This document shows, one piece after another, positions 1-64,000 of a DNA stretch of 64,000 nucleotides. The stretch covers positions 62,001-126,000 of the forward strand of contig NZ_FNQF01000002.1 in NCBI RefSeq assembly GCF_900107595.1, read 5' to 3'. The first letter of the stretch is position 1; every line of letters begins with the position of its first letter. A program made the position numbers and the translations under genes. The stretch comes from Psychroflexus halocasei (GTDB lineage: Bacteria > Bacteroidota > Bacteroidia > Flavobacteriales > Flavobacteriaceae). A model generated the notes under the pieces. That model did not search any database. It had not been told where the DNA came from and saw nothing but the letters and a program-made list of their open reading frames with translations.

Positions 1-73
1 AAACACCTTTTTCACTTTCTTGTTGTAAATGAAATATGGCTTTTAAATAGTTTTCTTCAGACTGACTAAACAT
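1..73 (-). CDS. DtxR/MntR-family metal-dependent repressor (N-terminal fragment, cut by window edge)
   Basis: Only the first 24 codons are inside the window; they read MFSQSEENYLKAIFHLQQE and continue to EKGV at the edge. The SEENYLKAI opening is typical of DtxR/MntR/IdeR winged-helix repressors, which bind Fe(II) or Mn(II) and repress metal-uptake genes. The start ATG is complementary to 71-73, and a TAACTTTG promoter element lies 17 bases upstream on the same strand. Metal-binding and dimerisation domains are outside the window, so metal specificity cannot be judged. The gene diverges from the EamA transporter at 249. Confidence 0.75.
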   Translation of the reverse strand, partial: MFSQSEENYLKAIFHLQQESEKGV

Positions 74-90
74 ATTATTTAATTAATGCT

Positions 91-98
91 CAAAGTTA
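91..98 (-). promoter_or_regulatory. Bacteroidota -7 element (TAnnTTTG) for the DtxR-family gene
   Basis: The minus strand reads TAACTTTG, matching the Bacteroidota -7 consensus TAnnTTTG, 17 bases before the ATG of the regulator. Seen by eye only; no transcript data. Confidence 0.5.
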
Positions 99-248
99 CA
101 TTTAATTTATCAAAAATTAAAAATTAGCACATCCTAAATTTTTATAAATAAGAATTAAAAAACAGCTCATTTATGGTTCTTCAACTCATAAATACTTTGT
201 AAGATTGTCAGATATATTTTAGACTTATTTAATCAAAAGTAATTGCTC

Positions 249-1178
249 ATGAAAAACCAGAAAACAGCCTATATTTATGCTATCATTGCTGTTATATTAT
301 GGGGAACTGTGGCTACGGCCATGAAAATGTCAATGGAATATTTTGATTTTTTTCAGTTGCTCTTTTTGTCAGTCTTTGTTTCGTTAATCACACTTTTTTG
401 TGTTGTTGCTTATCAAAAAAAGTTAAAAAACATTTTTAAATGGCCAGTAAAGGCTTATTTAAAATCAGCTATTTTTGGATTGGTCAATCCATTTGTTTAT
501 TACATCGTTTTATTTAAAGCTTATGAATTATTGCCTGCTCAAGAAGCACAGCCATTAAATTACACTTGGCCAATTATGATTACTTTATTATCCATTCCAA
601 TTTTAAAACAAAAAATCAGTTTTAAAAACTTTACGGCGATTTTGATTAGTTTCCTTGGTGTAATGATTATTTCAACAAGAGGTCAACTGGCTGATTTTTC
701 GTTTAGCAATCCTGAAGGCGCAGCATTTGGTTTAGCGTCTGCTGTGGTCTGGGCATTATTTTGGGTCTATAATATTAAAGATGAAAGAGATGAAATCAGT
801 AAACTTTTTCTCAATTTTTTCTTTGGAATGATTTATATCACAATCGCTCTTTTTGTTTTTTCTGAGTTTCCTGAATATTCAGGTCAGCACTTTTTAAGTG
901 CCGCTTATGTGGGCTTATTTGAAATGGGAATCACTTTTATCATTTGGTCTTTAGCGCTTAAAAAATCTAAGCAAACGGCTGGTGTAAGTAAGCTAATTTA
1001 TCTTGTTCCGTTTATTTCTTTAGTTGTTATATATTTCGTTTTAGGTGAAGAAATTCAAAAATCAACACTTTATGGACTCGTTTTTATCATCAGTGGATTA
1101 ATATTTGATAACATCAATTTCACAAAATTATTAGGAAAAATCAAAAAGAAAACAATCAAGAAAGTTCAAAAGCTGTAA
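249..1178 (+). CDS. EamA/DMT-family transporter
   Basis: An inner-membrane protein of 309 residues, almost entirely hydrophobic, with about ten predicted transmembrane helices in two EamA halves (roughly residues 5-135 and 155-285). It belongs to the drug/metabolite transporter superfamily, whose members export amino acids, sugars or metabolites; the substrate cannot be read from sequence. The signature start AYIYAIIAVILWGTVATAMK is typical of family members. I chose the ATG at 249 rather than the in-frame TTG at 243 because it gives the canonical short cytoplasmic N-terminus MKNQK. The C-terminal tail is strongly basic (KKKTIKK), consistent with a cytoplasmic end. It stands alone, divergent from the metal regulator. 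Confidence 0.88.
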   Translation: MKNQKTAYIYAIIAVILWGTVATAMKMSMEYFDFFQLLFLSVFVSLITLFCVVAYQKKLKNIFKWPVKAYLKSAIFGLVNPFVYYIVLFKAYELLPAQEAQPLNYTWPIMITLLSIPILKQKISFKNFTAILISFLGVMIISTRGQLADFSFSNPEGAAFGLASAVVWALFWVYNIKDERDEISKLFLNFFFGMIYITIALFVFSEFPEYSGQHFLSAAYVGLFEMGITFIIWSLALKKSKQTAGVSKLIYLVPFISLVVIYFVLGEEIQKSTLYGLVFIISGLIFDNINFTKLLGKIKKKTIKKVQKL

Positions 1179-1232
1179 CAGTTTTTGAAAGCTATTTATT
1201 ATTCATAAATTTACGATTATAAATATTAGAGT

Positions 1233-1463
1233 ATGAATCCAAATTTTATGATGTTAGCATTAATCTTACTAAGCCTGACGCTTTGGATTTGGGCAGTTTT
1301 AGACATTAGTCGAAGGCAATTTAAATCAAGATTGACTAAAGCTATCAGTTTAATTTGTGTTTTTATGTTTCCTATTATAGTACCACTACTCTACTTTCAG
1401 TTGAAGGAAAAGTTGATAATTCAGAAAAAAAGAATTTTCAATAAAGAATTAAAACACTGTTAA
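1233..1463 (+). CDS. Small membrane protein, PLDc_N-like
   Basis: A 76-residue protein with two hydrophobic helices (about 5-24 and 35-56) separated by a short basic loop (SRRQFKSRLTK) and followed by a very basic tail. The pattern of W-x-D-I just after the first helix, then P-I-I-V-P-L-L-Y-F in the second, matches the PLDc_N family (phospholipase D nuclease N-terminal-like), which occurs as stand-alone small proteins in Bacteroidota. No catalytic domain follows. It lies 54 bases after the transporter, in the same direction. Function unknown. Confidence 0.72.
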   Translation: MNPNFMMLALILLSLTLWIWAVLDISRRQFKSRLTKAISLICVFMFPIIVPLLYFQLKEKLIIQKKRIFNKELKHC

Positions 1464-1504
1464 TCAGTTTTACATGATGAAAAGTGAAATTATCTCAAAA
1501 ACAG

Positions 1505-1531
1505 TGTATCCTTTTTGAGTTTGTCTCGTCT
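1505..1531 (+). promoter_or_regulatory. Candidate ECF-sigma promoter before the Cys-rich peptide/sigma factor pair
   Basis: A TGTATCC box at 1505-1511 and a CGTCT box at 1527-1531 are separated by 15 bases, 29 bases before the ATG of the Cys-rich peptide. CGTC/CGTCT is a common -10 core for ECF sigma factors, so an autoregulated promoter of the downstream SigZ-like sigma factor is plausible. It differs from the usual TAnnTTTG elements elsewhere in the window. Inference from sequence only. Confidence 0.42.
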
Positions 1532-1560
1532 CCTTAATGAACCTATAAAAATCAAATCTT

Positions 1561-1677
1561 ATGAATAATTGCGAATGTACGAACTGCGAATGCACAAAGT
1601 GTAATTGTGTAAATTGTAAAACAAGCGATTGCCCTTGCGATGTTTGTGAATGTTCAAAATGTAGCTGCTGTAATTAA
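1561..1677 (+). CDS. 38-residue cysteine-rich peptide (metallothionein-like)
   Basis: A short open reading frame of 38 codons, ATG to TAA, containing 14 cysteines (37 percent) arranged almost entirely as CxC and CxxC: it opens MNNCECTNCECTKCNC and ends CECSKCSCCN. Such spacing is characteristic of metallothionein-type thiolate clusters that bind Zn, Cd or Cu(I), although the order does not match a bacterial SmtA family I know. No aromatic residues and no signal peptide, so it is probably cytoplasmic. It ends 11 bases before the SigZ-like sigma factor, which itself has a C-terminal CC...CxxC tail, so the two are probably co-transcribed. Too short for most gene finders. Function is inferred from composition only. 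Confidence 0.68.
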   Translation: MNNCECTNCECTKCNCVNCKTSDCPCDVCECSKCSCCN

Positions 1678-1688
1678 TTAAATCATCT

Positions 1689-2219
1689 ATGAGTTTTCAA
1701 ACCTCTGACATTTGGAATGACCACAGCAGTGAAATGTACTTTTTCTGTTTAAAAAAAGTACAAAATGAAGACATTGCCAAGGAGGTTTTACAAAATACTT
1801 TTTTTAAAATTCATAAAAACATAAATCAATTGAAAAGCCCGTCTCAATCGAGATCATGGGCTTTTCAAATTTTAAGAAATGAGATCATCAATTATCATAG
1901 AGAAGGCTTACCTCAAGATGATCATGAAGATTTATCCGCTCTATCAAGTGATGAATTTAAAGATCAGTTTTGTTGTTTTGAAAGATTTATCAACGAATTA
2001 CCTCCACACTATAAAACAGCAATTACCTTAGTTTACATTAAAGGTAAAAAACAAAGTGAAGCCGCTGAACTCATCGGAATTAGTCTCGCAAATATGAAAG
2101 CACGCATCAGGCGAGCAAAAGACATCTTAAAAAAACGTTTTAATGAATGTTGCCAATTTTCATTTAATGATAAAGGCGAACTCATCGGCGAATCTAATTG
2201 TGCGCATTGCGAAGATTAA
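1689..2219 (+). CDS. SigZ-like ECF RNA polymerase sigma factor with C-terminal Cys motif
   Basis: A sigma-70 family factor of the ECF type, 176 residues: region 2 at about 8-70 (DIAKEVLQNTFFKIHKNI, then SWAFQILRNEIINYHR) and region 4 at about 98-150 with the helix-turn-helix GKKQSEAAELIGISLANMKA. It would direct RNA polymerase to a small regulon. After region 4 there is an extension with C154-C155 and C171-C174 (CCQFSFNDKGELIGESNCAHC), a CC-x15-CxxC arrangement found in SigZ-like factors and possibly sensing metal or redox. No anti-sigma gene follows, so control may be through this tail or the Cys-rich peptide 11 bases upstream. Family assignment is firm; the signal is inference. Confidence 0.88.
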   Translation: MSFQTSDIWNDHSSEMYFFCLKKVQNEDIAKEVLQNTFFKIHKNINQLKSPSQSRSWAFQILRNEIINYHREGLPQDDHEDLSALSSDEFKDQFCCFERFINELPPHYKTAITLVYIKGKKQSEAAELIGISLANMKARIRRAKDILKKRFNECCQFSFNDKGELIGESNCAHCED

Positions 2220-2307
2220 GCTTACATTTTCTTAATGATTTCCTCATAATAAAGACTCATTATCCCTTTAAAATCAATTATATTTACGTGAAAACTAAAT
2301 GTAATTT

Positions 2308-2676
2308 ATGGAAGTAGCACTTATTGCTCATGATGGTAAAAAAGCCGAAATGGTTCAATTTATCAATGAGTTTCAAGATTTCTTTACAAGAGAAGATATC
2401 TCTCTTGTTTCAACAGGAACAACAGGTTTAAAGGTTGAAAAAGCTGGCTTCAAAGTCACACGATTTCTTTCTGGACCTATTGGTGGCGATGCACAAATCG
2501 CTGCCCGAATTGCAACTGGCCAATGCAAATTGGTTTTATTTTTTAGAGATCCTTTAGAAAAACATCCGCACGAACCTGATGTATTAATGTTACTTAGAAT
2601 TTGTGATGTCCACGATATTCCTCTAGCTACAAATCCTGCTACTGCAGCACTACTCATCAAATCTCTCAAACAATAA
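2308..2676 (+). CDS. mgsA: Methylglyoxal synthase
   Basis: Converts dihydroxyacetone phosphate to methylglyoxal plus phosphate, a phosphate-releasing bypass of lower glycolysis, in the cytoplasm. At 122 residues it is slightly shorter than the E. coli enzyme (152). Visible family features are the N-terminal IAHDGKK (D9), the phosphate-binding GTTG at 37-40, SGPIGGDAQIA with the expected catalytic base D61, and HPHEPDVLMLLRICDVHDIP followed by TNPATA near the C-terminus. The ATG at 2308 follows an AT-rich leader. The next gene starts 11 bases after its stop, so it may share a transcript with guanine deaminase. Confidence 0.95.
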   Translation: MEVALIAHDGKKAEMVQFINEFQDFFTREDISLVSTGTTGLKVEKAGFKVTRFLSGPIGGDAQIAARIATGQCKLVLFFRDPLEKHPHEPDVLMLLRICDVHDIPLATNPATAALLIKSLKQ

Positions 2677-2687
2677 TCTTTTATATT

Positions 2688-3164
2688 ATGGAAAAAAATC
2701 ATGAATACTTTATCCAAAAGGCAATAGAACTTGCCGAAAAAGGTATGAATAAAAACGCTGGCGGTCCTTTTGGGTGCGTCGTTGTTAAGGACGATGAAAT
2801 CATTGCTGAAGGCTTTAACCAAGTCACAACTGATAATGACCCAACAGCGCATGCTGAAGTTGTGGCGATTAGAAAAGCTTGTGAAAACTTACAGAATTTT
2901 CAGTTAGAAAATTGTATAATTTATACCTCATGCGAGCCGTGTCCAATGTGCTTAGGCGCGATTTACTGGTCGAGACCCAAAGCTGTTTATTATGCATGCA
3001 CCAAAGAAGATGCTGCAGAAATAGACTTTGATGATCAATTTATTTATGATGAAATAGACAAAGATATTTCTACGCGTTCAATTGAATTTATAAATATCGA
3101 AAGAGAAAAAGGCGTTGAAGTTTTTAAACAATGGAAAGTAAAAGCTGATAAAACAGCTTATTAA
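2688..3164 (+). CDS. guaD: Guanine deaminase (CDA-type nucleoside deaminase)
   Basis: A 158-residue zinc hydrolase of the cytidine deaminase fold, most like Bacillus GuaD, which deaminates guanine to xanthine. The motifs are HAEV (zinc ligand H55, proton shuttle E57) and CEPCPMC (zinc ligands C85 and C88). The extended matches NAGGPFG, TTDNDPTAHAEV, LYTS-type IIYTSCEPCPMCLGAIYW and the C-terminal FDDQFIYDEIDK favour guanine deaminase over tRNA adenosine deaminase TadA, which lacks the last segment. The domain-swapped C-terminal tail ending KTAY resembles that of GuaD. It lies between mgsA and an FMN reductase, each gap about 12 bases. Substrate is inferred from motif similarity. Confidence 0.85.
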   Translation: MEKNHEYFIQKAIELAEKGMNKNAGGPFGCVVVKDDEIIAEGFNQVTTDNDPTAHAEVVAIRKACENLQNFQLENCIIYTSCEPCPMCLGAIYWSRPKAVYYACTKEDAAEIDFDDQFIYDEIDKDISTRSIEFINIEREKGVEVFKQWKVKADKTAY

Positions 3165-3176
3165 ATTTTAAAATTC

Positions 3177-3692
3177 ATGAAAATTCTTGGTATTTCAGGT
3201 TCTGCAAGTCAAAAAAGCAGTAATTATTACATGCTGAAAGCTATACAGAAAAGCATTGCCGATAAACATCAAATGCAGGTGTATGATGATATACATGCTT
3301 TTGAGTTGTTTACACCTGAAAAATTAAAAAAAGGTGTTCCTGGAGATATTCAGAATTTTAAGGAGAGTATTTTAGAAGCTGATGCAATTATCATTTCAAC
3401 GCCAGAATACACACATAATATACCTGCCGTTCTTAAAAACATGATTGAATGGTGTACACATTCTGGAGAGTTTTCAGAAAAAAGAATTTTGCCAATCACT
3501 TTTACGCCAAAAGAACCACGAGGAGAGTTTGCCATGCAATCATTATTGAATTCTTTACAAACCATGAAAGCCAAAATTGTAATGGAATTTCCGCTTTATA
3601 AAACCGATGTCATTATTGAAAACCAAGAGATCAAATTCCCTAATGAGATTCAAGATATGATAGATGAAGCTCTCTTTCTTCTCATGAATTAA
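3177..3692 (+). CDS. NAD(P)H-dependent FMN reductase family protein
   Basis: A 171-residue flavodoxin-fold protein of the NADPH-dependent FMN reductase family (SsuE/YieF/ArsH-like). The N-terminal MKILGISGSASQKSSN is the FMN-phosphate-binding loop, and IISTPEYTHNIPAVLKNMIEW is the characteristic PEY motif segment contacting the isoalloxazine ring. Such enzymes reduce free flavins, quinones or metals; the acceptor cannot be predicted. It starts 12 bases after guanine deaminase and probably ends the mgsA-guaD unit, as a small hairpin lies downstream before sbcD. Confidence 0.85.
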   Translation: MKILGISGSASQKSSNYYMLKAIQKSIADKHQMQVYDDIHAFELFTPEKLKKGVPGDIQNFKESILEADAIIISTPEYTHNIPAVLKNMIEWCTHSGEFSEKRILPITFTPKEPRGEFAMQSLLNSLQTMKAKIVMEFPLYKTDVIIENQEIKFPNEIQDMIDEALFLLMN

Positions 3693-3720
3693 AATCTTCA
3701 AGTTTAAACACTTTTAAACC

Positions 3721-3745
3721 TATCATTTTTAATCAGAAAATGATA
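3721..3745 (+). terminator. Weak hairpin between FMN reductase and sbcD
   Basis: TATCATTTT at 3721-3729 pairs with AAAATGATA at 3737-3745. The stem is all A-T except one G-C pair, and the T-tail is poor, so it may be a weak terminator or chance. A TACATTCG element (one mismatch to TAnnTTTG) follows at 3760-3767. Confidence 0.3.
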
Positions 3746-3784
3746 AATTGCAATTGACATACATTCGATTTCACTCCCGTAATT

Positions 3785-4993
3785 ATGAAAATTTTACACA
3801 CAGCCGATTGGCATATTGGCAAACGCTTACACAAACATTATTTATACGCTGATTTTGACCTTTACATCGGTTGGCTTAGTGATTTAGTTGTTGAAAAAAA
3901 AATTGATGCTATTCTTATTTCAGGTGATGTTTTTGATTTAGCTAATCCTTCAGCCGAAGCTAGAAAGCAATATTATCAATCTTTGGTTGCTTTAAATAAG
4001 CTTAACTGTCATGTCATTATCACTGGTGGAAATCACGATTCGCCAAGTATGCTTGATGCGCCAAAAGATTTATTATCAGCTTTGAAAGTCAATGTCATTG
4101 GTGGTTTACCTGAAAACATGGAGGATTGCATCATTCCTTTACCAAATTCAAAACAACCTGAAGTTGTAATCGCTGCCCTTCCCTATTTACGCGATGCTGA
4201 TGTTCGTAAATCAGAAGAAGGACAAACTTATGAAGATAGATTGCAAGCAATTCAGAAAGGAATACAAATGCGTTTTGATGAAGCTGCTGAAATTTGTGAA
4301 ACCAAATATCCTGACTTGCCCGCAATAGCGATGGGACATTTATATGCAGCAGGCGTCAGCACTTCAGAAAGTGAGAGAGATATACAAATTGGTAATCAGG
4401 CTGCTTTTCACGCTGAGCAATTCAATTCACATTTTAATTATGTTGCTTTAGGACATATTCACCAACCTCAGCAAGTTAATTCTAACGTTCCAACATATTA
4501 CAGCGGTTCACCTCTTATGCTTTCTTTCAGTGAAAGACGTGATGAAAAGAGGGTTTTATTACTCGATACAACAAATAATTTAGCTGTCGAAAATATTCAG
4601 ATTCCGAAATTCAGACAATTATTAAAAATAAGTGGCACACTTGAAGAAATAGAAAATAAGTTATCTCATCTAGATGCAATCGGACATTTAAAAAGCTTAG
4701 TAGAAATTGAAATGATTGAAAAGGACTTTAGTCAAAATAAATTGACATTATTAGATCAATTAGTGAGTGATTTTAATCATAAAGATTTCGAAATTGTTAA
4801 ACACAGAGCCAGTTTTAAAAATGAGCAGGTAAAAACCAGTGAAATTTATAAAATCAATCAAAATTTAGAAGATCTCAAACCCAAAGAAGTTTTTGACAAT
4901 TTGATCGAACAAGAATCTTATTCAGAAAAAGAAAAAACTGAACTGAGACAAACATTTATTGAACTTGAAGAACTTCTAAATACTGAATTATAA
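3785..4993 (+). CDS. sbcD: Exonuclease SbcD (Mre11-type nuclease subunit)
   Basis: Nuclease subunit of the SbcCD complex, which opens DNA hairpins and processes protein-blocked ends. The 402 residues carry all calcineurin-like metallophosphatase motifs in order: HTADWHIGK near the N-terminus (D8, H10), GDVFD, GGNHDSP, then MGHLYA and LGHIHQPQ, which complete the two-metal site. The C-terminal third (about 275-400) is the acidic, helical SbcC-binding and capping region. The gene ends 12 bases before sbcC, the usual order, so the two subunits are probably made from one transcript. Confidence 0.96.
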   Translation: MKILHTADWHIGKRLHKHYLYADFDLYIGWLSDLVVEKKIDAILISGDVFDLANPSAEARKQYYQSLVALNKLNCHVIITGGNHDSPSMLDAPKDLLSALKVNVIGGLPENMEDCIIPLPNSKQPEVVIAALPYLRDADVRKSEEGQTYEDRLQAIQKGIQMRFDEAAEICETKYPDLPAIAMGHLYAAGVSTSESERDIQIGNQAAFHAEQFNSHFNYVALGHIHQPQQVNSNVPTYYSGSPLMLSFSERRDEKRVLLLDTTNNLAVENIQIPKFRQLLKISGTLEEIENKLSHLDAIGHLKSLVEIEMIEKDFSQNKLTLLDQLVSDFNHKDFEIVKHRASFKNEQVKTSEIYKINQNLEDLKPKEVFDNLIEQESYSEKEKTELRQTFIELEELLNTEL

Positions 4994-5005
4994 GCTTTTA
5001 TCCTC

Positions 5006-8000
5006 ATGAAAATTTTAAAAATAAAGTTTAAAAACATCAATTCTTTAAAAGGTGACCACGAAATTGATTTTACAAAAACACCTTTTACAGAGAATAATTT
5101 ATTTGCCATCACAGGACCAACAGGAAGCGGGAAAACAACATTGTTGGACGTAATTTCATTAGCACTTTTCAATCAAGTTCCGCGATTAGGAAAAATGAGC
5201 AAATCTGAAATTTCTAATAAAGGTGCCATCTTAACGCGTAATCAAAAAGAGGCCTCTGCTGAAGTCACTTACAGTTGTCAATCTGGTATTTATCGCTCAC
5301 AATGGAACATTTCAACAGCGAGAACTGGGAATTTAAGAGACTACGAAATGTCAATTACAGATATTTCTAATGATAAAAGTTTAGATTATAAAAAAGGAGA
5401 TGTTCCTGCAAAAAATGAAGAATTGATTGGCTTAAATTACGATCAATTTATTAAGTCCGTTGTACTTGCTCAGGGTGAATTTGCGAAATTTTTAAAAGTA
5501 AAAAAAGAGGAGCGTGGCGAATTGCTTGAAAAAATTACTGGAACAGGTATTTATAGAAGATTAGGTCAAACGGCATTTTATAAATATCGTGACTTGGATA
5601 ATGCGGTTAAAAAACAAAAAGATAAAATTTCCACCCATAAGGAAGTGCTTATTTCTGAAAAAGAGTTTGAAGAAAAAGAAAAGTTAGCTCAAGAAACACA
5701 CAAGGAAAAAGAAAAGATTAGCAAGCTTTTGAAAGCTTTAGAACTTCAAATTAATGATAAGCGGACATATCTTCAACATCAAGATGATCTTGAAAAGTTT
5801 AAAAATCAGATCAAAGAAAACGAAGATAGAATTTCAGTTTTTGAGAAAGAAAAAGGAGTTCAGCTCAAAAAACATAATGAATTACAAGCCTATATTGAGA
5901 ATATTCAAAAATGGAAAGATTTAAACAAACAGCTTCAACAACTTGAATCTCAAAAGGAAGAAAATCGTCAAAAGCTTGAGAATGTCAATCAAAATCTTGA
6001 GCAAAATAAAGACGAATTTGCTTCTCTTTTTGGTTTAAATACAAATGATAAAAACTTTGAGGACAAGCTCGTTAAATACAAAGAAACAGTAAGGAAATTT
6101 AAAAAAGAACGCGAAGAAATACTTACAGCTTATAAAACTTTAGCAAACTCGATTGATGAAAATTTGGCAGATTTTAAATTAAAATTAAATCAAAAACATC
6201 CGAGTTCAAGCTTACAAGAAGTTCAAGATTTAACTAATGAAATTCTGAATAAAAAAGAAGAATTAGAAAAACAATATTCTTTTTCTGAAACGACTGATAT
6301 TGAATATGAACAAAAAGAAATTAAAGAAAAATTAAAGCAAATTTGGAATGCTGAAAAATGTCATTCAGAACTATCTCGAAAAAACGAAACAGTTAAAAAT
6401 TTAGAGAAAGATCTGAAAGAGAGTCTGAAAGAAATTGAGAATTATCCTGCTCAAATTAAAGATTTAAAAAGCAAAATTCAGCTTCAAGATTCGCAACTTG
6501 AGGCTAAGGAAAGTCATTTAAAAAACGCTGAACTTCAGAAGAAACTTGAAGATTATAGAATAGATTTAAAACCTAATGAGCCTTGTCCGCTTTGTGGTAG
6601 TTTAGATCATCCGCTTGCTGAAAATCATCCTAAAGCCGATGATCAGTTAGAGAAAGAAATTCAGGAATTAACTGAAATTTTAAATAAAAACAAAACACAG
6701 TTGACACAGTTTGAAACAAAGTTGGAGACTGTCAATAAACAAAACTCTAAAACTGAAAATCAGTTAGAATCTTTGACTTCAGAATTAGATTCTTTAAAAA
6801 TTTCATATCAAAAACAATTTGAAAACTTAGAGGTTGATACAGATTCTCTTTCTGAATCAAAGGAAAGATTGGAAAACAAAAGTGAAGCTCTAAATGATTT
6901 TTATAAATATCAACAAGCTTTATCGCAACTTCAAAAAAGCAAAAATTCTATTGTTAATTTAGAAGACTTACTCAATAAGGGACGTTCCAAAAAAGAAGAA
7001 ATCGAACAACTGTTTGAAGGTGATAACTTTGAAAATAAAATCAATCAATCAGAAAGAAATTACCTGAGTTTATCAAAAGAAAAAGAACAGCTTGACAGTT
7101 TAAAATCAAAGATTGAAGAAGAAGATGAAAACATTGATAACCAATATCAAAAGCAAAACGACTATTTAAAAAATTGCCTAGAACCTCTTAATTATGAAAA
7201 TGTTTCTGAAGCAATCAAGCATATTTTACCTCATCAAATTTTTCAGAAATATCAAGATGAAAAACAGACTTATGAAAACCAAAAAATCAGTCTGAACACA
7301 AGTCAAAAAGATTTAAGTGAACAAATCGATAAACTCAAAGAAAAAGTAGGCTCTGAAACTATTGATGATTTAAAAGAAAATTATAAAAACAAACAAAATC
7401 GTTTACAAGATACTGAAAATCAACTCAATGAATTCAACCGATTAATTAAAAATCAAAAAGAAACACTTCAAACAATATCTGATATAAAGGAAAAAATTGG
7501 AGAGCAACTTAAAATAAATCATCGTTGGAAAATGATGAATGATTTAATTGGTGATTCAAAAGGAAAAAAATTTAATGACTATGCGCAAAACTTAACGCTT
7601 TCGCAACTTCTTGTTTTAGCAAATGAACGCTTGAGATTATTAACCGATCGCTATCAAATTGATAAAGCAGCAAAAGGTGAAGATGACAGTTTAATCGCTA
7701 TTGATGCTCATATGGGTGGACAACGAAGATCAGTCAAAACGCTTTCAGGAGGTGAAACTTTCATTATGAGTTTGGCTTTAGCATTAGCTTTATCAGATTT
7801 TGCTTCACGCAAAGTAGAAATTAACAGCCTTTTTATCGATGAAGGTTTCGGAACTTTAGATCCAGAAACTCTAGATCAAACATTAGACACTTTAGAAGTT
7901 TTACAAGCAAAATCTTCTAAAACAATTGGTATTATTAGTCATGTCAGCAGTTTAAAAGAACGTATTTCTACACAAATACAATTAACCCAAAATGGACAAG

Positions 8001-8026
8001 GTTACAGCACTTTAAAAGTTATTTAA
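5006..8026 (+). CDS. sbcC: Exonuclease SbcC (Rad50-type ATPase subunit)
   Basis: ATPase subunit of SbcCD, 1006 residues, similar to E. coli SbcC (1048). The P-loop GPTGSGKTT lies at residues 37-45, followed by the FLKVKKEERGELLEKITGT segment seen in SbcC. Two long coiled-coil arms (about 190-510 and 560-850) flank the zinc hook CPLC at 527-530 (PCPLCGSLDHP). The ABC signature LSGGE is near 913 and the Walker B FIDEGFGTLD near 943. All functional elements are present with no truncation. It follows sbcD by 12 bases and ends facing the porin gene, with a structured 100-base intergenic region between. Confidence 0.96.
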   Translation: MKILKIKFKNINSLKGDHEIDFTKTPFTENNLFAITGPTGSGKTTLLDVISLALFNQVPRLGKMSKSEISNKGAILTRNQKEASAEVTYSCQSGIYRSQWNISTARTGNLRDYEMSITDISNDKSLDYKKGDVPAKNEELIGLNYDQFIKSVVLAQGEFAKFLKVKKEERGELLEKITGTGIYRRLGQTAFYKYRDLDNAVKKQKDKISTHKEVLISEKEFEEKEKLAQETHKEKEKISKLLKALELQINDKRTYLQHQDDLEKFKNQIKENEDRISVFEKEKGVQLKKHNELQAYIENIQKWKDLNKQLQQLESQKEENRQKLENVNQNLEQNKDEFASLFGLNTNDKNFEDKLVKYKETVRKFKKEREEILTAYKTLANSIDENLADFKLKLNQKHPSSSLQEVQDLTNEILNKKEELEKQYSFSETTDIEYEQKEIKEKLKQIWNAEKCHSELSRKNETVKNLEKDLKESLKEIENYPAQIKDLKSKIQLQDSQLEAKESHLKNAELQKKLEDYRIDLKPNEPCPLCGSLDHPLAENHPKADDQLEKEIQELTEILNKNKTQLTQFETKLETVNKQNSKTENQLESLTSELDSLKISYQKQFENLEVDTDSLSESKERLENKSEALNDFYKYQQALSQLQKSKNSIVNLEDLLNKGRSKKEEIEQLFEGDNFENKINQSERNYLSLSKEKEQLDSLKSKIEEEDENIDNQYQKQNDYLKNCLEPLNYENVSEAIKHILPHQIFQKYQDEKQTYENQKISLNTSQKDLSEQIDKLKEKVGSETIDDLKENYKNKQNRLQDTENQLNEFNRLIKNQKETLQTISDIKEKIGEQLKINHRWKMMNDLIGDSKGKKFNDYAQNLTLSQLLVLANERLRLLTDRYQIDKAAKGEDDSLIAIDAHMGGQRRSVKTLSGGETFIMSLALALALSDFASRKVEINSLFIDEGFGTLDPETLDQTLDTLEVLQAKSSKTIGIISHVSSLKERISTQIQLTQNGQGYSTLKVI

Positions 8027-8029
8027 ATA

Positions 8030-8128
8030 AAAAAGAGGCTCTGTTGAAGTCATTTTTGGCTTTATGAACAATGAAAGCAGTAGAATTTATTTCTGCCTCA
8101 AACTTCTGACTTACCAGAACCTCTTTTA
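8030..8128. terminator. Structured convergent intergenic region (possible bidirectional terminator)
   Basis: AAAAGAGGCTCTG just after the sbcC stop pairs with CCAGAACCTCTTTT near the porin stop (a single G-U type mismatch), enclosing about 70 bases that contain further small pairings: GAAGT/ACTTC and GCAG/CTGC. The outer stem has T-runs on both strands. A long-loop bidirectional terminator is the simple reading; a small structured RNA cannot be excluded. Confidence 0.4.
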
Positions 8129-8142
8129 TCAATATATTTAAC

Positions 8143-9375
8143 TTAAAAATATGTGCTAAACCCGAAATACCAAGTTGCTGCTTCTTCAGCTGGATTATTA
8201 ATTACATCTGTATCCCATTGGTATCTGTAATTAATCCTAAAAACAGTTCCTGGCGTTGGCCTAAAACTGATAGCTGGCGTAACGGCAATTCGTTCATCAC
8301 CAATATTGGTGTTTGTTTCTTTAAACTTGCCTATATTCCAATCAACATAATCAAAACGGGCGGCGAAATTTAAGCTCGCATTCTCCCATTCCAAAACTTT
8401 GTTTTGGTAAATAGGCTGAACGACATCAACAAAAGCACCGAATTGTTTTTCGCCATATTGCTGCGTATAAGTTGAAGGAATATCAATCCAACTCCAAGCG
8501 GCTTCTCCTATTATTGTTGTATTAGTCGCTTTAATTGTTGTGTTGAAATCGAGTGCAAAAACATCTAACCGAGCTTTGTCTTCAATTTCCTCACCATCGT
8601 CTTCAAATTTATTGTAAGTTCCACCCATGTATGAAATACCAAGCTCTCCAAGATTTCTATTTTTGATAGATACTTTTCCTGTAAAAGTTGCTTTTCCACT
8701 GTGATTTTCCATGAAGCGTTCTGGGTTTTCTTTTGCAGATGGCAAATAGGTTTTATCTTCTTCATTTGAAATAATCGTATTGTCAAAACCATTTGTCACA
8801 TAAGCTTCATAACCAAAAATCCAGTTACCAGCATAAGTTTTACCATAAGCACCAAAACCTGCATTGGATAAAGTTGCTGCTAACATATTCACAGCCATAT
8901 CAGGACGCTCAACAAATTCCCATTTTGGGCCATCGTGATTTTGATTAAAGGCACCAATAGGATTCATCACAATACCACCTCTAAAATTCAGTAAAGGATC
9001 CAAAGTAACATCAATTGCTGCAAACTCGATAGCCATTTCTTCTCCTCCATCTTCAATTTCGAGTTCTGTCATAAAACTGATACGCTTAGCAATGTTTGCT
9101 GACATAAAAAGAGTTAATCTTCTGGCTTGAAAGGATAAACCATCAGAAATTCCTTCTTCTGTACTATAAATTGAATTGGCTTCTAAATAACCGCCAAGCG
9201 TAACGGGAGATTTATCTGAAGTTAAAGAAGGTTTATTAACAGCAGCATCCATATTCATTTGAGAAGCTGAATTTTTCTTTGTTTTTAATGAGTCTTGAGC
9301 ATGAGATGCAAAGCTCAATATAAATAAAAAACTAAATATGAGTTTAATTAAGGTAGATGTAGATATTCTGATCAT
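8143..9375 (-). CDS. Outer-membrane beta-barrel porin
   Basis: A 410-residue protein with a Sec signal peptide (hydrophobic core about 8-24, cleavage after ASHA-QDS) and a short Ser/Asn-rich linker, followed by alternating aromatic beta strands and a final strand ending in GFSTYF, the C-terminal aromatic that BAM recognises. Segments such as VTLGGYLEANSIYSTEE, RRLTLFMSANIAKRISFMTELEIE and FRGGIVMNPIGAFNQNHDGP resemble phosphate-selective porin O/P-like families. The start overlaps the 3' end of the Rieske gene by 32 bases, so this is the last gene of a three-gene operon. The transported molecule is unknown; the context suggests a role linked to the periplasmic electron carriers. Confidence 0.82.
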   Translation of the reverse strand: MIRISTSTLIKLIFSFLFILSFASHAQDSLKTKKNSASQMNMDAAVNKPSLTSDKSPVTLGGYLEANSIYSTEEGISDGLSFQARRLTLFMSANIAKRISFMTELEIEDGGEEMAIEFAAIDVTLDPLLNFRGGIVMNPIGAFNQNHDGPKWEFVERPDMAVNMLAATLSNAGFGAYGKTYAGNWIFGYEAYVTNGFDNTIISNEEDKTYLPSAKENPERFMENHSGKATFTGKVSIKNRNLGELGISYMGGTYNKFEDDGEEIEDKARLDVFALDFNTTIKATNTTIIGEAAWSWIDIPSTYTQQYGEKQFGAFVDVVQPIYQNKVLEWENASLNFAARFDYVDWNIGKFKETNTNIGDERIAVTPAISFRPTPGTVFRINYRYQWDTDVINNPAEEAATWYFGFSTYF

Positions 9376-9778
9376 CTGTTGTTGTTTTAAATGTTTTTAA
9401 TTGTTCTTCTGCAGGGCCTTCAAGCACTTCACCTGTTGTTGTAAATTCGCTTCCGTGACAAGGACAAGAATAAATATTGCCGCCAACGTTGAGTTCACAA
9501 CCTCTGTGTGTGCATTTTAAAAGAGAAGCCACATAGTTATCTTCTTCAATTTTGTATAACGAAATAGGAAAATCTGTATCTTGAGGTGTGACCAAAACAT
9601 ACTTTCTTTCTTTATTTTTGTCATTAATAAACTCTGATTTTTCCACAATTATTTTCCCTCCTTTTTCTAAAGTATCTGCATAATAAATACTTGAACATGA
9701 CTGCAGAACTTGAGAAGCAAGCGGAATTCCCACAACACAAATTCCTAATGTTTTGACAAATTTTTTTCTATCCATCAT
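9344..9778 (-). CDS. Rieske [2Fe-2S] lipoprotein
   Basis: A 144-residue protein with a lipoprotein signal (hydrophobic 9-26, lipobox LQSC with C28), so it is probably anchored on the periplasmic side. The Rieske fold carries both cluster boxes: CTHRGC (C89, H91) and CPCHGS (C105, H108). The extra cysteines C94 and C107 would form the disulfide that raises the redox potential in bc1-type Rieske proteins. No twin arginine is visible. The start codon overlaps the stop of the upstream di-heme gene (TAATG), so translation is coupled. No cytochrome b gene is nearby, so it is not an obvious bc1 subunit; it may carry electrons to or from the di-heme protein. Confidence 0.92.
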   Translation of the reverse strand: MMDRKKFVKTLGICVVGIPLASQVLQSCSSIYYADTLEKGGKIIVEKSEFINDKNKERKYVLVTPQDTDFPISLYKIEEDNYVASLLKCTHRGCELNVGGNIYSCPCHGSEFTTTGEVLEGPAEEQLKTFKTTTDDQNIYIYLN

Positions 9779-10974
9779 TAAAGTGATTCTAAAAATGCAA
9801 GAAGTTTATTCTTCTCTTCGTCTGAAAGATTTTCATACATATTTCTGCTATTTATAGCTTCACCTCCATGAAGCATTATGGCTTGCTGGATGCTGTGCGC
9901 TCGACCATCATGCATCAAGTAATATGCATTTCCTTGTGAGTCTCCAGAAAGTCCTAATCCCCAAAGTGGTGCAGTTCTCCATTGAGCTGAGGTTGCAGTT
10001 CCTTCAGTGTAACCATCATCTAATTCAGGTCCCATATCATGTAAAAGTAAATCTGTGTAAGGATGGAAAGTTTTATTGGAAATGGCATCAATTGGCGAAT
10101 AACCCGTTTGCATTTCTGGCAAATGACATTTTGCACAATCAATGGTTTCAAAAACTTGTTGTCCCGCTATAACATTTGGATCATCTTGATTTCTTTGAAT
10201 TGGTGCTTTTAAGGTTTTAAGATAAAAAACAACATCATTAACTGTTTTTTCATCAATTTCAGGTTCTTGCATATCACCACTATAAGTATCATAAGGTTCA
10301 TATACAGATGTGATTCCAATATCTTGATTATAAGCATCAGCGGTTTGTTCTAGCAAATTATAGACCGATGCTTTTTTACCAAAACGTGTAATATACATTC
10401 CATTTTGAGTAACAGCATCGACATGAGGTTTTACATAATCAGGAATATGATTCCAATGCACAACACCACGAATACCATCATCATCAAGATCATTTGGGTC
10501 TTGTAAACTCAATAAATAATCGTCGGTTACAGCCTCTAAAAAACCTAAACCAGTAACAATTGGTGCGACTAATTTTGTGTGAGGTGCTCCAGATGGTAAG
10601 TTCTCAGGTTCATAGCCTGGTAAAGCTTTGTTTTGCAGCTGAGGCCCACCTTGATCTAAAAAGTGATTACCTGTTTCATCACTTTGTCCAAATCTTGTAA
10701 AACCATTAAAAGGATGTCCTTTACCATCTCCTGCATGGCAGCTAACACAACTGGTTCCTGTAAAGATTGGACCTAAACCTGTTTCGGTTGTAAAAATCTG
10801 ATCGTTAAAAGCAACATCACCAAGAACAAATCGTCTTGACTCGGCTTTTGATAAACCTTCTGTTGGGCCATCCAATAATTCATATTCTTCTGGCTCTCCA
10901 GTTGCTGTCAACTCACAAGAACTGAAAAATACAATTCCTAAAATTAGGATAACAAAATTTAAATAAGTTTTCAT
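9778..10974 (-). CDS. Di-heme oxidoreductase, DUF1111/COG3488 family lipoprotein
   Basis: A 398-residue periplasmic or surface lipoprotein (lipobox FSSC, C20) of the putative di-heme thiol oxidoreductase family. Two covalent heme c sites are visible: CVSCH (C76, C79, H80) and CAKCH (C280, C283, H284). Family blocks include GTSCVSCHAGDGKG, ALPGYEP, NDLDDDGIRGVVHW and, near the end, the tract from LLHDMGPELDDG to AQWRTAPLWGLGLS, then LMHDGRAHSIQQAIMLHGGE, which are typical of DUF1111 proteins and resemble MauG/cytochrome c peroxidase relatives. In other bacteria the family often sits beside imelysin-like proteins; here the partners are a Rieske protein and a porin. First gene of the operon. Its reaction is not established. 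Confidence 0.9.
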   Translation of the reverse strand: MKTYLNFVILILGIVFFSSCELTATGEPEEYELLDGPTEGLSKAESRRFVLGDVAFNDQIFTTETGLGPIFTGTSCVSCHAGDGKGHPFNGFTRFGQSDETGNHFLDQGGPQLQNKALPGYEPENLPSGAPHTKLVAPIVTGLGFLEAVTDDYLLSLQDPNDLDDDGIRGVVHWNHIPDYVKPHVDAVTQNGMYITRFGKKASVYNLLEQTADAYNQDIGITSVYEPYDTYSGDMQEPEIDEKTVNDVVFYLKTLKAPIQRNQDDPNVIAGQQVFETIDCAKCHLPEMQTGYSPIDAISNKTFHPYTDLLLHDMGPELDDGYTEGTATSAQWRTAPLWGLGLSGDSQGNAYYLMHDGRAHSIQQAIMLHGGEAINSRNMYENLSDEEKNKLLAFLESL

Positions 10975-11022
10975 TGAAATTAATTTTTAGGCAAAACTAA
11001 TTTTAAAAACAAGAATAACAAA

Positions 11023-11061
11023 ATTTATATCAAAGATTTGTCTAAATCAAAAGATATAAAT
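11023..11061. promoter_or_regulatory. Two-tier dyad upstream of the di-heme operon
   Basis: ATTTATATC (11023-11031) and GATATAAAT (11053-11061) are perfect inverted copies, and inside them GATTT (11035-11039) pairs with AAATC (11044-11048). It lies 49-87 bases upstream of the di-heme gene start. Candidate operator for a dimeric regulator or an mRNA-leader hairpin; the binding protein is unknown. Confidence 0.4.
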
Positions 11062-11164
11062 GTGGATAGATGTTATAAAATGACATCAATCATTTCAAAA
11101 GAAATAGTTTACTTATTAGATAAATCCAAAGTGTTAGATATCGTGAGAAATCAAAAAACAACTA

Positions 11165-11812
11165 CTATATTTTTTTAAAAAACTTAAGAATAAAAAGAAG
11201 TAAAATTGGTGCTGCTAATAAAATAACCATAAATAAATGATTGGTTAAGACACTTGGCACTAGTAGAATTGTGAAGATATATCCACCCATTGCGCCACCA
11301 AAATGCGCATCGTGACCAATTGAATCATTTCGGTTTTTCATACCCCAAATCGAGTAAAGTAAATATCCAATACCAAAAACATAAGCGGGAATTGGAATGA
11401 TAAAAAAGAGACCTAACATCATATCAGGCTGCAATAATATTGCGGCATAAAGTACGCCAATAACAGCACCACTTGCACCAACTGCGGAATAATAAGCTTC
11501 GTTTTTATGGAAAAGATAAGAAAGCATATTACCAATTAATAAACTTCCAAAATAAATTAATACAAACCCTATTTGTCCAACATAAGCAATCACTGTTCCT
11601 GCAAAAAAATACAACGTCAACATATTTACAAAAAGATGTGTTGTATTGATGTGCAGAAAACCAGATGATAACATTCTGATTTTTTCGCCAGATTGTAATC
11701 TCGCTATTTGAAACTTATACTGTTCAAAGAAAGATAAATCTTTAAACCCTTTGAATGACATCAAAACATTGGCAACAATAATCAAAATCGTGATCACATC
11801 TAAATTGTACAT
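11165..11812 (-). CDS. Rhomboid-family intramembrane serine protease
   Basis: A 215-residue protein with six predicted transmembrane helices. The catalytic dyad is visible: GASG with S114 in the fourth helix and H170 in HDAHFGGAMGG of the sixth, plus the H-x-x-x-N motif HLFVNML (59-65) in helix two that shapes the oxyanion hole. It cleaves transmembrane segments of unidentified substrates in the inner membrane. The end of the protein is basic (KFFKKI). It diverges from the acyltransferase at 11863 with back-to-back TAnnTTTG elements in the 50-base gap. Confidence 0.93.
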   Translation of the reverse strand: MYNLDVITILIIVANVLMSFKGFKDLSFFEQYKFQIARLQSGEKIRMLSSGFLHINTTHLFVNMLTLYFFAGTVIAYVGQIGFVLIYFGSLLIGNMLSYLFHKNEAYYSAVGASGAVIGVLYAAILLQPDMMLGLFFIIPIPAYVFGIGYLLYSIWGMKNRNDSIGHDAHFGGAMGGYIFTILLVPSVLTNHLFMVILLAAPILLLFILKFFKKI

Positions 11813-11829
11813 AAGCTTAGTTTAGCGGA

Positions 11830-11837
11830 CAAATATA
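11830..11837 (-). promoter_or_regulatory. -7 element for the rhomboid gene
   Basis: The minus strand reads TATATTTG, a full TAnnTTTG match, 17 bases upstream of the rhomboid ATG. It lies two bases from the opposing element at 11840. Confidence 0.55.
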
Positions 11838-11839
11838 CT

Positions 11840-11847
11840 TATCTTTG
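11840..11847 (+). promoter_or_regulatory. -7 element for the LpxL-like acyltransferase gene
   Basis: TATCTTTG, a full TAnnTTTG match, ends 15 bases before the ATG at 11863, predicting a leader of about 10 bases. Back to back with the rhomboid promoter. Confidence 0.6.
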
Positions 11848-11862
11848 CACAAATTTTGACAC

Positions 11863-12744
11863 ATGCAAAGACTAGCTTTTCATATTGTTTATCCACTTCT
11901 AAAGCTGATTTCAATCCTTCCTTTTAAGTTACTCTATCTCTTGTCAGATATCGTTTTTGTTTTGATGTATACTATTTTTGGTTACCGAAAAAAAGTTGTT
12001 AGAGCTAATTTAAAACTCGCTTTTCCCGAAAAAACCACTAAGGAAAGGAATAAAATAATGCGAGCTTTTTACAGGCACCTATGTGATTTAATATTCGAGG
12101 CAATTAAATCCATACACATCTCTGAAGAAAAACTTAAGAAAAGGTTCAAGTTTGAAAACATAGAAATGATCAGAGATATTGAAAACCAAAACAAAAGTAT
12201 AGTGCTCATGCTCTCTCATTATGGTAATTGGGAATGGATTTTCATTATGCAATCTTTTATAAAATCAAGAGGTTACGGTGTTTATAAACGCCTTAGAAAT
12301 AAGCATTTTGATAAGTTAGTTAGAGACATTCGAGCAAAGTTTAATACTGATTTAATTACAACAAAAGAAACTATTGAGATTTTAACAAAATCAAAATTAA
12401 ATAATGAATTATCAATCAGTGGATTTATCTCAGATCAATCTCCTAAACCTCAAAAAGCATATCATTGGAATGAGTTTATGGGTGTTTATGTCCCTGTGCA
12501 TACGGGTGCTGAATTATTAGCCAAAAAATTTGATTCTACTGTTGTTTTTGCGGCTATTGATAAAGTAAAGCGCGGTCATTACGTTTGTAGATTTGAAACA
12601 CTCGCTTCTGATCCTTCAGAGTTTGATGATTATGAAATTACTGATCAATTTTTAAAACTCACTGAAGATCAAATCAAGAAAAAGCCGGAATATTATCTCT
12701 GGACACATAAAAGATGGAAGCATCGCAAAAAAAGAGAAATATAA
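11863..12744 (+). CDS. Lysophospholipid/lipid A acyltransferase (LpxL/HtrB family)
   Basis: A 293-residue membrane-associated acyltransferase with an N-terminal hydrophobic anchor (about 10-38). The catalytic HX4E motif is HYGNWE (H119, E124), and the block from ISGFISDQSPKP to WNEFMGV, then VPVHTGAELLAKKFD, matches the lipid A secondary acyltransferase family, which transfers a fatty acyl chain onto Kdo2-lipid IVA or a related acceptor at the cytoplasmic face of the inner membrane. The tail is strongly basic (KRWKHRKKRE). Bacteroidota lipid A is usually underacylated, so the exact acceptor is open. It is followed immediately by a strong shared terminator. Confidence 0.88.
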   Translation: MQRLAFHIVYPLLKLISILPFKLLYLLSDIVFVLMYTIFGYRKKVVRANLKLAFPEKTTKERNKIMRAFYRHLCDLIFEAIKSIHISEEKLKKRFKFENIEMIRDIENQNKSIVLMLSHYGNWEWIFIMQSFIKSRGYGVYKRLRNKHFDKLVRDIRAKFNTDLITTKETIEILTKSKLNNELSISGFISDQSPKPQKAYHWNEFMGVYVPVHTGAELLAKKFDSTVVFAAIDKVKRGHYVCRFETLASDPSEFDDYEITDQFLKLTEDQIKKKPEYYLWTHKRWKHRKKREI

Positions 12745-12780
12745 AAAAAGCTGCCTTAAATAAAATTAAGGCAGCTTTTT
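12744..12780. terminator. Strong bidirectional terminator between acyltransferase and ettA
   Basis: AAAAAGCTGCCTTAA and TTAAGGCAGCTTTTT form a perfect 15-base inverted repeat around a 6-7-base loop, with A and T runs on both sides so that it can end both convergent genes. The left arm starts at the stop codon of the acyltransferase. Confidence 0.9.
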
Positions 12781-12802
12781 CAGTTATGATCTGTGATAGA
12801 AA

Positions 12803-14491
12803 TTAACGAACTAACTTTTTATATTTAATACGTTTTGGCATGATATCGCCGCCTAAACGCTGTTTCTTATTTTCTTCATAATCACTGAAGCTTCCTTCAA
12901 AGAAATAAACTTGCGAGTCTCCTTCAAAAGCAAGAATATGCGTACAAATACGATCTAAGAACCACCTGTCGTGCGATATTACAACTGCACAACCTGCAAA
13001 ATTTTCTAAACCTTCTTCTAAAGCTCGAAGTGTGTTGACATCAAGGTCGTTAGTCGGCTCATCCAGTAAAAGAACATTACCTTCTTCTTTCAGCGTCATT
13101 GCTAAATGCAAACGGTTTCTTTCTCCTCCAGATAAAGTTTCTACTTTCTTGTTTTGCTCACTTCCTGAGAAATTAAAACGACTTAAATAAGCTCTTGAGT
13201 TCACTTTTCGTCCGCCCATCATGACCATATCTTGACCATCACTGAAATTTTCCCAAATTGATTTTTGCGAATCTATATTAGAATGACTTTGATCAACATA
13301 AGCGATTTTTGCAGTTTCACCAACAACAAATTCACCTTTATCAGGTTGCTCCTCTCCCATGATCATTTTAAAAATCGTTGTTTTACCAGCACCGTTTGGA
13401 CCAATAACGCCAACAATTCCAGCTTGAGGTAAATTAAAGTTTAAGTCATCATAAAGCAATTTTTCGCCATAAGCTTTACTCACATTTTTAGCATCAATAA
13501 CATTAGTTCCTAAACGTGGTCCGTTAGGAATGAAAATTTCCAGCTTATTATCAAGTTGCTCTTGATCTTGACTCATCAATTTATCGTAATTCTTCAAACG
13601 TGCTTTTTGCTTTGCCTGTCGACCTTTTGGAGCCATATTTACCCACTCGAGTTCTCGCTCTAAAGTTTTCTGACGCTTAGAAGCCTGCTTCTGCTCTTGC
13701 GCCATACGTTTAGATTTTTGATCTAACCAAGACGAGTAGTTTCCTTTCCAAGGAATGCCTTCACCACGGTCAAGTTCAAGAATCCAACCAGCAACATTAT
13801 CCAAGAAATAACGGTCGTGCGTTACTGCGATAACCGTTCCTTTATATTGCTGTAAATGATGCTCAAGCCAATGTACAGACTCAGCATCCAAGTGGTTTGT
13901 TGGCTCATCGAGTAGTAAAACATCAGGTTCTTTGAGTAATAAACGGCAAAGTGCCACACGTCTTTTTTCACCACCAGAAAGAACGCCAATCTTCTTATCA
14001 GCTTCTGGTGTACGCAAAGCGTCCATTGCAATTTCTAGCTTGTTATCAAGCTCCCATGCATTTGTTGCATCGATTTTATCTTGTAAAACAGCCTGACGAT
14101 CCATGAGTTTCTGCATTTTATCAGCATCCTCATAAACTTCTGGTAAACCAAAATCATCATTAATTTTATTGTATTCATCTAAAATAGCAACAACATCTGC
14201 AACGCCTTCCTTAACAACTTCAATCACTGTTTTCTCAGGATCTAGTTTTGGTTCTTGCTCGAGGTAACCCACAGAATAATCTTGTGAGAAAACGACATCA
14301 CCTTGATAATTCTTTTCAAGACCCGCAATGATTTTCATCAAAGTCGATTTACCTGAACCATTAAGACCTAAAATACCTATCTTAGCTCCGTAAAAAAAGC
14401 TGAGATAGATATTTTTAAGCACTGGCTTTGACGAACCTGGATAGGTTTTGCTCACGCCAGACATTGAAAAAATTACTTTCTTTTCTTCCAT
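12803..14491 (-). CDS. ettA: Energy-dependent translational throttle protein EttA (ABC-F ATPase)
   Basis: A soluble protein of 562 residues with two ABC ATPase domains and no membrane domain, binding the ribosomal E site and gating entry into elongation according to the ADP/ATP ratio. Domain 1 has the P-loop GLNGSGKST (42-50), signature LSGGEKRR and Walker B VLLLDEPTNHLD; domain 2 has GPNGAGKTT, LSGGERNR and LLLDEPTNDLD. The arm-linker features of EttA are present: SVGYLEQEPKLDPEKTV after the first P-loop, and the basic linker with RELEWVNMAPKGRQAKQKAR before domain 2. Length matches the E. coli protein (555). It follows a small membrane protein gene by 11 bases. Confidence 0.95.
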   Translation of the reverse strand: MEEKKVIFSMSGVSKTYPGSSKPVLKNIYLSFFYGAKIGILGLNGSGKSTLMKIIAGLEKNYQGDVVFSQDYSVGYLEQEPKLDPEKTVIEVVKEGVADVVAILDEYNKINDDFGLPEVYEDADKMQKLMDRQAVLQDKIDATNAWELDNKLEIAMDALRTPEADKKIGVLSGGEKRRVALCRLLLKEPDVLLLDEPTNHLDAESVHWLEHHLQQYKGTVIAVTHDRYFLDNVAGWILELDRGEGIPWKGNYSSWLDQKSKRMAQEQKQASKRQKTLERELEWVNMAPKGRQAKQKARLKNYDKLMSQDQEQLDNKLEIFIPNGPRLGTNVIDAKNVSKAYGEKLLYDDLNFNLPQAGIVGVIGPNGAGKTTIFKMIMGEEQPDKGEFVVGETAKIAYVDQSHSNIDSQKSIWENFSDGQDMVMMGGRKVNSRAYLSRFNFSGSEQNKKVETLSGGERNRLHLAMTLKEEGNVLLLDEPTNDLDVNTLRALEEGLENFAGCAVVISHDRWFLDRICTHILAFEGDSQVYFFEGSFSDYEENKKQRLGGDIMPKRIKYKKLVR

Positions 14492-14502
14492 ATTATTATT
14501 TT

Positions 14503-14679
14503 TTAAACTCTACCTTTTAAAGCATTAAAGACCCACGCAATAGCAAAAAATCCGATTCCGACAGCGGCAAATCCCCAACCTGCTACATCATTATAACGAA
14601 ATGCACCAAGAGCTATTAAGGCAAGACCAACAACAATCATAATAAATGTTGCCCATGCTAAAACTGTATTTTTATTCAT
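14503..14679 (-). CDS. Small two-helix membrane protein (CAL67264-type family)
   Basis: A 58-residue protein, start MNKNTVLAWATFIMIV, with two hydrophobic helices (about 6-27 and 32-50) joined by FRYNDVAGWG and ending NALKGRV. It closely resembles a small flavobacterial membrane family that I recall as CAL67264 from Gramella; this name is from memory. I placed the start at 14679 instead of the longer possible start because a Bacteroidota -7 element and AT-rich leader lie just upstream. It precedes ettA by 11 bases, probably in one transcript. Function unknown. Confidence 0.75.
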   Translation of the reverse strand: MNKNTVLAWATFIMIVVGLALIALGAFRYNDVAGWGFAAVGIGFFAIAWVFNALKGRV

Positions 14680-14701
14680 AATTTGAATTTTAATCAACTC
14701 G

Positions 14702-14709
14702 CAAATATA
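14702..14709 (-). promoter_or_regulatory. -7 element for the small membrane protein/ettA operon
   Basis: The minus strand reads TATATTTG (full TAnnTTTG match), 22 bases upstream of the ATG at 14679, with a TTTG about seven bases further upstream. Confidence 0.55.
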
Positions 14710-14827
14710 GAGAATTCAAAGCGGTTTTGTTTTGAAGTTATCAACTTATAAATCGTATTTTTATTGTAGCGCAAAGCTTTGAGTTAACAAAGGTTTTGTA
14801 TTTTAGCGACAAATCAGACTCAATATA

Positions 14828-16456
14828 ATGAATATAAAATTTAATAAAAACGAAGACCATAATAAGCTTCTCGCCTCTTCTTTAAGAGACAAGCTGGTCA
14901 AGGTAAGTTTAGGCGGTGGCAAGAAAAAGATTGAAAAACATCATTCAAAAGGGAAAATGACTGCCCGCGAACGTATTGACTTTTTATTAGATAATCCCAA
15001 AAAAGCTATTGAAATCGGTGCTTTTGCTGGTGAAGATATGTATGAGGAATACGGTGGTTGCCCAAGTGGTGGCGTTGTTGTAAAAATCGGTCATGTATCT
15101 GGTAAACAAGTTATTGTTGTGGCTAATGACGCCACTGTAAAAGCTGGCGCTTGGTTCCCGATTACAGGAAAGAAAAACCTAAGAGCTCAAGAGATTTCTA
15201 TTGAAAATAATCTCCCTATCATTTATCTTGTAGATAGTGCAGGTGTGTTTTTACCAATGCAAGATGAGATTTTCCCTGATAAAGAACATTTCGGACGCAT
15301 TTTCAGAAATAACGCCGTGATGAGCAGCATGGGAATCACCCAAATTGCAGCTGTCATGGGAAGTTGTGTTGCTGGTGGTGCTTACCTTCCAATCATGAGC
15401 GATGAAGCTCTCATTGTTGACAAAACTGGAAGTATTTTTCTTGCAGGAAGCTATCTTGTCAAAGCTGCTATCGGTGAAAGTGTGGATAATGAAACGCTTG
15501 GCGGCGCAACAACACATTGTGAAATTAGCGGCGTGACAGACTACAAAGCTGATAATGATAAAGATGCCTTGACAAAAATTCAAAACATCGTTGATAAAAT
15601 AGGTGACTTTGATCAGGCTGGTTTTAACCGCAAAAAATCTGAAAAACCAAAAGAAAATCAAGATGATATTTTCGGCCTTCTTCCTGCAAAAAGAAGCGAC
15701 CAATATGATATGATGCCGATTATTGAAAGATTGGTTGATAATTCTGAATTTGAAGAATATAAGGCAGGTTTTGGCCAAACATTAATTACTGGTTATGCCC
15801 GAATTGATGGTTGGGCTGTTGGTATTGTTGCCAACCAACGTAAAATTGTTAAAACCAAAAAAGGTGAAATGCAATTTGGCGGCGTGATTTACAGCGACTC
15901 TGCTGACAAAGCAACACGATTTATCGCAAATTGTAACCAAAAGAAAATCCCACTCGTTTTCTTACAAGATGTCACAGGCTTTATGGTGGGTAGTAAAAGC
16001 GAACACGGCGGAATTATTAAAGATGGTGCCAAAATGGTAAATGCTGTGAGTAATTCTGTTGTTCCTAAATTTACAATCGTGATTGGAAATTCGTACGGCG
16101 CAGGAAATTATGCAATGTGTGGCAAAGCTTATGATCCGAGATTAATTGCAGCTTGGCCAAGTGCTGAACTTGCTGTGATGAGCGGTAATTCAGCGGCAAA
16201 GGTTTTATTACAAATCGAGACCTCACGTTTAAAAGCGAAAGGCGAAAAAATTACTGAAGAAAAAGAGAAAGAACTTTACGATAAAATCAAAAACAATTAC
16301 GACGAGCAAACAAGTCCTTACTACGCGGCTGCACGTTTGTGGACTGATGCTGTTATCAATCCTTTAGATACTCGCAAATGGATTTCTACAGGAATTGAAG
16401 CTGCAAACCATGCGCCTATTGAAAAAGATTTCAACTTAGGTGTGATTCAAACTTAA
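14828..16456 (+). CDS. Acyl-CoA carboxylase beta (carboxyltransferase) subunit, methylcrotonyl-CoA carboxylase-like
   Basis: A 542-residue crotonase-fold carboxyltransferase subunit that moves the carboxyl group from biotin to an acyl-CoA. The N-half includes the run from GKMTARERIDFLLD to IGAFAG, and SCVAGGAYLPIMSDE; the C-half includes FLQDVTGFMVGSKSEHGGI, FTIVIGNSYGAGNYAMCGKA and AWPSAELAVMSGNSAAKVL. AGGAYLP and GFMVG favour methylcrotonyl-CoA carboxylase beta (leucine breakdown), though geranyl- or propionyl-CoA is possible. No biotin-carboxylase/carrier alpha subunit is adjacent; the partner must be elsewhere. A fumarylacetoacetase at 38881 also indicates amino-acid catabolism. A strong terminator follows. 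Confidence 0.88.
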   Translation: MNIKFNKNEDHNKLLASSLRDKLVKVSLGGGKKKIEKHHSKGKMTARERIDFLLDNPKKAIEIGAFAGEDMYEEYGGCPSGGVVVKIGHVSGKQVIVVANDATVKAGAWFPITGKKNLRAQEISIENNLPIIYLVDSAGVFLPMQDEIFPDKEHFGRIFRNNAVMSSMGITQIAAVMGSCVAGGAYLPIMSDEALIVDKTGSIFLAGSYLVKAAIGESVDNETLGGATTHCEISGVTDYKADNDKDALTKIQNIVDKIGDFDQAGFNRKKSEKPKENQDDIFGLLPAKRSDQYDMMPIIERLVDNSEFEEYKAGFGQTLITGYARIDGWAVGIVANQRKIVKTKKGEMQFGGVIYSDSADKATRFIANCNQKKIPLVFLQDVTGFMVGSKSEHGGIIKDGAKMVNAVSNSVVPKFTIVIGNSYGAGNYAMCGKAYDPRLIAAWPSAELAVMSGNSAAKVLLQIETSRLKAKGEKITEEKEKELYDKIKNNYDEQTSPYYAAARLWTDAVINPLDTRKWISTGIEAANHAPIEKDFNLGVIQT

Positions 16457-16479
16457 TTTTTGATTTAAAAACTTTTAAC

Positions 16480-16545
16480 GAGATGAAATCATCAATTGTT
16501 TTTCTGAAACTATTTCAAAAACATATTGATTTCATCTCTTTTTAA
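16480..16545 (+). terminator. Terminator after the acyl-CoA carboxylase gene
   Basis: GAGATGAAATCA (16480-16491) pairs with TGATTTCATCTC (16528-16539), followed by TTTTT. Inside the loop GTTTTTCTGAAA pairs with TTTCAAAAAC, making a two-level hairpin. Confidence 0.75.
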
Positions 16546-16563
16546 TTTAAGCCTATATATTTT

Positions 16564-17253
16564 ATGCTTTCCAACAAAGATAATTTACAAATCATTTACG
16601 AAGACAACCATATTATTGTCATTAATAAACGTGCAAGCGATATTGTACAAGGCGATAAAACGAAAGACAAGCCTTTGAGTGAGGTGGTTAAATCTTATAT
16701 TAAAGAAAAGTACAACAAACCAGGTGATGTTTATCTAGGTGTTGTGCATCGCTTGGATAGACCGACTTCTGGAATTGTGGTTTTCGCAAAAACATCAAAA
16801 GCTTTAACGCGTTTAAATAAATCTTTTGCAGCGCATGAACCCATTAAAACCTATTGGGCTTTGGTAAAAGATGAACCACCTCACGAGCAGATGATTTTAG
16901 TGCATCATCTCAAAAGAAATCAAAAACAGAATAAATCTTACGCACATAAAAATCCTGTTGAAAATTCTAAAAAAGCTGAATTATCATTCAAAACAATTCA
17001 AGTTTTACAGAATTATTATTTATTAGAAGTTGCCTTAAAAACAGGAAGACATCATCAAATCAGGAGCCAACTCTCTGCAATTGGGTGTCCGATTAAAGGT
17101 GATTTAAAATATGGTTTTGACAGAAGCAATAAAGATGCAAGCATTCATTTACACGCGCGATCACTTGAAATAATTCATCCTGTTAAAAAAGAAAAAATGA
17201 AATTTACAGCTGAGGTTCCTGATGATAATTTATGGAAAAGCTGTGTCAAATAA
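16564..17253 (+). CDS. RluA-family RNA pseudouridine synthase
   Basis: A 229-residue stand-alone pseudouridine synthase of the RluA family without an S4 domain, isomerising uridines in rRNA or tRNA. The catalytic motif HRLDRPTSGIVVFAKTSKA is at 62-80, with D65 the nucleophile. KTGRHHQIRSQLSAIGCPIKGD is the family's second conserved block and LHARSLEIIHP the third. The short length and missing S4 domain resemble RluA/TruC-type enzymes rather than RluC/RluD, but the modified position cannot be told. It lies alone between a terminator and ddl. Confidence 0.92.
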   Translation: MLSNKDNLQIIYEDNHIIVINKRASDIVQGDKTKDKPLSEVVKSYIKEKYNKPGDVYLGVVHRLDRPTSGIVVFAKTSKALTRLNKSFAAHEPIKTYWALVKDEPPHEQMILVHHLKRNQKQNKSYAHKNPVENSKKAELSFKTIQVLQNYYLLEVALKTGRHHQIRSQLSAIGCPIKGDLKYGFDRSNKDASIHLHARSLEIIHPVKKEKMKFTAEVPDDNLWKSCVK

Positions 17254-17290
17254 TTCTAACTTAAAAATTAAAGATAAGCTACTCAAAACT

Positions 17291-17298
17291 TATCTTTG
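17291..17298 (+). promoter_or_regulatory. -7 element for ddl
   Basis: TATCTTTG matches TAnnTTTG and ends 12 bases before the ATG at 17311. It overlaps the in-frame TTG at 17296, which therefore cannot be the true ddl start. Confidence 0.6.
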
Positions 17299-17310
17299 AA
17301 AAAAATTGAT

Positions 17311-18291
17311 ATGAAAAAAAACATTGCTGTTTTAATGGGCGGCTATACGAGCGAATTTGAAATTTCGATTAAAAGTGGTGAAGTTGTCTATCAATATCTA
17401 CCAAAAGAGAAATACAATGTTTACCGTGCATATATTTCTAAAGATGAATGGTTTGTAAAGACTGATGACAATGAAAAACACGTTATAGATCCTGCTAATT
17501 TTTCAGTTCAAATCAATGATAAATATATTCATTTTGATTGTGCTTTTAATACAATTCACGGAACACCAGGTGAAGATGGTTTAATACAAGCTTATCTACA
17601 AACACTTGGCATTCCGCAAACAGCCAGTGATTATTATCAATCAGCATTGAGCTTTAATAAACGTGATTGTATTTCAGTTTTAAAAGCATACGGTATCAAA
17701 TCGGCTGATAACTTTTTTGTCAATAAAGGTGATTCAATAAATGTTGATGACATTATCACAAAAGTAGGTTTGCCATGTTTTGTTAAAGCAAATAGAGCTG
17801 GAAGTAGTTTTGGGATTTCAAAAGTGAAAAAAGCAAGCGAAATGAAAGAAGCGATTGCGCATTCATTAAAAGAAGATGATGAGGTGATTATTGAATCGTT
17901 TCTTGATGGAATTGAAGTGAGTGTGGGCGTCATCAACCACAATGGAAAAATCACCGCCTTACCTGTTACAGAAATTGTGACTGAAAACGAGTTTTTTGAT
18001 TATGAAGCTAAGTATTTAGGGCAATCACAAGAAATCACACCTGCAAGAATTTCAGATGAAGACGCGTCAAAAGTGAAAAAACAAGCAGAAAAGATTTTCA
18101 AAATTTTAAAATTAAAAGGTTTAACAAGATCAGAGTTTATTTTTCATAACGGAGAACCTCATTTTATTGAATGCAACACCTGTCCTGGTCTTACTGAAGC
18201 AAGTATTTTACCTCAACAAGCTAAAGCAGCTGGCATTGGTTTAACACAGCTTTTCGATGAAGCTGTTGAAACAGCATTGAATTCATTTTAA
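17311..18291 (+). CDS. ddl: D-alanine--D-alanine ligase
   Basis: Makes D-Ala-D-Ala for peptidoglycan with ATP, an ATP-grasp enzyme of the cytoplasm. The 326 residues contain the N-terminal VLMGGYTSEFEISIKSG, the serine loop region FNTIHGTPGEDG, the ATP-grasp core PCFVKANRAGSSFGISKV and IIESFLDGIEVSVGV, and the Mg-binding FIECNTCPGLTEASILPQQ close to the C-terminus. I set the start at the ATG 17311 because the longer TTG start falls inside the -7 promoter element. coaD follows 40 bases later on the same strand and may be co-transcribed. Confidence 0.95.
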   Translation: MKKNIAVLMGGYTSEFEISIKSGEVVYQYLPKEKYNVYRAYISKDEWFVKTDDNEKHVIDPANFSVQINDKYIHFDCAFNTIHGTPGEDGLIQAYLQTLGIPQTASDYYQSALSFNKRDCISVLKAYGIKSADNFFVNKGDSINVDDIITKVGLPCFVKANRAGSSFGISKVKKASEMKEAIAHSLKEDDEVIIESFLDGIEVSVGVINHNGKITALPVTEIVTENEFFDYEAKYLGQSQEITPARISDEDASKVKKQAEKIFKILKLKGLTRSEFIFHNGEPHFIECNTCPGLTEASILPQQAKAAGIGLTQLFDEAVETALNSF

Positions 18292-18331
18292 GATGATATA
18301 AGAAATTCCTATTTTTAGAAAAATAACTATT

Positions 18332-18793
18332 ATGAAAAAAGCAGTCTTTCCAGGATCTTTTGATCCTTTGACTTTAGGTCATTATGACATCATTATGCGT
18401 GGACTCACACTTTTCGATGAAATCATTTTAGCAATAGGCGTCAATGCTGATAAAAATTATATGTTCTCTTTAGAAGAACGCAAACATTTTTTAGAGGAAG
18501 CCTTTAAAGGTGAACCCAAAATAAAAGTTGACACTTATAAAGGTTTAACTGTTGATTATTGTAATTATAAAAAAGCCCAATTCATACTTCGTGGATTAAG
18601 GAATCCTGCTGATTTTGAATTTGAAAAAGCTATCGCACATACCAACAGAAAGTTAGAACAAATAGAAACTGTTTTTCTACTAACTTCAAGTGGCAAAAGC
18701 TATATTTCTTCATCAATTGTTCGTGATGTGATTAGAAATAATGGTGATTACACGGGATTAGTTCCTGATGTTGTCCGTAAAACACCTGATTAA
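18332..18793 (+). CDS. coaD: Phosphopantetheine adenylyltransferase
   Basis: Fourth step of coenzyme A synthesis: transfers AMP from ATP to 4'-phosphopantetheine. The 153-residue nucleotidyltransferase starts AVFPGSFDPLTLGHYDII, with the T/HxGH motif TLGH at 14-17. RGLRNPADFEFE is the substrate-binding segment and TSSGKSYISSSIVRDV the C-terminal ISSS motif that binds ATP phosphates. All family landmarks are present at the usual length (about 160). It follows ddl and precedes an M14 peptidase lipoprotein on the same strand. Confidence 0.96.
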   Translation: MKKAVFPGSFDPLTLGHYDIIMRGLTLFDEIILAIGVNADKNYMFSLEERKHFLEEAFKGEPKIKVDTYKGLTVDYCNYKKAQFILRGLRNPADFEFEKAIAHTNRKLEQIETVFLLTSSGKSYISSSIVRDVIRNNGDYTGLVPDVVRKTPD

Positions 18794-18852
18794 TATTGAC
18801 TTTATATTATAAAATCAAATATTCTACTAAAAGTTCACCTAACGCTAAAGCC

Positions 18853-20598
18853 ATGTCTAAATTTATTTTTTTAATCGTTTTTAGTTTTTTATTGATGAGT
18901 TGTCAAGAAAAGGAAAATAAAAACGAAACCGTACAAACAGAAAAAAAAGAATTCAACACTGCTTATATGAGAACAAATGGTGACTCGACTTCTACTTATG
19001 CAGAAGTGATTCATTTTTACAAAAACTTAGCAGAAAATCATGAAAGTATCACGCTAACCGAACATTATAAAACTGACCATGGCGAACCGCTTCATCTTGT
19101 TGAATATGCTTCAGAATCTGCAAGTCTCAATAGTTTAAACATCTTAATTAACAACGGTATTCACCCTGGTGAGCCTGGTGGAATTGATGCCTCAATGTTA
19201 TTTTTTAAAGATTTGGCCGAAGGTAAAATCAAGCTGAAGGAGAATATGAAAATTTATAGCATTCCTGTTTACAATGTTGGCGGTGCACACGAGAGAAATT
19301 CGACTTGGCGAACCAATCAAAATGGACCATCTGAATATGGTTTTAGAGGCAACGCAAAAAACTATGATTTGAATAGAGATTTCATCAAGTCTGACTCAAA
19401 AAACAGTAAAGCTTTTTTTGAAATTTATCATAAGGTCAAACCGCACATTTTTATTGACACGCATGCGACTAATGGTGCTGATTATCCTTACGTTTTAACA
19501 CATATTTTCACACAACAAAACCAGTTAGGCGGAGAATTAAGTCAATACATGACAGGTCGATTTATCCCTGAAGTGAAAGATTCATTACAATCAAATAATT
19601 GGGATTCTACACCTTATGTCAATGTCTTCAATCGCCCACCAGATGGAGGTTTTAATCAGTTTTTAGATTCGCCAAGATATTCAACTGGTTACAGTTCTTT
19701 ATGGAATAGTATCGGTTTAGTTATCGAAACACATATGCTCAAAAGTTACAAAAAACGTGTAGAAGGAACTCATGCATTTCTTCAAGCGATGGCAAAGGTA
19801 AGTGCGAAAAATGCTAAAGAAATTAAGGAAAAGAAAGAGAATAATCATCAATACTTCCAAAATTTAGATTACTACCCTATTCAATATGAGTTAGATAGCA
19901 CGAGTTATCAAATTTTAAATTTTAAAGCTTTTCTAGTTGACACTTTAAAAAGTGAAATCACGGGTTTTGACAGGATAAAGTACAACCGTGATTCAACCTA
20001 TACGGTAGATGTTAAATATCATAATAAATATGTTGCAACAGATTCAATTCAAGTCCCTAAATCTTATATCATTCCTCAACAATGGGAAAAAATCATAGAA
20101 CTTTTAAAATGGAATTCTGTGACATATCATCGTCTGGACAAAGATTCTATTATGGAAGTAGATTATTATAGAATCATGGATTTTGAGACAAGCCAATCGC
20201 CATTTGAAGGTCATTATTTACATTCAAATACAAAAGTTAAAACCTTTAAAGCTAAACAAGAATTTAGAGAAGGTGATATTGTTGTTGAAACTGATCAAAG
20301 AGCAATCAAATATATTTTTGAAACATTAGAGCCTGAAGCAGTAGATTCTTTTTTTAACTGGAATTTCTTTGATAGTGTTTTACAACAAAAAGAGCATTTT
20401 TCTACATATATTTTTGAAGATATGGCTATAAAAATTTTAGAAAATAATCCAGATCTTCAAAAGAAATTTGATGAGAAGAAAAATGCGGATAGAAATTTTT
20501 CAGAAAATTGGTATGCACAATTAAGTTGGCTTCATAAACAATCAAAACATTATGAAGATGCTCACTTAAAGTATCCAGTCTATAGACTTATGAAGTAA
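18853..20598 (+). CDS. M14-family zinc metallopeptidase lipoprotein
   Basis: A 581-residue secreted protein with a lipoprotein signal (MSKFIFLIVFSFLLMSC, C17), so it is anchored to a membrane facing the periplasm or surface. The carboxypeptidase domain occupies about 55-330: zinc ligands in IHPGEPGG (H104, E107) and IDTHATNG (H204), and a candidate catalytic glutamate in GLVIETHML. The C-terminal 240 residues are not recognisable. It probably trims peptides or peptidoglycan fragments. The ATG at 18853 was chosen over the TTG at 18796 because only it places the signal peptide at the N-terminus. Its last 11 bases overlap the convergent NUDIX gene. Confidence 0.87.
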   Translation: MSKFIFLIVFSFLLMSCQEKENKNETVQTEKKEFNTAYMRTNGDSTSTYAEVIHFYKNLAENHESITLTEHYKTDHGEPLHLVEYASESASLNSLNILINNGIHPGEPGGIDASMLFFKDLAEGKIKLKENMKIYSIPVYNVGGAHERNSTWRTNQNGPSEYGFRGNAKNYDLNRDFIKSDSKNSKAFFEIYHKVKPHIFIDTHATNGADYPYVLTHIFTQQNQLGGELSQYMTGRFIPEVKDSLQSNNWDSTPYVNVFNRPPDGGFNQFLDSPRYSTGYSSLWNSIGLVIETHMLKSYKKRVEGTHAFLQAMAKVSAKNAKEIKEKKENNHQYFQNLDYYPIQYELDSTSYQILNFKAFLVDTLKSEITGFDRIKYNRDSTYTVDVKYHNKYVATDSIQVPKSYIIPQQWEKIIELLKWNSVTYHRLDKDSIMEVDYYRIMDFETSQSPFEGHYLHSNTKVKTFKAKQEFREGDIVVETDQRAIKYIFETLEPEAVDSFFNWNFFDSVLQQKEHFSTYIFEDMAIKILENNPDLQKKFDEKKNADRNFSENWYAQLSWLHKQSKHYEDAHLKYPVYRLMK

Positions 20599-21202
20599 CC
20601 TCTTCTTCAAAAAAATCATCAGGAAAAAGCAAACGAATATTCTCATAAGATTTCTTGAGAGCTTTCTTTGCTTTTTTCTTATTTTTCCACTTAACTTTAG
20701 TGATACCTTCATTTTCTTGAGGTATTAAATCACCTGCGTAATCTGTAGTCATCGCAAACCAATAGGTTTCTTTAAGTCTGTATTTTCCCTTCCTTTTTAA
20801 AATATGGTAAGTAACTTTAATAAGTTCGCCAATTTTTAAATTTTCAACGCCAGTTTCTTCTTCCACTTCCCTAATTGACGTCTCCTCTATTGTTTCGTCT
20901 TTTTCAGCTTTTCCTTTAGGCAAATCCCATTTTTTATTTCTATAAATAAAAAGAATCTTACCTTCCGTATTTGTTACTAAACCTCCACCTGCAACAATGA
21001 CTTTTAATTTCTTTTTAAGATGTTTTAAAAGTTTGTGTTCTTTTTTATGATATAGATGTAAATGTTCTATTTCACCTTTAGAAACTTTTTTAATTAAAGA
21101 TTTAATTTTAGCTTTTTTTATAGAAATTGATGTGTATTTTGCACCTATATTTTTATCTGTAGATAAAATAATTGGAACGTCATTAATGAAAACTTTATAC
21201 AT
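20588..21202 (-). CDS. NUDIX hydrolase
   Basis: A 204-residue protein with a NUDIX domain in its second half. The box G-x5-E-x7-REVEEETGV is at about residues 96-118 (GKAEKDETIEETS then REVEEETGV) and binds the Mg ions used to hydrolyse a nucleoside diphosphate linked to another group. The first 65 residues form a separate lysine-rich region (MYKVFINDVPIILSTDK start) of unknown role, followed by VIVAGGGLVTNTEGKILFIY, where the fold begins. Substrate unknown. The start is the ATG at 21202; the longer version would use a TTG. It lies 8 bases from the divergent pyrE start. Confidence 0.88.
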   Translation of the reverse strand: MYKVFINDVPIILSTDKNIGAKYTSISIKKAKIKSLIKKVSKGEIEHLHLYHKKEHKLLKHLKKKLKVIVAGGGLVTNTEGKILFIYRNKKWDLPKGKAEKDETIEETSIREVEEETGVENLKIGELIKVTYHILKRKGKYRLKETYWFAMTTDYAGDLIPQENEGITKVKWKNKKKAKKALKKSYENIRLLFPDDFFEEEVTS

Positions 21203-21205
21203 TTG
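21198..21205 (+). promoter_or_regulatory. -7 element for pyrE, predicting a leaderless transcript
   Basis: TACATTTG (full TAnnTTTG match) ends five bases before the pyrE ATG at 21211, with a TTG at 21172-21174 as possible -33 box. The element sits over the start codon of the divergent NUDIX gene. Confidence 0.55.
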
Positions 21206-21210
21206 CAATT

Positions 21211-21855
21211 ATGATTTTATGTGAAAGCACAGCTCAAAAAACAGCAGAACTTTTATTGCAAATTAATGCAATAAAATTAAACCCGCAAAAACCATTTACG
21301 TGGGCAAGCGGTTGGAAATCTCCGATTTACTGTGATAATAGAATTATATTATCCTATCCACAAATACGCAATTATATTGTTGCAGAACTTGCAAAACCTA
21401 TAGAGCAAATTTATGGCAAGCCAGATGTCATTGCTGGAGTAGCAACTGGAGCCATAGGTGTTGGCGCATTAGTAGCTGATTATTTAGGTTTACCTTTTGT
21501 ATATGTTCGACCAGAACCCAAAAAACATGGTAGAAAAAATCAAATTGAAGGCCATTTAGATAGTCATCAAAATGTTGTTGTCATCGAAGATTTAATCAGT
21601 ACAGGAAAAAGCAGTTTGAATGCAGTTAAAGCTTTAAAATCCGAAGCTAACGCAAATGTTAAAGGTATGATGGCTATTTTCAGTTATGGTTTTGACATTG
21701 CTAAAGAAAATTTTGAAAAAGAACATCTTGATCTTCATACGTTAGGAAGCTATGACACTTTGCTTGAGCAAGCCTATAAAACAAATTACCTTAATAAAGA
21801 AGAATTAAGACTATTAAGAACATGGCGCGAAGATCCCGCCAATTGGAATAATTAA
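21211..21855 (+). CDS. pyrE: Orotate phosphoribosyltransferase
   Basis: Joins orotate and PRPP to make orotidine monophosphate in pyrimidine synthesis. The 214-residue protein has the N-terminal FTWASGWKSPIYCDNR substrate loop, YVRPEPKKHGRKNQIEG (the flexible catalytic loop lysines) and the PRPP-binding motif VVVIEDLISTGKSS at 122-135. The start ATG lies only 5 bases after a -7 promoter element, so the mRNA is probably leaderless. An SRPBCC-family gene follows after 8 bases, probably in the same transcript. Confidence 0.96.
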   Translation: MILCESTAQKTAELLLQINAIKLNPQKPFTWASGWKSPIYCDNRIILSYPQIRNYIVAELAKPIEQIYGKPDVIAGVATGAIGVGALVADYLGLPFVYVRPEPKKHGRKNQIEGHLDSHQNVVVIEDLISTGKSSLNAVKALKSEANANVKGMMAIFSYGFDIAKENFEKEHLDLHTLGSYDTLLEQAYKTNYLNKEELRLLRTWREDPANWNN

Positions 21856-21863
21856 AAATAAAT

Positions 21864-22256
21864 ATGAATTTAGAAAGCCCAAAAGTAAAGGTATCAAAAT
21901 CTCAAAAAGAAGTTTTTGAATTTTTAAAACACGTAGAAAACTTTGAAAAAATAATGCCAGAAAGCATTGAAAAATTTGAAACATTAGAAGATGAAAGTTT
22001 TATTTTTCAACTCAAAGGAATGCCAGTTATTAAACTAAGATTGCAAGAGACAAAAGAATTTAATGAGATTGTTTTAGGCTCTACAAGCGATAAATTAAAG
22101 TTTACTTTAACTGGTTTAATTGAAGAGATATCAGAAAATGAATCAGAAGTTCAACTTGTTTTCGCTGGTGAATTTAATGCAATGATGGGAATGATGATCA
22201 AAAATCCGATCAACAAATTCATCACGACATTGAGTGAGAATATCAGCCAACTATAA
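21864..22256 (+). CDS. SRPBCC-family protein
   Basis: A 130-residue soluble protein with the START/SRPBCC fold pattern: an N-terminal strand (SPKVKVSKSQKEVFEFL), helix, FIFQLKGMPVIKLRL, and a long C-terminal helix containing MMGMMIKNPINKFITTLSENI. Such proteins bind hydrophobic ligands or act as chaperone-like folding factors; no ligand can be predicted. It directly follows pyrE (8 bases), an arrangement suggesting co-transcription but not a shared pathway. A terminator hairpin begins 5 bases after its stop. Confidence 0.8.
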   Translation: MNLESPKVKVSKSQKEVFEFLKHVENFEKIMPESIEKFETLEDESFIFQLKGMPVIKLRLQETKEFNEIVLGSTSDKLKFTLTGLIEEISENESEVQLVFAGEFNAMMGMMIKNPINKFITTLSENISQL

Positions 22257-22260
22257 TTTT

Positions 22261-22300
22261 ATTTGGGTAATTTTCATGAAGATTGCCCAAATATTTTTTT
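22261..22300 (+). terminator. Terminator after the pyrE unit, overlapping the pabB 3' end
   Basis: ATTTGGGTAAT (22261-22271) pairs with ATTGCCCAAAT (22282-22292) with one G-U pair, followed by a run of seven T. The hairpin extends into the last codons of the convergent pabB gene. Confidence 0.7.
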
Positions 22301-23566
22301 CATCGCTTTCCCCTTTAACTTACATTCCTCGTATTCCTTTTCGATAATGGATTTTGCCGTCAAAGCGCCGCCAACCATATAAGATAAGTATCGTGCATCT
22401 GCATTATAAAGCAAACTTCGGATAACAACATTGAAGTCAAAATCAAAATCTGGCGTGATATAACCCACGGAGCCACTGTAAAGACCACGTTTTTTTGTTT
22501 CATACTTTTCAGCAAGTTCCATGGCTTTATATTTGGGTGCTCCCGTCATACTTCCCATAGGAAAACTTGCTTTCAGAATATCGCTTAACTTCACGTTATC
22601 TTTCAATTGACATGTAATCGTTGAAATCATTTGATGCACTTGCTCAAAACTATAAATTTTACATAATTCTTGAACTTCAACACTTTTACTTTTAGCAATT
22701 TTAGATAGATCATTTCTAACAAGATCAACAATCATAATGTTTTCAGCTCTTTCCTTAGGATCGTTTTTGAGCTGAACTTTAATTTTATGATCAATATTTG
22801 AATCTGAATCTCTTCTCGCAGTTCCTTTGATTGGTTGACTGATTAATGTATTTCCTGATTTCGAAATATATCTTTCTGGACTTGCTGAAATAACATAATG
22901 CGTATCAACTTTAGAAAAAACTGAAAAAGGAGCTTTTGATATGTCTCTTAAGCTTTTATAAGCTTGTAAACAATTAAAAGAGATATCATTGGCATAAAAT
23001 TCTTGACAAAAGTTGACTTCATAAATGTCTCCTCTTTGAATGTGCTTTAACAATTGGGAAGCATTTTCAAAATACTCTTTTTTTGACATCCGATTGATAA
23101 AATCTACTTTTGGAAGAGAAGATTCTTCAACCAAAGTTTCATTGATGTTTTTAAAATCTTTATCAATCTCATGAAAATCATCATTTAAATAATGAAATGA
23201 AAGCAGATTATTTTTTAAACACAATAACTTTTTAGGCTGAATAAATTTTAAAAGTGGAAATTTGAGATCATCAGAATTTTGAGATTTTAAATTTTCAATG
23301 GAGTTCTTAACATCATAACTAATGTAAGTCAACAACCAATCTTGTGTTTTTTGATGATAATCGTCTAAACCATCAAAGTCAACCTTGTCGTGAAAAGTCA
23401 ATGATGAAAGCTCTCCAACACCAATAATACAATCGTATTGGTGATGAGTGGCTCCCATTTGTTGACCTTCTAAAATAGTAAAATTAGAAGATTTAGAAGC
23501 CCAATGAAAAAGCTTCTCCTTAAAAGCTAAAGGATTGATAATTTCACGTTGAATATGATGCCTCAA
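22274..23566 (-). CDS. pabB: Aminodeoxychorismate synthase component I
   Basis: Chorismate-utilising enzyme of 430 residues that makes 4-amino-4-deoxychorismate for folate. The C-terminal catalytic domain has QRGDIYEVNFCQEF, SPERYISKSGN, SQPIKGTARRD (the K of PIKGT is the residue distinguishing PabB from TrpE, which has PIAGT), LVRNDL and FPMGSMTGAPKYKAM. The N-terminal 150 residues are divergent. No ATG is available upstream of residue 37; the in-frame stop at 23594-23596 leaves the TTG at 23566 as the likely start. The glutaminase partner is not adjacent. Confidence 0.9.
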   Translation of the reverse strand: MRHHIQREIINPLAFKEKLFHWASKSSNFTILEGQQMGATHHQYDCIIGVGELSSLTFHDKVDFDGLDDYHQKTQDWLLTYISYDVKNSIENLKSQNSDDLKFPLLKFIQPKKLLCLKNNLLSFHYLNDDFHEIDKDFKNINETLVEESSLPKVDFINRMSKKEYFENASQLLKHIQRGDIYEVNFCQEFYANDISFNCLQAYKSLRDISKAPFSVFSKVDTHYVISASPERYISKSGNTLISQPIKGTARRDSDSNIDHKIKVQLKNDPKERAENIMIVDLVRNDLSKIAKSKSVEVQELCKIYSFEQVHQMISTITCQLKDNVKLSDILKASFPMGSMTGAPKYKAMELAEKYETKKRGLYSGSVGYITPDFDFDFNVVIRSLLYNADARYLSYMVGGALTAKSIIEKEYEECKLKGKAMKKIFGQSS

Positions 23567-23627
23567 AAGAAAAAATTTAAAATTCCGAAGATATTAAAAT
23601 AATCTATTGAGTTGCTTCAATAAAATA

Positions 23628-23822
23628 TTATTCAATATAAATTAATGAAGCTTCTAATTCAGGCTTGCTTTGACATAAAGCTTGTGTAAATCTTTTCAAT
23701 TCATCCAATTCCTCTGGTTGTAGAAGTTTTACAGCTTTAGCCAATTCTTTTGCAAATAACTGAGCATCAAAACTAACCTTTTTCAAGATTTCTTTTGTGT
23801 AATCTAGCATACTTGTTTGCAT
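23628..23822 (-). CDS. Small conserved protein (unknown function)
   Basis: A 64-residue acidic, helical protein with core sequence MLDYTKEILKKVSFDAQLF followed by AKELAKAVKLLQPEELDELK. A very similar small protein family is widespread in Bacteroidota as far as I recall, but no function is known to me. Two starts are possible, ATG at 23822 (given) or at 23810 (MLDYTK), and the second looks more like family members. It stands alone between pabB and a DUF4442 gene, all on the minus strand. Confidence 0.62.
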   Translation of the reverse strand: MQTSMLDYTKEILKKVSFDAQLFAKELAKAVKLLQPEELDELKRFTQALCQSKPELEASLIYIE

Positions 23823-23936
23823 AATTTTTACAAATAGGTGAAGTAGTTTTGATCAATAAGCAAATCGTTTTAAGTCATAAATATAACTTTAATAAGTTCG
23901 ATGATTATTAAAGAAATGTTAATAAAACAGATGCTA

Positions 23937-24392
23937 TTAATTTTTGACTTTTAAAGTCCATTCAAAATTGAAAGTTGATACAACTTCATTTTTTTCATTT
24001 TTACCAACAGATTTTAACCAGATTTTTTGTCCTTCACCTGTCGAAATACACTTTTCTATAATAGCATCAATTTCATGCCCTTGCTGACATGTAAAATGAA
24101 TTCTGCCTGTTGCTTTTTTTGTAAATTCAGAAGTATTTTGAGCGACCAACATCGATATTTTTCGGTTAGATTTCTGAATAGCTTGCATTACCAAAACCCC
24201 TGTAACAAGCTCAGCTGCCATCGCCTGAACAGCAAAATACATACTTTTAAATGGGTTTTGATTAATCCAACGATGCTTAACAGAAGACACAGCATGATTA
24301 TTTGATAATTCTTTTAACCTTACTCCTGAAAACCATGCGTTTGGAAGTTTTAAAAAAAGAAATAAATTGAGTTTAGAAGGACTGAGTTCCAT
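23937..24392 (-). CDS. DUF4442 hotdog-fold protein
   Basis: A 151-residue protein matching the DUF4442 family of hotdog-fold proteins related to PaaI-type thioesterases. Visible features are the N-terminal helix KLNLFLFLKLPNAWFSGVRL, the central hotdog helix SMYFAVQAMAAELVTGVL, and a following antiparallel sheet. A conserved substrate or reaction for this family is not known. It is not clearly part of an operon: the next gene is divergent (PadR) with about 150 bases between. Confidence 0.75.
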   Translation of the reverse strand: MELSPSKLNLFLFLKLPNAWFSGVRLKELSNNHAVSSVKHRWINQNPFKSMYFAVQAMAAELVTGVLVMQAIQKSNRKISMLVAQNTSEFTKKATGRIHFTCQQGHEIDAIIEKCISTGEGQKIWLKSVGKNEKNEVVSTFNFEWTLKVKN

Positions 24393-24513
24393 TTATCATT
24401 TTTTATAAAAATACAGATTTAAATGAATTATTAGCTTCACTCTAATAACTTACAAAAGTTAAAATTAAGTTAATAAACACTACTTTGTAATACATAGTAG
24501 CTTGTGAAGTTTA

Positions 24514-24521
24514 TATATTTG
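24514..24521 (+). promoter_or_regulatory. -7 element for the PadR/PspC/GIN operon
   Basis: TATATTTG (full TAnnTTTG match) 25 bases before the padR ATG, with a TTTG at 24484-24487 as a loosely spaced -33 candidate. Likely site of PadR autoregulation, by inference. Confidence 0.5.
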
Positions 24522-24546
24522 TCAAATACAATGAAAGCTCTGCCAA

Positions 24547-24891
24547 ATGAAAATAGAAAATACCAAAGCACAGATGCGAAAAGGAATTTTGGAGTATTGC
24601 ATTTTATCGGTGCTCTCCAAAAATGACGCATACGTTGCAGAAATATTAAAAAACTTAAAAGATGCACGTCTAATTGTTGTTGAAGGAACAATCTACCCTC
24701 TTTTAACTCGATTAAAAAATGCTGGACTACTTGCCTACCGCTGGGAAGAATCTACTGGAGGTCCACCTAGAAAATATTATCAAATTACTCCCAAAGGCCT
24801 TTCATTTTTGAACGAATTAGGTCAAACCTGGGAAGATCTAAAATTTGCAGTCAATAAAATCACCCATTCTAAAACCTCGAATGATGAATAA
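24547..24891 (+). CDS. PadR-family transcriptional regulator
   Basis: A 114-residue winged-helix repressor of the PadR family. The sequence MRKGILEYCILSVLSKNDAY is the first helix pair, then VVEGTIYPLLTRLKNAGLLAYRW is the recognition helix and wing (the TIYPLLTRL signature), and GGPPRKYYQITPKGLSFL completes the wing. It carries only a short C-terminal helix for dimerisation, so the ligand is not clear. Its stop codon overlaps the start of the PspC-domain gene (ATGATGAATAA), so the two are translationally coupled. Confidence 0.9.
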   Translation: MKIENTKAQMRKGILEYCILSVLSKNDAYVAEILKNLKDARLIVVEGTIYPLLTRLKNAGLLAYRWEESTGGPPRKYYQITPKGLSFLNELGQTWEDLKFAVNKITHSKTSNDE

Positions 24892-26497
24892 AACAATCAA
24901 TATCAGTTTAGGCAACATTTACTTTTACGTTGATGAATTCGCCTTTCAAAAATTGAATCGCTACTTAAAAGAAATCGAATCATACCTTGCAAATGAAGAA
25001 AGTCGAGATGAAATTATCAATGATATTGAATCTCGAATTGCTGAAATTTTTAACAATTTTAGAGAAGATGCAACGCAAGTGATCAATATGCATCATGTTG
25101 ATGAAATGATCAAGATTATGGGTAATCCTGAAGATTACCAAGTTGAGGATGACTATGAAACTTATTCAAAAAGGAAATCGACTCGCAGTTTGTATAGAGA
25201 TGTTGATAATTCTACTTTAGCTGGTGTATGTGCAGGTTTAGCACACTATTTTAGTATTAATCCTATCTGGTCGCGAATTTTATTTATCATTCTTGGTATC
25301 ACAACTTTAGGAACAACTGTTTTAGTTTATATCATTCTCTGGATATTAATCCCGCCGGCTATAACAACTGCAGAAAAACTAGCGATGAAAGGTGAAGAAA
25401 TTAATATTTCTAATATAGAAAAGAAAGTGAAGGAAAACTATGAAAAGTTCACTCAAAAATTTGGAGATATCGACTATGAGAAATATAAAGAGCAAACACA
25501 ACAAGGTGCAAGAAAAGCTGGTCAAGGCTTCATTAATTTCTCATCACAACTGCTGAATATTACTCTCAAAATCCTAGGGTTTATCTTTGCTTTAATTGGT
25601 GGATTAGCATTATTTGGATTAGTTGTTGCTTTGCTAAGCTATACTTCTGTAAGTTTATTTGAAGACTTTTATATTTTTGACTTTCCTCACGCAGAAATGG
25701 GCGTGCCTCATTGGTTTTTTGCGAGTGTCATTTTTATTTTAAGTGCAATTCCAATGTTTTACTTATTAATTTTAGGATTAAAATTAATGATCAAAAATTT
25801 GAGAAGTTTAGGAAAAGCTTTTCATATTATCATTTTAACCCTGTGGTTTGCTTCATTAATTACAATTATCTTTTTAGGCATCAGAAAATCGTTTTATCAA
25901 CCTGAAGAATATCAGTTTGTCAGAATTGAAGAGACTAACATCACTGCTCAGGATACAATTTCAATTAAAATGATTGAAAATTTCAGATACAATGAGAATT
26001 CGGTCAGATCTCGTCATCTTAAATTAACTTATGACGCAAATGATCAAGACATTGCAACGGGATCAATGATTTTATTAGATTTTAAAAATAGCCAACAAGA
26101 TCATGTTTCAATTCGATTAGAAACAAACATCAAATCTATTAATCGTGAAAGCGCGAAAAAAATTAATGATGAATTAGAATATCAGTTTCAAACATTAAAT
26201 AAGGATATAAGTTTAGCAAATTTTTACACGATTCAGTCAAAGTATCAAGAAGCGCGCATTAAATTAAAAATTAGCATTATTTTGCCTGAAGGGATTCATC
26301 TTAAAATTAATGAAAATACTACAGAATTTTTGAACAATCATAATTCAATTAATAGTCTAGAGATCAACCATAAAAACGAATTATTAAAATTAGAGAATTC
26401 AGCTTTAAAATGTTTATCATGTCCCTATCAATCTATTAAACCCATCATAAAATCTGAAGAAAAACAAAATCGTACAACTTTAGATTCTATCAACTAA
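24881..26497 (+). CDS. PspC-domain envelope protein
   Basis: A 538-residue inner-membrane protein. Residues about 1-90 form a soluble helical region (ESRDEIINDIESRIAEIFNNF, then DEMIKIMGNPEDYQ) resembling the HAAS-like modules that accompany PadR regulators. The PspC domain follows (about 100-170; RDVDNSTLAGVCAGLAHYFS, then a transmembrane segment), with three or four further helices to about residue 330, then a periplasmic beta-rich tail. PspC proteins respond to membrane stress in other bacteria; here the partner is PadR, so it may sense or signal envelope state. The start is the ATG at 24881 or 24884, both overlapping the PadR stop. Confidence 0.85.
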   Translation: MMNKTINISLGNIYFYVDEFAFQKLNRYLKEIESYLANEESRDEIINDIESRIAEIFNNFREDATQVINMHHVDEMIKIMGNPEDYQVEDDYETYSKRKSTRSLYRDVDNSTLAGVCAGLAHYFSINPIWSRILFIILGITTLGTTVLVYIILWILIPPAITTAEKLAMKGEEINISNIEKKVKENYEKFTQKFGDIDYEKYKEQTQQGARKAGQGFINFSSQLLNITLKILGFIFALIGGLALFGLVVALLSYTSVSLFEDFYIFDFPHAEMGVPHWFFASVIFILSAIPMFYLLILGLKLMIKNLRSLGKAFHIIILTLWFASLITIIFLGIRKSFYQPEEYQFVRIEETNITAQDTISIKMIENFRYNENSVRSRHLKLTYDANDQDIATGSMILLDFKNSQQDHVSIRLETNIKSINRESAKKINDELEYQFQTLNKDISLANFYTIQSKYQEARIKLKISIILPEGIHLKINENTTEFLNNHNSINSLEINHKNELLKLENSALKCLSCPYQSIKPIIKSEEKQNRTTLDSIN

Positions 26498-26522
26498 ACC
26501 CTAAACCTAAAATAGCTCAATT

Positions 26523-27371
26523 ATGATTCAAATTTTAAAATATGCTTTATATGCAGTTCTTGCATTCAGTTTATTCAGCTGTCAAACTGTTTCAAAAATA
26601 ACAGGTAACGAAAAAATAGATGGTGCAGGTCCTGTTATTTCAAAAGAAATAGCGATTAATCAGCTCGAAGAAATTGATATCAGCAATTCTTGGGAAGTTA
26701 AATTGATTAAAAGCTCGACAAGTAAAGTTATTATCAAAACTCATCAGAATATTATTGATTTAAGCGAGATCACAACTGATAAAAATATGTTTAAGATTAG
26801 CTTTCAAGAACAAATTGGAGAAGTTGATCAAAAAACAATTGAGATTCACTATACACAGCATCTTGAGTCCATTGACTTAAGTGCAACTGCAAATTTAAGT
26901 GCTGATGATGAAGTGAGTCTAGATCAATTAGACATTGATCTTTCTAGCGCTTCAAAACTCAAACTTAAAGTCAGAACAAAATCTTTGAGTATAGAGACTT
27001 CATCTAGTTCTACAGCTGACTTACAAATACAAAGTAACAAATTGGAAATTGATGCTTCTAGCGGTTCAAGAGTAACAGCTAAAATAAATGGAAAATCAAT
27101 TACAGCTGAAGCTTCAAGCGGTTCAAGTATAAAATTAAATGGTTCAGCAACTATATTAAAATCATCAACTTCAAGCGGATCAGAAATTAATGCAGCTGAC
27201 TTGAATGTTAAAAAGATAATTGCCTCAGCTTCATCTGGATCGAGTCAAAAGCTTTTTCCTTTAAAGAGTTTAGACGCTAAAGCTAGCAGTGGAAGCTCTA
27301 TTAAATATTTGAACACACCTGATCAAATCAAGATTTCAAAGTCCTCTGGAGGTAGCGTAAAATCTCAATAA
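26523..27371 (+). CDS. Head-GIN (DUF2807) domain lipoprotein
   Basis: A 282-residue lipoprotein (signal YALYAVLAFSLFSC, C20) with a DUF2807/head-GIN domain forming a right-handed beta-solenoid-like sheet. The second half is a series of short beta strands separated by Ser-Gly-Ser turns (ASSGSRV, ASSGSSI, TSSGSEI, ASSGSSQ, ASSGSSI), typical of the family. Location is probably the periplasmic face or the cell surface. Third gene of the PadR-PspC-GIN unit, 25 bases after PspC; this trio recurs in Bacteroidota. A strong terminator follows. Exact role unknown. Confidence 0.88.
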   Translation: MIQILKYALYAVLAFSLFSCQTVSKITGNEKIDGAGPVISKEIAINQLEEIDISNSWEVKLIKSSTSKVIIKTHQNIIDLSEITTDKNMFKISFQEQIGEVDQKTIEIHYTQHLESIDLSATANLSADDEVSLDQLDIDLSSASKLKLKVRTKSLSIETSSSSTADLQIQSNKLEIDASSGSRVTAKINGKSITAEASSGSSIKLNGSATILKSSTSSGSEINAADLNVKKIIASASSGSSQKLFPLKSLDAKASSGSSIKYLNTPDQIKISKSSGGSVKSQ

Positions 27372-27379
27372 TAAAGCAT

Positions 27380-27414
27380 AAAAAAGCCGATTTAATTTTT
27401 TAAATCGGCTTTAA
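27380..27414. terminator. Terminator between the GIN gene and the PfpI-like gene
   Basis: AAAGCCGATTTAA and TTAAATCGGCTTT form a near-perfect 13-base inverted repeat with a 4-5-base loop, A/T runs on both sides; it can serve both convergent genes. Confidence 0.85.
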
Positions 27415-27433
27415 AATTTATTTATAAATTGTT

Positions 27434-27982
27434 TTAAGCATGTTGTAAATCATGCTTACCTTCTTTAATTTCTTCAATTAATTTTGCGTTAAAGGCTTTT
27501 AAATCTTTAGGTGTTCGGCTTGTTACAAGTGCTTCATCAACAACAACCTCTTTATCTACCCAGAGCGCACCAGCATTTTCTAAATCCTTTCTAATTGAAG
27601 CATAAGATGTCATCGTTCTTCTTTTTACCACATCTGCATTGATGAGTGTCCATGGTCCATGACAAATAGCCGCAACTGGTTTGCTTTGCTTGAAGAAATC
27701 TCTGATAAATATTAAAACATCTTCATTAATTCTTAAGATATCAGGATTGATAACACCACCAGGTAACATTAGTGCATTATATTGTTTTGCATTAACACTA
27801 TCAATTGTTTTATCAACTTTGTACGAGGTAGACCAGTTTCCGTCACTCCAACTTTTAATTTCACCAGATTTTATACTAACGATATCAACTTTAAAACCTT
27901 CATCTTCCATCGCTTTTTTAGGTGAACTCAATTCACTTTCTTCAAATCCATCTGTCGCTAAAATTGCTATTCTCTTTTCCAT
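27434..27982 (-). CDS. DJ-1/PfpI-family protein
   Basis: A 182-residue protein of the DJ-1/PfpI superfamily with the GATase1-like fold. The nucleophile elbow AAICHGPW carries C107 followed by H108, E15 lies in DGFEESELSSP, and MLPGGVINPD and TSRTPKDL are the other conserved blocks; together these match PfpI-type proteins (protein deglycase/general stress protein 18 group). The reaction in this organism is uncertain, though a role in repairing carbonyl damage is proposed for relatives and mgsA is present at 2308, a possible methylglyoxal link by inference only. It stands alone. Confidence 0.9.
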   Translation of the reverse strand: MEKRIAILATDGFEESELSSPKKAMEDEGFKVDIVSIKSGEIKSWSDGNWSTSYKVDKTIDSVNAKQYNALMLPGGVINPDILRINEDVLIFIRDFFKQSKPVAAICHGPWTLINADVVKRRTMTSYASIRKDLENAGALWVDKEVVVDEALVTSRTPKDLKAFNAKLIEEIKEGKHDLQHA

Positions 27983-28109
27983 TTTATAAGTTTTTAAAAT
28001 TAAAATTTGATTTATCTCTAATATAAAAAGATATCAGTGATTTTATTTTAATTAAATGATAAAGAGTCAGTTGCTTAAGTTAATAAATCTTAATTTAAGA
28101 TATTCTTAA

Positions 28110-28493
28110 TCAATTCTTTGGAAGAACTTTACCAGTAAGTTTTAAAGCGACATTAGGCTGAGACGCGTCAGAGTGAATACTGATTGTCTTTCGAATAGGT
28201 CCAGCAATTGATGTGTCATACTTGACAACAATCTTTGACTTTTCGCCAGGTTGAATTGCTTTTGTAGGCTTATATACAATTTTGCAATCACCTGTAATTG
28301 TGATATGTTTAATTTCAACTTCTCGATTCCCTGTATTTTCAAAACGGTAAGTTGCTAAAGTATCTTTATTAAATGGAATTTCTCCTAATGAGATGCTTTT
28401 GGTTTCAAAACTTAACTCACCAAGATCTTGTGCTTGTATAAATGCCGAAGAACTCAATAAAATAAATGCGTAGAGTAATTGTTTTTTCATCAT
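28110..28493 (-). CDS. DUF1573-domain exported protein
   Basis: A 127-residue secreted protein with a signal peptide (MKKQLLYAFILLSSSAFIQAQ). The remainder is a single immunoglobulin-like DUF1573 domain with the marks YRFENTGNREVEIKHI, KAIQPGEKSKIVVKYD, GPIRKTISIHSDASQP and LKLTGKVLPKN. Such domains are common, poorly characterised periplasmic proteins in Bacteroidota. The usual C-G-C tripeptide is replaced by GDCKI. Two adjacent starts (ATGATG) exist at 28493 and 28490. It diverges from valS. Confidence 0.85.
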   Translation of the reverse strand: MMKKQLLYAFILLSSSAFIQAQDLGELSFETKSISLGEIPFNKDTLATYRFENTGNREVEIKHITITGDCKIVYKPTKAIQPGEKSKIVVKYDTSIAGPIRKTISIHSDASQPNVALKLTGKVLPKN

Positions 28494-28585
28494 TGGAAAT
28501 TTATATAAAAATACAAAAATTCCGTTCTAAACAAAAATCAAATAATCTTACTGCTAAAAGGCTTTAAGATTAATCAGGTATTCTC

Positions 28586-28593
28586 TATTTTTG
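28586..28593 (+). promoter_or_regulatory. -7 element for valS
   Basis: TATTTTTG (full TAnnTTTG match) ends 29 bases before the valS ATG at 28623. Confidence 0.5.
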
Positions 28594-28622
28594 GCTTTCA
28601 TAAAATTGAATATAAAATTTCC

Positions 28623-31247
28623 ATGAGTTTGACATATAATCCCAAAGAAACAGAAGAAAAATGGTATAAATATTGGCTGAGCCAAGGTTATTTCCATTCA
28701 GAGCCAGATGAGCGAGAATCATACACAATTGTAATTCCTCCACCAAATGTCACAGGAATTTTACATATGGGACACATGATGAATAACACCATACAAGATG
28801 TTTTGATTCGTCGTGCGCGTTTAAAGGGATACAATGCTTGTTGGGTGCCAGGGACAGATCACGCTTCAATTGCTACTGAAGCAAAAGTTGTCGCGAAATT
28901 AAAAGCTGAAGGTAAATCTAAAAATGATTTAAGCAGAGATGAATTTCTGAAACATGCTTGGGATTGGACAGAAGAATATGGTGGTCGAATTTTAAATCAA
29001 CTACAAAAACTTGGTGCTTCATGTGATTGGGATCGTACGAAATTTACTTTAGACGATGACATGTATGAATCTGTGATTGACACTTTTATCGATTTACATG
29101 AAAAAGGTCTAATTTATAGAGGTTTCAGAATGGTCAATTGGGATCCTGAGGCTAAAACAACACTTTCTGACGAAGAGGTAGTCTATGAAGAAAAACAAGG
29201 ATTACTTTATTATGTCAACTACAACATTAAAGATTCTGATGAAAAAATAACGATTGCAACAACACGTCCAGAAACAATTTTTGGAGATACAGCCATTTGT
29301 ATCAACCCTGAAGATGAGCGTTTCAGCCATTTAAAAGGAAAAGAAGTCATTGTACCAATCGTTAACAGAACGATTCCGATTATTGAAGATACTTATGTCG
29401 ACATGGAATTTGGGACGGGTTGTTTAAAAATCACACCTGCTCATGATGAAAACGATAAAGTATTAGGCGACAAACACAATTTGGAGATTATTGATATTTT
29501 CAATGAAGATGCTACGCTTAATCATCATGGGCTAGACTACAAAGGGCTTGACCGTTTTGAAGCTCGCAAACAATTTGTGAAAGCTCTTAAAGAAAATAAT
29601 TTCCTTGAGAAAACAGAAAACTACACAAATAAAGTTGGTTTATCTGAAAGAACTAAAGCTGTGATTGAACCAAGATTATCAGATCAATGGTTCTTAAAAA
29701 TGAAAGAACTTGCACAACCAGCTTTAAAATCAGTTTTAGAAACTAAAGAGATTAAACTTTATCCTTCTAAATTTGAAAACACTTATAAACACTGGCTTGA
29801 GAATGTAAGGGATTGGAATATCTCAAGACAATTATGGTGGGGACATCGTATTCCTGCTTTCTATTATGGAGAAGGAAAAGACAAGTTTGTTGTTGCAAAA
29901 ACAAAAGAAGAAGCACTTGAAAAAGCTAAAAAAGAAAGCGATAACAATAACTTAAAGTTAAACGACCTTCGTCAAGATGAAGATGTTCTTGACACTTGGT
30001 TTTCATCTTGGTTATGGCCAATGAGTGTTTTTGATGGCATCAGAAAACCTGATAATAAAGAATTTAATTATTACTATCCAACCAAGGACTTAGTCACCGG
30101 TCCAGATATTTTATTTTTCTGGGTTGCTAGAATGGTAATGGCTGGTTATGAATATACAGGCCAAAAACCTTTTGATAACATATACTTGACAGGTTTAGTG
30201 AGAGATAAAAACAGACAGAAAATGTCTAAATCATTGGGCAATTCACCTGATGCACTCAATCTAATTGATCAATATAGTGCGGATGGTGTTCGCGTTGGAT
30301 TATTGTTAAGTAATGCTGCTGGAAATGATCTTCTGTTCGATGAATCTCTTTGTCAACAAGGAAAAGGCTTTAGTAATAAAATCTGGAATGCTTTCAAGTT
30401 AATCAACTCGTTGAAGATTGATAAGGAAATTGATCAACCTCTTTCCTCTTCAATTGCGATTCAATGGTATTCAAATAAATTTCAGGAAGCTTTAAACCAT
30501 ATTGAAGATCATTTTGAAAAGTACAGAATTTCTGATGCTTTAATGACAAGTTACAAACTCGTATGGGATGATTTCTGTTCTTGGTTTTTAGAAATGATTA
30601 AACCTGAGTATGGTAAACCCGTCGATCAACAAACAAGAGATCAAGCCATTAAACTATTTGAAGATAATTTGAAGATTCTACATCCTTTTATGCCATTTAT
30701 CACTGAAGAGTTGTGGCACCAAATCGATGATCGAACAGGAAGCGAGGCCTTGATTGTTTCTCAATGGCCTAAATCACAACAAATTGATCAAAAGGTAATA
30801 AAGGAATTTTCTTTCGTTCAAGATGTTATTTCTGGTATCAGAAACATTCGTAAACAGAAAAATATTGCTTTTAAGAATCCAATTGATTTACATATCCATA
30901 ATAACGAAAACGCTAGTAAAGCCTATGATGTTCTCATTAAAAAAATGGGAAATATTAATGATTTAGATTATGTTCAAAGTCAAGTTGAAGGCTGTTTAAG
31001 CTTTAGAGTTAAAGCCAATGAATATTTTATCCCCGTTGCGGGCTCAATTGATGTTGAAGCTGAAAAGAAGAAACTGAATGAAGAACTGAATTACTTACAA
31101 GGTTTCTTAAAATCAGTTGATAAAAAACTTTCTAACACAAGGTTTGTAGAAAATGCACCAGAGAAAGTTATCAATATTGAGAAACAAAAGAAAGCTGACG
31201 CAGAAGCTAAAATTTTGACGATTAATAAAAGTTTGGAAAGTTTATAA
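28623..31247 (+). CDS. valS: Valine--tRNA ligase
   Basis: Class I synthetase of 874 residues that charges tRNA(Val) and edits threonine. The HIGH motif is HMGH (48-51, in PPNVTGILHMGH) and the KMSKS motif is at 533-537 (KMSKSLGNSPDAL). The inserted CP1 editing domain lies between (about 150-370; TTRPETIFGDTAIC is its conserved start). An anticodon-binding domain (about 620-740) and a C-terminal coiled-coil arm (about 800-874, from VEAEKKKLNEELNYL) complete the enzyme. Length matches the bacterial family. The ACBP gene faces it from the other strand, with 3 bases between the ends. Confidence 0.97.
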   Translation: MSLTYNPKETEEKWYKYWLSQGYFHSEPDERESYTIVIPPPNVTGILHMGHMMNNTIQDVLIRRARLKGYNACWVPGTDHASIATEAKVVAKLKAEGKSKNDLSRDEFLKHAWDWTEEYGGRILNQLQKLGASCDWDRTKFTLDDDMYESVIDTFIDLHEKGLIYRGFRMVNWDPEAKTTLSDEEVVYEEKQGLLYYVNYNIKDSDEKITIATTRPETIFGDTAICINPEDERFSHLKGKEVIVPIVNRTIPIIEDTYVDMEFGTGCLKITPAHDENDKVLGDKHNLEIIDIFNEDATLNHHGLDYKGLDRFEARKQFVKALKENNFLEKTENYTNKVGLSERTKAVIEPRLSDQWFLKMKELAQPALKSVLETKEIKLYPSKFENTYKHWLENVRDWNISRQLWWGHRIPAFYYGEGKDKFVVAKTKEEALEKAKKESDNNNLKLNDLRQDEDVLDTWFSSWLWPMSVFDGIRKPDNKEFNYYYPTKDLVTGPDILFFWVARMVMAGYEYTGQKPFDNIYLTGLVRDKNRQKMSKSLGNSPDALNLIDQYSADGVRVGLLLSNAAGNDLLFDESLCQQGKGFSNKIWNAFKLINSLKIDKEIDQPLSSSIAIQWYSNKFQEALNHIEDHFEKYRISDALMTSYKLVWDDFCSWFLEMIKPEYGKPVDQQTRDQAIKLFEDNLKILHPFMPFITEELWHQIDDRTGSEALIVSQWPKSQQIDQKVIKEFSFVQDVISGIRNIRKQKNIAFKNPIDLHIHNNENASKAYDVLIKKMGNINDLDYVQSQVEGCLSFRVKANEYFIPVAGSIDVEAEKKKLNEELNYLQGFLKSVDKKLSNTRFVENAPEKVINIEKQKKADAEAKILTINKSLESL

Positions 31248-31250
31248 ACT

Positions 31251-31553
31251 TTAAACGAAATCTAGATATTCAGAAGCCAAAAGGATGTAATGCTTTTTGG
31301 CTTCTTTTCTATTTAAATGTCTGACTTGAAATAAGGCGTTTGCCTTAAAAGCATTAACTAATTCATCTCCACTAACTGGTACATTTGTAATACGAATCGT
31401 ATGATTTTCAAGTGTCGCTTGCTTATAATAAGAGTAAAATAATAACAACGTGTCTTGCTTAAAAACATAAGTGGTTTCACTTACCATTTTATAAGCTTTC
31501 TGAAATAAATCTTCAAGAGATTTATCGTTTAAGGAATCTAAGTCTAAAGACAT
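31251..31553 (-). CDS. Acyl-CoA-binding protein (ACBP)
   Basis: A 100-residue all-helical protein of the ACBP family, which binds long-chain acyl-CoA in the cytoplasm. The signature LLLFYSYYKQAT (residues 36-47; consensus LxLYxxYKQAT) and the following basic Lys/Arg residues identify it; the rest is divergent. I chose the ATG at 31553; the longer form would start from a TTG inside psd. It ends 3 bases from the convergent valS gene and begins 10 bases after psd, so it is the last gene of a phospholipid-synthesis unit with cdsA and psd, fitting a role in acyl supply. Bacterial ACBPs are uncommon. Confidence 0.82.
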   Translation of the reverse strand: MSLDLDSLNDKSLEDLFQKAYKMVSETTYVFKQDTLLLFYSYYKQATLENHTIRITNVPVSGDELVNAFKANALFQVRHLNRKEAKKHYILLASEYLDFV

Positions 31554-31563
31554 AAAAAACGAT

Positions 31564-32214
31564 TTATAATTCTGCAATAAGGCTCTCAGCTCCTTTCACC
31601 TTGTCACCTATTTTTACTTTAACATCGGTTTGCAAAGGTAGGTAAACATCAACACGTGATCCAAATTTAATAAATCCACTATCACGCCCTTGCTTAGCCT
31701 CATGGCCTTTTTCAGCATAGTTCACAATTCTTCTCGCAAGAGCTCCTGCAATTTGTCTAAACATAATATCACCAAACTTCTGAGTTTTTACAACGACAGT
31801 TGTTCTTTCGTTAAGCTCACTAGATTTAGGATGCCAAGCGACAAGATATTTACCAGGATGATATTTACTATAAACGATTTCGCCACTCACAGGATATCGC
31901 GTCACATGCACGTTAATTGGTGACATAAAGACAGAGATCAACAATCTTTTATCATTAAAAAACTCAGGTTCAAAAACTTCTTCAATTGCAACAACTTTAC
32001 CATCAACAGGAGAAACAATGGCGTGTTCGTCATGCTTGCCACCTCTTTTAGGATTTCTAAAAAATTGTGCAACTAGGATAAATAAAATTAAACAAGCTCC
32101 GAAAATACTGTAACGCACAATTTCATTTGTAACAAAATTGTTTGCTAATAAAATGATAAGTATAAAACCAATCAATGAACCTAAAAGGATTTTTTGCCCT
32201 TCTTTATGAAACAT
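31564..32214 (-). CDS. psd: Phosphatidylserine decarboxylase (short archaeal-type proenzyme)
   Basis: Makes phosphatidylethanolamine from phosphatidylserine at the inner membrane. The 216-residue proenzyme is of the short type. Two N-terminal membrane helices (about 9-25 and 33-50) precede VDGKVVAIEEV, VFMSPINVHVTRYPVSGEI and FRQIAGALARRIV. The self-cleavage site is GS at 185-186 in FIKFGSRVDVYLP, generating the pyruvoyl group on the small C-terminal subunit. I set the start at the ATG 32214; upstream codons would need TTG. The gene overlaps cdsA by 11 bases and precedes ACBP, forming one phospholipid operon. Confidence 0.95.
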   Translation of the reverse strand: MFHKEGQKILLGSLIGFILIILLANNFVTNEIVRYSIFGACLILFILVAQFFRNPKRGGKHDEHAIVSPVDGKVVAIEEVFEPEFFNDKRLLISVFMSPINVHVTRYPVSGEIVYSKYHPGKYLVAWHPKSSELNERTTVVVKTQKFGDIMFRQIAGALARRIVNYAEKGHEAKQGRDSGFIKFGSRVDVYLPLQTDVKVKIGDKVKGAESLIAEL

Positions 32215-33007
32215 AATCAACAATTATTAAAAATAAATAAACAAAGGTACTCGAAAAAAGCATACTATCCATTCGATCAAAAATTCCGCCGTGACCTGGC
32301 ATAATTGTCCCACTATCTTTCACATCTGCACGACGTTTAAATTTTGACTGAACAAGGTCACCAAGCGTTCCAAAAATTGAGACAATAATAGACATGACAA
32401 TCCAAGTATAAATATCTAAAATTCCAAAATAATGCTCCAGAAAAAAAGCTGAAACAACGGAAAAAACTAAACCTCCAATGAAGCCTTCGATTGTTTTCTT
32501 AGGTGATATACTTTCAAATAATTTATTCTTTCCGAAGTTTTTACCAACCAGATAAGCGAAAGAATCATTACACCATATCATAATAAACATTCCTATTAAA
32601 ATCTGAGGTTTGTAATCTCCATTAAACACTGGAATTAGCGTGATAAAAACGATGGATGGAACAAGATAAAACAATGTAATTAAATGTTTTTTGCTTGTAA
32701 AAAGGTTAATCGTATTGGATTTATAGAGGTCTCTCAAAAGAAAAAATTTGACAATTAATGTAATAGCCATTAAAGCAACAATAATTGCTTGATTGTATTC
32801 AACACTGTTAAAAAGAACAAGAAGTATAATTAACACAAAATAAGAAAGGTAATTTTTAAAATCGAGTAATTCCTGCAGTTCCTTTAAACAAATTAAACCT
32901 ACTAAAGCAAAAAAAGCAATAAAGGCATAATGGTTAAAAAAAGCTGTGGAAACAATAACAGCGACATATAAAATTCCTGTAATGGAACGCTTAATTAGTT
33001 CATTCAT
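32204..33007 (-). CDS. cdsA: Phosphatidate cytidylyltransferase
   Basis: Makes CDP-diacylglycerol from phosphatidate and CTP, the precursor of bacterial phospholipids. The 267-residue integral membrane protein has about seven to eight helices. The C-terminal signature is present: ISPKKTIEGFIGG, then LGDLVQSKFKRRADVKDSG and PGHGGIFDRMDSMLF (the aspartates bind metal). It overlaps psd by 11 bases, and a LUD-domain gene precedes it by 3 bases; all four genes run on the minus strand. Confidence 0.95.
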   Translation of the reverse strand: MNELIKRSITGILYVAVIVSTAFFNHYAFIAFFALVGLICLKELQELLDFKNYLSYFVLIILLVLFNSVEYNQAIIVALMAITLIVKFFLLRDLYKSNTINLFTSKKHLITLFYLVPSIVFITLIPVFNGDYKPQILIGMFIMIWCNDSFAYLVGKNFGKNKLFESISPKKTIEGFIGGLVFSVVSAFFLEHYFGILDIYTWIVMSIIVSIFGTLGDLVQSKFKRRADVKDSGTIMPGHGGIFDRMDSMLFSSTFVYLFLIIVDYVS

Positions 33008-33010
33008 TGA

Positions 33011-33610
33011 CTACAAATCTTCTAGCAGCAGCAAATATAAGTTTTTCGTTGTACTTCCGTAACTTAAAAAATCAGATTGATTTTTATTTTCAAAAGTTTT
33101 TAAGGTTGTAATATTACTCGGAATGCTGTTTTTATATTTAGATTTCATTTGTTGTAAACCTTCACCAATTGTTTCTAAAAGTTCACTTGTCTTAGCAACA
33201 ACAATAAAATCGTAAGGAATATCTTCAAGTCTCTTATCACCTATTTGCTTTGAACTGATTAGAATTGCCCCTGTGTTTGCAATAAGATATTCACAGTTAG
33301 TAATAAAAAACTGGGCATCTTGAGGCTGATTCGTAAAGCGAATATTATGGGCTTCAAATCTTTTAGCTGTTTCAGAGCAATAATAATATGCTAATTTTTC
33401 TTCCCAATGATTCTCCCCTAAAACATCATTAAAAGCCTGTTGAAGTTCATCTTCATTTTCACAATAAATAAATTTGCCACCATTATCTCTAAAATTATGC
33501 ACAAATAATTCATCTATAGGATAATCAGGTTCAGGCATAAATTTACCTCTCTCCTCTTCCTCAGATTCTTTTTTTCTTTCTAAACCAAAAATCTTTTTGA
33601 TAAAGTTCAT
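33011..33610 (-). CDS. LUD-domain (LutC/YkgG-like) protein
   Basis: A 199-residue protein of the LUD superfamily related to LutC of lactate utilisation. Visible elements are the start MNFIKKIFGLERK, the acidic linker, the core KFIYCENEDELQQAFNDVL, AQFFITNCEYLIANTGAILI and PYDFIVVAKTSELLETIGEGL. No lutA or lutB gene is nearby; instead it leads the cdsA-psd-ACBP unit (3 bases before cdsA), so a lactate role is unsupported and its job in this context is unknown. A terminator isolates it from ftsH upstream. Confidence 0.75.
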   Translation of the reverse strand: MNFIKKIFGLERKKESEEEERGKFMPEPDYPIDELFVHNFRDNGGKFIYCENEDELQQAFNDVLGENHWEEKLAYYYCSETAKRFEAHNIRFTNQPQDAQFFITNCEYLIANTGAILISSKQIGDKRLEDIPYDFIVVAKTSELLETIGEGLQQMKSKYKNSIPSNITTLKTFENKNQSDFLSYGSTTKNLYLLLLEDL

Positions 33611-33650
33611 AGGATACTCATGTAATGGGGCTTTTTTACGAAAATATAAA

Positions 33651-33690
33651 AAAAATCTTGACTTAATAATTATTATCAGTCAAGATTTTT
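33651..33690 (-). terminator. Strong terminator after ftsH
   Basis: AAAAATCTTGACT (33651-33663) and AGTCAAGATTTTT (33678-33690) are perfect inverted copies with a 14-base loop. On the minus strand the stem is followed by a run of T, ending the rsfS-ftsH transcript before the LUD gene. Confidence 0.88.
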
Positions 33691-33726
33691 CTATAAAAGC
33701 ACAAATAATGATACTTTAAGTTTTTA

Positions 33727-35808
33727 TTATGAATTCGAACTTTTTTCAGTATCTGAATCTGAAGTAGGTGACGGTGAAGGAGCTTCCTTTTCAACATCAT
33801 CTGGTTTAGCAAGATTTGATTTGTCAGATTCTTTCTTATCTTTTGATTGACTTAAATTACGTTTTGCCATCTCTGGCTTTTCGAAAGGACGCTTACCAAA
33901 AATCGTTTCTAAATCATCTTTAAAGATAACTTCTGTTTCAAGAAGCTTTTCAGCTAATTCAATCAATTTATCTTTATTATCTTCAAGTAATTTTATTGCT
34001 CTTTGATATTGCGTTTCAATAATATTTGAAATTTCTTTATCTATAATTTCAGACGTTTTTTCTGAATATGGTTTTGTAAAACTATACTCTTGACCTGAAG
34101 AATCATAATAGGTTAAATTTCCAACTTTCTCGTTTAAGCCATAAATAGTTACCATTGCTCTAGCTTGCTTAGTCACTTTCTCCAAATCACTTAAAGCACC
34201 TGTTGAAATTTTGTCAAAAATAACTTTTTCAGCAGCTCTTCCGCCCATAGTTGCGCACATCTCGTCAAGCATTTGCTCTGTACGTACGATGAGTCGCTCC
34301 TCCGGCAAATACCAAGCAGCTCCTAAAGATTGACCTCTAGGCACAATTGTTACCTTAACTAATGGTGCTGCATGCTCTAACATCCAGCTCACTGTAGCAT
34401 GACCAGCCTCATGATAAGCAATTGCTTTTTTCTCCTCAAGAGTCATGATTTTATTTTTCTTTTCTAAACCGCCGATAATTCTATCAACAGCATCTAAGAA
34501 ATCTTGACGACCAACTGCTATGTGCCCTTTTCTAGCTGCAACTAAAGCTGCTTCATTACAAACATTAGCAATATCAGCTCCTGAAAAACCTGGTGTTTGT
34601 TTAGCTAAGAAGTCTGTGTCTAACTCATCTGCAACCTTTTTAAGTGGTCTTAAATGGACTTCGAAAATTTCTTTTCTTTCATTTAAATCAGGTAAATCAA
34701 CATAGATTTGTCTATCAAAACGCCCCGCTCTCATTAAAGCCTTATCTAAAACATCAGCTCTGTTTGTTGCTGCTAAAACTATGACATTTGTATTTGTTCC
34801 AAATCCATCCATTTCAGTCAAGAGTTGGTTTAATGTATTTTCTCGTTCATCATTAGAACCCGACATATTATTTTTACCTCTTGAACGTCCAATCGCATCA
34901 ATTTCATCAATAAAAATAATTGAAGGCGATTTGTCTTTCGCTTGCTTAAAAAGATCTCTAACTCTTGAAGCACCTACACCGACAAACATTTCAACAAAAT
35001 CTGATCCTGATAAAGAGAAAAACGGAACATTCGCCTCTCCAGCAACAGCTTTTGCTAACAAAGTTTTACCAGTGCCAGGAGGTCCAACAAGTAAAGCTCC
35101 CTTAGGAATCTTCCCTCCTAAACTTGTGTATTTTTCTGGTTTTTTTAGAAAATCAACAATTTCTTGAACTTCTTCTTTTGCTCCTTCTAAACCAGCTACA
35201 TCTTTAAAAGATGTTTTAATATCTTTTTTCTCATCGAAAAGTTTAGCTTTTGATTTACCGATATTGAACAATTGGCCGCCGCCTCCGCCAGCGCCGCCGC
35301 CACTCATACGCTTCATAATGAATATCCAAATCCCTATGATTAAAATAAATGGTAACAATCCGATTAAAATATCACCCCAGAAGTTTGTTCTTGTATCAAA
35401 AACGACCTTTGTATTCTGGTTGTTTTCTTTTTTGACTTTCTCTATTGTATTCTCAAAATTTTGTAAATCTCCAAACTCAAATGTGTAATTGGGCGCTTCT
35501 TGCCCTGGAAAAACATTTTGTCCTACAGACTTTTCATGAACCGCTTTCGCTTTCGCCTCGTCGGTTAAATAAACTTCTGCAATTCGAGAATTTTTAATAA
35601 TGACAACCTTATCAACATCTCCATTAGCTAAGAACTCCTCAAATTCTGCTGGACTTGTTTTTGCTGCTTCTGAAAAACTTGAGCCTCCAAAAAATTGAAC
35701 ACCTAGGAAAATAAGTATAATTCCTATGTAAATCCAATACGAATTAAATTTTGGCTTTTTTGGGTTTCCCTTTGGAGAGCCATTTGTATTTTTAGTTTGT
35801 TTTTTCAT
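33727..35808 (-). CDS. ftsH: ATP-dependent zinc metalloprotease FtsH
   Basis: Inner-membrane AAA protease of 693 residues that degrades unfolded membrane and some soluble proteins. Two transmembrane helices (about 24-40 and 147-166) flank a periplasmic domain, with a Gly-rich linker after the second. The AAA module has Walker A GPPGTGKT (242-249), Walker B IIFIDEIDAIG (297-307) and the second region of homology ending RAGRFDRQIYVDLPD. The peptidase zinc motif HEAGH is at 466-470. The final 60 residues are a charged Ser/Asp/Lys tail longer than in E. coli. It follows rsfS by 21 bases. Confidence 0.97.
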   Translation of the reverse strand: MKKQTKNTNGSPKGNPKKPKFNSYWIYIGIILIFLGVQFFGGSSFSEAAKTSPAEFEEFLANGDVDKVVIIKNSRIAEVYLTDEAKAKAVHEKSVGQNVFPGQEAPNYTFEFGDLQNFENTIEKVKKENNQNTKVVFDTRTNFWGDILIGLLPFILIIGIWIFIMKRMSGGGAGGGGGQLFNIGKSKAKLFDEKKDIKTSFKDVAGLEGAKEEVQEIVDFLKKPEKYTSLGGKIPKGALLVGPPGTGKTLLAKAVAGEANVPFFSLSGSDFVEMFVGVGASRVRDLFKQAKDKSPSIIFIDEIDAIGRSRGKNNMSGSNDERENTLNQLLTEMDGFGTNTNVIVLAATNRADVLDKALMRAGRFDRQIYVDLPDLNERKEIFEVHLRPLKKVADELDTDFLAKQTPGFSGADIANVCNEAALVAARKGHIAVGRQDFLDAVDRIIGGLEKKNKIMTLEEKKAIAYHEAGHATVSWMLEHAAPLVKVTIVPRGQSLGAAWYLPEERLIVRTEQMLDEMCATMGGRAAEKVIFDKISTGALSDLEKVTKQARAMVTIYGLNEKVGNLTYYDSSGQEYSFTKPYSEKTSEIIDKEISNIIETQYQRAIKLLEDNKDKLIELAEKLLETEVIFKDDLETIFGKRPFEKPEMAKRNLSQSKDKKESDKSNLAKPDDVEKEAPSPSPTSDSDTEKSSNS

Positions 35809-35829
35809 ATAAAGAAATAACTATATTTT

Positions 35830-36195
35830 TTAATAATTTGTTTCAATCTGGGTGATTTTAGCATCTCCCCAAAGATTCTCAATATCGTAATATTCTCTTG
35901 TTTGACGCTGAAAGATATGAACGACAACATGAACGTAATCCATCAAAACCCATTGTGAGTTTTCCTGTCCCTCAACGTGCCAAGGTTTGTCTTTGAGCGC
36001 TCGACTTACTTTTTTCTGAATAGAATTTGTGATGGCGTCAACCTGAGTGTTTGAAGTTCCAGAACAGACGATGAAATAGTCACAAACAGTGTTTTCAATC
36101 TCTCTTAAATCTATAATACTGATATCTTGACCTTTTAAATCTTCAATTCCAGCTATAATGTTAGTTATTAATAAATCTGTGTTATTATTATTCAA
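35830..36195 (-). CDS. rsfS: Ribosomal silencing factor RsfS
   Basis: A 121-residue protein that binds ribosomal protein uL14 and blocks subunit joining under starvation. The family marks are all present: KGQDISIIDLREIENTVCDYFIVCSGTSNTQV, described here by its core DLREIENTVCDYFIV (24-38) and CSGTSNTQVDAI, then PWHVEGQENSQWVLMDYVHV and VHIFQRQTREYYDIENLW. Length is normal. It is the first gene of an rsfS-ftsH unit and diverges from birA. Confidence 0.95.
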   Translation of the reverse strand: MNNNNTDLLITNIIAGIEDLKGQDISIIDLREIENTVCDYFIVCSGTSNTQVDAITNSIQKKVSRALKDKPWHVEGQENSQWVLMDYVHVVVHIFQRQTREYYDIENLWGDAKITQIETNY

Positions 36196-36223
36196 TGCTT
36201 GCTATATTTTTTAATTTTGTGAG

Positions 36224-36231
36224 CAAAAATA
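36224..36231 (-). promoter_or_regulatory. -7 element for rsfS-ftsH
   Basis: The minus strand reads TATTTTTG (full TAnnTTTG match), 28 bases upstream of the rsfS ATG. Confidence 0.5.
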
Positions 36232-36291
36232 ACCTTTTTAAATGTTTTATAATCCTTGTTAACAAAAGATTATTCAACTTAAATTATTTCA

Positions 36292-37023
36292 ATGAAAATA
36301 ATCAAAATCAATGCCACTGAATCAACGAATTTGTATTTAAAATCGCTTGGTAAATCTACTAACGATAAAGGCATTATTGCTGTTAGAGCTTTGTGTCAAA
36401 CACAAGGGCGAGGACAAATGGGAACTTCTTGGCAAACTGAGGATAATAAAAACCTTATCACCAGTTACTTACTACCTCAAATTAACCTAGAGCCAAAAGA
36501 CAACTTCAAGATGAGTATGCTCGTTTCTTTAGCTCTCAAAAAATGTTTAGAAAATTTAAAAGTTCCTGATTTAAAGATCAAATGGCCAAACGACATCTTG
36601 TCATGTCAAAAGAAAATCGCTGGCATACTTATCGAAAATACTTTCACAGCTCAAAAAATATCGAGTAGCATTATAGGTATCGGACTCAATCTTAACCAAA
36701 AATCTTTTCATAATTTACCTCAAGCCTCTTCCCTATCATTAATTTGCCAGAAAGAATTTGATATTGATGAAGTTTTTCAGCGCTTAAATGTCGAAATTGA
36801 AGTTCTTTATAAAAAACTTATTCAGAAAGATTTTGAAGGCTCTTTATATGAATATTACAAGAACCTTTATGGTTATCGAGAAGAACAAATTTTTGAATTT
36901 AAAAATGGTCAACAAAAAAAAGGAATGATTAAATCAATTGAAAATAACGGTTTCCTGAATGTAAAATTTAACGATCATACTTCTCAATCATTTGATTTAA
37001 AAGAAATCAAACAGGTTTATTAA
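36292..37023 (+). CDS. birA: Biotin--[acetyl-CoA-carboxylase] ligase
   Basis: Attaches biotin to the carrier domain of carboxylases. The 243-residue enzyme has only the catalytic and C-terminal domains, with no N-terminal DNA-binding domain, so it is not a biotin repressor. GRGQMGTSW (39-47) is the biotin/AMP loop, KWPNDILSCQKKIAGILIE (97-115) the catalytic segment, and SSIIGIGLNLNQ follows. The C-terminal SH3-like domain is present. It diverges from rsfS. It would biotinylate the partner of the acyl-CoA carboxylase beta subunit at 14828 (inference). Confidence 0.94.
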   Translation: MKIIKINATESTNLYLKSLGKSTNDKGIIAVRALCQTQGRGQMGTSWQTEDNKNLITSYLLPQINLEPKDNFKMSMLVSLALKKCLENLKVPDLKIKWPNDILSCQKKIAGILIENTFTAQKISSSIIGIGLNLNQKSFHNLPQASSLSLICQKEFDIDEVFQRLNVEIEVLYKKLIQKDFEGSLYEYYKNLYGYREEQIFEFKNGQQKKGMIKSIENNGFLNVKFNDHTSQSFDLKEIKQVY

Positions 37024-37061
37024 AAAAGCTGTGCTAAAATTTGACTTTCAACACAGCTTTC
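37023..37061 (-). terminator. Terminator between birA and DUF2059 gene
   Basis: AAAGCTGTG (37025-37033) pairs with CACAGCTTT (37052-37060). On the minus strand a run of six T follows, so it mainly ends the DUF2059 transcript; the plus-strand tail is poor. Confidence 0.65.
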
Positions 37062-37083
37062 ATATCAATTTGATGATGCTCAA

Positions 37084-37488
37084 TTAATTTTGCATGTACT
37101 TTTGGTAAATTGGCATGACTTCCATTGAGAATTCTTGACCTATAGCCATAGACTTTTTCATAACTTCAGCTTGACCATCTAATAATTTCTTACCGAGTTC
37201 TGAGTCATAAAACTTCAAAATTCCTTTGATGTCTTCATGAGAAAACTCTTCCATATACATTTTAGAAAATTTTTGATACATATTCTCTAAAACCGGTTGA
37301 ATTTCTTTTTTAAATTCTTCACGTTTTGTCTCTTCCAAAGTGCTATAGATTGGCTCTAATGCAACTTCAACAGAATTGTTTGACAATTTTACAAGTTCGA
37401 TAGCATCTTTCTCGTATTCAGTTTTTTGATCTTGAGCAAAAGCAATGCTCGCGACCATTAAAAATAAAATCAAAGTGATTTTTTTCAT
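37084..37488 (-). CDS. DUF2059-domain exported protein
   Basis: A 134-residue protein with a signal peptide (MKKITLILFLMVASIAFAQ). The mature part is helical, ending with the DUF2059 signature IKGILKFYDSELGKKLLDGQ then AEVMKKSMAIGQEF. The domain is of unknown function and common in the periplasm of Gram-negative bacteria. It starts 8 bases after the glyA stop on the same strand, so co-transcription with glyA is likely, though no functional link is known. Confidence 0.85.
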   Translation of the reverse strand: MKKITLILFLMVASIAFAQDQKTEYEKDAIELVKLSNNSVEVALEPIYSTLEETKREEFKKEIQPVLENMYQKFSKMYMEEFSHEDIKGILKFYDSELGKKLLDGQAEVMKKSMAIGQEFSMEVMPIYQKYMQN

Positions 37489-37495
37489 AAGATAT

Positions 37496-38767
37496 TTATA
37501 AAGTGAATAATGGTTTATTAGTCATCATAGTGTGAACTTTTTCTTTCACAGCTTTTAAATGTTTTTCATCAGAGTAATTCATCAACACATCATCTATTAA
37601 ATCAACAATTGGCGACATATCTTCTTCTTTTAAGCCACGCGTCGTAATTGCTGGCGTACCAATACGAATACCTGAAGTCACAAAAGGTGATTCTGTATCA
37701 AAAGGTACCATGTTTTTGTTGACAGTTATTCCTGCTTTGTTTAAAGCATTTTCAGCATCTTTACCTGTGATATTTTTATTTCTTAAATCGATCAACATCA
37801 TATGATTATCTGTTCCTCCTGAAATAACGCCATAATCTTTTGCAAAAAAGAGTTTAGCCATTTTCTTAGCATTTTTGACAACCTGTTTTTGGTAGGTTAA
37901 AAAATCGTCAGTTAAAGCCTCACCAAAAGCGACTGCTTTAGCAGCAATAATATGCTCTAAAGGCCCTCCTTGATTTCCTGGAAAAACACTGCTATCTAAA
38001 ATTGTTGACATTTTCTTAAGCTTACCACTTTTGAATTTTTGTCCAAAAGGATTCTCGAAATTTTCACCCATCAATATGATGCCACCTCTCGGACCTCTAA
38101 TGGTTTTATGCGTCGTTGAAGTCACAATATGACAATGTTTAATTGGACTTTGCAATAAACCTTTAGCAATTAAACCAGCTGGATGAGCCATATCAGCCAC
38201 TAAAAGCGCATCAACTTCATCAGCGATAGATCTAAAAATTTTATAATCTATTTCTCTAGAATACGCTGAAGCACCTGCAATGATTAATTTTGGTTTTTCT
38301 CTTTTAGCAACTTCACGTACGTGATCATAATCGATTCTTCCTGTTTCTTTATCAACACCATAAAAAACAGGATTATAAAGTTTTCCTGAGAAGTTAACTG
38401 GCGAGCCATGCGTTAAATGTCCACCGTGAGACAAATCAAAGCCTAAAATTTTATCACCAGGATTTAAACATGCTGAAAAAACAGCAGTATTTGCCTGAGA
38501 ACCTGAATGTGGCTGAACATTAGCATAAGCAGCACCGAAAAGTTCTTTTAAACGATCGATCGCTAAATTTTCTACTTTATCAACAACCTCGCAACCGCCA
38601 TAATAACGCTTGTTCGGATAGCCTTCGGCATATTTATTTGTTAACACTGATCCTGCAGCAGCTAAAACATCATCTGATACAAAATTTTCACTTGCAATGA
38701 GTTCAAGACCATTTTGCTGACGTAGACGTTCATCCTCTATAAGATTGAAGATTTCTTTATCTTTCAT
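37496..38767 (-). CDS. glyA: Serine hydroxymethyltransferase
   Basis: Interconverts serine and glycine with tetrahydrofolate, the main source of one-carbon units. The 423-residue PLP enzyme has N-terminal [11 protein letters not shown] and [18 protein letters not shown], the substrate-binding [10 protein letters not shown], and the PLP lysine K221 in [13 protein letters not shown]. The C-terminal domain includes [24 protein letters not shown] with the expected RIGTPA loop, quoted here only as [14 protein letters not shown]. Length and motifs are normal. DUF2059 follows by 8 bases. Confidence 0.97.
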
Positions 38768-38791
38768 AATTATATAAACATTAATTTATTC

Positions 38792-38799
38792 CAAAAATA
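38792..38799 (-). promoter_or_regulatory. -7 element for glyA
   Basis: The minus strand reads TATTTTTG (full TAnnTTTG match), 24 bases upstream of the glyA ATG. Confidence 0.5.
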
Positions 38800-38831
38800 G
38801 TAAAATCATTCTCTTAATAAACAGAAAAGAA

Positions 38832-38839
38832 TATATTTG
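38832..38839 (+). promoter_or_regulatory. -7 element for fumarylacetoacetase
   Basis: TATATTTG (full TAnnTTTG match) ends 41 bases before the ATG at 38881. Confidence 0.5.
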
Positions 38840-38880
38840 AAAAAACTTAACTGAATAGTAATCATTAAAAATATATCAAT

Positions 38881-40161
38881 ATGTCATTAGAAGCGAATAA
38901 TCCAAATCGGGAAACTTGGTTAGATATACCAGAAAACACTGATTTTCCAATTCAGAATATTCCATTTGGCGTTTTTTTAACCAGAGACGATATTATTACA
39001 ATAGGAACAAGAATCGGTGATTATGCCATCGACTTAGGCGCATTACATCAATTAGGCTATTTTGAAGGTATTCCTCTAACTGACGATATCTTTTTACAAG
39101 ATACATTAAATGATTTCATTGCTGACGGAAGAAAAACATGGCGCAGTGTCAGAAATAGAATTGCTGAGATTTTTGATAAAAATAATGACAAATTAAAAAA
39201 TAACGAAAAAGATAGAAAGACAATTCTTTTTACACTTGACGAAATCGAAATGCAAATGCCAGTAGAGGTTGGTGATTACACCGATTTTTACTCAAGTAAA
39301 GAGCATGCAACCAACATTGGGAAAATGTTTAGAGATCCTGATAATGCTCTACTGCCAAACTGGATGCACATTCCTGTTGGGTACCACGGAAGAAGCTCCT
39401 CAATTGTTCCTAGTGGAATTCCTTTACATAGACCACAAGGTCAAAAACTCCCAAAAGGAGCTGATACACCTATATTTGGCCCTTCAAGACGTTTAGATTT
39501 TGAGTTAGAAATGGCTTTTATAACAACAGCTGCCAACCATTTGGGTGAGCCTATTAAAATTGAGGAAGCTGAAGAATATATTTTCGGAATGGTCATTTTT
39601 AATGATTGGAGTGCTCGAGATATTCAAAAATGGGAATACGTGCCACTAGGTCCATTTTTAGGGAAAAGTTTTGGCTCGTCTATTTCACCATGGATTGTCA
39701 CTTTAGATGCACTTGAACCTTTTAAAGCAGAAGGTCCTAAACCTGAAAAAGAGCTTCTACCATACTTACGTACTACAGGAAAAAAGAGTTATGACATCAA
39801 TCTTCAAGTTGCTTTAAAACCAGAGAATTCTGAGGAAACGGTTATTTCAAATTCTAATTTCAAATATATGTATTGGAATATGTGTCAACAATTAGCACAT
39901 CACACAGTCAATGGTTGCCCTGTTAACAGCGGAGATATGATGGCTAGTGGAACGATTTCAGGTCCAACGCCAGATTCTTACGGCTCAATGCTAGAATTAA
40001 GTTGGGGAGGAACAAAACCTCTAAAATTAAATAATGGTGAAGAGCGTAAATTCATAGAAGACAATGATACCGTCATCATGCGAGCACATTGTCAAAATCA
40101 TGAAGTCAGAATTGGTTTTGGAGAAGTTTCTTCTAAAATATTACCAGTTTTTAAAGACTAA
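38881..40161 (+). CDS. fahA: Fumarylacetoacetase
   Basis: Last enzyme of tyrosine/phenylalanine breakdown, splitting fumarylacetoacetate into fumarate and acetoacetate. The 426-residue protein has the N-terminal SH3-like domain (about 20-120) and the C-terminal FAH domain with VGDYTDFYSSKEHATNIG (catalytic His and metal Asp), HIPVGYHGRSSSIVPSG, DFELEMAFI and VIFNDWSARDIQKWEYVPLGPFLGK (quoted in part: NDWSARDIQKWEYVPLGP). These are diagnostic. No homogentisate dioxygenase gene lies in the window, so the pathway is not clustered here. A terminator follows before pheT. Confidence 0.96.
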   Translation: MSLEANNPNRETWLDIPENTDFPIQNIPFGVFLTRDDIITIGTRIGDYAIDLGALHQLGYFEGIPLTDDIFLQDTLNDFIADGRKTWRSVRNRIAEIFDKNNDKLKNNEKDRKTILFTLDEIEMQMPVEVGDYTDFYSSKEHATNIGKMFRDPDNALLPNWMHIPVGYHGRSSSIVPSGIPLHRPQGQKLPKGADTPIFGPSRRLDFELEMAFITTAANHLGEPIKIEEAEEYIFGMVIFNDWSARDIQKWEYVPLGPFLGKSFGSSISPWIVTLDALEPFKAEGPKPEKELLPYLRTTGKKSYDINLQVALKPENSEETVISNSNFKYMYWNMCQQLAHHTVNGCPVNSGDMMASGTISGPTPDSYGSMLELSWGGTKPLKLNNGEERKFIEDNDTVIMRAHCQNHEVRIGFGEVSSKILPVFKD

Positions 40162-40183
40162 ATAAAAAGACATTTATTTTCTG

Positions 40184-40218
40184 AATCGTCTTTATCTTTA
40201 TAAGGACGATTTTTTTTT
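40184..40218 (+). terminator. Terminator after fumarylacetoacetase
   Basis: AATCGTCTTTAT (40184-40195) pairs with ATAAGGACGATT (one G-U pair), followed by a run of T. Confidence 0.8.
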
Positions 40219-40260
40219 GATAAAACTCAACTTAATATTTCGAAGGCTTGAAGGGTTTCT

Positions 40261-40268
40261 TATCTTTG
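40261..40268 (+). promoter_or_regulatory. -7 element for pheT
   Basis: TATCTTTG (full TAnnTTTG match) ends 21 bases before the pheT ATG at 40290. Confidence 0.58.
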
Positions 40269-40289
40269 CGCCTCTTTAGACTTTAGACT

Positions 40290-42710
40290 ATGAAAATATC
40301 TTACAATTGGCTTAAGCAATTTATAAACACTGACCTTGACGTTGAAGAAGTTAATGTCATTTTAACTGATTTAGGACTTGAAGTTGAAGGCCTTACAGAT
40401 TTTGAATCCATAAAAGGTGGTTTAAAAGGAATTGTTGTTGGCCATGTAGAATCATGTGAACAACACCCTAACGCTGACAGACTTAAATTGACAAAAGTCA
40501 ATATTGGTGATGAAGTTGTCCAGATCGTTTGTGGCGCTCCCAATATTGCAAAAGGCCAAAACGTGCCTGTTGCAACAGTAGGAACCACTTTATATAATGA
40601 TGGTGAAGCATGGGAAATCAAAAAAGGAAAGCTTAGAGGTGAAGCAAGTTTTGGAATGATTTGTTCCGAAAGCGAAATCGGTCTCGGGGATGCAAGTGAC
40701 GGAATAATGGTTCTTGCCGAAGATTTAAAAGCAGGAACACCTCTATCAGATATTTTTGAAGTTGAGAATGATAAAATAATCGAGATTGGCCTAACACCTA
40801 ACAGAGCTGATGCAATGAGCCATTGGGGAGTTGCTAGAGACTTAAGAGCTGGATTGATTCAGCAGGACAAAAAAAACGCTATTGTTACGCCATCCGTCAG
40901 TAATTTTCATGTTGAAAACAGAAGTAAAAAAATAAGTGTTAATGTTGAAAATCCTGAGTTAGCACCTAGATATTGCAGCCTAACGATTTCTAATATTACA
41001 GTGAAAAGCTCACCTGAATGGCTTCAAAATCGTTTGAAAGCAATTGGTATTAAACCCATGAATAATATCGTTGATGCAACGAATTATGTGATGCATGAAC
41101 TTGGTCAACCTTTACATGCTTTTAATGCTGATTTTATAAAAGACCAGAAGATAAATGTCAAAACTGCCGATAAAGGAACGAAATTTATCACACTTGATGG
41201 AGTTGAAAGAGAACTTCATGAAGAAGATTTAATGATTTGTGATGCTGAAAAACCACTATGTATTGCTGGTGTTTTCGGTGGCTTGAATTCTGGTATTAAA
41301 GATAACACAACATCGATTTTCTTAGAAAGTGCATATTTTGATTCTGTTAGTATAAGAAAAACAGCGAAACGTCACGGACTTAATACTGATGCCTCTTTTA
41401 GATATGAAAGAGGTATTGATCCTGATATTACAAAATATGCCTTAAGAAGAGCTGCTATCTTAATTGAAGAAATATCTGGTGGAAAAGTAAGTAGTGATGC
41501 CGATGATTTTTATCCTAAAAAAATAGAAGATTTTCAAGTTTTTCTAAGTTTTGAAAGAATCAATAAATTGATAGGAGAAAAAATTGATACTGATAAAATC
41601 AAATCAATCTTATCCTCTCTTGATATCAAAGTCAAGAATGTCACTGAAAGCGGTTTAGGTTTGGTGATTCCTGCTTATCGCGTAGATGTTCAAAGAGAAG
41701 TAGATGTCATTGAAGAAATATTGAGAGTTTATGGTTACAACAATATTGATATAGATAGTAAATTTAATGTGTCAGTTTCTAAATCATCTAAGTTTGATGA
41801 TTACAAGATTCAAAATAGAATTGCTAATCAACTGATTTCTCAGGGTTTCTATGAAACAATGGCAAACTCTTTAACCAAAAAAGATTATGCAGAATTAGAC
41901 AGCCAACTTGAGGCTAAGAATAACGTAGAAATGCTCAACCCACTTAGTCATGATTTAGCAGTCATGCGTCAATCTCTACTTTTTTCAGGTTTAGAATCTT
42001 TGGCATACAACATCAACAGAAATAATCAAGATTTAAAGTTTTTTGAATTCGGAAAAACATATCATAAATACAACCAAGATTTTGTTGAGAAAAAACATTT
42101 AAGTCTTTTAATCACAGGAAAACGAACAAGCAATTCTTGGCTAAACACAGAAAAAAATGCTGATTTCTTTTATTTAAAAGGAATTTTAGTTTCGCTTTTT
42201 ACAAGTTTGGGTTTATCTGAAATTAAGTTTACTGATAAAGAAACTCAAACCATTTCAGAAGGACTCTCAATTAATTTCAAAAAGAAAAAAATCGCTGAAT
42301 TTGGGCGTGTAAATTCTCAAATTCTTTCAGAGTTTGACATTGACCAAAATGTTCTTTACGCAGATATTGACTGGGATTTAGTTCTAGAATTTATAAAAAA
42401 TACAAGTTTTGTAGGTCAAAAGATATCAAAATTTCCTTCGACACAAAGAGATTTTGCTTTGTTAGTTGATGAACATATTTCATTTAATGAAATTGAAAAA
42501 ATCGCTTTAAAAACCGATAAGAAATTACTTAAAAATGTTGATTTGTTTGATGTTTACAAAGGCGATAAATTACCAGATGGTAAAAAGAGTTATGCAGTGA
42601 GTTTTAAATTCAGAGATGACCATAAAACTTTGACGGACAAACAAGTTGATAAAATAATGACCAAGTTGCAAAAGCAATTTGAAAGTCAATTAAATGCAAG
42701 TTTAAGATAA
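40290..42710 (+). CDS. pheT: Phenylalanine--tRNA ligase beta subunit
   Basis: Beta subunit (806 residues) of the alpha2-beta2 phenylalanyl-tRNA synthetase. The tRNA-binding EMAP-like domain occupies about 40-150 (VGHVESCEQHPNADRLKLTKV, described by its core HPNADRL); the B3/4 editing domain is around 210-380 (NIVDATNYVMHELGQPLHAF); B5 is around 405-475 and the catalytic-like domain about 480-700. The FDX-ACB anticodon-binding domain is at the C-terminus (KFPSTQRDFALLVDE onward). Full length. No alpha subunit gene adjoins it, so pheS is elsewhere. A frameshifted thioesterase gene follows closely. Confidence 0.96.
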   Translation: MKISYNWLKQFINTDLDVEEVNVILTDLGLEVEGLTDFESIKGGLKGIVVGHVESCEQHPNADRLKLTKVNIGDEVVQIVCGAPNIAKGQNVPVATVGTTLYNDGEAWEIKKGKLRGEASFGMICSESEIGLGDASDGIMVLAEDLKAGTPLSDIFEVENDKIIEIGLTPNRADAMSHWGVARDLRAGLIQQDKKNAIVTPSVSNFHVENRSKKISVNVENPELAPRYCSLTISNITVKSSPEWLQNRLKAIGIKPMNNIVDATNYVMHELGQPLHAFNADFIKDQKINVKTADKGTKFITLDGVERELHEEDLMICDAEKPLCIAGVFGGLNSGIKDNTTSIFLESAYFDSVSIRKTAKRHGLNTDASFRYERGIDPDITKYALRRAAILIEEISGGKVSSDADDFYPKKIEDFQVFLSFERINKLIGEKIDTDKIKSILSSLDIKVKNVTESGLGLVIPAYRVDVQREVDVIEEILRVYGYNNIDIDSKFNVSVSKSSKFDDYKIQNRIANQLISQGFYETMANSLTKKDYAELDSQLEAKNNVEMLNPLSHDLAVMRQSLLFSGLESLAYNINRNNQDLKFFEFGKTYHKYNQDFVEKKHLSLLITGKRTSNSWLNTEKNADFFYLKGILVSLFTSLGLSEIKFTDKETQTISEGLSINFKKKKIAEFGRVNSQILSEFDIDQNVLYADIDWDLVLEFIKNTSFVGQKISKFPSTQRDFALLVDEHISFNEIEKIALKTDKKLLKNVDLFDVYKGDKLPDGKKSYAVSFKFRDDHKTLTDKQVDKIMTKLQKQFESQLNASLR

Positions 42711-42743
42711 GCTATAGATCTGACCGACGATTTTGTCAAGAAT

Positions 42744-43153
42744 ATGATTGAAAACTCATTCCTATTCATAAATTCCTAGGACTGGAACTGCTAGAAATCA
42801 AGAAAGACTATGCAAAAGTCAAAGTTCCTTTTAGACCAGAGGTTGTCGGAGATGTTCGTACACAACGTTGGCACGGCGGAATTATCACTACAATTATGGA
42901 TTCTGTTGGCGGTATTGTTGGCGTGACACATTTAACATCTCTGGAAGACAAAATGTCTACAATAGACATCAGAGTTGATTATTTACGACCTGCTCATGCT
43001 GAAGCCATCATTGTTGAAGATGAAACTCAGAGATTAGGAAGTCGTATTTTGGTTACTAAAATGAAGGCTTATCTTGAAAACGATTCTCAAAAAACTCTAT
43101 TAGCTGAAGGAAAAGCTGTTTATAATTTTGTCAGAATGAAGCCTCAAAAGTAA
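42744..43153 (+). pseudogene. Hotdog-fold thioesterase (PaaI-like), 5' end frameshifted
   Basis: A single frame from 42752 encodes a clear PaaI-type hotdog protein: IPIHKFLGLELLEIKK, then VPFRPEVVGDVRTQRWHGG, IITTIMDSVGGIVGVT (the HGG/D catalytic pair) and RVDYLRPAHAEAI. Its first codons are in another frame: ATG at 42744 gives MIENSF before a stop, while homology expects MIENSIPIHKFLG. A one-base deletion at about 42758-42759 joins the frames. An ATG at 42896 would remove the HGG motif, giving an 85-residue fragment. Either a real pseudogene or a sequence error. Confidence 0.72.
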
Positions 43154-43289
43154 TTTTTAGATAAACTGATTTTGAAAGTTACAATGATATTTATCAGTTC
43201 AACTAAAGTTATTTTATGTTAAAAACTAAATACAGGTTGATAATATCTAGGATACTTTATAAATTTATGCTCGTTATAGCATTGAAGAT

Positions 43290-44015
43290 ATGAAGTTTAA
43301 GCCAACAAATTTAGAAACTGTACTCAATAAGCAGCGAAGCAAATCAGTCACAGAAAAGGAATTACTATCTGAAATTAATGAGATTTTTAAAAATGTTGAT
43401 GAACAAGATCAAAAGGTTTTAAAAAGAACTGCTTCTTCATCAAATAAGCATTCATCTAATAATTTTAATATTGATGCTTTAGAAACAAATCGGATTTATC
43501 ATATTGATGACATCAAAAAAATATGTGTTTCTTACAGATTAAGATTTTTAGACAGTCACTTGTTCAAGGCTGATTTACCTTATAAAGCAATCCAAAATAT
43601 CAAAGATTTAGAAAAAACGCATGAAACGCTTTTAAGTGGATTTAAAATCATGGCTCCATCGAAATTATTCAAACTAGCCAATGCTGATGATCCTTTATTA
43701 TTTGCACCAATTGGAAATGGTTATTATTACTTGATTCATAAATGGGGAAATGATTTAAGTCCTTTTCGCAAAATCAAAATGTGGCCATTAATAAATTTAG
43801 AAAATTTTATTTTTACGGCATTTATAATTTCTCTACTTGTAACATATTTATTACCTCAAGGTTTTTTTATGAATAAAGAAAATGCAGGTTTAGAATCTTT
43901 TATTCTCTTTATCTTTATGTTTAAGTGGATTCTTGGCGTTGCACTTTACTACGGATTTGCAAAAGGAAAGAACTTTAATTCGGCAATTTGGACAAGCAGG
44001 TATTACAATGCTTAA
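43290..44015 (+). CDS. Hypothetical membrane protein (two C-terminal helices)
   Basis: A 241-residue protein I do not recognise. The first 160 residues are soluble and highly charged with a Ser/Asn-rich patch (RTASSSNKHSSNN) and an ordered core (IYHIDDIKKICVSYRLRFL, then FKIMAPSKLFKLANADDPLLF). Two transmembrane helices follow at about 172-192 and 203-226, and the last residues are aromatic (WTSRYYNA). The pattern resembles conserved flavobacterial proteins of unknown role. It is preceded by 136 bases in which I see only a weak hairpin. No operon partners. Confidence 0.65.
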   Translation: MKFKPTNLETVLNKQRSKSVTEKELLSEINEIFKNVDEQDQKVLKRTASSSNKHSSNNFNIDALETNRIYHIDDIKKICVSYRLRFLDSHLFKADLPYKAIQNIKDLEKTHETLLSGFKIMAPSKLFKLANADDPLLFAPIGNGYYYLIHKWGNDLSPFRKIKMWPLINLENFIFTAFIISLLVTYLLPQGFFMNKENAGLESFILFIFMFKWILGVALYYGFAKGKNFNSAIWTSRYYNA

Positions 44016-44020
44016 TTAAA

Positions 44021-44085
44021 AAAGCTGTTTAAGAAACAAAACATCTAAACATAGTTCAGGTTAATTTCGCTTATCAAACAGCTTT
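44021..44085 (-). terminator. Long-loop terminator downstream of the small helical protein gene
   Basis: AAAGCTGTTT (44021-44030) and AAACAGCTTT (44076-44085) are perfect inverted copies with a 45-base loop. The T-run lies on the minus-strand side, so it probably ends the gene at 44106-44372. Confidence 0.5.
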
Positions 44086-44105
44086 CATCAAAAAAATTAA
44101 TCTTT

Positions 44106-44372
44106 TTATAGAGAGTTTAAACGCTCAATAAATTGATTTGCATTTTCCTCCATTTTATGATTAACTGATCTTAAATGTTTAGATCTGTTCTCAACATCTT
44201 TCTTGTTAATCTCTAAAATAATTTGATCGAAATCAGTAATCACATCTTCAATTAAAGCTTCTGATTTATTTTGATCTTCTTTTGGAGCTGAGACCTGATG
44301 AATAAGAGCACCATCAATGATTGCTCCGTAAGTATTATTCAAGTCTTTTTTTAAGTTTCTTACACTTGCCAT
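44106..44372 (-). CDS. Small conserved helical protein (unknown function)
   Basis: An 88-residue, highly helical, charged protein with no cysteines or signal peptide: start MASVRNLKKDLNNTYGAIID, later EALIEDVITDFDQIILEINK, then KMEENANQFIERLNSL. Such small conserved helical proteins are widespread in flavobacteria, but no function is known to me. It lies downstream of manA on the same strand with 36 bases between. Confidence 0.65.
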   Translation of the reverse strand: MASVRNLKKDLNNTYGAIIDGALIHQVSAPKEDQNKSEALIEDVITDFDQIILEINKKDVENRSKHLRSVNHKMEENANQFIERLNSL

Positions 44373-44408
44373 ATTTTCATTTTTGACAAAAGTACGGCAT
44401 TTTTTTGA

Positions 44409-45389
44409 TTAAATCGTTACCTTGAGTAAACGAGAATCTTTAAGAGTAGTCAGTATGACTTCATCAAGTATAGCAGGAACAAAAATTGTTTCTCCTTTTT
44501 TTAAAATACAAGATTCATTATCGGTTTTCAACTCAACTTGACCTTCAACACACATCAAGACCATAAATTTTTGATGAGTTTCGATCTGTAAGTTTTGATT
44601 TTTAGAAATGTGGATATAATCTGTTCTAAAATAATCTGTGTATAACAATTCCTGAACACCTTTTTGCTCCTTTCGATAGTCAACTCGATAGCTATAATCA
44701 ACATTAAAATCAATTGCATCTATAGCTAAATCTGTATGTAAATCACGGTAATTTCCATTTTTATCTTGACGCATCCAATCATAAATACGATAAGTAATAT
44801 CTGAAGTTTGTTGGATTTCAGCCAAAAGAACTCCTTCACCTATTGCATGAACAAGACCTGGTTTAATATAAAAAACATCACCGCTTTTAACTTTAATATG
44901 TTGAAGGTGATCAACTAAAGTGCCTTCATTTAAATATTTTTGATAAGATTCAGGCGTAAGTTTTTCTGAGAAATCTGCAATAATAAAAGACTCTTCATCT
45001 GCATCAATAATGTACCACATTTCGGTTTTTCCAAAAGACTGATGTCTTTTATTTGCAATCTCATCGTCCGGATGTAATTGAACTGAAAGACGCTCTGCTG
45101 CATCGATGAACTTAAAAAGAATAGGAAATTGATACCCGAATTTATCAACCGATTTTTGACCAAGCATACCTAAAGGAAATCGCTTAATGAGTTCCGACAG
45201 ACTTGAATTTTTAAAATTTCCTTCTGCAACGACAGAAACGCTTTCAGGGACTTCGCTAATTTCCCAACTTTCACCAACTTGATCAGAACTGCTTTTCTTG
45301 CCAAGTTGATTTATTAGTTTTTGACCGCCCCAAATTTTATCTTTTAAAATGGGTTTAAATTTTATGAAACCAAGTTTAGATGTATTCAT
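44409..45389 (-). CDS. manA: Mannose-6-phosphate isomerase (class I)
   Basis: Interconverts mannose-6-phosphate and fructose-6-phosphate, supplying GDP-sugar precursors. The 326-residue cupin enzyme has SVQLHPDDEIANKRH and FGKTEMWYIID, containing the usual zinc ligands (Q, H, E), and LLAEIQQTSDITYRIYDW, a conserved core block. Normal length for the short class. It starts directly at the end of the peroxiredoxin gene (no spacer), suggesting tight co-transcription with bcp, the PTPS gene and idi. GalE at 56421 is the other nucleotide-sugar enzyme in the window. Confidence 0.94.
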   Translation of the reverse strand: MNTSKLGFIKFKPILKDKIWGGQKLINQLGKKSSSDQVGESWEISEVPESVSVVAEGNFKNSSLSELIKRFPLGMLGQKSVDKFGYQFPILFKFIDAAERLSVQLHPDDEIANKRHQSFGKTEMWYIIDADEESFIIADFSEKLTPESYQKYLNEGTLVDHLQHIKVKSGDVFYIKPGLVHAIGEGVLLAEIQQTSDITYRIYDWMRQDKNGNYRDLHTDLAIDAIDFNVDYSYRVDYRKEQKGVQELLYTDYFRTDYIHISKNQNLQIETHQKFMVLMCVEGQVELKTDNESCILKKGETIFVPAILDEVILTTLKDSRLLKVTI

Positions 45390-45842
45390 TTAGAGATCTT
45401 TAATAACTTTTAAAGCTTTTTTCATGTGTTTAGAAGCATCAAGACTATTAAACCTATAAATAAGTTGACCATTTTTATCAACGACAAAAGTTTCACGACC
45501 AGGAACCATTCCTAAAAGTGATTTTTTGACACCAAACTTCTTCCTAACTTTATTTTGAGAATCAGAAAGAAGTATGAAAGGTAACTCATGCTTTTGGGCA
45601 AATTTTTGATGAGATTTTTGACTATCATTACTTATACCTATCACTTCTGCTCCATAATCTTGAAAATCTTGATAAGTATCTCTAAATTGACATGCCTCTT
45701 TAGTACAACCAGGAGTGAAATTTTTAGGATAAAAATAAATAATAACTGGTTTTTGACCAATGATAGAAGAACTATCAAATTCTTCATTATTTTGATCTTT
45801 TAATGAAAAGTTTGGAATGATATCTCCTCTTTTAAGTGCCAT
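45390..45842 (-). CDS. bcp: Peroxiredoxin, BCP type (thiol peroxidase)
   Basis: Reduces hydroperoxides using thioredoxin. The 150-residue protein has the peroxidatic C46 and probable resolving C51 in NFTPGCTKEACQFRD, the T-x-x-C loop typical of bacterioferritin comigratory proteins, and FGVKKSLLGMVPGRETFVVD, a family block. Normal length for BCP. It lies between the PTPS gene and manA with gaps of 3 and 0 bases. Confidence 0.95.
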   Translation of the reverse strand: MALKRGDIIPNFSLKDQNNEEFDSSSIIGQKPVIIYFYPKNFTPGCTKEACQFRDTYQDFQDYGAEVIGISNDSQKSHQKFAQKHELPFILLSDSQNKVRKKFGVKKSLLGMVPGRETFVVDKNGQLIYRFNSLDASKHMKKALKVIKDL

Positions 45843-45845
45843 AGT

Positions 45846-46256
45846 TTAAGCTTTATAGGTTACAAAGTTCCTCGGTGTTTCGTAAAGTGTTATTTCCAAC
45901 TTTAGTTTAGGATCAAGGTGAGCTTTAATTCTATTATAAATAACAACTGATATATTTTCTACTGTTGGATTTAGATTTTTAAAATCTTCAACTTCTATGT
46001 TAAGATTTTTATGGTCAAAATCATCTTCAACTTTAGACTTAATAATGTCTTTTAAAATCTTTAAATCAATCACGTAGCCTGTTTCAGGATCAATTTCTCC
46101 TGTGACAGAAACAATTAACTTGTAGTTATGACCATGGAAATTTGGATTATTACATTTTCCAAAAATTTCTTTATTTTTAGCATCATCCCAATCATCGCGA
46201 TGCAAGCGATGCGCAGCATTAAAATGTGCTTTACGATGTACAGTTACTTTTGGCAT
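45846..46256 (-). CDS. 6-pyruvoyl-tetrahydropterin synthase/QueD family protein
   Basis: A 136-residue T-fold enzyme. Zinc ligands H16, H41 and H43 (AAHRLH and FHGHNY), catalytic C35 in FGKCNNPNFHGH, and HKNLN plus PTVENISVVIYNRI and ITLYETPRN match the QueD/PTPS family. In most bacteria this family makes 6-carboxytetrahydropterin for queuosine; a biopterin role is less likely but cannot be excluded. No other queuosine gene adjoins. It abuts idi (no spacer) and bcp (3 bases), so the four genes form one unit. Confidence 0.92.
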   Translation of the reverse strand: MPKVTVHRKAHFNAAHRLHRDDWDDAKNKEIFGKCNNPNFHGHNYKLIVSVTGEIDPETGYVIDLKILKDIIKSKVEDDFDHKNLNIEVEDFKNLNPTVENISVVIYNRIKAHLDPKLKLEITLYETPRNFVTYKA

Positions 46257-46793
46257 TTATTTAAGATTCATGTGTTGATAATGTTTTTCGAAAATAATTC
46301 TGAACCAAGCTGTATAATTATTCGGATTTTTTTCAATATCTAATTTCAAATCATCCAATGAAATCCATTTCCAATCATTGACTTCTTCTGGGTTAACATC
46401 AGGCGTGTTATTATAATAACCAACCATCATGTAATCGTATTCATGCTCAGTTAAACCATTATCAAATGGTGCTTTATAGATAAAAGAACTCGTTTCTTCT
46501 AGGTTTGTTGTAAAGCCCATTTCTTCTTGCAAACGACGCTTTCCTGCTTCAATGTTTGTTTCACCTTTTATTTGATGACTACAACATGTATTAGTCCATA
46601 AACCTGGTGTATGATATTTACCTAAAGCGCGTTGCTGAAGCATCAGTTCACCATTATCATTATAAATAAAAACAGAAAAAGCACGATGAAGCAGCGCTTT
46701 TTCATGCGCTTCTATTTTCTCCATCAAACCTAATTCTTGGTCATTTTCATCAACCAAGATAACGTATTTTGAATAATCTAAGTCAGTTTGCAT
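46257..46793 (-). CDS. idi: Isopentenyl-diphosphate delta-isomerase, type 1
   Basis: Interconverts IPP and DMAPP, the building blocks of isoprenoids. The 178-residue protein of the NUDIX-like fold has LLHRAFSVFIYNDNGELMLQQRA, cited here by LLHRAFSVFIYN, then WTNTCCSHQIKGE with the catalytic cysteine C71, and NGLTEHEYDYMM with the catalytic/metal glutamates. Normal length for type 1. First gene of the idi-PTPS-bcp-manA unit. The link with the others seems organisational rather than biochemical. Confidence 0.95.
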   Translation of the reverse strand: MQTDLDYSKYVILVDENDQELGLMEKIEAHEKALLHRAFSVFIYNDNGELMLQQRALGKYHTPGLWTNTCCSHQIKGETNIEAGKRRLQEEMGFTTNLEETSSFIYKAPFDNGLTEHEYDYMMVGYYNNTPDVNPEEVNDWKWISLDDLKLDIEKNPNNYTAWFRIIFEKHYQHMNLK

Positions 46794-46819
46794 TTATTAT
46801 AAGCTTTCCTACAAAGAAA

Positions 46820-46845
46820 GAGCGTCTTTGTGATAAAGACGCTCA
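46820..46845 (-). terminator. Terminator after the OmpA/PorP/adhesin operon
   Basis: GAGCGTCTTT (46820-46829) and AAAGACGCTC (46835-46844) form a perfect hairpin with a 5-base loop, followed on the minus strand by a T-rich tail. Confidence 0.8.
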
Positions 46846-46870
46846 ATTATGAATTATTTAATATTTTAAT

Positions 46871-49177
46871 TTAAAAACGTGATTCACCTTTAAGGCCTAC
46901 TGTAAAAGCGCCTTTAACTCCCATCTTTCTTACTTTTAATTTATAACGATCAGCTTCTACTCTTGTCTCAAATACACCAGAAAAATAGCGTTCATAATTA
47001 TCTGGATAAATATGTGAAAATACATTGGTGAATTGATTGAATTTTGGTGTTGATCCAGGTCTGAAAGCTCCTATTTGTACTGTATAAACTTCTTTTGATG
47101 TATCTTCAAAGTCATATAAATCGTTTTGATTTATATTTATTTTTTTATTTGATTCTATATCTTCAGAAACCTTACTATACATTTCATCACGGATTGATTC
47201 TGGTGTTTCGTTTTCATTCAGAATAATAAATTCTGATCGACGATTAAGCGCGTGTTCAGCTTCAGTACAATCAACACCATTAGAACATCTGTTAACGAGT
47301 TGCGTTTCTCCGTAGCCCTTTCCGCTAATTCTAGACTGATCAACTTCACCTCTATCCGTCACATACTTCATTGTAGCTTTTGCTCTCTTGTTTGACAAAA
47401 TTTTGTTATAAGCATCTCCAGCACGACTATCCGTATGCGAACGAATATCGATTTTCATTTGAGGATATTGCTTTAAAACAGCGATGACTTTCTGCAATTC
47501 AACTTCTGCATCAGTTCTAATAGTTGCGTCGTCTAAATCAAAGTAAATAGGATCAAGTTGTAGTAAATTTCTAAGGTCATCACCTTTTCCAGCTTTGGTA
47601 ACACCAAGTTCACTTCCTTCTTGAATTTCGAAGTTTTTATTGAGTTCACCTTCGTAATCTTGACCTGTTTTGACCAAATCCTCAATGGTTGCGAATCCAT
47701 CTTTAGAAACACGAACGACATAACGTTTATCACATTCAACATCAAATTTATAATTACCATTGGCATCTGTTTGTGCAGAATCGAGTAAATTTAAATTTTC
47801 ATCAAAAAGTTCAACTTTAATGTCTGAAAGTCCTTTTTCGCTATCAACTTTTGTGATATAACCTGCAAGCGTTTGCTCACAACCTGTAATTAATTGATCT
47901 AGTTGTTTGAAAGAATAAATATCATCTTCGCCTAAGCCACCATCGCGATTTGAGGAAAATAATCCACGACCAGTTTCAGTATTCATATAAAGGCTAAAAT
48001 CATCTTTTGAACTATTAATCGGTCTACCAACATTAAAAACATCTCCAAATGTGCCATCTTTTTTCTGTACAACAACAAAAATATCTAGGCCTCCAAGACC
48101 GACATGTCCGTTTGAAGAAAAATACAGTAGGTTGTTATCATCTATATATGGGAAACTTTCTTTTCCCTCTGTATTAATTTTATCACCGAGATTGACAGGT
48201 TGAGAATATGTTCCGTCTGAATTGATATCAACGTAAAATATGTCAGACATACCATGTGTTCCTGGCATATCAGAAGCGAAATATAAACGGTCTTCCTCTT
48301 TGTTTAATGAAGGGTGAGCCACAGAGTACTCATCATTATTAAATGGAAGTTCTTTAGGTTTTGACCACGTCCCATCATCTTTTTTATCGGCTTTATAAAT
48401 TTTTAAAAAATTAATTCCTCCAGAACTTTTTCCAAATTTCTTATCGGTATAATTATTCCTCGTAAAATAAATTGTTTGCCCATCGCGTGTAAATGTTGCA
48501 GAAGATTCATGAAATTTAGAATTGATCACTTCAGGTAAAACTTTGATTTCACCAATAATATTTAATGAATCATCGACTTCAACTTGATATAAGTCTAGAT
48601 ATGGTTGATTATTCCATTCATGAATTCTTTGAACAGAAGATGATTGCTTCCGGTTTGATGCGAAAACCAAGAGTGAATCATTGATAACCTTGGGTGCAAA
48701 ATCAGAAAGGCTGGAATTAACAGGCATTGAATCTATTGTGAATTTGCCTGATTGCATTTCAATTAATTGTAGATAATTTGGCTCTTTTTTGAGCTTTTTG
48801 ACTCTTGAATCTGAACCATCTAAATCATCATATTTAAGCATCAATTCATCTGCTTTATCATATTCCTTCTTAGATTTTAAGGCTTGTGCATATCTAAAGA
48901 TATATTCTTTTTCTTGATTTGAATTCAGTTTAAAAAGCTCGGAATACCATTTTTCAGAAGACTGCAAGTCACTATTGAAATAATAGGAATCACCTAATTT
49001 TTTAAATAAATTTTCCGACTTAAAGCCAGCATTTGCAACTTCAAGATATATTTTTTGGGCGTCGATAAATGCATAACGCTCAAACATCTTATTAGCCTCA
49101 TCTAATTTATCTTTTTGAGCAAAGGAGTTGAAACTTCCTAATGAAATTATAATAAGTAAAAAAAATATTTTTTTCAT
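46871..49177 (-). CDS. PorE-like OmpA-family protein with TPR, PD40, carboxypeptidase-regulatory and SPOR regions
   Basis: A 768-residue outer-membrane-associated protein with signal peptide (MKKIFFLLIIISLGSFNSFA). Domains in order: TPR-like helices (about 20-130), WD40/PD40-type beta-propeller repeats (about 145-425; e.g. RLYFASDMPGTHGMSDIFYV), a carboxypeptidase-regulatory-like (CarD/CNA-B-like) fold (about 440-510), an OmpA peptidoglycan-binding domain (about 535-655; YFDLDDATIRTDAEVELQKV, DIRSHTDSRAGDAYN), and a C-terminal SPOR-like segment (YTVQIGAF, then EADRYKLKVRKMGVKGAFTV). This architecture resembles PorE of type IX secretion, which tethers the apparatus to peptidoglycan. It is the third gene of the adhesin operon, 2 bases after PorP/SprF. 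Confidence 0.88.
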   Translation of the reverse strand: MKKIFFLLIIISLGSFNSFAQKDKLDEANKMFERYAFIDAQKIYLEVANAGFKSENLFKKLGDSYYFNSDLQSSEKWYSELFKLNSNQEKEYIFRYAQALKSKKEYDKADELMLKYDDLDGSDSRVKKLKKEPNYLQLIEMQSGKFTIDSMPVNSSLSDFAPKVINDSLLVFASNRKQSSSVQRIHEWNNQPYLDLYQVEVDDSLNIIGEIKVLPEVINSKFHESSATFTRDGQTIYFTRNNYTDKKFGKSSGGINFLKIYKADKKDDGTWSKPKELPFNNDEYSVAHPSLNKEEDRLYFASDMPGTHGMSDIFYVDINSDGTYSQPVNLGDKINTEGKESFPYIDDNNLLYFSSNGHVGLGGLDIFVVVQKKDGTFGDVFNVGRPINSSKDDFSLYMNTETGRGLFSSNRDGGLGEDDIYSFKQLDQLITGCEQTLAGYITKVDSEKGLSDIKVELFDENLNLLDSAQTDANGNYKFDVECDKRYVVRVSKDGFATIEDLVKTGQDYEGELNKNFEIQEGSELGVTKAGKGDDLRNLLQLDPIYFDLDDATIRTDAEVELQKVIAVLKQYPQMKIDIRSHTDSRAGDAYNKILSNKRAKATMKYVTDRGEVDQSRISGKGYGETQLVNRCSNGVDCTEAEHALNRRSEFIILNENETPESIRDEMYSKVSEDIESNKKININQNDLYDFEDTSKEVYTVQIGAFRPGSTPKFNQFTNVFSHIYPDNYERYFSGVFETRVEADRYKLKVRKMGVKGAFTVGLKGESRF

Positions 49178-49179
49178 AA

Positions 49180-50136
49180 CTAAAAGAATCTAGGCGTGTA
49201 CATTTTCTTATAACGTTTAAACAATTCAAAGCGCAAGAAAACTTCTAAAGATCCATTATTATGCGCTGAAAATTCGGTAATATCAGAATCGTAAGATAAA
49301 CCTAATAATATAGAATCTGAGGCTTGAAATGCAAATAAACCACTAAATGCACTGTCATAGCGATAAGCTGCACCAACTGTAAATTTATTATTAAATAAAA
49401 AATTGGTTGATAATTCAGCCATTAAAGGAGAACCACTGACATGTCTGATTAAAATTGAAGGTTTAAATCTTACCGTATTTGATAAATCTAATACAACACC
49501 CGAGGTTAAGTAATAATGAACTCTATCTCTAATTTCTGCTTTTGAATCTGAAGAACCTTCAAAATGATCAGTTGCAAGTAGAGCTGGAGAGCTAATTCCT
49601 ACATAATACTGATCATTATTTAATAAAATACCTAAGCCGAATTGTGGTGAGAGTTTATTGTCAATATTGTTTTGAAAAATAGGATCTGTGTTATCTTCAA
49701 TGTTCAATTTATTAAAATCTACATTAAGCATATTGATACCAGCATTTAAACCAAAAGTAATTTTGGAAAAACGAGAAACATCAATCGAATAACTATACAC
49801 ACCATTGATGTATGTATCTGAAGCAATTCCAATTTTATCATGAACTACAGATAGTCCTAGTCCCATATTCTCCTTTTTTAATGGAGAATGCGCTGTTAAA
49901 GTTTGAGTTTGGGGTCCATCATCAAAACCTAACCATTGAGATCTATGTAAAATTGTAGCACTCAATACATCTCTAGATCCAGCATAAGCTGGATTAATAC
50001 TCATCGTATTGTACATATATTGAGTAAAATTGGGATCTTGTTGTGCAAAAGCGATGTTGCCGTGATTAAACAATAATCCCATAAAAAAAACAAGGCTAAG
50101 GTAAAAGCAATTTATATGTCGTCTTTTATGTGTCAT
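49180..50136 (-). CDS. Type IX secretion system membrane protein, PorP/SprF family
   Basis: A 318-residue outer-membrane beta barrel with signal peptide ending AFAQQDPNF. The family signature QYMYNTMSINPAYAGSRD, then the SQWLGFDDGPQTQ motif (RSQWLGFD-type), KKENMGLGLSVVHDKIG and a C-terminal FLRFELFKRYKKMYTPRFF are classic PorP/SprF marks. SprF-like proteins are needed to deliver large adhesins with type-B C-terminal domains to the surface by T9SS and to hold them there. The gene directly follows such an adhesin gene (7 bases apart), so it is probably its dedicated partner. The final aromatic matches BAM-inserted barrels. Confidence 0.94.
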   Translation of the reverse strand: MTHKRRHINCFYLSLVFFMGLLFNHGNIAFAQQDPNFTQYMYNTMSINPAYAGSRDVLSATILHRSQWLGFDDGPQTQTLTAHSPLKKENMGLGLSVVHDKIGIASDTYINGVYSYSIDVSRFSKITFGLNAGINMLNVDFNKLNIEDNTDPIFQNNIDNKLSPQFGLGILLNNDQYYVGISSPALLATDHFEGSSDSKAEIRDRVHYYLTSGVVLDLSNTVRFKPSILIRHVSGSPLMAELSTNFLFNNKFTVGAAYRYDSAFSGLFAFQASDSILLGLSYDSDITEFSAHNNGSLEVFLRFELFKRYKKMYTPRFF

Positions 50137-50143
50137 AGTTTGA

Positions 50144-53100
50144 TCAGTTTGCCAAATAAAAATATCCCGTTAATTTATGTCCTTTACCATCAGAATCTAT
50201 ATATTCAAGAATGTAAAAATAATTTCCAGATGGAAGTTCTTTTGATTTTTGAATTGTCATATTCCCTTCACTTATTCCCTCAAATCGGATTGATGTATTG
50301 TTATAAGATTGAGCTTTATAAATCAAAACACCTTGACGGTTAAAAATCCGAACACTATTATCAGGGAAATTTTCAATACCTTTAATTTTAAAGAAATCAT
50401 TTTTTCCATTACCATCAGGCGAAACTGCATTGTAAATAATTAATTCATCTTCAGATGGTGTCTCTGGATCTGTAAATCCATCATTTTCCGTAAATGTTAT
50501 TTGGTTTGGTGGCGCAAATGTCAATGTTGGATTTGTCCCTTCTGTCTGAATATAGCCTGTAGGGAAATCGGAATCCGTTTGATCTACTTGTGATTCAATA
50601 TTTCCTGCAACAACCTCTCCTAACCAATCTCCATTGACATCTGTAGATACAATTGTTTGCGTACCGAAGTCGTCAGTCAAAATCACATTAATATTTTCTA
50701 GGCCTGGTTCTCCTGCATCTTGAGTCCCATTACCATCAACATCATGATAAATTCGTCCTTCTACTTCTGCTAGCTTGGAAGGATCTGGTATATAAAAGCC
50801 ATCAAGATCAGATAGCACTGTTTGATTTGGTAAGACATTTGTTGTTGTTGGATCTGTTCCTTCTGTTTGTATAGCTAATGTTGGGAAATCAGGATCCGTT
50901 TGATCAATATCAGAAATTGCAGCTCCAATTGGTAATTCTATTGACCAATTTCCATTTGAATCTGTTGTCACAATACTAACAACACCATCAAAATCTGTGA
51001 TTTCAACATCAATATCTGAAAGATTTGGTTCGCCAGAATCCTGCGTTCCATTCCCATTTTCATCATTGTATAAATGTCCTATCAATATGCCTGTTTGTGT
51101 TGAGGAGTTCGGATCAGTAAATCCATCATTTTCTGTAAATGTCATTTGGTTTGGTGGCGCAAATGTCAATGTTGGATTTGTCCCTTCTGTTTGAACATAG
51201 CCTGTAGGGAAATCGGAATCCGTTTGGTCTATTTGAGATTCAATATTTCCTGCGACAACCTCTCCTAACCAATCTCCATTGACATCTGTAGATACGATTG
51301 TTTGCGTACCGAAGTCGTCAGTCAAAATCACATCAATATTTCCTAGGCCTGGTTCTCCTGCATCTTGAGTCCCATTACCATCAACATCATGATAAATTCG
51401 TCCTTCTACTTCTGCTAGCTTGGATGGATCCGGTATATAAAAACCATCAAGATCAGATAATACTGTTTGATTTGGTAAGACATTTGTCGTTGTCGGATCT
51501 GTTCCTTCTGTTTGTATTGCTAATGTTGGGAAATCAGGATCAGCTTCATCTATATCAGAAATCGCAGCTCCAATTGGTAATTCTATCGTCCAATTTCCAT
51601 TTGTATCTGTTGTCACAATACTAACAACACCATCAAAATCTGTGATTTCAACATCAATATCTGGAAGATTTGGTTCACCAGAATCCTGCGTTCCATTCCC
51701 ATTTTCATCATTGTATAAATGTCCAGTTAAAATACCTGTTTGTGTTGAAGAATTCGGATCTGTAAATCCATTATTTTCCGTAAATGTCATTTGGTTTGGC
51801 AGCGCAAATGTCAATGTTGGATTTGTTCCTTCTGTTTGAATATAGCCTGTAGGGAAATCGGAATCCGTTAGGTCTATTTGAGATTCAATATTTCCTGCGA
51901 CAACCTCTCCTAACCAATCTCCATTGACATCTGTAGAAACAATTGTTTGCGTACCGAAATCGTCAGTCAAAACCACGTCAATATTTCCTAGGCCTGGTTC
52001 TCCTGCATCTTGAGTCCCATTACCATCAACATCATGATAAATTCGTCCTTCTACTTCTGCTAAATTTGAAGTATATGGAACAAAGAAGCCATCATTATCT
52101 GATAAAGTCGTTTGATTAAATAGTACCTCCGTTGTTGTTGGATCTGTTCCTTCTGTTTGTATTGCTAATGCTGGAAAATCTGGATCCGTTTGATCAATAT
52201 CAGAAATCGCACCTCCAATTGGTAATTCTATCGTCCAATTTCCATTTGTATCTGTTGTCTCAATACTAACAACACCATCAAAATCTGTGATTTCAACATC
52301 AATATCTGGAAGATTTGGTTCACCAGAATCCTGCGTTCCATTTCCATTTTCATCATTATATAAATGTCCAGTTAAAATACCTGTTTCATCACCAGTTAGC
52401 AAATAATATCCGTCAATTTCACTGTATATTTGACTATTCACAACCTGAATAGTTGTAGGATTTGTGCCTTCAGTTTGTATTGCACCAGTAGGAAAATTAT
52501 TATCATTCTCATTAACCTCAACGCTTGTTGAGCCTTCTGGAACTCGAATATTATATTCGCCATTAGAATCCGTAATCCTAGTTTCTTGAGCACCTAGCGA
52601 TGTTGTTAGCTGGATCTCAACGCCAGCAATTCCTATTTCTCCTGAATCTTGAGTGCCGTTTCCATTTGCATCATTATAAAGTATGCCTTCAATAATCCCT
52701 GATTCGTAAAAACCATCATTTTCTTGAATTGTCTGATTCGCTTCAATCGTTGATATTGTTGGATTTGTGCCTTCTGTTTGAAAAGCACCTATTGGAAAAT
52801 CTGGATCATTCTCGTTAATTGTTGATGTTGCTTGTCCAATTGGTAAAGTAACTACCCAATTTCCATTTATATCAGTCTCAACTGAATGCGTTATTCCTAA
52901 AGCATCAATTATTTCAACTTCAACATTTGGCATATCAGCTTCTAAAACGTCTTGAATCCCATTGCCGTTTGTGTCATAATACACGTGACCTTTCAGTTCT
53001 CCTTGAAGTATAAAGCCATCAATCTCTTCATAAGTTTCACCATTAACAACTTGAATCGTTGTTGGGTTTGTTCCCTCTGTTTGAACAGCGCCTGTTGGGA

Positions 53101-54643
53101 AGTCATTATCAGCTTCGTTAACTTCTACAACCGTTGTCCCTTCTGGAACTCGAATATCATATTGTCCATTTAATCCCGTAATTCTATTATCTTGATAACC
53201 CAATGATGTCAAAACTTGAATCTCTACTCCTGGAATTCCTGGCTCACCTGTATCTTGTGTACCGTTTCCATTTAAATCATTATATAAAATTCCTTCGATC
53301 AATCCTGATTCATAAAAACCATCGACCTCTTGAATTGTTTGATTTGCAACTATTGTTGATGTTGTTGGATTTGTCCCTTCTGACTGATAAGCTCCTGTCG
53401 GAAAATTAGGATCGCTTTCATTGATTGTCGATGTTGCATCTCCTTCTGGTAAAACTACTGACCAATCTCCATTGGCATCTGTAATTACTGAATATGTTGT
53501 TCCTAATGCATCAACAATTTCAACTTCAACATTGACCATATCTGCTTCTAAACCATCTTGAATGCCATTACCATTAACATCATAATATACATGGCCTTCT
53601 AATTCTCCTTGAAGCATATATCCATCAATCTCTTCATAAGTTTCACCATTAACAACTTGAATCGTTGTTGGGTTTGTTCCTTCTGTTTGAACAGCGCCTG
53701 TTGGGAAGTCATTATCAGCTTCGTTAACTTCTACAACCGTTGTCCCTTCTGGAACTCGAATATCATATTGTCCATTTAATCCCGTAATTCTATTATCTTG
53801 ATAACCCAATGATGTCAAAACTTGAATCTCTACTCCTGGAATTCCTGGCTCACCTGAGTCTTGTGTGCCATTTCCATTTAAATCATTATATAAAATTCCT
53901 TCGATCAATCCTGATTCATAAAAACCATCATTTTCTGTAAATAAAGATGATCCAGCAGCTAATTGATGTATTGAAGGATTACTACCTTCTGTTTGAAAGG
54001 CCCCTGTAGGAAAGTTTGGATCATTTTCATTAATACTAACCGTAACTAATCCGCTAATAACTTGTAATACAGACCAATCTCCGTTAGCATCAGTAAATGT
54101 TGTCTGACTATTTCCAAATTCATCTTCAATAATCAGCTCAACATTTTCCATGTCGGCTTCTAGACTATCTTGAATACCATTACCATTAATATCATAATAA
54201 ACATGACCAGAAATATCACCTACAAAAGCATAGCCTAATTTACCAGTATTGACAACACCCTCTAAAATTGTATTTACAAAGGTAGGCTCAGCACCTTCAG
54301 TAAGCAAAGCTCCACTTGGAAGACTTGTATTATCGATAAGAATTAATGTATTTCCAGGTATAATTTCCACTGTCCAATAACCATTAACATCAGTTTGAAC
54401 AGTCTGACCGTTACCATTAGAATCTACAAAAATTACACTAACGCTTCCAATACCTGGCTCTCCAGACTCTTCGTTACCATTACCATTTAAATCTCTATAT
54501 ACTTTACCAACAAGAGTTCCTTTTTGGGATGTTATTTCGTTTAAAATACTTTGGTAAAAATCAAATTTTTCATCTTGCGAATATGCATGTTGGAATACAA
54601 TAAAAGAAAGGAGAAATAATAGACAATAATGTAATTTTATCAT
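50144..54643 (-). CDS. Giant secreted adhesin-like protein with about 13 SdrD-B-like repeats and CHU_C-type (T9SS type-B) C-terminal domain
   Basis: A 1499-residue exported protein with signal peptide (MIKLHYCLLFLLSFIVFQ, cleavage near AYSQ). From about residue 48 to 1400 there are about 13 SdrD-B-like domains of 98-112 residues, each starting G-x-x-Y-x-D-x-NGNGxQDxxE, the Ca-binding-like loop, and ending with TEGTNPT and DGF. The last 100 residues hold the gliding-motility-associated C-terminal domain (YNAVSPDGNGKNDFFKI, VRIFNRQGVLIY, then SGNYFYILEY), the type-B signal for T9SS. The start is ATG 54643; the longer form begins at a TTG and would lose the signal-peptide position. First gene of an operon with PorP/SprF and a PorE-like protein; likely surface adhesion or gliding (inference). 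Confidence 0.9.
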   Translation of the reverse strand: MIKLHYCLLFLLSFIVFQHAYSQDEKFDFYQSILNEITSQKGTLVGKVYRDLNGNGNEESGEPGIGSVSVIFVDSNGNGQTVQTDVNGYWTVEIIPGNTLILIDNTSLPSGALLTEGAEPTFVNTILEGVVNTGKLGYAFVGDISGHVYYDINGNGIQDSLEADMENVELIIEDEFGNSQTTFTDANGDWSVLQVISGLVTVSINENDPNFPTGAFQTEGSNPSIHQLAAGSSLFTENDGFYESGLIEGILYNDLNGNGTQDSGEPGIPGVEIQVLTSLGYQDNRITGLNGQYDIRVPEGTTVVEVNEADNDFPTGAVQTEGTNPTTIQVVNGETYEEIDGYMLQGELEGHVYYDVNGNGIQDGLEADMVNVEVEIVDALGTTYSVITDANGDWSVVLPEGDATSTINESDPNFPTGAYQSEGTNPTTSTIVANQTIQEVDGFYESGLIEGILYNDLNGNGTQDTGEPGIPGVEIQVLTSLGYQDNRITGLNGQYDIRVPEGTTVVEVNEADNDFPTGAVQTEGTNPTTIQVVNGETYEEIDGFILQGELKGHVYYDTNGNGIQDVLEADMPNVEVEIIDALGITHSVETDINGNWVVTLPIGQATSTINENDPDFPIGAFQTEGTNPTISTIEANQTIQENDGFYESGIIEGILYNDANGNGTQDSGEIGIAGVEIQLTTSLGAQETRITDSNGEYNIRVPEGSTSVEVNENDNNFPTGAIQTEGTNPTTIQVVNSQIYSEIDGYYLLTGDETGILTGHLYNDENGNGTQDSGEPNLPDIDVEITDFDGVVSIETTDTNGNWTIELPIGGAISDIDQTDPDFPALAIQTEGTDPTTTEVLFNQTTLSDNDGFFVPYTSNLAEVEGRIYHDVDGNGTQDAGEPGLGNIDVVLTDDFGTQTIVSTDVNGDWLGEVVAGNIESQIDLTDSDFPTGYIQTEGTNPTLTFALPNQMTFTENNGFTDPNSSTQTGILTGHLYNDENGNGTQDSGEPNLPDIDVEITDFDGVVSIVTTDTNGNWTIELPIGAAISDIDEADPDFPTLAIQTEGTDPTTTNVLPNQTVLSDLDGFYIPDPSKLAEVEGRIYHDVDGNGTQDAGEPGLGNIDVILTDDFGTQTIVSTDVNGDWLGEVVAGNIESQIDQTDSDFPTGYVQTEGTNPTLTFAPPNQMTFTENDGFTDPNSSTQTGILIGHLYNDENGNGTQDSGEPNLSDIDVEITDFDGVVSIVTTDSNGNWSIELPIGAAISDIDQTDPDFPTLAIQTEGTDPTTTNVLPNQTVLSDLDGFYIPDPSKLAEVEGRIYHDVDGNGTQDAGEPGLENINVILTDDFGTQTIVSTDVNGDWLGEVVAGNIESQVDQTDSDFPTGYIQTEGTNPTLTFAPPNQITFTENDGFTDPETPSEDELIIYNAVSPDGNGKNDFFKIKGIENFPDNSVRIFNRQGVLIYKAQSYNNTSIRFEGISEGNMTIQKSKELPSGNYFYILEYIDSDGKGHKLTGYFYLAN
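50466..52390. repeat. Tandem DNA repeat, period 645 bp, three copies
   Basis: Anchors recur at exactly 645-base steps: TACCATCAAC at 50731, 51376 and 52021; CTGTAGA at 50641, 51286 and 51931; TCAATGTTGG at 50521 and 51166. 645 bp encodes 215 residues, i.e. two SdrD-B-like domains (GILTGHLYND and AEVEGRIYHD types). The copies differ by scattered substitutions only, in the stretches I compared. Confidence 0.9.
53000..53935. repeat. Tandem DNA repeat, period 606 bp, two copies
   Basis: CATTAACAAC recurs at 53041 and 53647, exactly 606 bases apart; 606 bp encodes 202 residues (the GILYND plus GHVYYD domain pair). Near-identical tracts run from about 53000 to 53330 in one copy and about 53606 to 53935 in the other. 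Confidence 0.85.
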
Positions 54644-54702
54644 CAAAATAGCTTTAAAAAACAAGTTAGAAAGATCAACTCAAATGCATCTCAATATAAT
54701 TA

Positions 54703-54710
54703 CAAAAATA
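54703..54710 (-). promoter_or_regulatory. -7 element for the adhesin-PorP-OmpA operon
   Basis: The minus strand reads TATTTTTG (full TAnnTTTG match), about 59 bases upstream of the adhesin ATG at 54643. Confidence 0.48.
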
Positions 54711-54748
54711 TGAAATTTTTTAACATTGGTTTTATATTTTAAAAAAAT

Positions 54749-54756
54749 TACATTTG
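54749..54756 (+). promoter_or_regulatory. -7 element for prfC, predicting a leaderless transcript
   Basis: TACATTTG (full TAnnTTTG match) ends four bases before the prfC ATG at 54761, so transcription probably begins at or near the start codon. Confidence 0.55.
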
Positions 54757-54760
54757 CGAA

Positions 54761-56347
54761 ATGAAATTTGAAGACGAAATAAAAAGAAGAAGAACATTTG
54801 GAATTATATCACATCCAGATGCAGGTAAAACTACGCTTACGGAGAAACTACTTCTCTTTGGTGGCGCAATTCAAGAAGCTGGCGCAGTAAAATCTAACAA
54901 AATAAAAAAAGGAGCGACGAGTGACTTTATGGAAATCGAACGTCAACGAGGTATTTCTGTGGCAACTTCTGTTCTTGGTTTTGAATATAAAGACAAAAAA
55001 ATCAATATTCTTGACACACCTGGACACAAGGATTTTGCAGAAGATACTTTCAGAACTTTAACTGCTGTTGATAGCGTTATCGTTGTCGTTGACGTCGCAA
55101 AAGGTGTTGAGGAGCAAACTGAAAAACTTGTTGAAGTTTGCCGAATGAGAAACATTCCGATGATTGTTTTTATTAACAAACTTGACCGTGAAGGTAAAGA
55201 TGGTTTTGAGCTTCTCGATGAAATCGAACAAAAACTTCATTTAAAAGTGACACCTTTAAGCTATCCTATTGGTATGGGATATGATTTTAAAGGAATTTAT
55301 AATATATATGAGCAGAATGTTAATCTTTTTACTGGCGATCCTAAAAAAGACATCGAAGACACAGTTGAAGTGAAAGATCTCAACACCAAAGAGCTCGATG
55401 AGCTTATTGGTGATACTGCTGCTGAAACTTTACGTGAAGATCTTGAGCTAGCCGAAGGTGTTTACCCACAATTTGATAAAGAAGAATACTTAAAAGGTGA
55501 GTTACAACCTGTTTTCTTTGGTTCGGCTTTACATAATTTTGGTGTTCGTGAATTACTTGATTGTTTTATTGACATTGCTCCTCCTCCACAGCCAAAAGAA
55601 GGTGAAGAACGCGAAGTTAAACCTAATGAAGATAAATTTACAGGCTTTGTTTTTAAAATTCATGCAAATATGGATCCCAAACACAGAGATAGACTAGCAT
55701 TTGTTAAAGTCGTTTCTGGTAAATTTGAAAGAAATAAACCTTATAAACACGTTAGATTAAGCAAAAATTTAAAATTCTCAAGCCCAAGTGCTTTTTTTGC
55801 CGAAAAAAAACAGATTGTTGATGAAATGTTTCCTGGTGACATTGTTGGTTTACATGATACTGGGAATTTTAAAATTGGTGATACTTTAACCGAAGGCGAA
55901 ATTATTAATTACAAAGGAACACCAAGTTTCTCACCTGAGCATTTTAGATATATTAATAATGCAGATCCTATGAAGTCTAAACAACTCTATAAAGGAATCG
56001 AGCAGTTGATGGATGAAGGTGTTGCACAGCTTTTTACGCTTGAACTCAACAACAGAAAGATTATCGGAACTGTTGGTGCATTACAATATGAAGTGATTCA
56101 GTATAGATTAGAGCATGAATATGGCGCTAAATGTTCTTATGAAAACATCAATGTTCACAAAGCCTGCTGGATAGAAACCGATAATGAAAAAAGTGAAGAA
56201 TTTCAAGACTTTAAACGCGTTAAATCTAAATTCTTAGCAAAAGACAAGCATGATCAACTTGTATTTCTTGCCGATTCTCCATTCTCATTACAAATGACTC
56301 AGCAAAAATATCCTTCTATTAAATTTCATTTCACTTCCGAATTTTAA
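54761..56347 (+). CDS. prfC: Peptide chain release factor 3
   Basis: GTPase of 528 residues that removes RF1 and RF2 from terminated ribosomes. G-domain motifs in order are SHPDAGKTT (17-25), the switch ending ERQRGISVATSVL, DTPGHKDFAEDT and FINKLDREGKD. Domains II and III follow, with FVFKIHANMDPKHRDRLAFV (quoted to 20 residues) and the C-terminal ALQYEVIQYRLEHEYGAK. Full length compared with the E. coli protein (529). The gene stands alone; a bidirectional terminator follows. Confidence 0.96.
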   Translation: MKFEDEIKRRRTFGIISHPDAGKTTLTEKLLLFGGAIQEAGAVKSNKIKKGATSDFMEIERQRGISVATSVLGFEYKDKKINILDTPGHKDFAEDTFRTLTAVDSVIVVVDVAKGVEEQTEKLVEVCRMRNIPMIVFINKLDREGKDGFELLDEIEQKLHLKVTPLSYPIGMGYDFKGIYNIYEQNVNLFTGDPKKDIEDTVEVKDLNTKELDELIGDTAAETLREDLELAEGVYPQFDKEEYLKGELQPVFFGSALHNFGVRELLDCFIDIAPPPQPKEGEEREVKPNEDKFTGFVFKIHANMDPKHRDRLAFVKVVSGKFERNKPYKHVRLSKNLKFSSPSAFFAEKKQIVDEMFPGDIVGLHDTGNFKIGDTLTEGEIINYKGTPSFSPEHFRYINNADPMKSKQLYKGIEQLMDEGVAQLFTLELNNRKIIGTVGALQYEVIQYRLEHEYGAKCSYENINVHKACWIETDNEKSEEFQDFKRVKSKFLAKDKHDQLVFLADSPFSLQMTQQKYPSIKFHFTSEF

Positions 56348-56362
56348 TTTAAAACTTAAATC

Positions 56363-56402
56363 AAAAAAAATGGTTTCAATTGAGTTTGAAACCATTTTTT
56401 TA
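56363..56402. terminator. Strong bidirectional terminator between prfC and galE
   Basis: AAAATGGTTTCAA and TTTGAAACCATTTT form a near-perfect inverted repeat with a short loop, A-run before and T-run after. Confidence 0.9.
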
Positions 56403-56420
56403 TCGTTTAAACTAAACTTT

Positions 56421-57443
56421 TTAATCTTCTTCTTTAAGTTTAATTTGCCAATTCCAAGCCGCTTGAAGTGCATCTTCCAAAGTTAATTTTGTTTGCCACC
56501 CCAAAACATCTTTTGCCTTTTCCGTATCGGCATAAGCTGCAACAACATCACCTTGACGACGGCCAACTATCTTATAATTTAATTTTTGTTGGGTTACTTT
56601 TTCAAAAGCGTCCACAACCTCCTTCACAGAACTTCCTTTGCCTGTTCCGAGGTTAAAAACTTCATAAAGGCCATCTTTTTCACTTCCAAATAATCTTTCA
56701 AGAGCAACTACATGAGCTTCAGCCAAATCCATGACATGAATATAATCTCTAATACAAGTTCCATCTGCAGTTGGGTAATCATCACCAAATATTGACAGTT
56801 CATCACGTTGCCCAATAGCCGTTTGTGTCATGTATGGAATTAAATTCTGTGGTGTTCCTATAGGCAACTCACCTATTAAGGTTGATGAGTGTCCGCCTAT
56901 CGGGTTAAAATATCTTAGTGAAATTGCTTTAAATTTATCATATGCTCGGCAAGTATCGCTGATTATTTCTTCTCCAATCTGTTTTGTGTTACCGTAGGGT
57001 GATTCTGCTTTTTTAATTGGCGCTTCTTCAGTAATTGGCAATTGATTTGCTTCACCATAAACCGTACATGATGAACTGAAAATTAAATTCTTATGATTAA
57101 GCTTTGTTATATTCTTCAATAAATAAACCAGCGCATTGATGTTATTTTCATAATAAAGCAAAGGGTTTTCAACACTTTCACCAACTGCTTTCGAAGCCGC
57201 AAAATGAATAACGCCATCTATATCATCGTGTTCTTTAAAAAATGCGTCTACTTTTTCTTCGTTTCTTAAATCAAAATTATAAAAACTAGGAGCTTTTTGA
57301 GTGATTTTTGCAATACCTTCTAAAACACTTAATGAAGAGTTTGAAAGATTATCAATGATATGAACATCATAATCTTTTTCAAGAAGCGCAACAACTGTGT
57401 GTGAACCGATAAAACCTAATCCTCCAGTAACTAATATTTTCAT
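56421..57443 (-). CDS. galE: UDP-glucose 4-epimerase
   Basis: Interconverts UDP-glucose and UDP-galactose (or the N-acetyl forms). The 340-residue short-chain dehydrogenase has the NAD loop GGLGFIG (7-13), the SSSCTVYGE block with the catalytic Ser near 124, and YGNTK with catalytic Y150 and K154. RYFNPIGGHSS and DGTCIRDYIHVMDLAEAHV are conserved. The ATG at 57443 gives MKILVTGG; the longer start (TTG-type, MLFSQKT) is rejected since a -7 promoter element lies nearby. Alone in its unit; probably supplies surface polysaccharide. Confidence 0.95.
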   Translation of the reverse strand: MKILVTGGLGFIGSHTVVALLEKDYDVHIIDNLSNSSLSVLEGIAKITQKAPSFYNFDLRNEEKVDAFFKEHDDIDGVIHFAASKAVGESVENPLLYYENNINALVYLLKNITKLNHKNLIFSSSCTVYGEANQLPITEEAPIKKAESPYGNTKQIGEEIISDTCRAYDKFKAISLRYFNPIGGHSSTLIGELPIGTPQNLIPYMTQTAIGQRDELSIFGDDYPTADGTCIRDYIHVMDLAEAHVVALERLFGSEKDGLYEVFNLGTGKGSSVKEVVDAFEKVTQQKLNYKIVGRRQGDVVAAYADTEKAKDVLGWQTKLTLEDALQAAWNWQIKLKEED

Positions 57444-57473
57444 GTTTAGATGTGTTTTTTGACTAAAAAGCAT

Positions 57474-57481
57474 TAATTTTG
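57474..57481 (+). promoter_or_regulatory. -7 element for the DUF3817 gene
   Basis: TAATTTTG (full TAnnTTTG match) about 80 bases before the ATG at 57561. It lies face to face with the galE element at 57484-57491, two bases apart. Confidence 0.4.
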
Positions 57482-57483
57482 CA

Positions 57484-57491
57484 CAAATTTA
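57484..57491 (-). promoter_or_regulatory. -7 element for galE
   Basis: The minus strand reads TAAATTTG (full TAnnTTTG match), 40 bases upstream of the galE ATG at 57443. Confidence 0.5.
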
Positions 57492-57560
57492 AAGCAATTA
57501 AATCATGTTTCATGTTTTTAAGCTTTCAAATTAAAATTTAAACTCTATTATTTAAATAAA

Positions 57561-57839
57561 ATGATTAAAGCATTTAAGATTATTAGCATTTTAGAAGCAG
57601 TTTCTTTTTTAGTTTTATTAGGAATCGCAATGCCTTTAAAATATATGTTTAATATGCCTGAATATGTTCAAACTGTAGGTATGGCGCACGGTATTTTATT
57701 TGTTCTATATATCATTGGTGCATATTTCATGTATGAAAAACTTGATTGGTCTGGCAAAACACTTTTAATTGTTATTTTTTGTTCTGTTTTACCATTTGGA
57801 CCTTTTTACGCTGACAAAAAATATTTACCAAAAAGTTAA
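57561..57839 (+). CDS. DUF3817-domain membrane protein
   Basis: A 92-residue protein with three hydrophobic helices (about 5-25, 40-60 and 68-85). The DUF3817 pattern is visible: FKIISILEAVSFLVLLG at the start, VQTVGMAHGILFVLYI in the middle and PFGPFYADKKY near the end. Integral membrane; function unknown. The last four bases overlap the convergent thioesterase gene. Confidence 0.85.
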   Translation: MIKAFKIISILEAVSFLVLLGIAMPLKYMFNMPEYVQTVGMAHGILFVLYIIGAYFMYEKLDWSGKTLLIVIFCSVLPFGPFYADKKYLPKS

Positions 57840-58225
57840 TCATTTAATCTGTCTTTAACATACTCTACTTCAGTTTTTCCGTGAGCTTTGGCTTTACCAT
57901 GTTCGTCAAGGCTTACCATAACGATACGATCAACTGTGATAATTGTTTTACGAGTCATTTTATTTCTCACTTCACATTTTAATGTTAATGAGGCATGACC
58001 AAATTTGATCACTTCAATACCAATTTCGATAATATCACCTTGTTCAGCTGAGCTTCTAAAATCTATTTCACTCATAAATTTAGTGACTGTTTTCTGGTTT
58101 TCGAGCTGAATAATTGAATACAAAGCTGCCTCTTCATCAATCCACTCTAATAATCGTCCACCAAACAAAGTTCCGTTTGGATTTAAATCTTCGGGCTTAA
58201 CCCATTTTCTTGTGTGAAATCTCAT
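57836..58225 (-). CDS. Acyl-CoA thioesterase (YciA-like hotdog)
   Basis: A 129-residue single hotdog-domain thioesterase that hydrolyses acyl-CoA in the cytoplasm. PNGTLFGGRLLEWIDEEAAL (16-35) carries the conserved HGG-replacing FGG with the catalytic acid in the helix, and FRSSAEQGDIIEIGIEVIKFG is the second conserved block (quoted by SAEQGDIIEI). Similar in length to YciA. It overlaps DUF3817 by four bases at the 3' end; the following upstream gene is far enough (about 90 bases) to have its own promoter. Confidence 0.9.
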   Translation of the reverse strand: MRFHTRKWVKPEDLNPNGTLFGGRLLEWIDEEAALYSIIQLENQKTVTKFMSEIDFRSSAEQGDIIEIGIEVIKFGHASLTLKCEVRNKMTRKTIITVDRIVMVSLDEHGKAKAHGKTEVEYVKDRLND

Positions 58226-58313
58226 AGTACAAATTTTACATCAAAGATAAGATCAAAATAAGGTTTAAAAGCTTATTCTTAATCGATATAAGTGATTGAC
58301 GAATCATTAAAAT

Positions 58314-59519
58314 CTATTCATCAACAAATTCTTGTAAATAAGAATATCTTTGAGTTAATTCACCTTCAGATGTCATTAAGGCTCTTTCCAAAATACCATC
58401 TTTATCATTATTAAAAAAAGCAGGGATCACATGTTTTTCAAACATATCACCAAAACCTTCACTTGCATCTTTTGGCAATTCACATGGTAAATTATCGACA
58501 GCCATCACAGTTATTGCATTATCAGCATCAAAAGAAACTTCTTTCTCTTTTTCAGCATCATAACCATAAAAAGGATCTGCAATTGTTGAAGGTCGAATTG
58601 TACTTGCTATAGGACCATCAATATCACAACTCACATCGGCAATCAGATTGATTTTAAAATCTGCTGATTTCGTATCTTCTTTAGTAATTAAATAAGGTGC
58701 TCCTTCTCCATAATAATGCCCTGCGATAAAGAAATCAGTAACTTTTGCGTATTTCATGAAATCAGATTTGTAAGCTTCTGGATGTTCATAAAAATGAGAT
58801 TTACCTTTTCTTGCGCCAGTCGTCTCTTTTAATTTGTTGTAATCTAAAAAGTCAATATGAGTGTAAACAACTTCTTCAAAATTCTTATTCAGATAATCAG
58901 TTGCAGAAACTTCTTTGATTTTTAAATAATCTAGAATTTCTTTAGCGCCATAACCAACCTTACCTTTTCCTGTTAAACAAATTTTCATTGTAGGAATCGA
59001 TATTTTATCAAGCTCATTTTTAACTGCATTTAAATCCGGTAAATTTTCAACTTTATTCAAGTTAAAAAGGCCATCGCGTAAACCTAAAGCTCTAAAACCA
59101 TTATAAGCACCAACTAAACCAGCATATCGACCAAAACCAATCAAGCGAGAATCGTTTTTATTTGTAATCACTTCATGATCGTAAAGTTTGATATTTTTAT
59201 CCAAAATCGCTTTTAGTAAATTACGATTATAAGGCTGCATCTTAATGGTGTGCGAAAAAAAGAAATATGATTTATCAGGAATCAACGCATCAATCGGTAC
59301 TTCTTTAACACCTAAAAGTACATCACAATCAGAAAGATCCGCGTTAACTTCAATTCCTTTTTCCATGTATGCATCAACTGTAAATATCCTAATATCAGAT
59401 GGTTCGACTATAAATTTTAAATCTTTATATTTTTTTTCTAATCTTTCTAAATGTTCTGGTGTAAAAACGACTCGACGATCTGGTGGCGTTTTGCGTTCTT
59501 TAATTAATCCTATTTTCAT
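58314..59519 (-). CDS. NAD(P)-dependent oxidoreductase related to LYS1-type saccharopine dehydrogenase/alanine dehydrogenase
   Basis: A 401-residue enzyme of the alanine dehydrogenase/transhydrogenase superfamily. MKIGLIKERKTPPDRRVVFTPE resembles the N-terminus of the group, cited as GLIKERKTPPDRRVVFTP; CDVLLGVKEVP, SHTIKMQPYN and IKLYDHEVI are the substrate-side motifs, and the Rossmann loop is CLTGKGKVGYGA (about 190-200). The overall order matches the lysine-forming saccharopine dehydrogenase (LYS1) and the lysine-ketoglutarate reductase part of AASS; true alanine dehydrogenase is less likely. Substrate is not certain. The ATG at 59519 is the natural start. Confidence 0.75.
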   Translation of the reverse strand: MKIGLIKERKTPPDRRVVFTPEHLERLEKKYKDLKFIVEPSDIRIFTVDAYMEKGIEVNADLSDCDVLLGVKEVPIDALIPDKSYFFFSHTIKMQPYNRNLLKAILDKNIKLYDHEVITNKNDSRLIGFGRYAGLVGAYNGFRALGLRDGLFNLNKVENLPDLNAVKNELDKISIPTMKICLTGKGKVGYGAKEILDYLKIKEVSATDYLNKNFEEVVYTHIDFLDYNKLKETTGARKGKSHFYEHPEAYKSDFMKYAKVTDFFIAGHYYGEGAPYLITKEDTKSADFKINLIADVSCDIDGPIASTIRPSTIADPFYGYDAEKEKEVSFDADNAITVMAVDNLPCELPKDASEGFGDMFEKHVIPAFFNNDKDGILERALMTSEGELTQRYSYLQEFVDE

Positions 59520-59636
59520 GAAAATCTTTTTAAATCGGCATAAACTTAGCAAAAAGACTTCTAATTTCAGATAATTTTTTACAATTAAATTAACGAATGT
59601 CCCTGATGAATCTTTTTAAGTTTACTAAAAAAATTT

Positions 59637-60737
59637 ATGTCTCATAAACAAAATCTACTAACGGAATATAAAATGGGTGATATCACCCTCAAAAATCGTG
59701 TTGTCATGGCACCGATGACAAGAAGTCGTGCCGATAATGAAGACTCAGCACCGACTGATATGCATGCAGAATATTACAAACAACGTTCTGGGGCTGGACT
59801 GATTATTTCTGAAGGCTCGCAAGTTTCTAAAAGAGCTGTAGGTTACATCAACACGCCAGGTATCCATAACCCAGAACAGATTAAAGGTTGGAAAAAAGTA
59901 ACCGAAGCTGTTCATGATGAAGATGGAAAAATCTTTATGCAATTATGGCATGTCGGTCGTATTTCGCATCCAGATTTCCACAATGGTGATAAACCTATTT
60001 CAGCAAGCGCTGTCAATCCAAATGCAGAAGTTTACACGCCAGACGGTTTTAAAGACACTGTCACGCCAAAAGAAATGACGCGTGACGAAATCAAAGAAAC
60101 TGTTCAGGAATTTAAACGTGCTGCTAAAAATGCTGTTGATGCTGGTTTTGATGGCATTGAAATTCATTCATCTAATGGATATTTATTTCATCAATTTTTC
60201 AATAATTCTTCCAATAAAAGAACAGATCAATACGGTGGTAGCGATGAAAATAAAGCCAGAATTTTATTTGAAGTTTTCGATGCTGTCAAAGTGTTTTTTC
60301 CAGAAAACAGAATTGGTGTTCGTTTAAATCCTTCACTTCACAAGATTTTTGGAATGACTGCTGATGAAGAAACGATCCCAACTTTTGAATATATTGTTAA
60401 GAGATTAAACGATTATGACTTAGCCTATTTACACTTATCTGAACCTTTTAATGACATCAGCGATGTTGATTTCTTGGTGAAAGATATTGCTAAACACTTC
60501 AGACCATTATATAATGGAACTTTGATGATCAACTCAAATTTTGATCAAGAAAAAGGAAATAAAGTGATTGAAGACGGTGATGCAGATTTAGTTGCTTATG
60601 GTAAACTTTTCATTTCTAACCCTGACCTTCCAAAACGCTTTGAAAAAAACGCAAAACTCGCTGATTGGGATAAAGACACTTTTTATGTACCAGGAGAAAA
60701 GGGTTATACAGATTATCCAACCTTAGAAGAAGAATAA
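59637..60737 (+). CDS. Alkene reductase, Old Yellow Enzyme family
   Basis: FMN-dependent reductase of activated alkenes, 366 residues, cytoplasmic. VVMAPMTRSRAD (about 22-33) is the FMN-binding start, IFMQLWHVGRISHP carries the conserved H and G, and FDGIEIHSSNGYLFHQFF contains the substrate-binding H-x-x-N pair (the common HGANGYL is HSSNGYL here). RTDQYGGS and the C-terminal DADLVAYGKLFISNPDLP are conserved. Close to NemA/OYE members that reduce quinones, nitro compounds or nitrate esters. The next genes are light-related photolyases, but an operon link is broken by a terminator. Confidence 0.93.
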   Translation: MSHKQNLLTEYKMGDITLKNRVVMAPMTRSRADNEDSAPTDMHAEYYKQRSGAGLIISEGSQVSKRAVGYINTPGIHNPEQIKGWKKVTEAVHDEDGKIFMQLWHVGRISHPDFHNGDKPISASAVNPNAEVYTPDGFKDTVTPKEMTRDEIKETVQEFKRAAKNAVDAGFDGIEIHSSNGYLFHQFFNNSSNKRTDQYGGSDENKARILFEVFDAVKVFFPENRIGVRLNPSLHKIFGMTADEETIPTFEYIVKRLNDYDLAYLHLSEPFNDISDVDFLVKDIAKHFRPLYNGTLMINSNFDQEKGNKVIEDGDADLVAYGKLFISNPDLPKRFEKNAKLADWDKDTFYVPGEKGYTDYPTLEEE

Positions 60738-60749
60738 GCCAAATGACAT

Positions 60750-60792
60750 AAGCTGCAAGATTTTTAGCCATAAGATTTTGCAGCTTTTTAAA
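60750..60792 (+). terminator. Terminator after the alkene reductase gene
   Basis: AAGCTGCAA pairs with TTGCAGCTT, followed by TTT and an A-rich stretch. The loop is about 23 bases. Confidence 0.7.
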
Positions 60793-60812
60793 AAAATAAA
60801 ATTTAAGCCGTT

Positions 60813-62123
60813 ATGCAAAAAGAAGATATCAATCTCGTTTGGTTCAGAAATGACCTGAGGGTTAAGGATAATAAAAGTTTATCAGAAGCTTGCCTTCTAA
60901 ATAACATGAAAACTCTCGCATTTTACTGTTTAGATCCACGACATTTTGCAAAAACAAAATATGGCTTTAAAAAAACTGAAAAATTTAGAGCTAAATTTTT
61001 AATTGAGACAGTTCAGAATTTAAAAGAAAACCTTAAAAAACTCAACATCAATTTAGTCGTTTTTCACGAAAAACCTGAAAAAGCAATTGATGAAATAATT
61101 GACAGATTCAATATTAAAAATATATATTTCCAAAATGAATGGACTTCAGAGGAGAAGTGTGTTGAAGAAAATTTGTTGAAAAAACTTAAAGAATGTGAAA
61201 TCAATTCTTATGATAATCAATTCTTGTTTTCACCAGATCAAATTCCTTATGAAAACTATGCAGACCTTCCTGAAGTTTTCACACAGTTTAGAAAAGCTTG
61301 TGAGAAAAAAATAAAAATCAATCTCGAAACGCCTATTCCATCTGATCAAACTGATGCAAACTTAATTGATTTTGAAAGTGAAGTCCCCCGATTAAAAGAT
61401 TTAGGTTTTGAAGATTTTGACATTGATAATAGAAGTGTTTTCCCTTTTCAAGGTGGAGAAGACAGCGCATGGGATCGACTTAATGATTATTTCTGGAAAA
61501 CAAAAAAATTACAGGTTTATAAAAAAACACGCAATGGTTTATTAGGGACAGATTACAGCAGTAAATTTTCCGCCTGGTTGGCGAACGGTAGTATTTCCGC
61601 AGTGAGCATTTATCACCAAGTTAAACTTTTTGAAAAAAAGATCACAAAAAATCAAGATACTTACTGGTTAATTTTTGAATTGATTTGGAGAGATTTTTTC
61701 AAATACATGTCACTTAAACACGGAAATGCTTTTTTTAAACTTGACGGTATCAATACAGAAAAATACGATTGGCATTTTAATCCAAAAATATTTCAGAAAT
61801 GGATTGATGGTAAAACTGAAGAGGATTTTGTAAACGCGAATATGCTGGAAATCAAAGAAACAGGATTTATGAGTAATCGCGGCAGACAGAATGTTTGCAG
61901 TTATTGGTCTAAGGAGTTGTTGCAAGATTGGCGTGCTGGTGCGGCTTATTTTGAAGCGATGCTTATCGATTATGACGTTCACAGCAACTGGGGAAACTGG
62001 ATGTATAATAGTGGTGTTGGTAATGATCCGAGAAACAGAAAATTTAATATTAAATCGCAGGCACAACGTTATGATGGACAGGGAAAATATCAACGTCAAT
62101 GGTTACAAAATAATCTTTTTTAA
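60813..62123 (+). CDS. DASH-family cryptochrome
   Basis: FAD and antenna pterin-binding protein of the cryptochrome/photolyase superfamily, 436 residues. INLVWFRNDLRVKDN is the typical start of the N-terminal antenna domain. In the FAD domain, KTRNGLLGTDYSSKFSAWLANG, WRDFFKYMSLKHGN and SNRGRQNVCSYWSKEL are DASH-type, and DYDVHSNWGNWMYNSGVGNDP and QRYDGQGKYQRQW close the domain. DASH members repair single-stranded CPDs or act as light sensors. It lies two bases upstream of the FeS photolyase, so they are translated together. Confidence 0.94.
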   Translation: MQKEDINLVWFRNDLRVKDNKSLSEACLLNNMKTLAFYCLDPRHFAKTKYGFKKTEKFRAKFLIETVQNLKENLKKLNINLVVFHEKPEKAIDEIIDRFNIKNIYFQNEWTSEEKCVEENLLKKLKECEINSYDNQFLFSPDQIPYENYADLPEVFTQFRKACEKKIKINLETPIPSDQTDANLIDFESEVPRLKDLGFEDFDIDNRSVFPFQGGEDSAWDRLNDYFWKTKKLQVYKKTRNGLLGTDYSSKFSAWLANGSISAVSIYHQVKLFEKKITKNQDTYWLIFELIWRDFFKYMSLKHGNAFFKLDGINTEKYDWHFNPKIFQKWIDGKTEEDFVNANMLEIKETGFMSNRGRQNVCSYWSKELLQDWRAGAAYFEAMLIDYDVHSNWGNWMYNSGVGNDPRNRKFNIKSQAQRYDGQGKYQRQWLQNNLF

Positions 62124-62125
62124 GT

Positions 62126-63661
62126 ATGAAAAAACTACGACTGATTTTAGGCGATCAGCTCAATAAAAACCATTCATGGTTTGATGAAGTTGATAAAGAT
62201 GTCATTTATTTTATGGCAGAAACAAAACAAGAAACTGGTTATACAAAACATCATATCCAGAAAATTGTTGGTTTTTTCAAGGCAATGCGTCAATTTAAAA
62301 ATGAACTTGAAGATAAAGGTCATCAGTTTATTTACTATCAAATTTCTTCAAAAGAAAATAAACACAACCTACAGAAAAACATCAAGAGTCTCATTAAACA
62401 AAATAAGATTGATAAATTTGAATATCAACATCCAGACGAATACAGAGTTGATATGTATTTGAAAGAACTTTGCAATGATATTTCAATAGAAAAAGAAGCT
62501 TTTGATACTGAACATTTCTATACAAAAAGAGAAGATTTAACCGAGTTTTATAAATCCAAGAAAGAGAAAGTCATGGAGTATTTTTACCGCGATATGCGTA
62601 AAAAACATGACATCTTGTTGGATGCCAATCAACCTGAAGGCGGACAATGGAATTTTGATAAATCAAATAGAAAAAAGTGGACAAAGAAAAAAGAAGCAGT
62701 TCCCTCCTACCTTAACTTTGAGCATGATGTTTCTGATATTTTAAAAGAAATCGATGATCAAAAAATCAATTATTTCGGCAATATCGACGCCGAGAAATTC
62801 CCTTGGCCAACATCAAGAAGAGAATCTTTAAGAGTCCTGAGGTTTTTCTGTGATGAGCTTTTAGTTCATTTTGGAGATTATGAAGATGCGATGCATACTG
62901 AAGAAAAAATGCTATTTCACTCTAGATTATCCTTTGCCTTAAACACAAAAATGATTTCACCAAAAGAAACCATTGAAAGAGTTGTTAAACATTATCATGA
63001 ACATATGAATGATATAGACATTTCTCAAGTTGAAGGCTTTGTAAGGCAAGTTTTGGGTTGGCGAGAATATATGCGAGGTATGTATTGGAATCAAATGCCA
63101 GGTTATAAATCAAAAAATAAACTTCAAAACACAAATAAACTTCCAGACTTATTTTGGACAGGTGAAACCAAGATGAATTGTTTAAAGCAAGCCGTTAACC
63201 AAAGCTTAGATCACGCTTATGCACATCACATACAAAGATTGATGGTTTTAGGAAATTTTGCATTGCTGAATATGGTTGATCCAGATGAAGTTGATGCCTG
63301 GTATTTAGGCGTAAATATCGATGCAGTTGAATGGGTGGAAATCACAAATACACGTGGCATGAGCCAATTTGCTGATGGCGGAATTATAGCCACAAAACCC
63401 TATATTTCAAGCGGGAATTATATTAATAAAATGAGTAATTATTGTCAATCTTGTCAATATAAAGTTTCTAAAAAAGAAGGAGATGATGCCTGCCCTTTCA
63501 ATCATTTATATTGGAACTTTTTATCAGAAAAAGAAGAACACTTTAAATCAAACCAAAGAATGAACATGATGATGAACCTTCTTCATAAAATGGATGACGA
63601 AAAGTTAAAGAATCACAAAAAACAAGCAAAAAAAATTATAAAAAACCCTAACGCATATTGA
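62126..63661 (+). CDS. FeS-type bacterial photolyase/cryptochrome (PhrB-like)
   Basis: A 511-residue member of the iron-sulfur photolyase group, whose best-known member PhrB repairs (6-4) photoproducts. LRLILGDQLNKNHSWF is the antenna domain start. The C-terminal domain has the four cluster cysteines C352 (in KMNCLKQAVNQS), C440 and C443 (NYCQSCQYKV) and C456 (DDACPFNHLYW), which are the expected four. HHIQRLMVLGNFALL is the conserved FAD/DNA region around the second His. It follows the DASH cryptochrome with a 2-base gap, making a two-gene light-repair unit. Confidence 0.94.
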   Translation: MKKLRLILGDQLNKNHSWFDEVDKDVIYFMAETKQETGYTKHHIQKIVGFFKAMRQFKNELEDKGHQFIYYQISSKENKHNLQKNIKSLIKQNKIDKFEYQHPDEYRVDMYLKELCNDISIEKEAFDTEHFYTKREDLTEFYKSKKEKVMEYFYRDMRKKHDILLDANQPEGGQWNFDKSNRKKWTKKKEAVPSYLNFEHDVSDILKEIDDQKINYFGNIDAEKFPWPTSRRESLRVLRFFCDELLVHFGDYEDAMHTEEKMLFHSRLSFALNTKMISPKETIERVVKHYHEHMNDIDISQVEGFVRQVLGWREYMRGMYWNQMPGYKSKNKLQNTNKLPDLFWTGETKMNCLKQAVNQSLDHAYAHHIQRLMVLGNFALLNMVDPDEVDAWYLGVNIDAVEWVEITNTRGMSQFADGGIIATKPYISSGNYINKMSNYCQSCQYKVSKKEGDDACPFNHLYWNFLSEKEEHFKSNQRMNMMMNLLHKMDDEKLKNHKKQAKKIIKNPNAY

Positions 63662-63680
63662 TTTATCTCATAAATGCTTA

Positions 63681-63688
63681 TATATTTG
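63681..63688 (+). promoter_or_regulatory. -7 element for the acidic lipoprotein
   Basis: TATATTTG (full TAnnTTTG match) about 24 bases before the ATG at 63713; it overlaps the longer alternative reading frame starting at 63674, arguing against that start. Confidence 0.5.
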
Positions 63689-63712
63689 CTTGAACAAATA
63701 AAATTTATGATC

Positions 63713-63940
63713 ATGAAAAAAACATTTCTAACATTCGGACTTGCGACAGTTTTAGCTTTTGGCTTCACAAGCTGTACAGAAAAAAAGCAAGACAAAGCAG
63801 AAGACAAAATGGAAGAGGCTGGTGAATCTATTGAAGATGCAGCTGAAGATACTGGTGACGCAATCGAGGATGCCGCTGAAGATACTGGCGATGCAATCGA
63901 AGATGGTGCTGAAGAAGTTAAAGAAGGTGTTGAAAATTAA
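63713..63940 (+). CDS. Short acidic lipoprotein with 11-residue repeats
   Basis: A 75-residue lipoprotein: signal MKKTFLTFGLATVLAFGFTSC (shown by its end FGFTSC; the Cys is the lipidation site), then a strongly acidic helical repeat: EDAAEDTGDAIEDAAEDTGD and again AIEDGAEEVKEGVEN. The tandem units (AAEDTGDAIED) are copied at DNA level (30-33 bases). No positive charge cluster or enzyme motif. Similar alanine/aspartate/glutamate-rich small lipoproteins occur in Bacteroidota, role unknown. A strong terminator follows. Confidence 0.7.
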   Translation: MKKTFLTFGLATVLAFGFTSCTEKKQDKAEDKMEEAGESIEDAAEDTGDAIEDAAEDTGDAIEDGAEEVKEGVEN

Positions 63941-63960
63941 TTTCTACCTTTTTTAAAAAT

Positions 63961-63996
63961 TAAAAAGCTATCGATATTAATCGATAGCTTTTTTGT
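63961..63996 (+). terminator. Terminator after the acidic lipoprotein
   Basis: AAAAGCTATCGAT and ATCGATAGCTTTT are perfect inverted copies with a 3-4-base loop, followed by a T-rich tail. Confidence 0.9.
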
Positions 63997-64000
63997 TTTA

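Follow-up and report, generated by a model that had tools for sequence, protein, structure and literature searches.

A window of 64,000 nucleotides from the genome of Psychroflexus halocasei carries a gene for a very small cysteine-rich peptide directly before the gene of an ECF sigma factor. The question that this locus raises is whether the two genes form a functional unit and, if they do, what the unit senses and controls. The initial annotation had described a 38-residue peptide with 14 cysteines lying 11 bases 5' of a SigZ-like sigma factor. This is borne out by reading of the ORF at 1561-1677: its product is MNNCECTNCECTKCNCVNCKTSDCPCDVCECSKCSCCN (38 aa, 14 Cys), and 11 nt separate its stop codon from the sigma ATG at 1689. 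The features of the locus are as follows.

1505-1510, forward strand: -35-like element TGTATC (extended TGTATCCTTTTT), from 47 aligned peptide-gene upstream regions, motif scoring and genome scans.
1528-1533, forward strand: -10-like element GTCTCC, from the same upstream alignment and motif scoring; its GTCTM core is near-invariant in relatives.
1561-1677, forward strand: Cys-rich metallothionein-like peptide, type A, from profile search, genome search and purifying selection.
1689-2219, forward strand: SigZ-like ECF sigma factor of 176 aa, from Sigma70_r2 and Sigma70_r4_2 domains, alignment A1 and an AlphaFold model.
1971-1976, forward strand: codons of linker Cys95-Cys96; in alignment A1 C96 is invariant, and type A sigma factors have CC.
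2148-2153, forward strand: codons of tail Cys154-Cys155, both invariant in alignment A1.
2199-2210, forward strand: tail C171-A-H-C174 (CxxC); in alignment A1 C171 is invariant and C174 is conserved in >90%.

The window peptide has the type A cysteine spacing C.C..C.C..C.C..C....C.C..C.C..C.CC and contains no F, W, Y or H. Metallothioneins are recognized by small size, a cysteine content of about one third, CxC and CxxC motifs and the absence of aromatics and histidine, and all of these are found here. By its Cys content and its CxC/CxxC motifs the peptide looks like a metallothionein. Searches against Pfam, NCBIfam and PDB sequences returned no match, and in these collections the peptide has no homology to any known metallothionein family.

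The best family match of the sigma factor is to the SigZ models (TIGR02959, PRK09637), with a TIGR02959 score of 128 bits that falls below the curated cut-off of 168.65. The SigZ tail signature CC...G...C, compared with SigZ of Vibrio, Priestia, Rhodococcus and Desulfosporosinus, is present. Translation of 1689-2219 confirms that the protein ends in CC-x15-CxxC, with CC at 154-155 followed by C171xxC174. Another CC, at 95-96 in the sigma2-sigma4 linker, was absent from the initial annotation. An AlphaFold model built on 5 sequences (pLDDT 73, tail 50-66) suggests that the tail folds as a helix-hairpin-CxxC, and is too weak to place a metal site. As was noted earlier for the window, no anti-sigma gene is present; the neighbourhoods of the peptide-sigma loci that were read in relatives contain no anti-sigma gene either, and no conserved third gene.

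The pairing is widespread. In a sample of 199 genomes of the window's family, used for both sigma protein and peptide profile searches, the sigma protein has a close match in 42 (the window genome included), and 28 of the 30 sigma loci read, again counting the window locus, are immediately preceded, on the same strand, by a Cys-rich peptide. The unit comes in two forms. Type A combines a 14-Cys peptide with a CC sigma linker, while type B combines an 11-Cys peptide of the pattern MKNxECTCNCxxCxxGNCxxCTCENCTCxNCNC with a single linker Cys. When searched by profile alone, the type A peptide is found in 9/199 genomes, in each case (9/9) adjoining a type A sigma gene, and the type B peptide is found in 34/199 genomes, in about 25 of which it adjoins a sigma gene. 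A scan of genome and viral contigs with a TGY-spaced pattern, which was too loose and listed mostly low-complexity matches, recovered at least 4 genuine type A peptides, all with a sigma gene next to them; among the matches listed, these come from Aequorivita lipolytica, A. aurantiaca, A. soesokkakensis and Salegentibacter sediminis. Pontibacter sp. BT731 carries a type A-like peptide-sigma unit. Other SigZ genes in Bacteroidota, across which the initial annotation had proposed a search, also have Cys-rich peptides before or after them. There are exceptions. In L091 and L096, which no longer have a sigma gene, Cys residues of the peptide have been lost; L093, L094 and L097, all from incomplete genomes of which two are under 2 Mb, have an intact peptide with neither a sigma gene nor the promoter motif; and genome G606 has kept the sigma factor without the peptide. 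Judged by this co-occurrence, the peptide and sigma genes of flavobacteria and related bacteria make up a genuine, conserved unit.

Selection on the peptide is purifying and acts on it as a protein, since its cysteines are conserved while their codons vary and dN/dS is low. In type A, 252/252 Cys codons are conserved (14 positions in 18 sequences), and in type B 308/308 (11 positions in 28 sequences); both TGT and TGC are used, in type A at every position. The median dN/dS is 0.18 for type A (12 pairs) and 0.28 for type B (68 pairs), with values near 1 on tiny dS in a few very close type B pairs.

This bears on the possibility that the short ORF is a Cys attenuator, in which the translation of a leader peptide would respond to Cys-tRNA and thereby govern read-through to the sigma gene. 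Like the known Cys-codon leader attenuators, the locus has a short Cys-rich ORF before a gene, and most relatives have a strong stem-loop in the peptide-sigma spacer, often followed by a T-run (L010, L012, L016, L185 and others), which resembles a terminator. Unlike in such leaders, the peptide is conserved as a protein, with its Cys spacing kept along its whole length and a low dN/dS. Short gaps without a hairpin occur in the window, L013, L046, L047 and L471, and no terminator-like site was found in the window between 1180 and 2320. A Cys-rich peptide of another form follows the sigma gene in L035, L050, L053, L054 and L056, and the intact peptides of L093, L094 and L097 stand without any sigma gene at all. 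Hairpin-less short gaps, downstream peptides and stand-alone peptides together argue against an attenuator, which is very improbable. Across 15 type A spacers pairing holds in 99.3% of cases at the 10 pairs of the hairpin, and 6 of these pairs have changed on both sides. This suggests that the hairpin is a leaky terminator that keeps the peptide above the sigma factor.

The initial annotation had also placed a candidate ECF promoter before the pair, and conservation across relatives upholds it. The window promoter, 1505-1533 (TGTATCCTTTTTGAGTTTGTCTCGTCTCC), matches a motif that practically every relative with a retained sigma gene has 5' of the peptide. Its -10-like element lies 17 nt past the -35-like element and 27 nt 5' of the peptide ATG; in relatives the distance from promoter to ATG is mostly 23-32 nt. 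The near-invariant joint motif is TGYATCYTTTT-N12-GTCTM, and the two forms of the unit have TGTATCYTTTT-N12-GTCTMC (type A) and TGCATCTTTTT-N11-YGTCTA (type B). With zero mismatches, 397 family genomes contain 56 sites of the joint motif and 9 of the reversed pattern. Peptide-sigma operons account for 44 of the 56, and 21 of these operons were reached by the motif alone. At two or fewer mismatches the site counts are near those of the reversed-pattern control, and sites were used for the regulon at 0-1 mismatch or when high-scoring in promoter position. Most of the other motif matches examined are inside coding sequence. The promoter is found almost only at the unit and accompanies the sigma gene. 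It is therefore very probable that the sigma factor drives its own operon, and the self-regulation proposed earlier gains support from this co-occurrence. Since the promoter is otherwise almost absent from the genomes and no third gene is conserved, the main output of the promoter is very probably the peptide-sigma operon itself, with the peptide as its main product. That the pair is a conserved, autoregulated unit is, on these comparisons, nearly certain.

A small number of sites lie elsewhere. In G690 (L469, L479) the peptide-sigma operon is directly preceded by a DUF3703 gene that has its own promoter copy, 45 nt before its ATG, and this gene is likely a further member of the predicted regulon. 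Promoter-position sites also occur in G053, before a lipoprotein gene and about 150 nt away from its start codon ATG, and in G031, before a gene that was named M61-like by eye. L478, from G606, contains a type A sigma gene without a peptide and a convergent TonB-dependent receptor gene that carries the operon promoter (3200-3724 and 3777-5948). L453 (G030) has a perfect operon promoter before a broken membrane-protein-like frame. This frame matches nothing in Pfam, and its genome has no such sigma gene; the site was not counted as a relic of a CDF gene.

Two sites are of interest for the nature of the signal. In G083 a promoter-position site with 1 mismatch to the type B consensus precedes a ZitB/DmeF-like CDF gene, and in G131 a site with 2 mismatches, whose match extends past the -10 region, precedes a CDF gene beside czcB/czcA-like genes. 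Among the genomes examined, only these 2 gave CDF sites, and most CDF orthologues in other genomes lack the motif, so CDF genes were rejected as a general target. The CDF sites, few as they are, are the only direct pointer to divalent metals and lend indirect support to them. The same Cys anatomy could also serve a thiol-redox circuit, in which disulfides in the linker and tail control the sigma factor and the peptide acts as a thiol buffer or reductant under disulfide or electrophile stress. A redox signal fits the sigma factor as well as a metal does, and a recent review table of Bacillus subtilis sigma factors lists no signal for SigZ (PMC10141391). The dense CxC/CxxC motifs without aromatics or His are, however, typical of metal clusters, and the promoter sites outside the operon point to cation efflux rather than to thioredoxin-type genes, which leaves the redox circuit improbable. 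Metal, by comparison of these features, is a fairly probable signal.

The cysteines of the sigma factor show what is particular to the unit. Among 87 Bacteroidota sigma factors collected by homology, with a peptide called when it has at least 6 Cys and lies within 600 nt upstream or 400 nt downstream of the sigma gene, a peptide accompanies 45/62 sigma factors with linker Cys and 0/25 without (Fisher p 6e-11, not corrected for relatedness; the counts ignore shared ancestry, and an independent-pairs test had too few contrasts). All 45 peptide-bearing sigma factors in this sample have linker Cys and at least 3 tail Cys, and 11 of the 87 have both linker and tail Cys and yet no peptide. A clade (L037, L067, L502, L503, L505 and L506) has kept the linker Cys, lost the tail Cys and has no peptide. 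The canonical SigZ of Vibrio, Desulfosporosinus and Rhodococcus carry Cys in both linker and tail, with no Cys-rich peptide nearby. The Cys tail was therefore set aside as a novelty and as the mark of this pair that it had been taken for: it is found in these SigZ and in peptide-less Bacteroidota SigZ alike. As far as these alignments reach, the Cys architecture is ancestral and shared by SigZ in general, and the new, added element is the peptide. By the same comparisons it is the peptide that sets the unit apart, and its only carriers among the sigma genes are those with linker and tail Cys. Since there are peptide-less sigma factors with this architecture, the canonical SigZ among them, a SigZ does not need the peptide to work.

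Other sigma genes in Bacteroidota were seen along the way. L500 and L510 encode CorE-like sigma factors with a CKC or CRC linker and a Cys-rich tail, and no adjoining peptide was found. On a mobilizable Hymenobacter plasmid (L517), about 2 kb separate a SigZ-like sigma gene without a Cys-rich peptide from arsC/arsB arsenic resistance genes.

A partner so strictly paired with sigma factors that have linker and tail Cys could be a direct regulator, an anti- or co-sigma that bridges to the Cys tail via a shared metal and is not mainly a buffer. The decay of the peptide where the sigma gene is lost (L091, L096) fits this proposal, as does the matching of the 14-Cys peptide with a CC linker and of the 11-Cys peptide with a single linker Cys. 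The three intact sigma-less peptides are at odds with it. So are the very different Cys-rich peptides next to other SigZ, which include the downstream peptides and other upstream forms (L485, L489, L493, L494) and point to bulk thiol chemistry and not to a specific interface. A direct regulator is thus unlikely.

The best explanation, to which we give a probability of roughly two in three, is a self-contained, autoregulated, metallothionein-like circuit that buffers metal. The thiolates of linker C95/C96 and of tail C154, C155, C171 and C174 would together bind a thiophilic metal, with Zn(II) or Cd(II) as the likeliest candidates. Binding would flip the sigma factor between inactive and active forms with no anti-sigma, as in CorE/CorE2; both the choice of metal and the direction in which it acts are taken over from these proteins. 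Excess metal would turn the operon on, and the peptide, made in excess, would chelate the metal and shut the sigma factor off, closing the loop. In most relatives the intergenic hairpin would keep the peptide well above the sigma factor; the window genes are nearly contiguous instead. This circuit draws on the co-occurrence of the unit, the autoregulation motif, selection on the peptide, the CDF sites, the CorE precedent and the covariation of the hairpin, and also on the decay of the peptide after sigma loss and its absence from the clade without tail Cys. The scarcity of CDF sites, peptide-less sigma factors such as that of G606 and the sigma-less peptides in a few small genomes weigh against it.

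An operon with a near-unique promoter makes the signal of SigZ testable in one locus, and the same locus allows one to ask whether a sigma factor could, with no anti-sigma, serve as a metal switch over its own chelator. Small genes that gene finders could miss can be searched for by the promoter motif or by the presence of a short Cys-rich ORF next to SigZ. A broader idea, which we put at a little short of even odds, is that SigZ-type sigma factors are widespread direct thiolate-metal sensors and that Bacteroidota repeatedly acquired a co-transcribed metallothionein-like peptide. If true, the result would be a minimal metal homeostat of two genes, with a sigma factor whose control hardly goes beyond its own chelator. 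Searches of open-access literature turned up no sigma-metallothionein operon, though the main ECF classification paper falls outside them and may mention one.

Several known systems share parts of this design. CorE of Myxococcus xanthus is an ECF sigma factor without an anti-sigma that has a CxC linker and a 38-residue tail with 6 Cys, and it regulates multicopper oxidase and ATPase genes (PMC3107203; PMC8999054). The metals of CorE2 are reported to be cadmium and zinc (PMC10141476). CorE and CorE2 of this species (ECF238, former ECF44) resemble the window sigma factor in lacking an anti-sigma and in having Cys in both the tail and the sigma2-sigma4 linker, and the control of metal-handling genes would be a further likeness. 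They differ from it in sequence, which here is SigZ-like, and in Cys pattern: the window sigma factor has the tail CC-x15-CxxC, the linker of the unit is CC or a single C, and the four invariant Cys in CorE pattern plus CxC linker that define CorE-like (ECF238) proteins are not found in it. The unit has a Cys-rich peptide partner, whereas none is mentioned for CorE in PMC3107203 and PMC8999054. The SigZ family (TIGR02959, PRK09637) shares the linker Cys and the CC...C tail, and differs in that the canonical members examined outside Bacteroidota lack a neighbouring Cys-rich peptide. Bacterial metallothioneins are described as repressor-controlled (PMC8790569; PMC10141476). SmtA/SmtB, NmtA-AzuR and MymT-RicR each pair a small Cys-rich cytosolic peptide with a dedicated metal-type regulator, as the unit appears to do, but in them the regulator is a repressor, whereas the partner here is a putatively autoregulated sigma factor. 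Compared at this level, the logic of the unit resembles CorE plus a metallothionein, yet the unit belongs to neither family.
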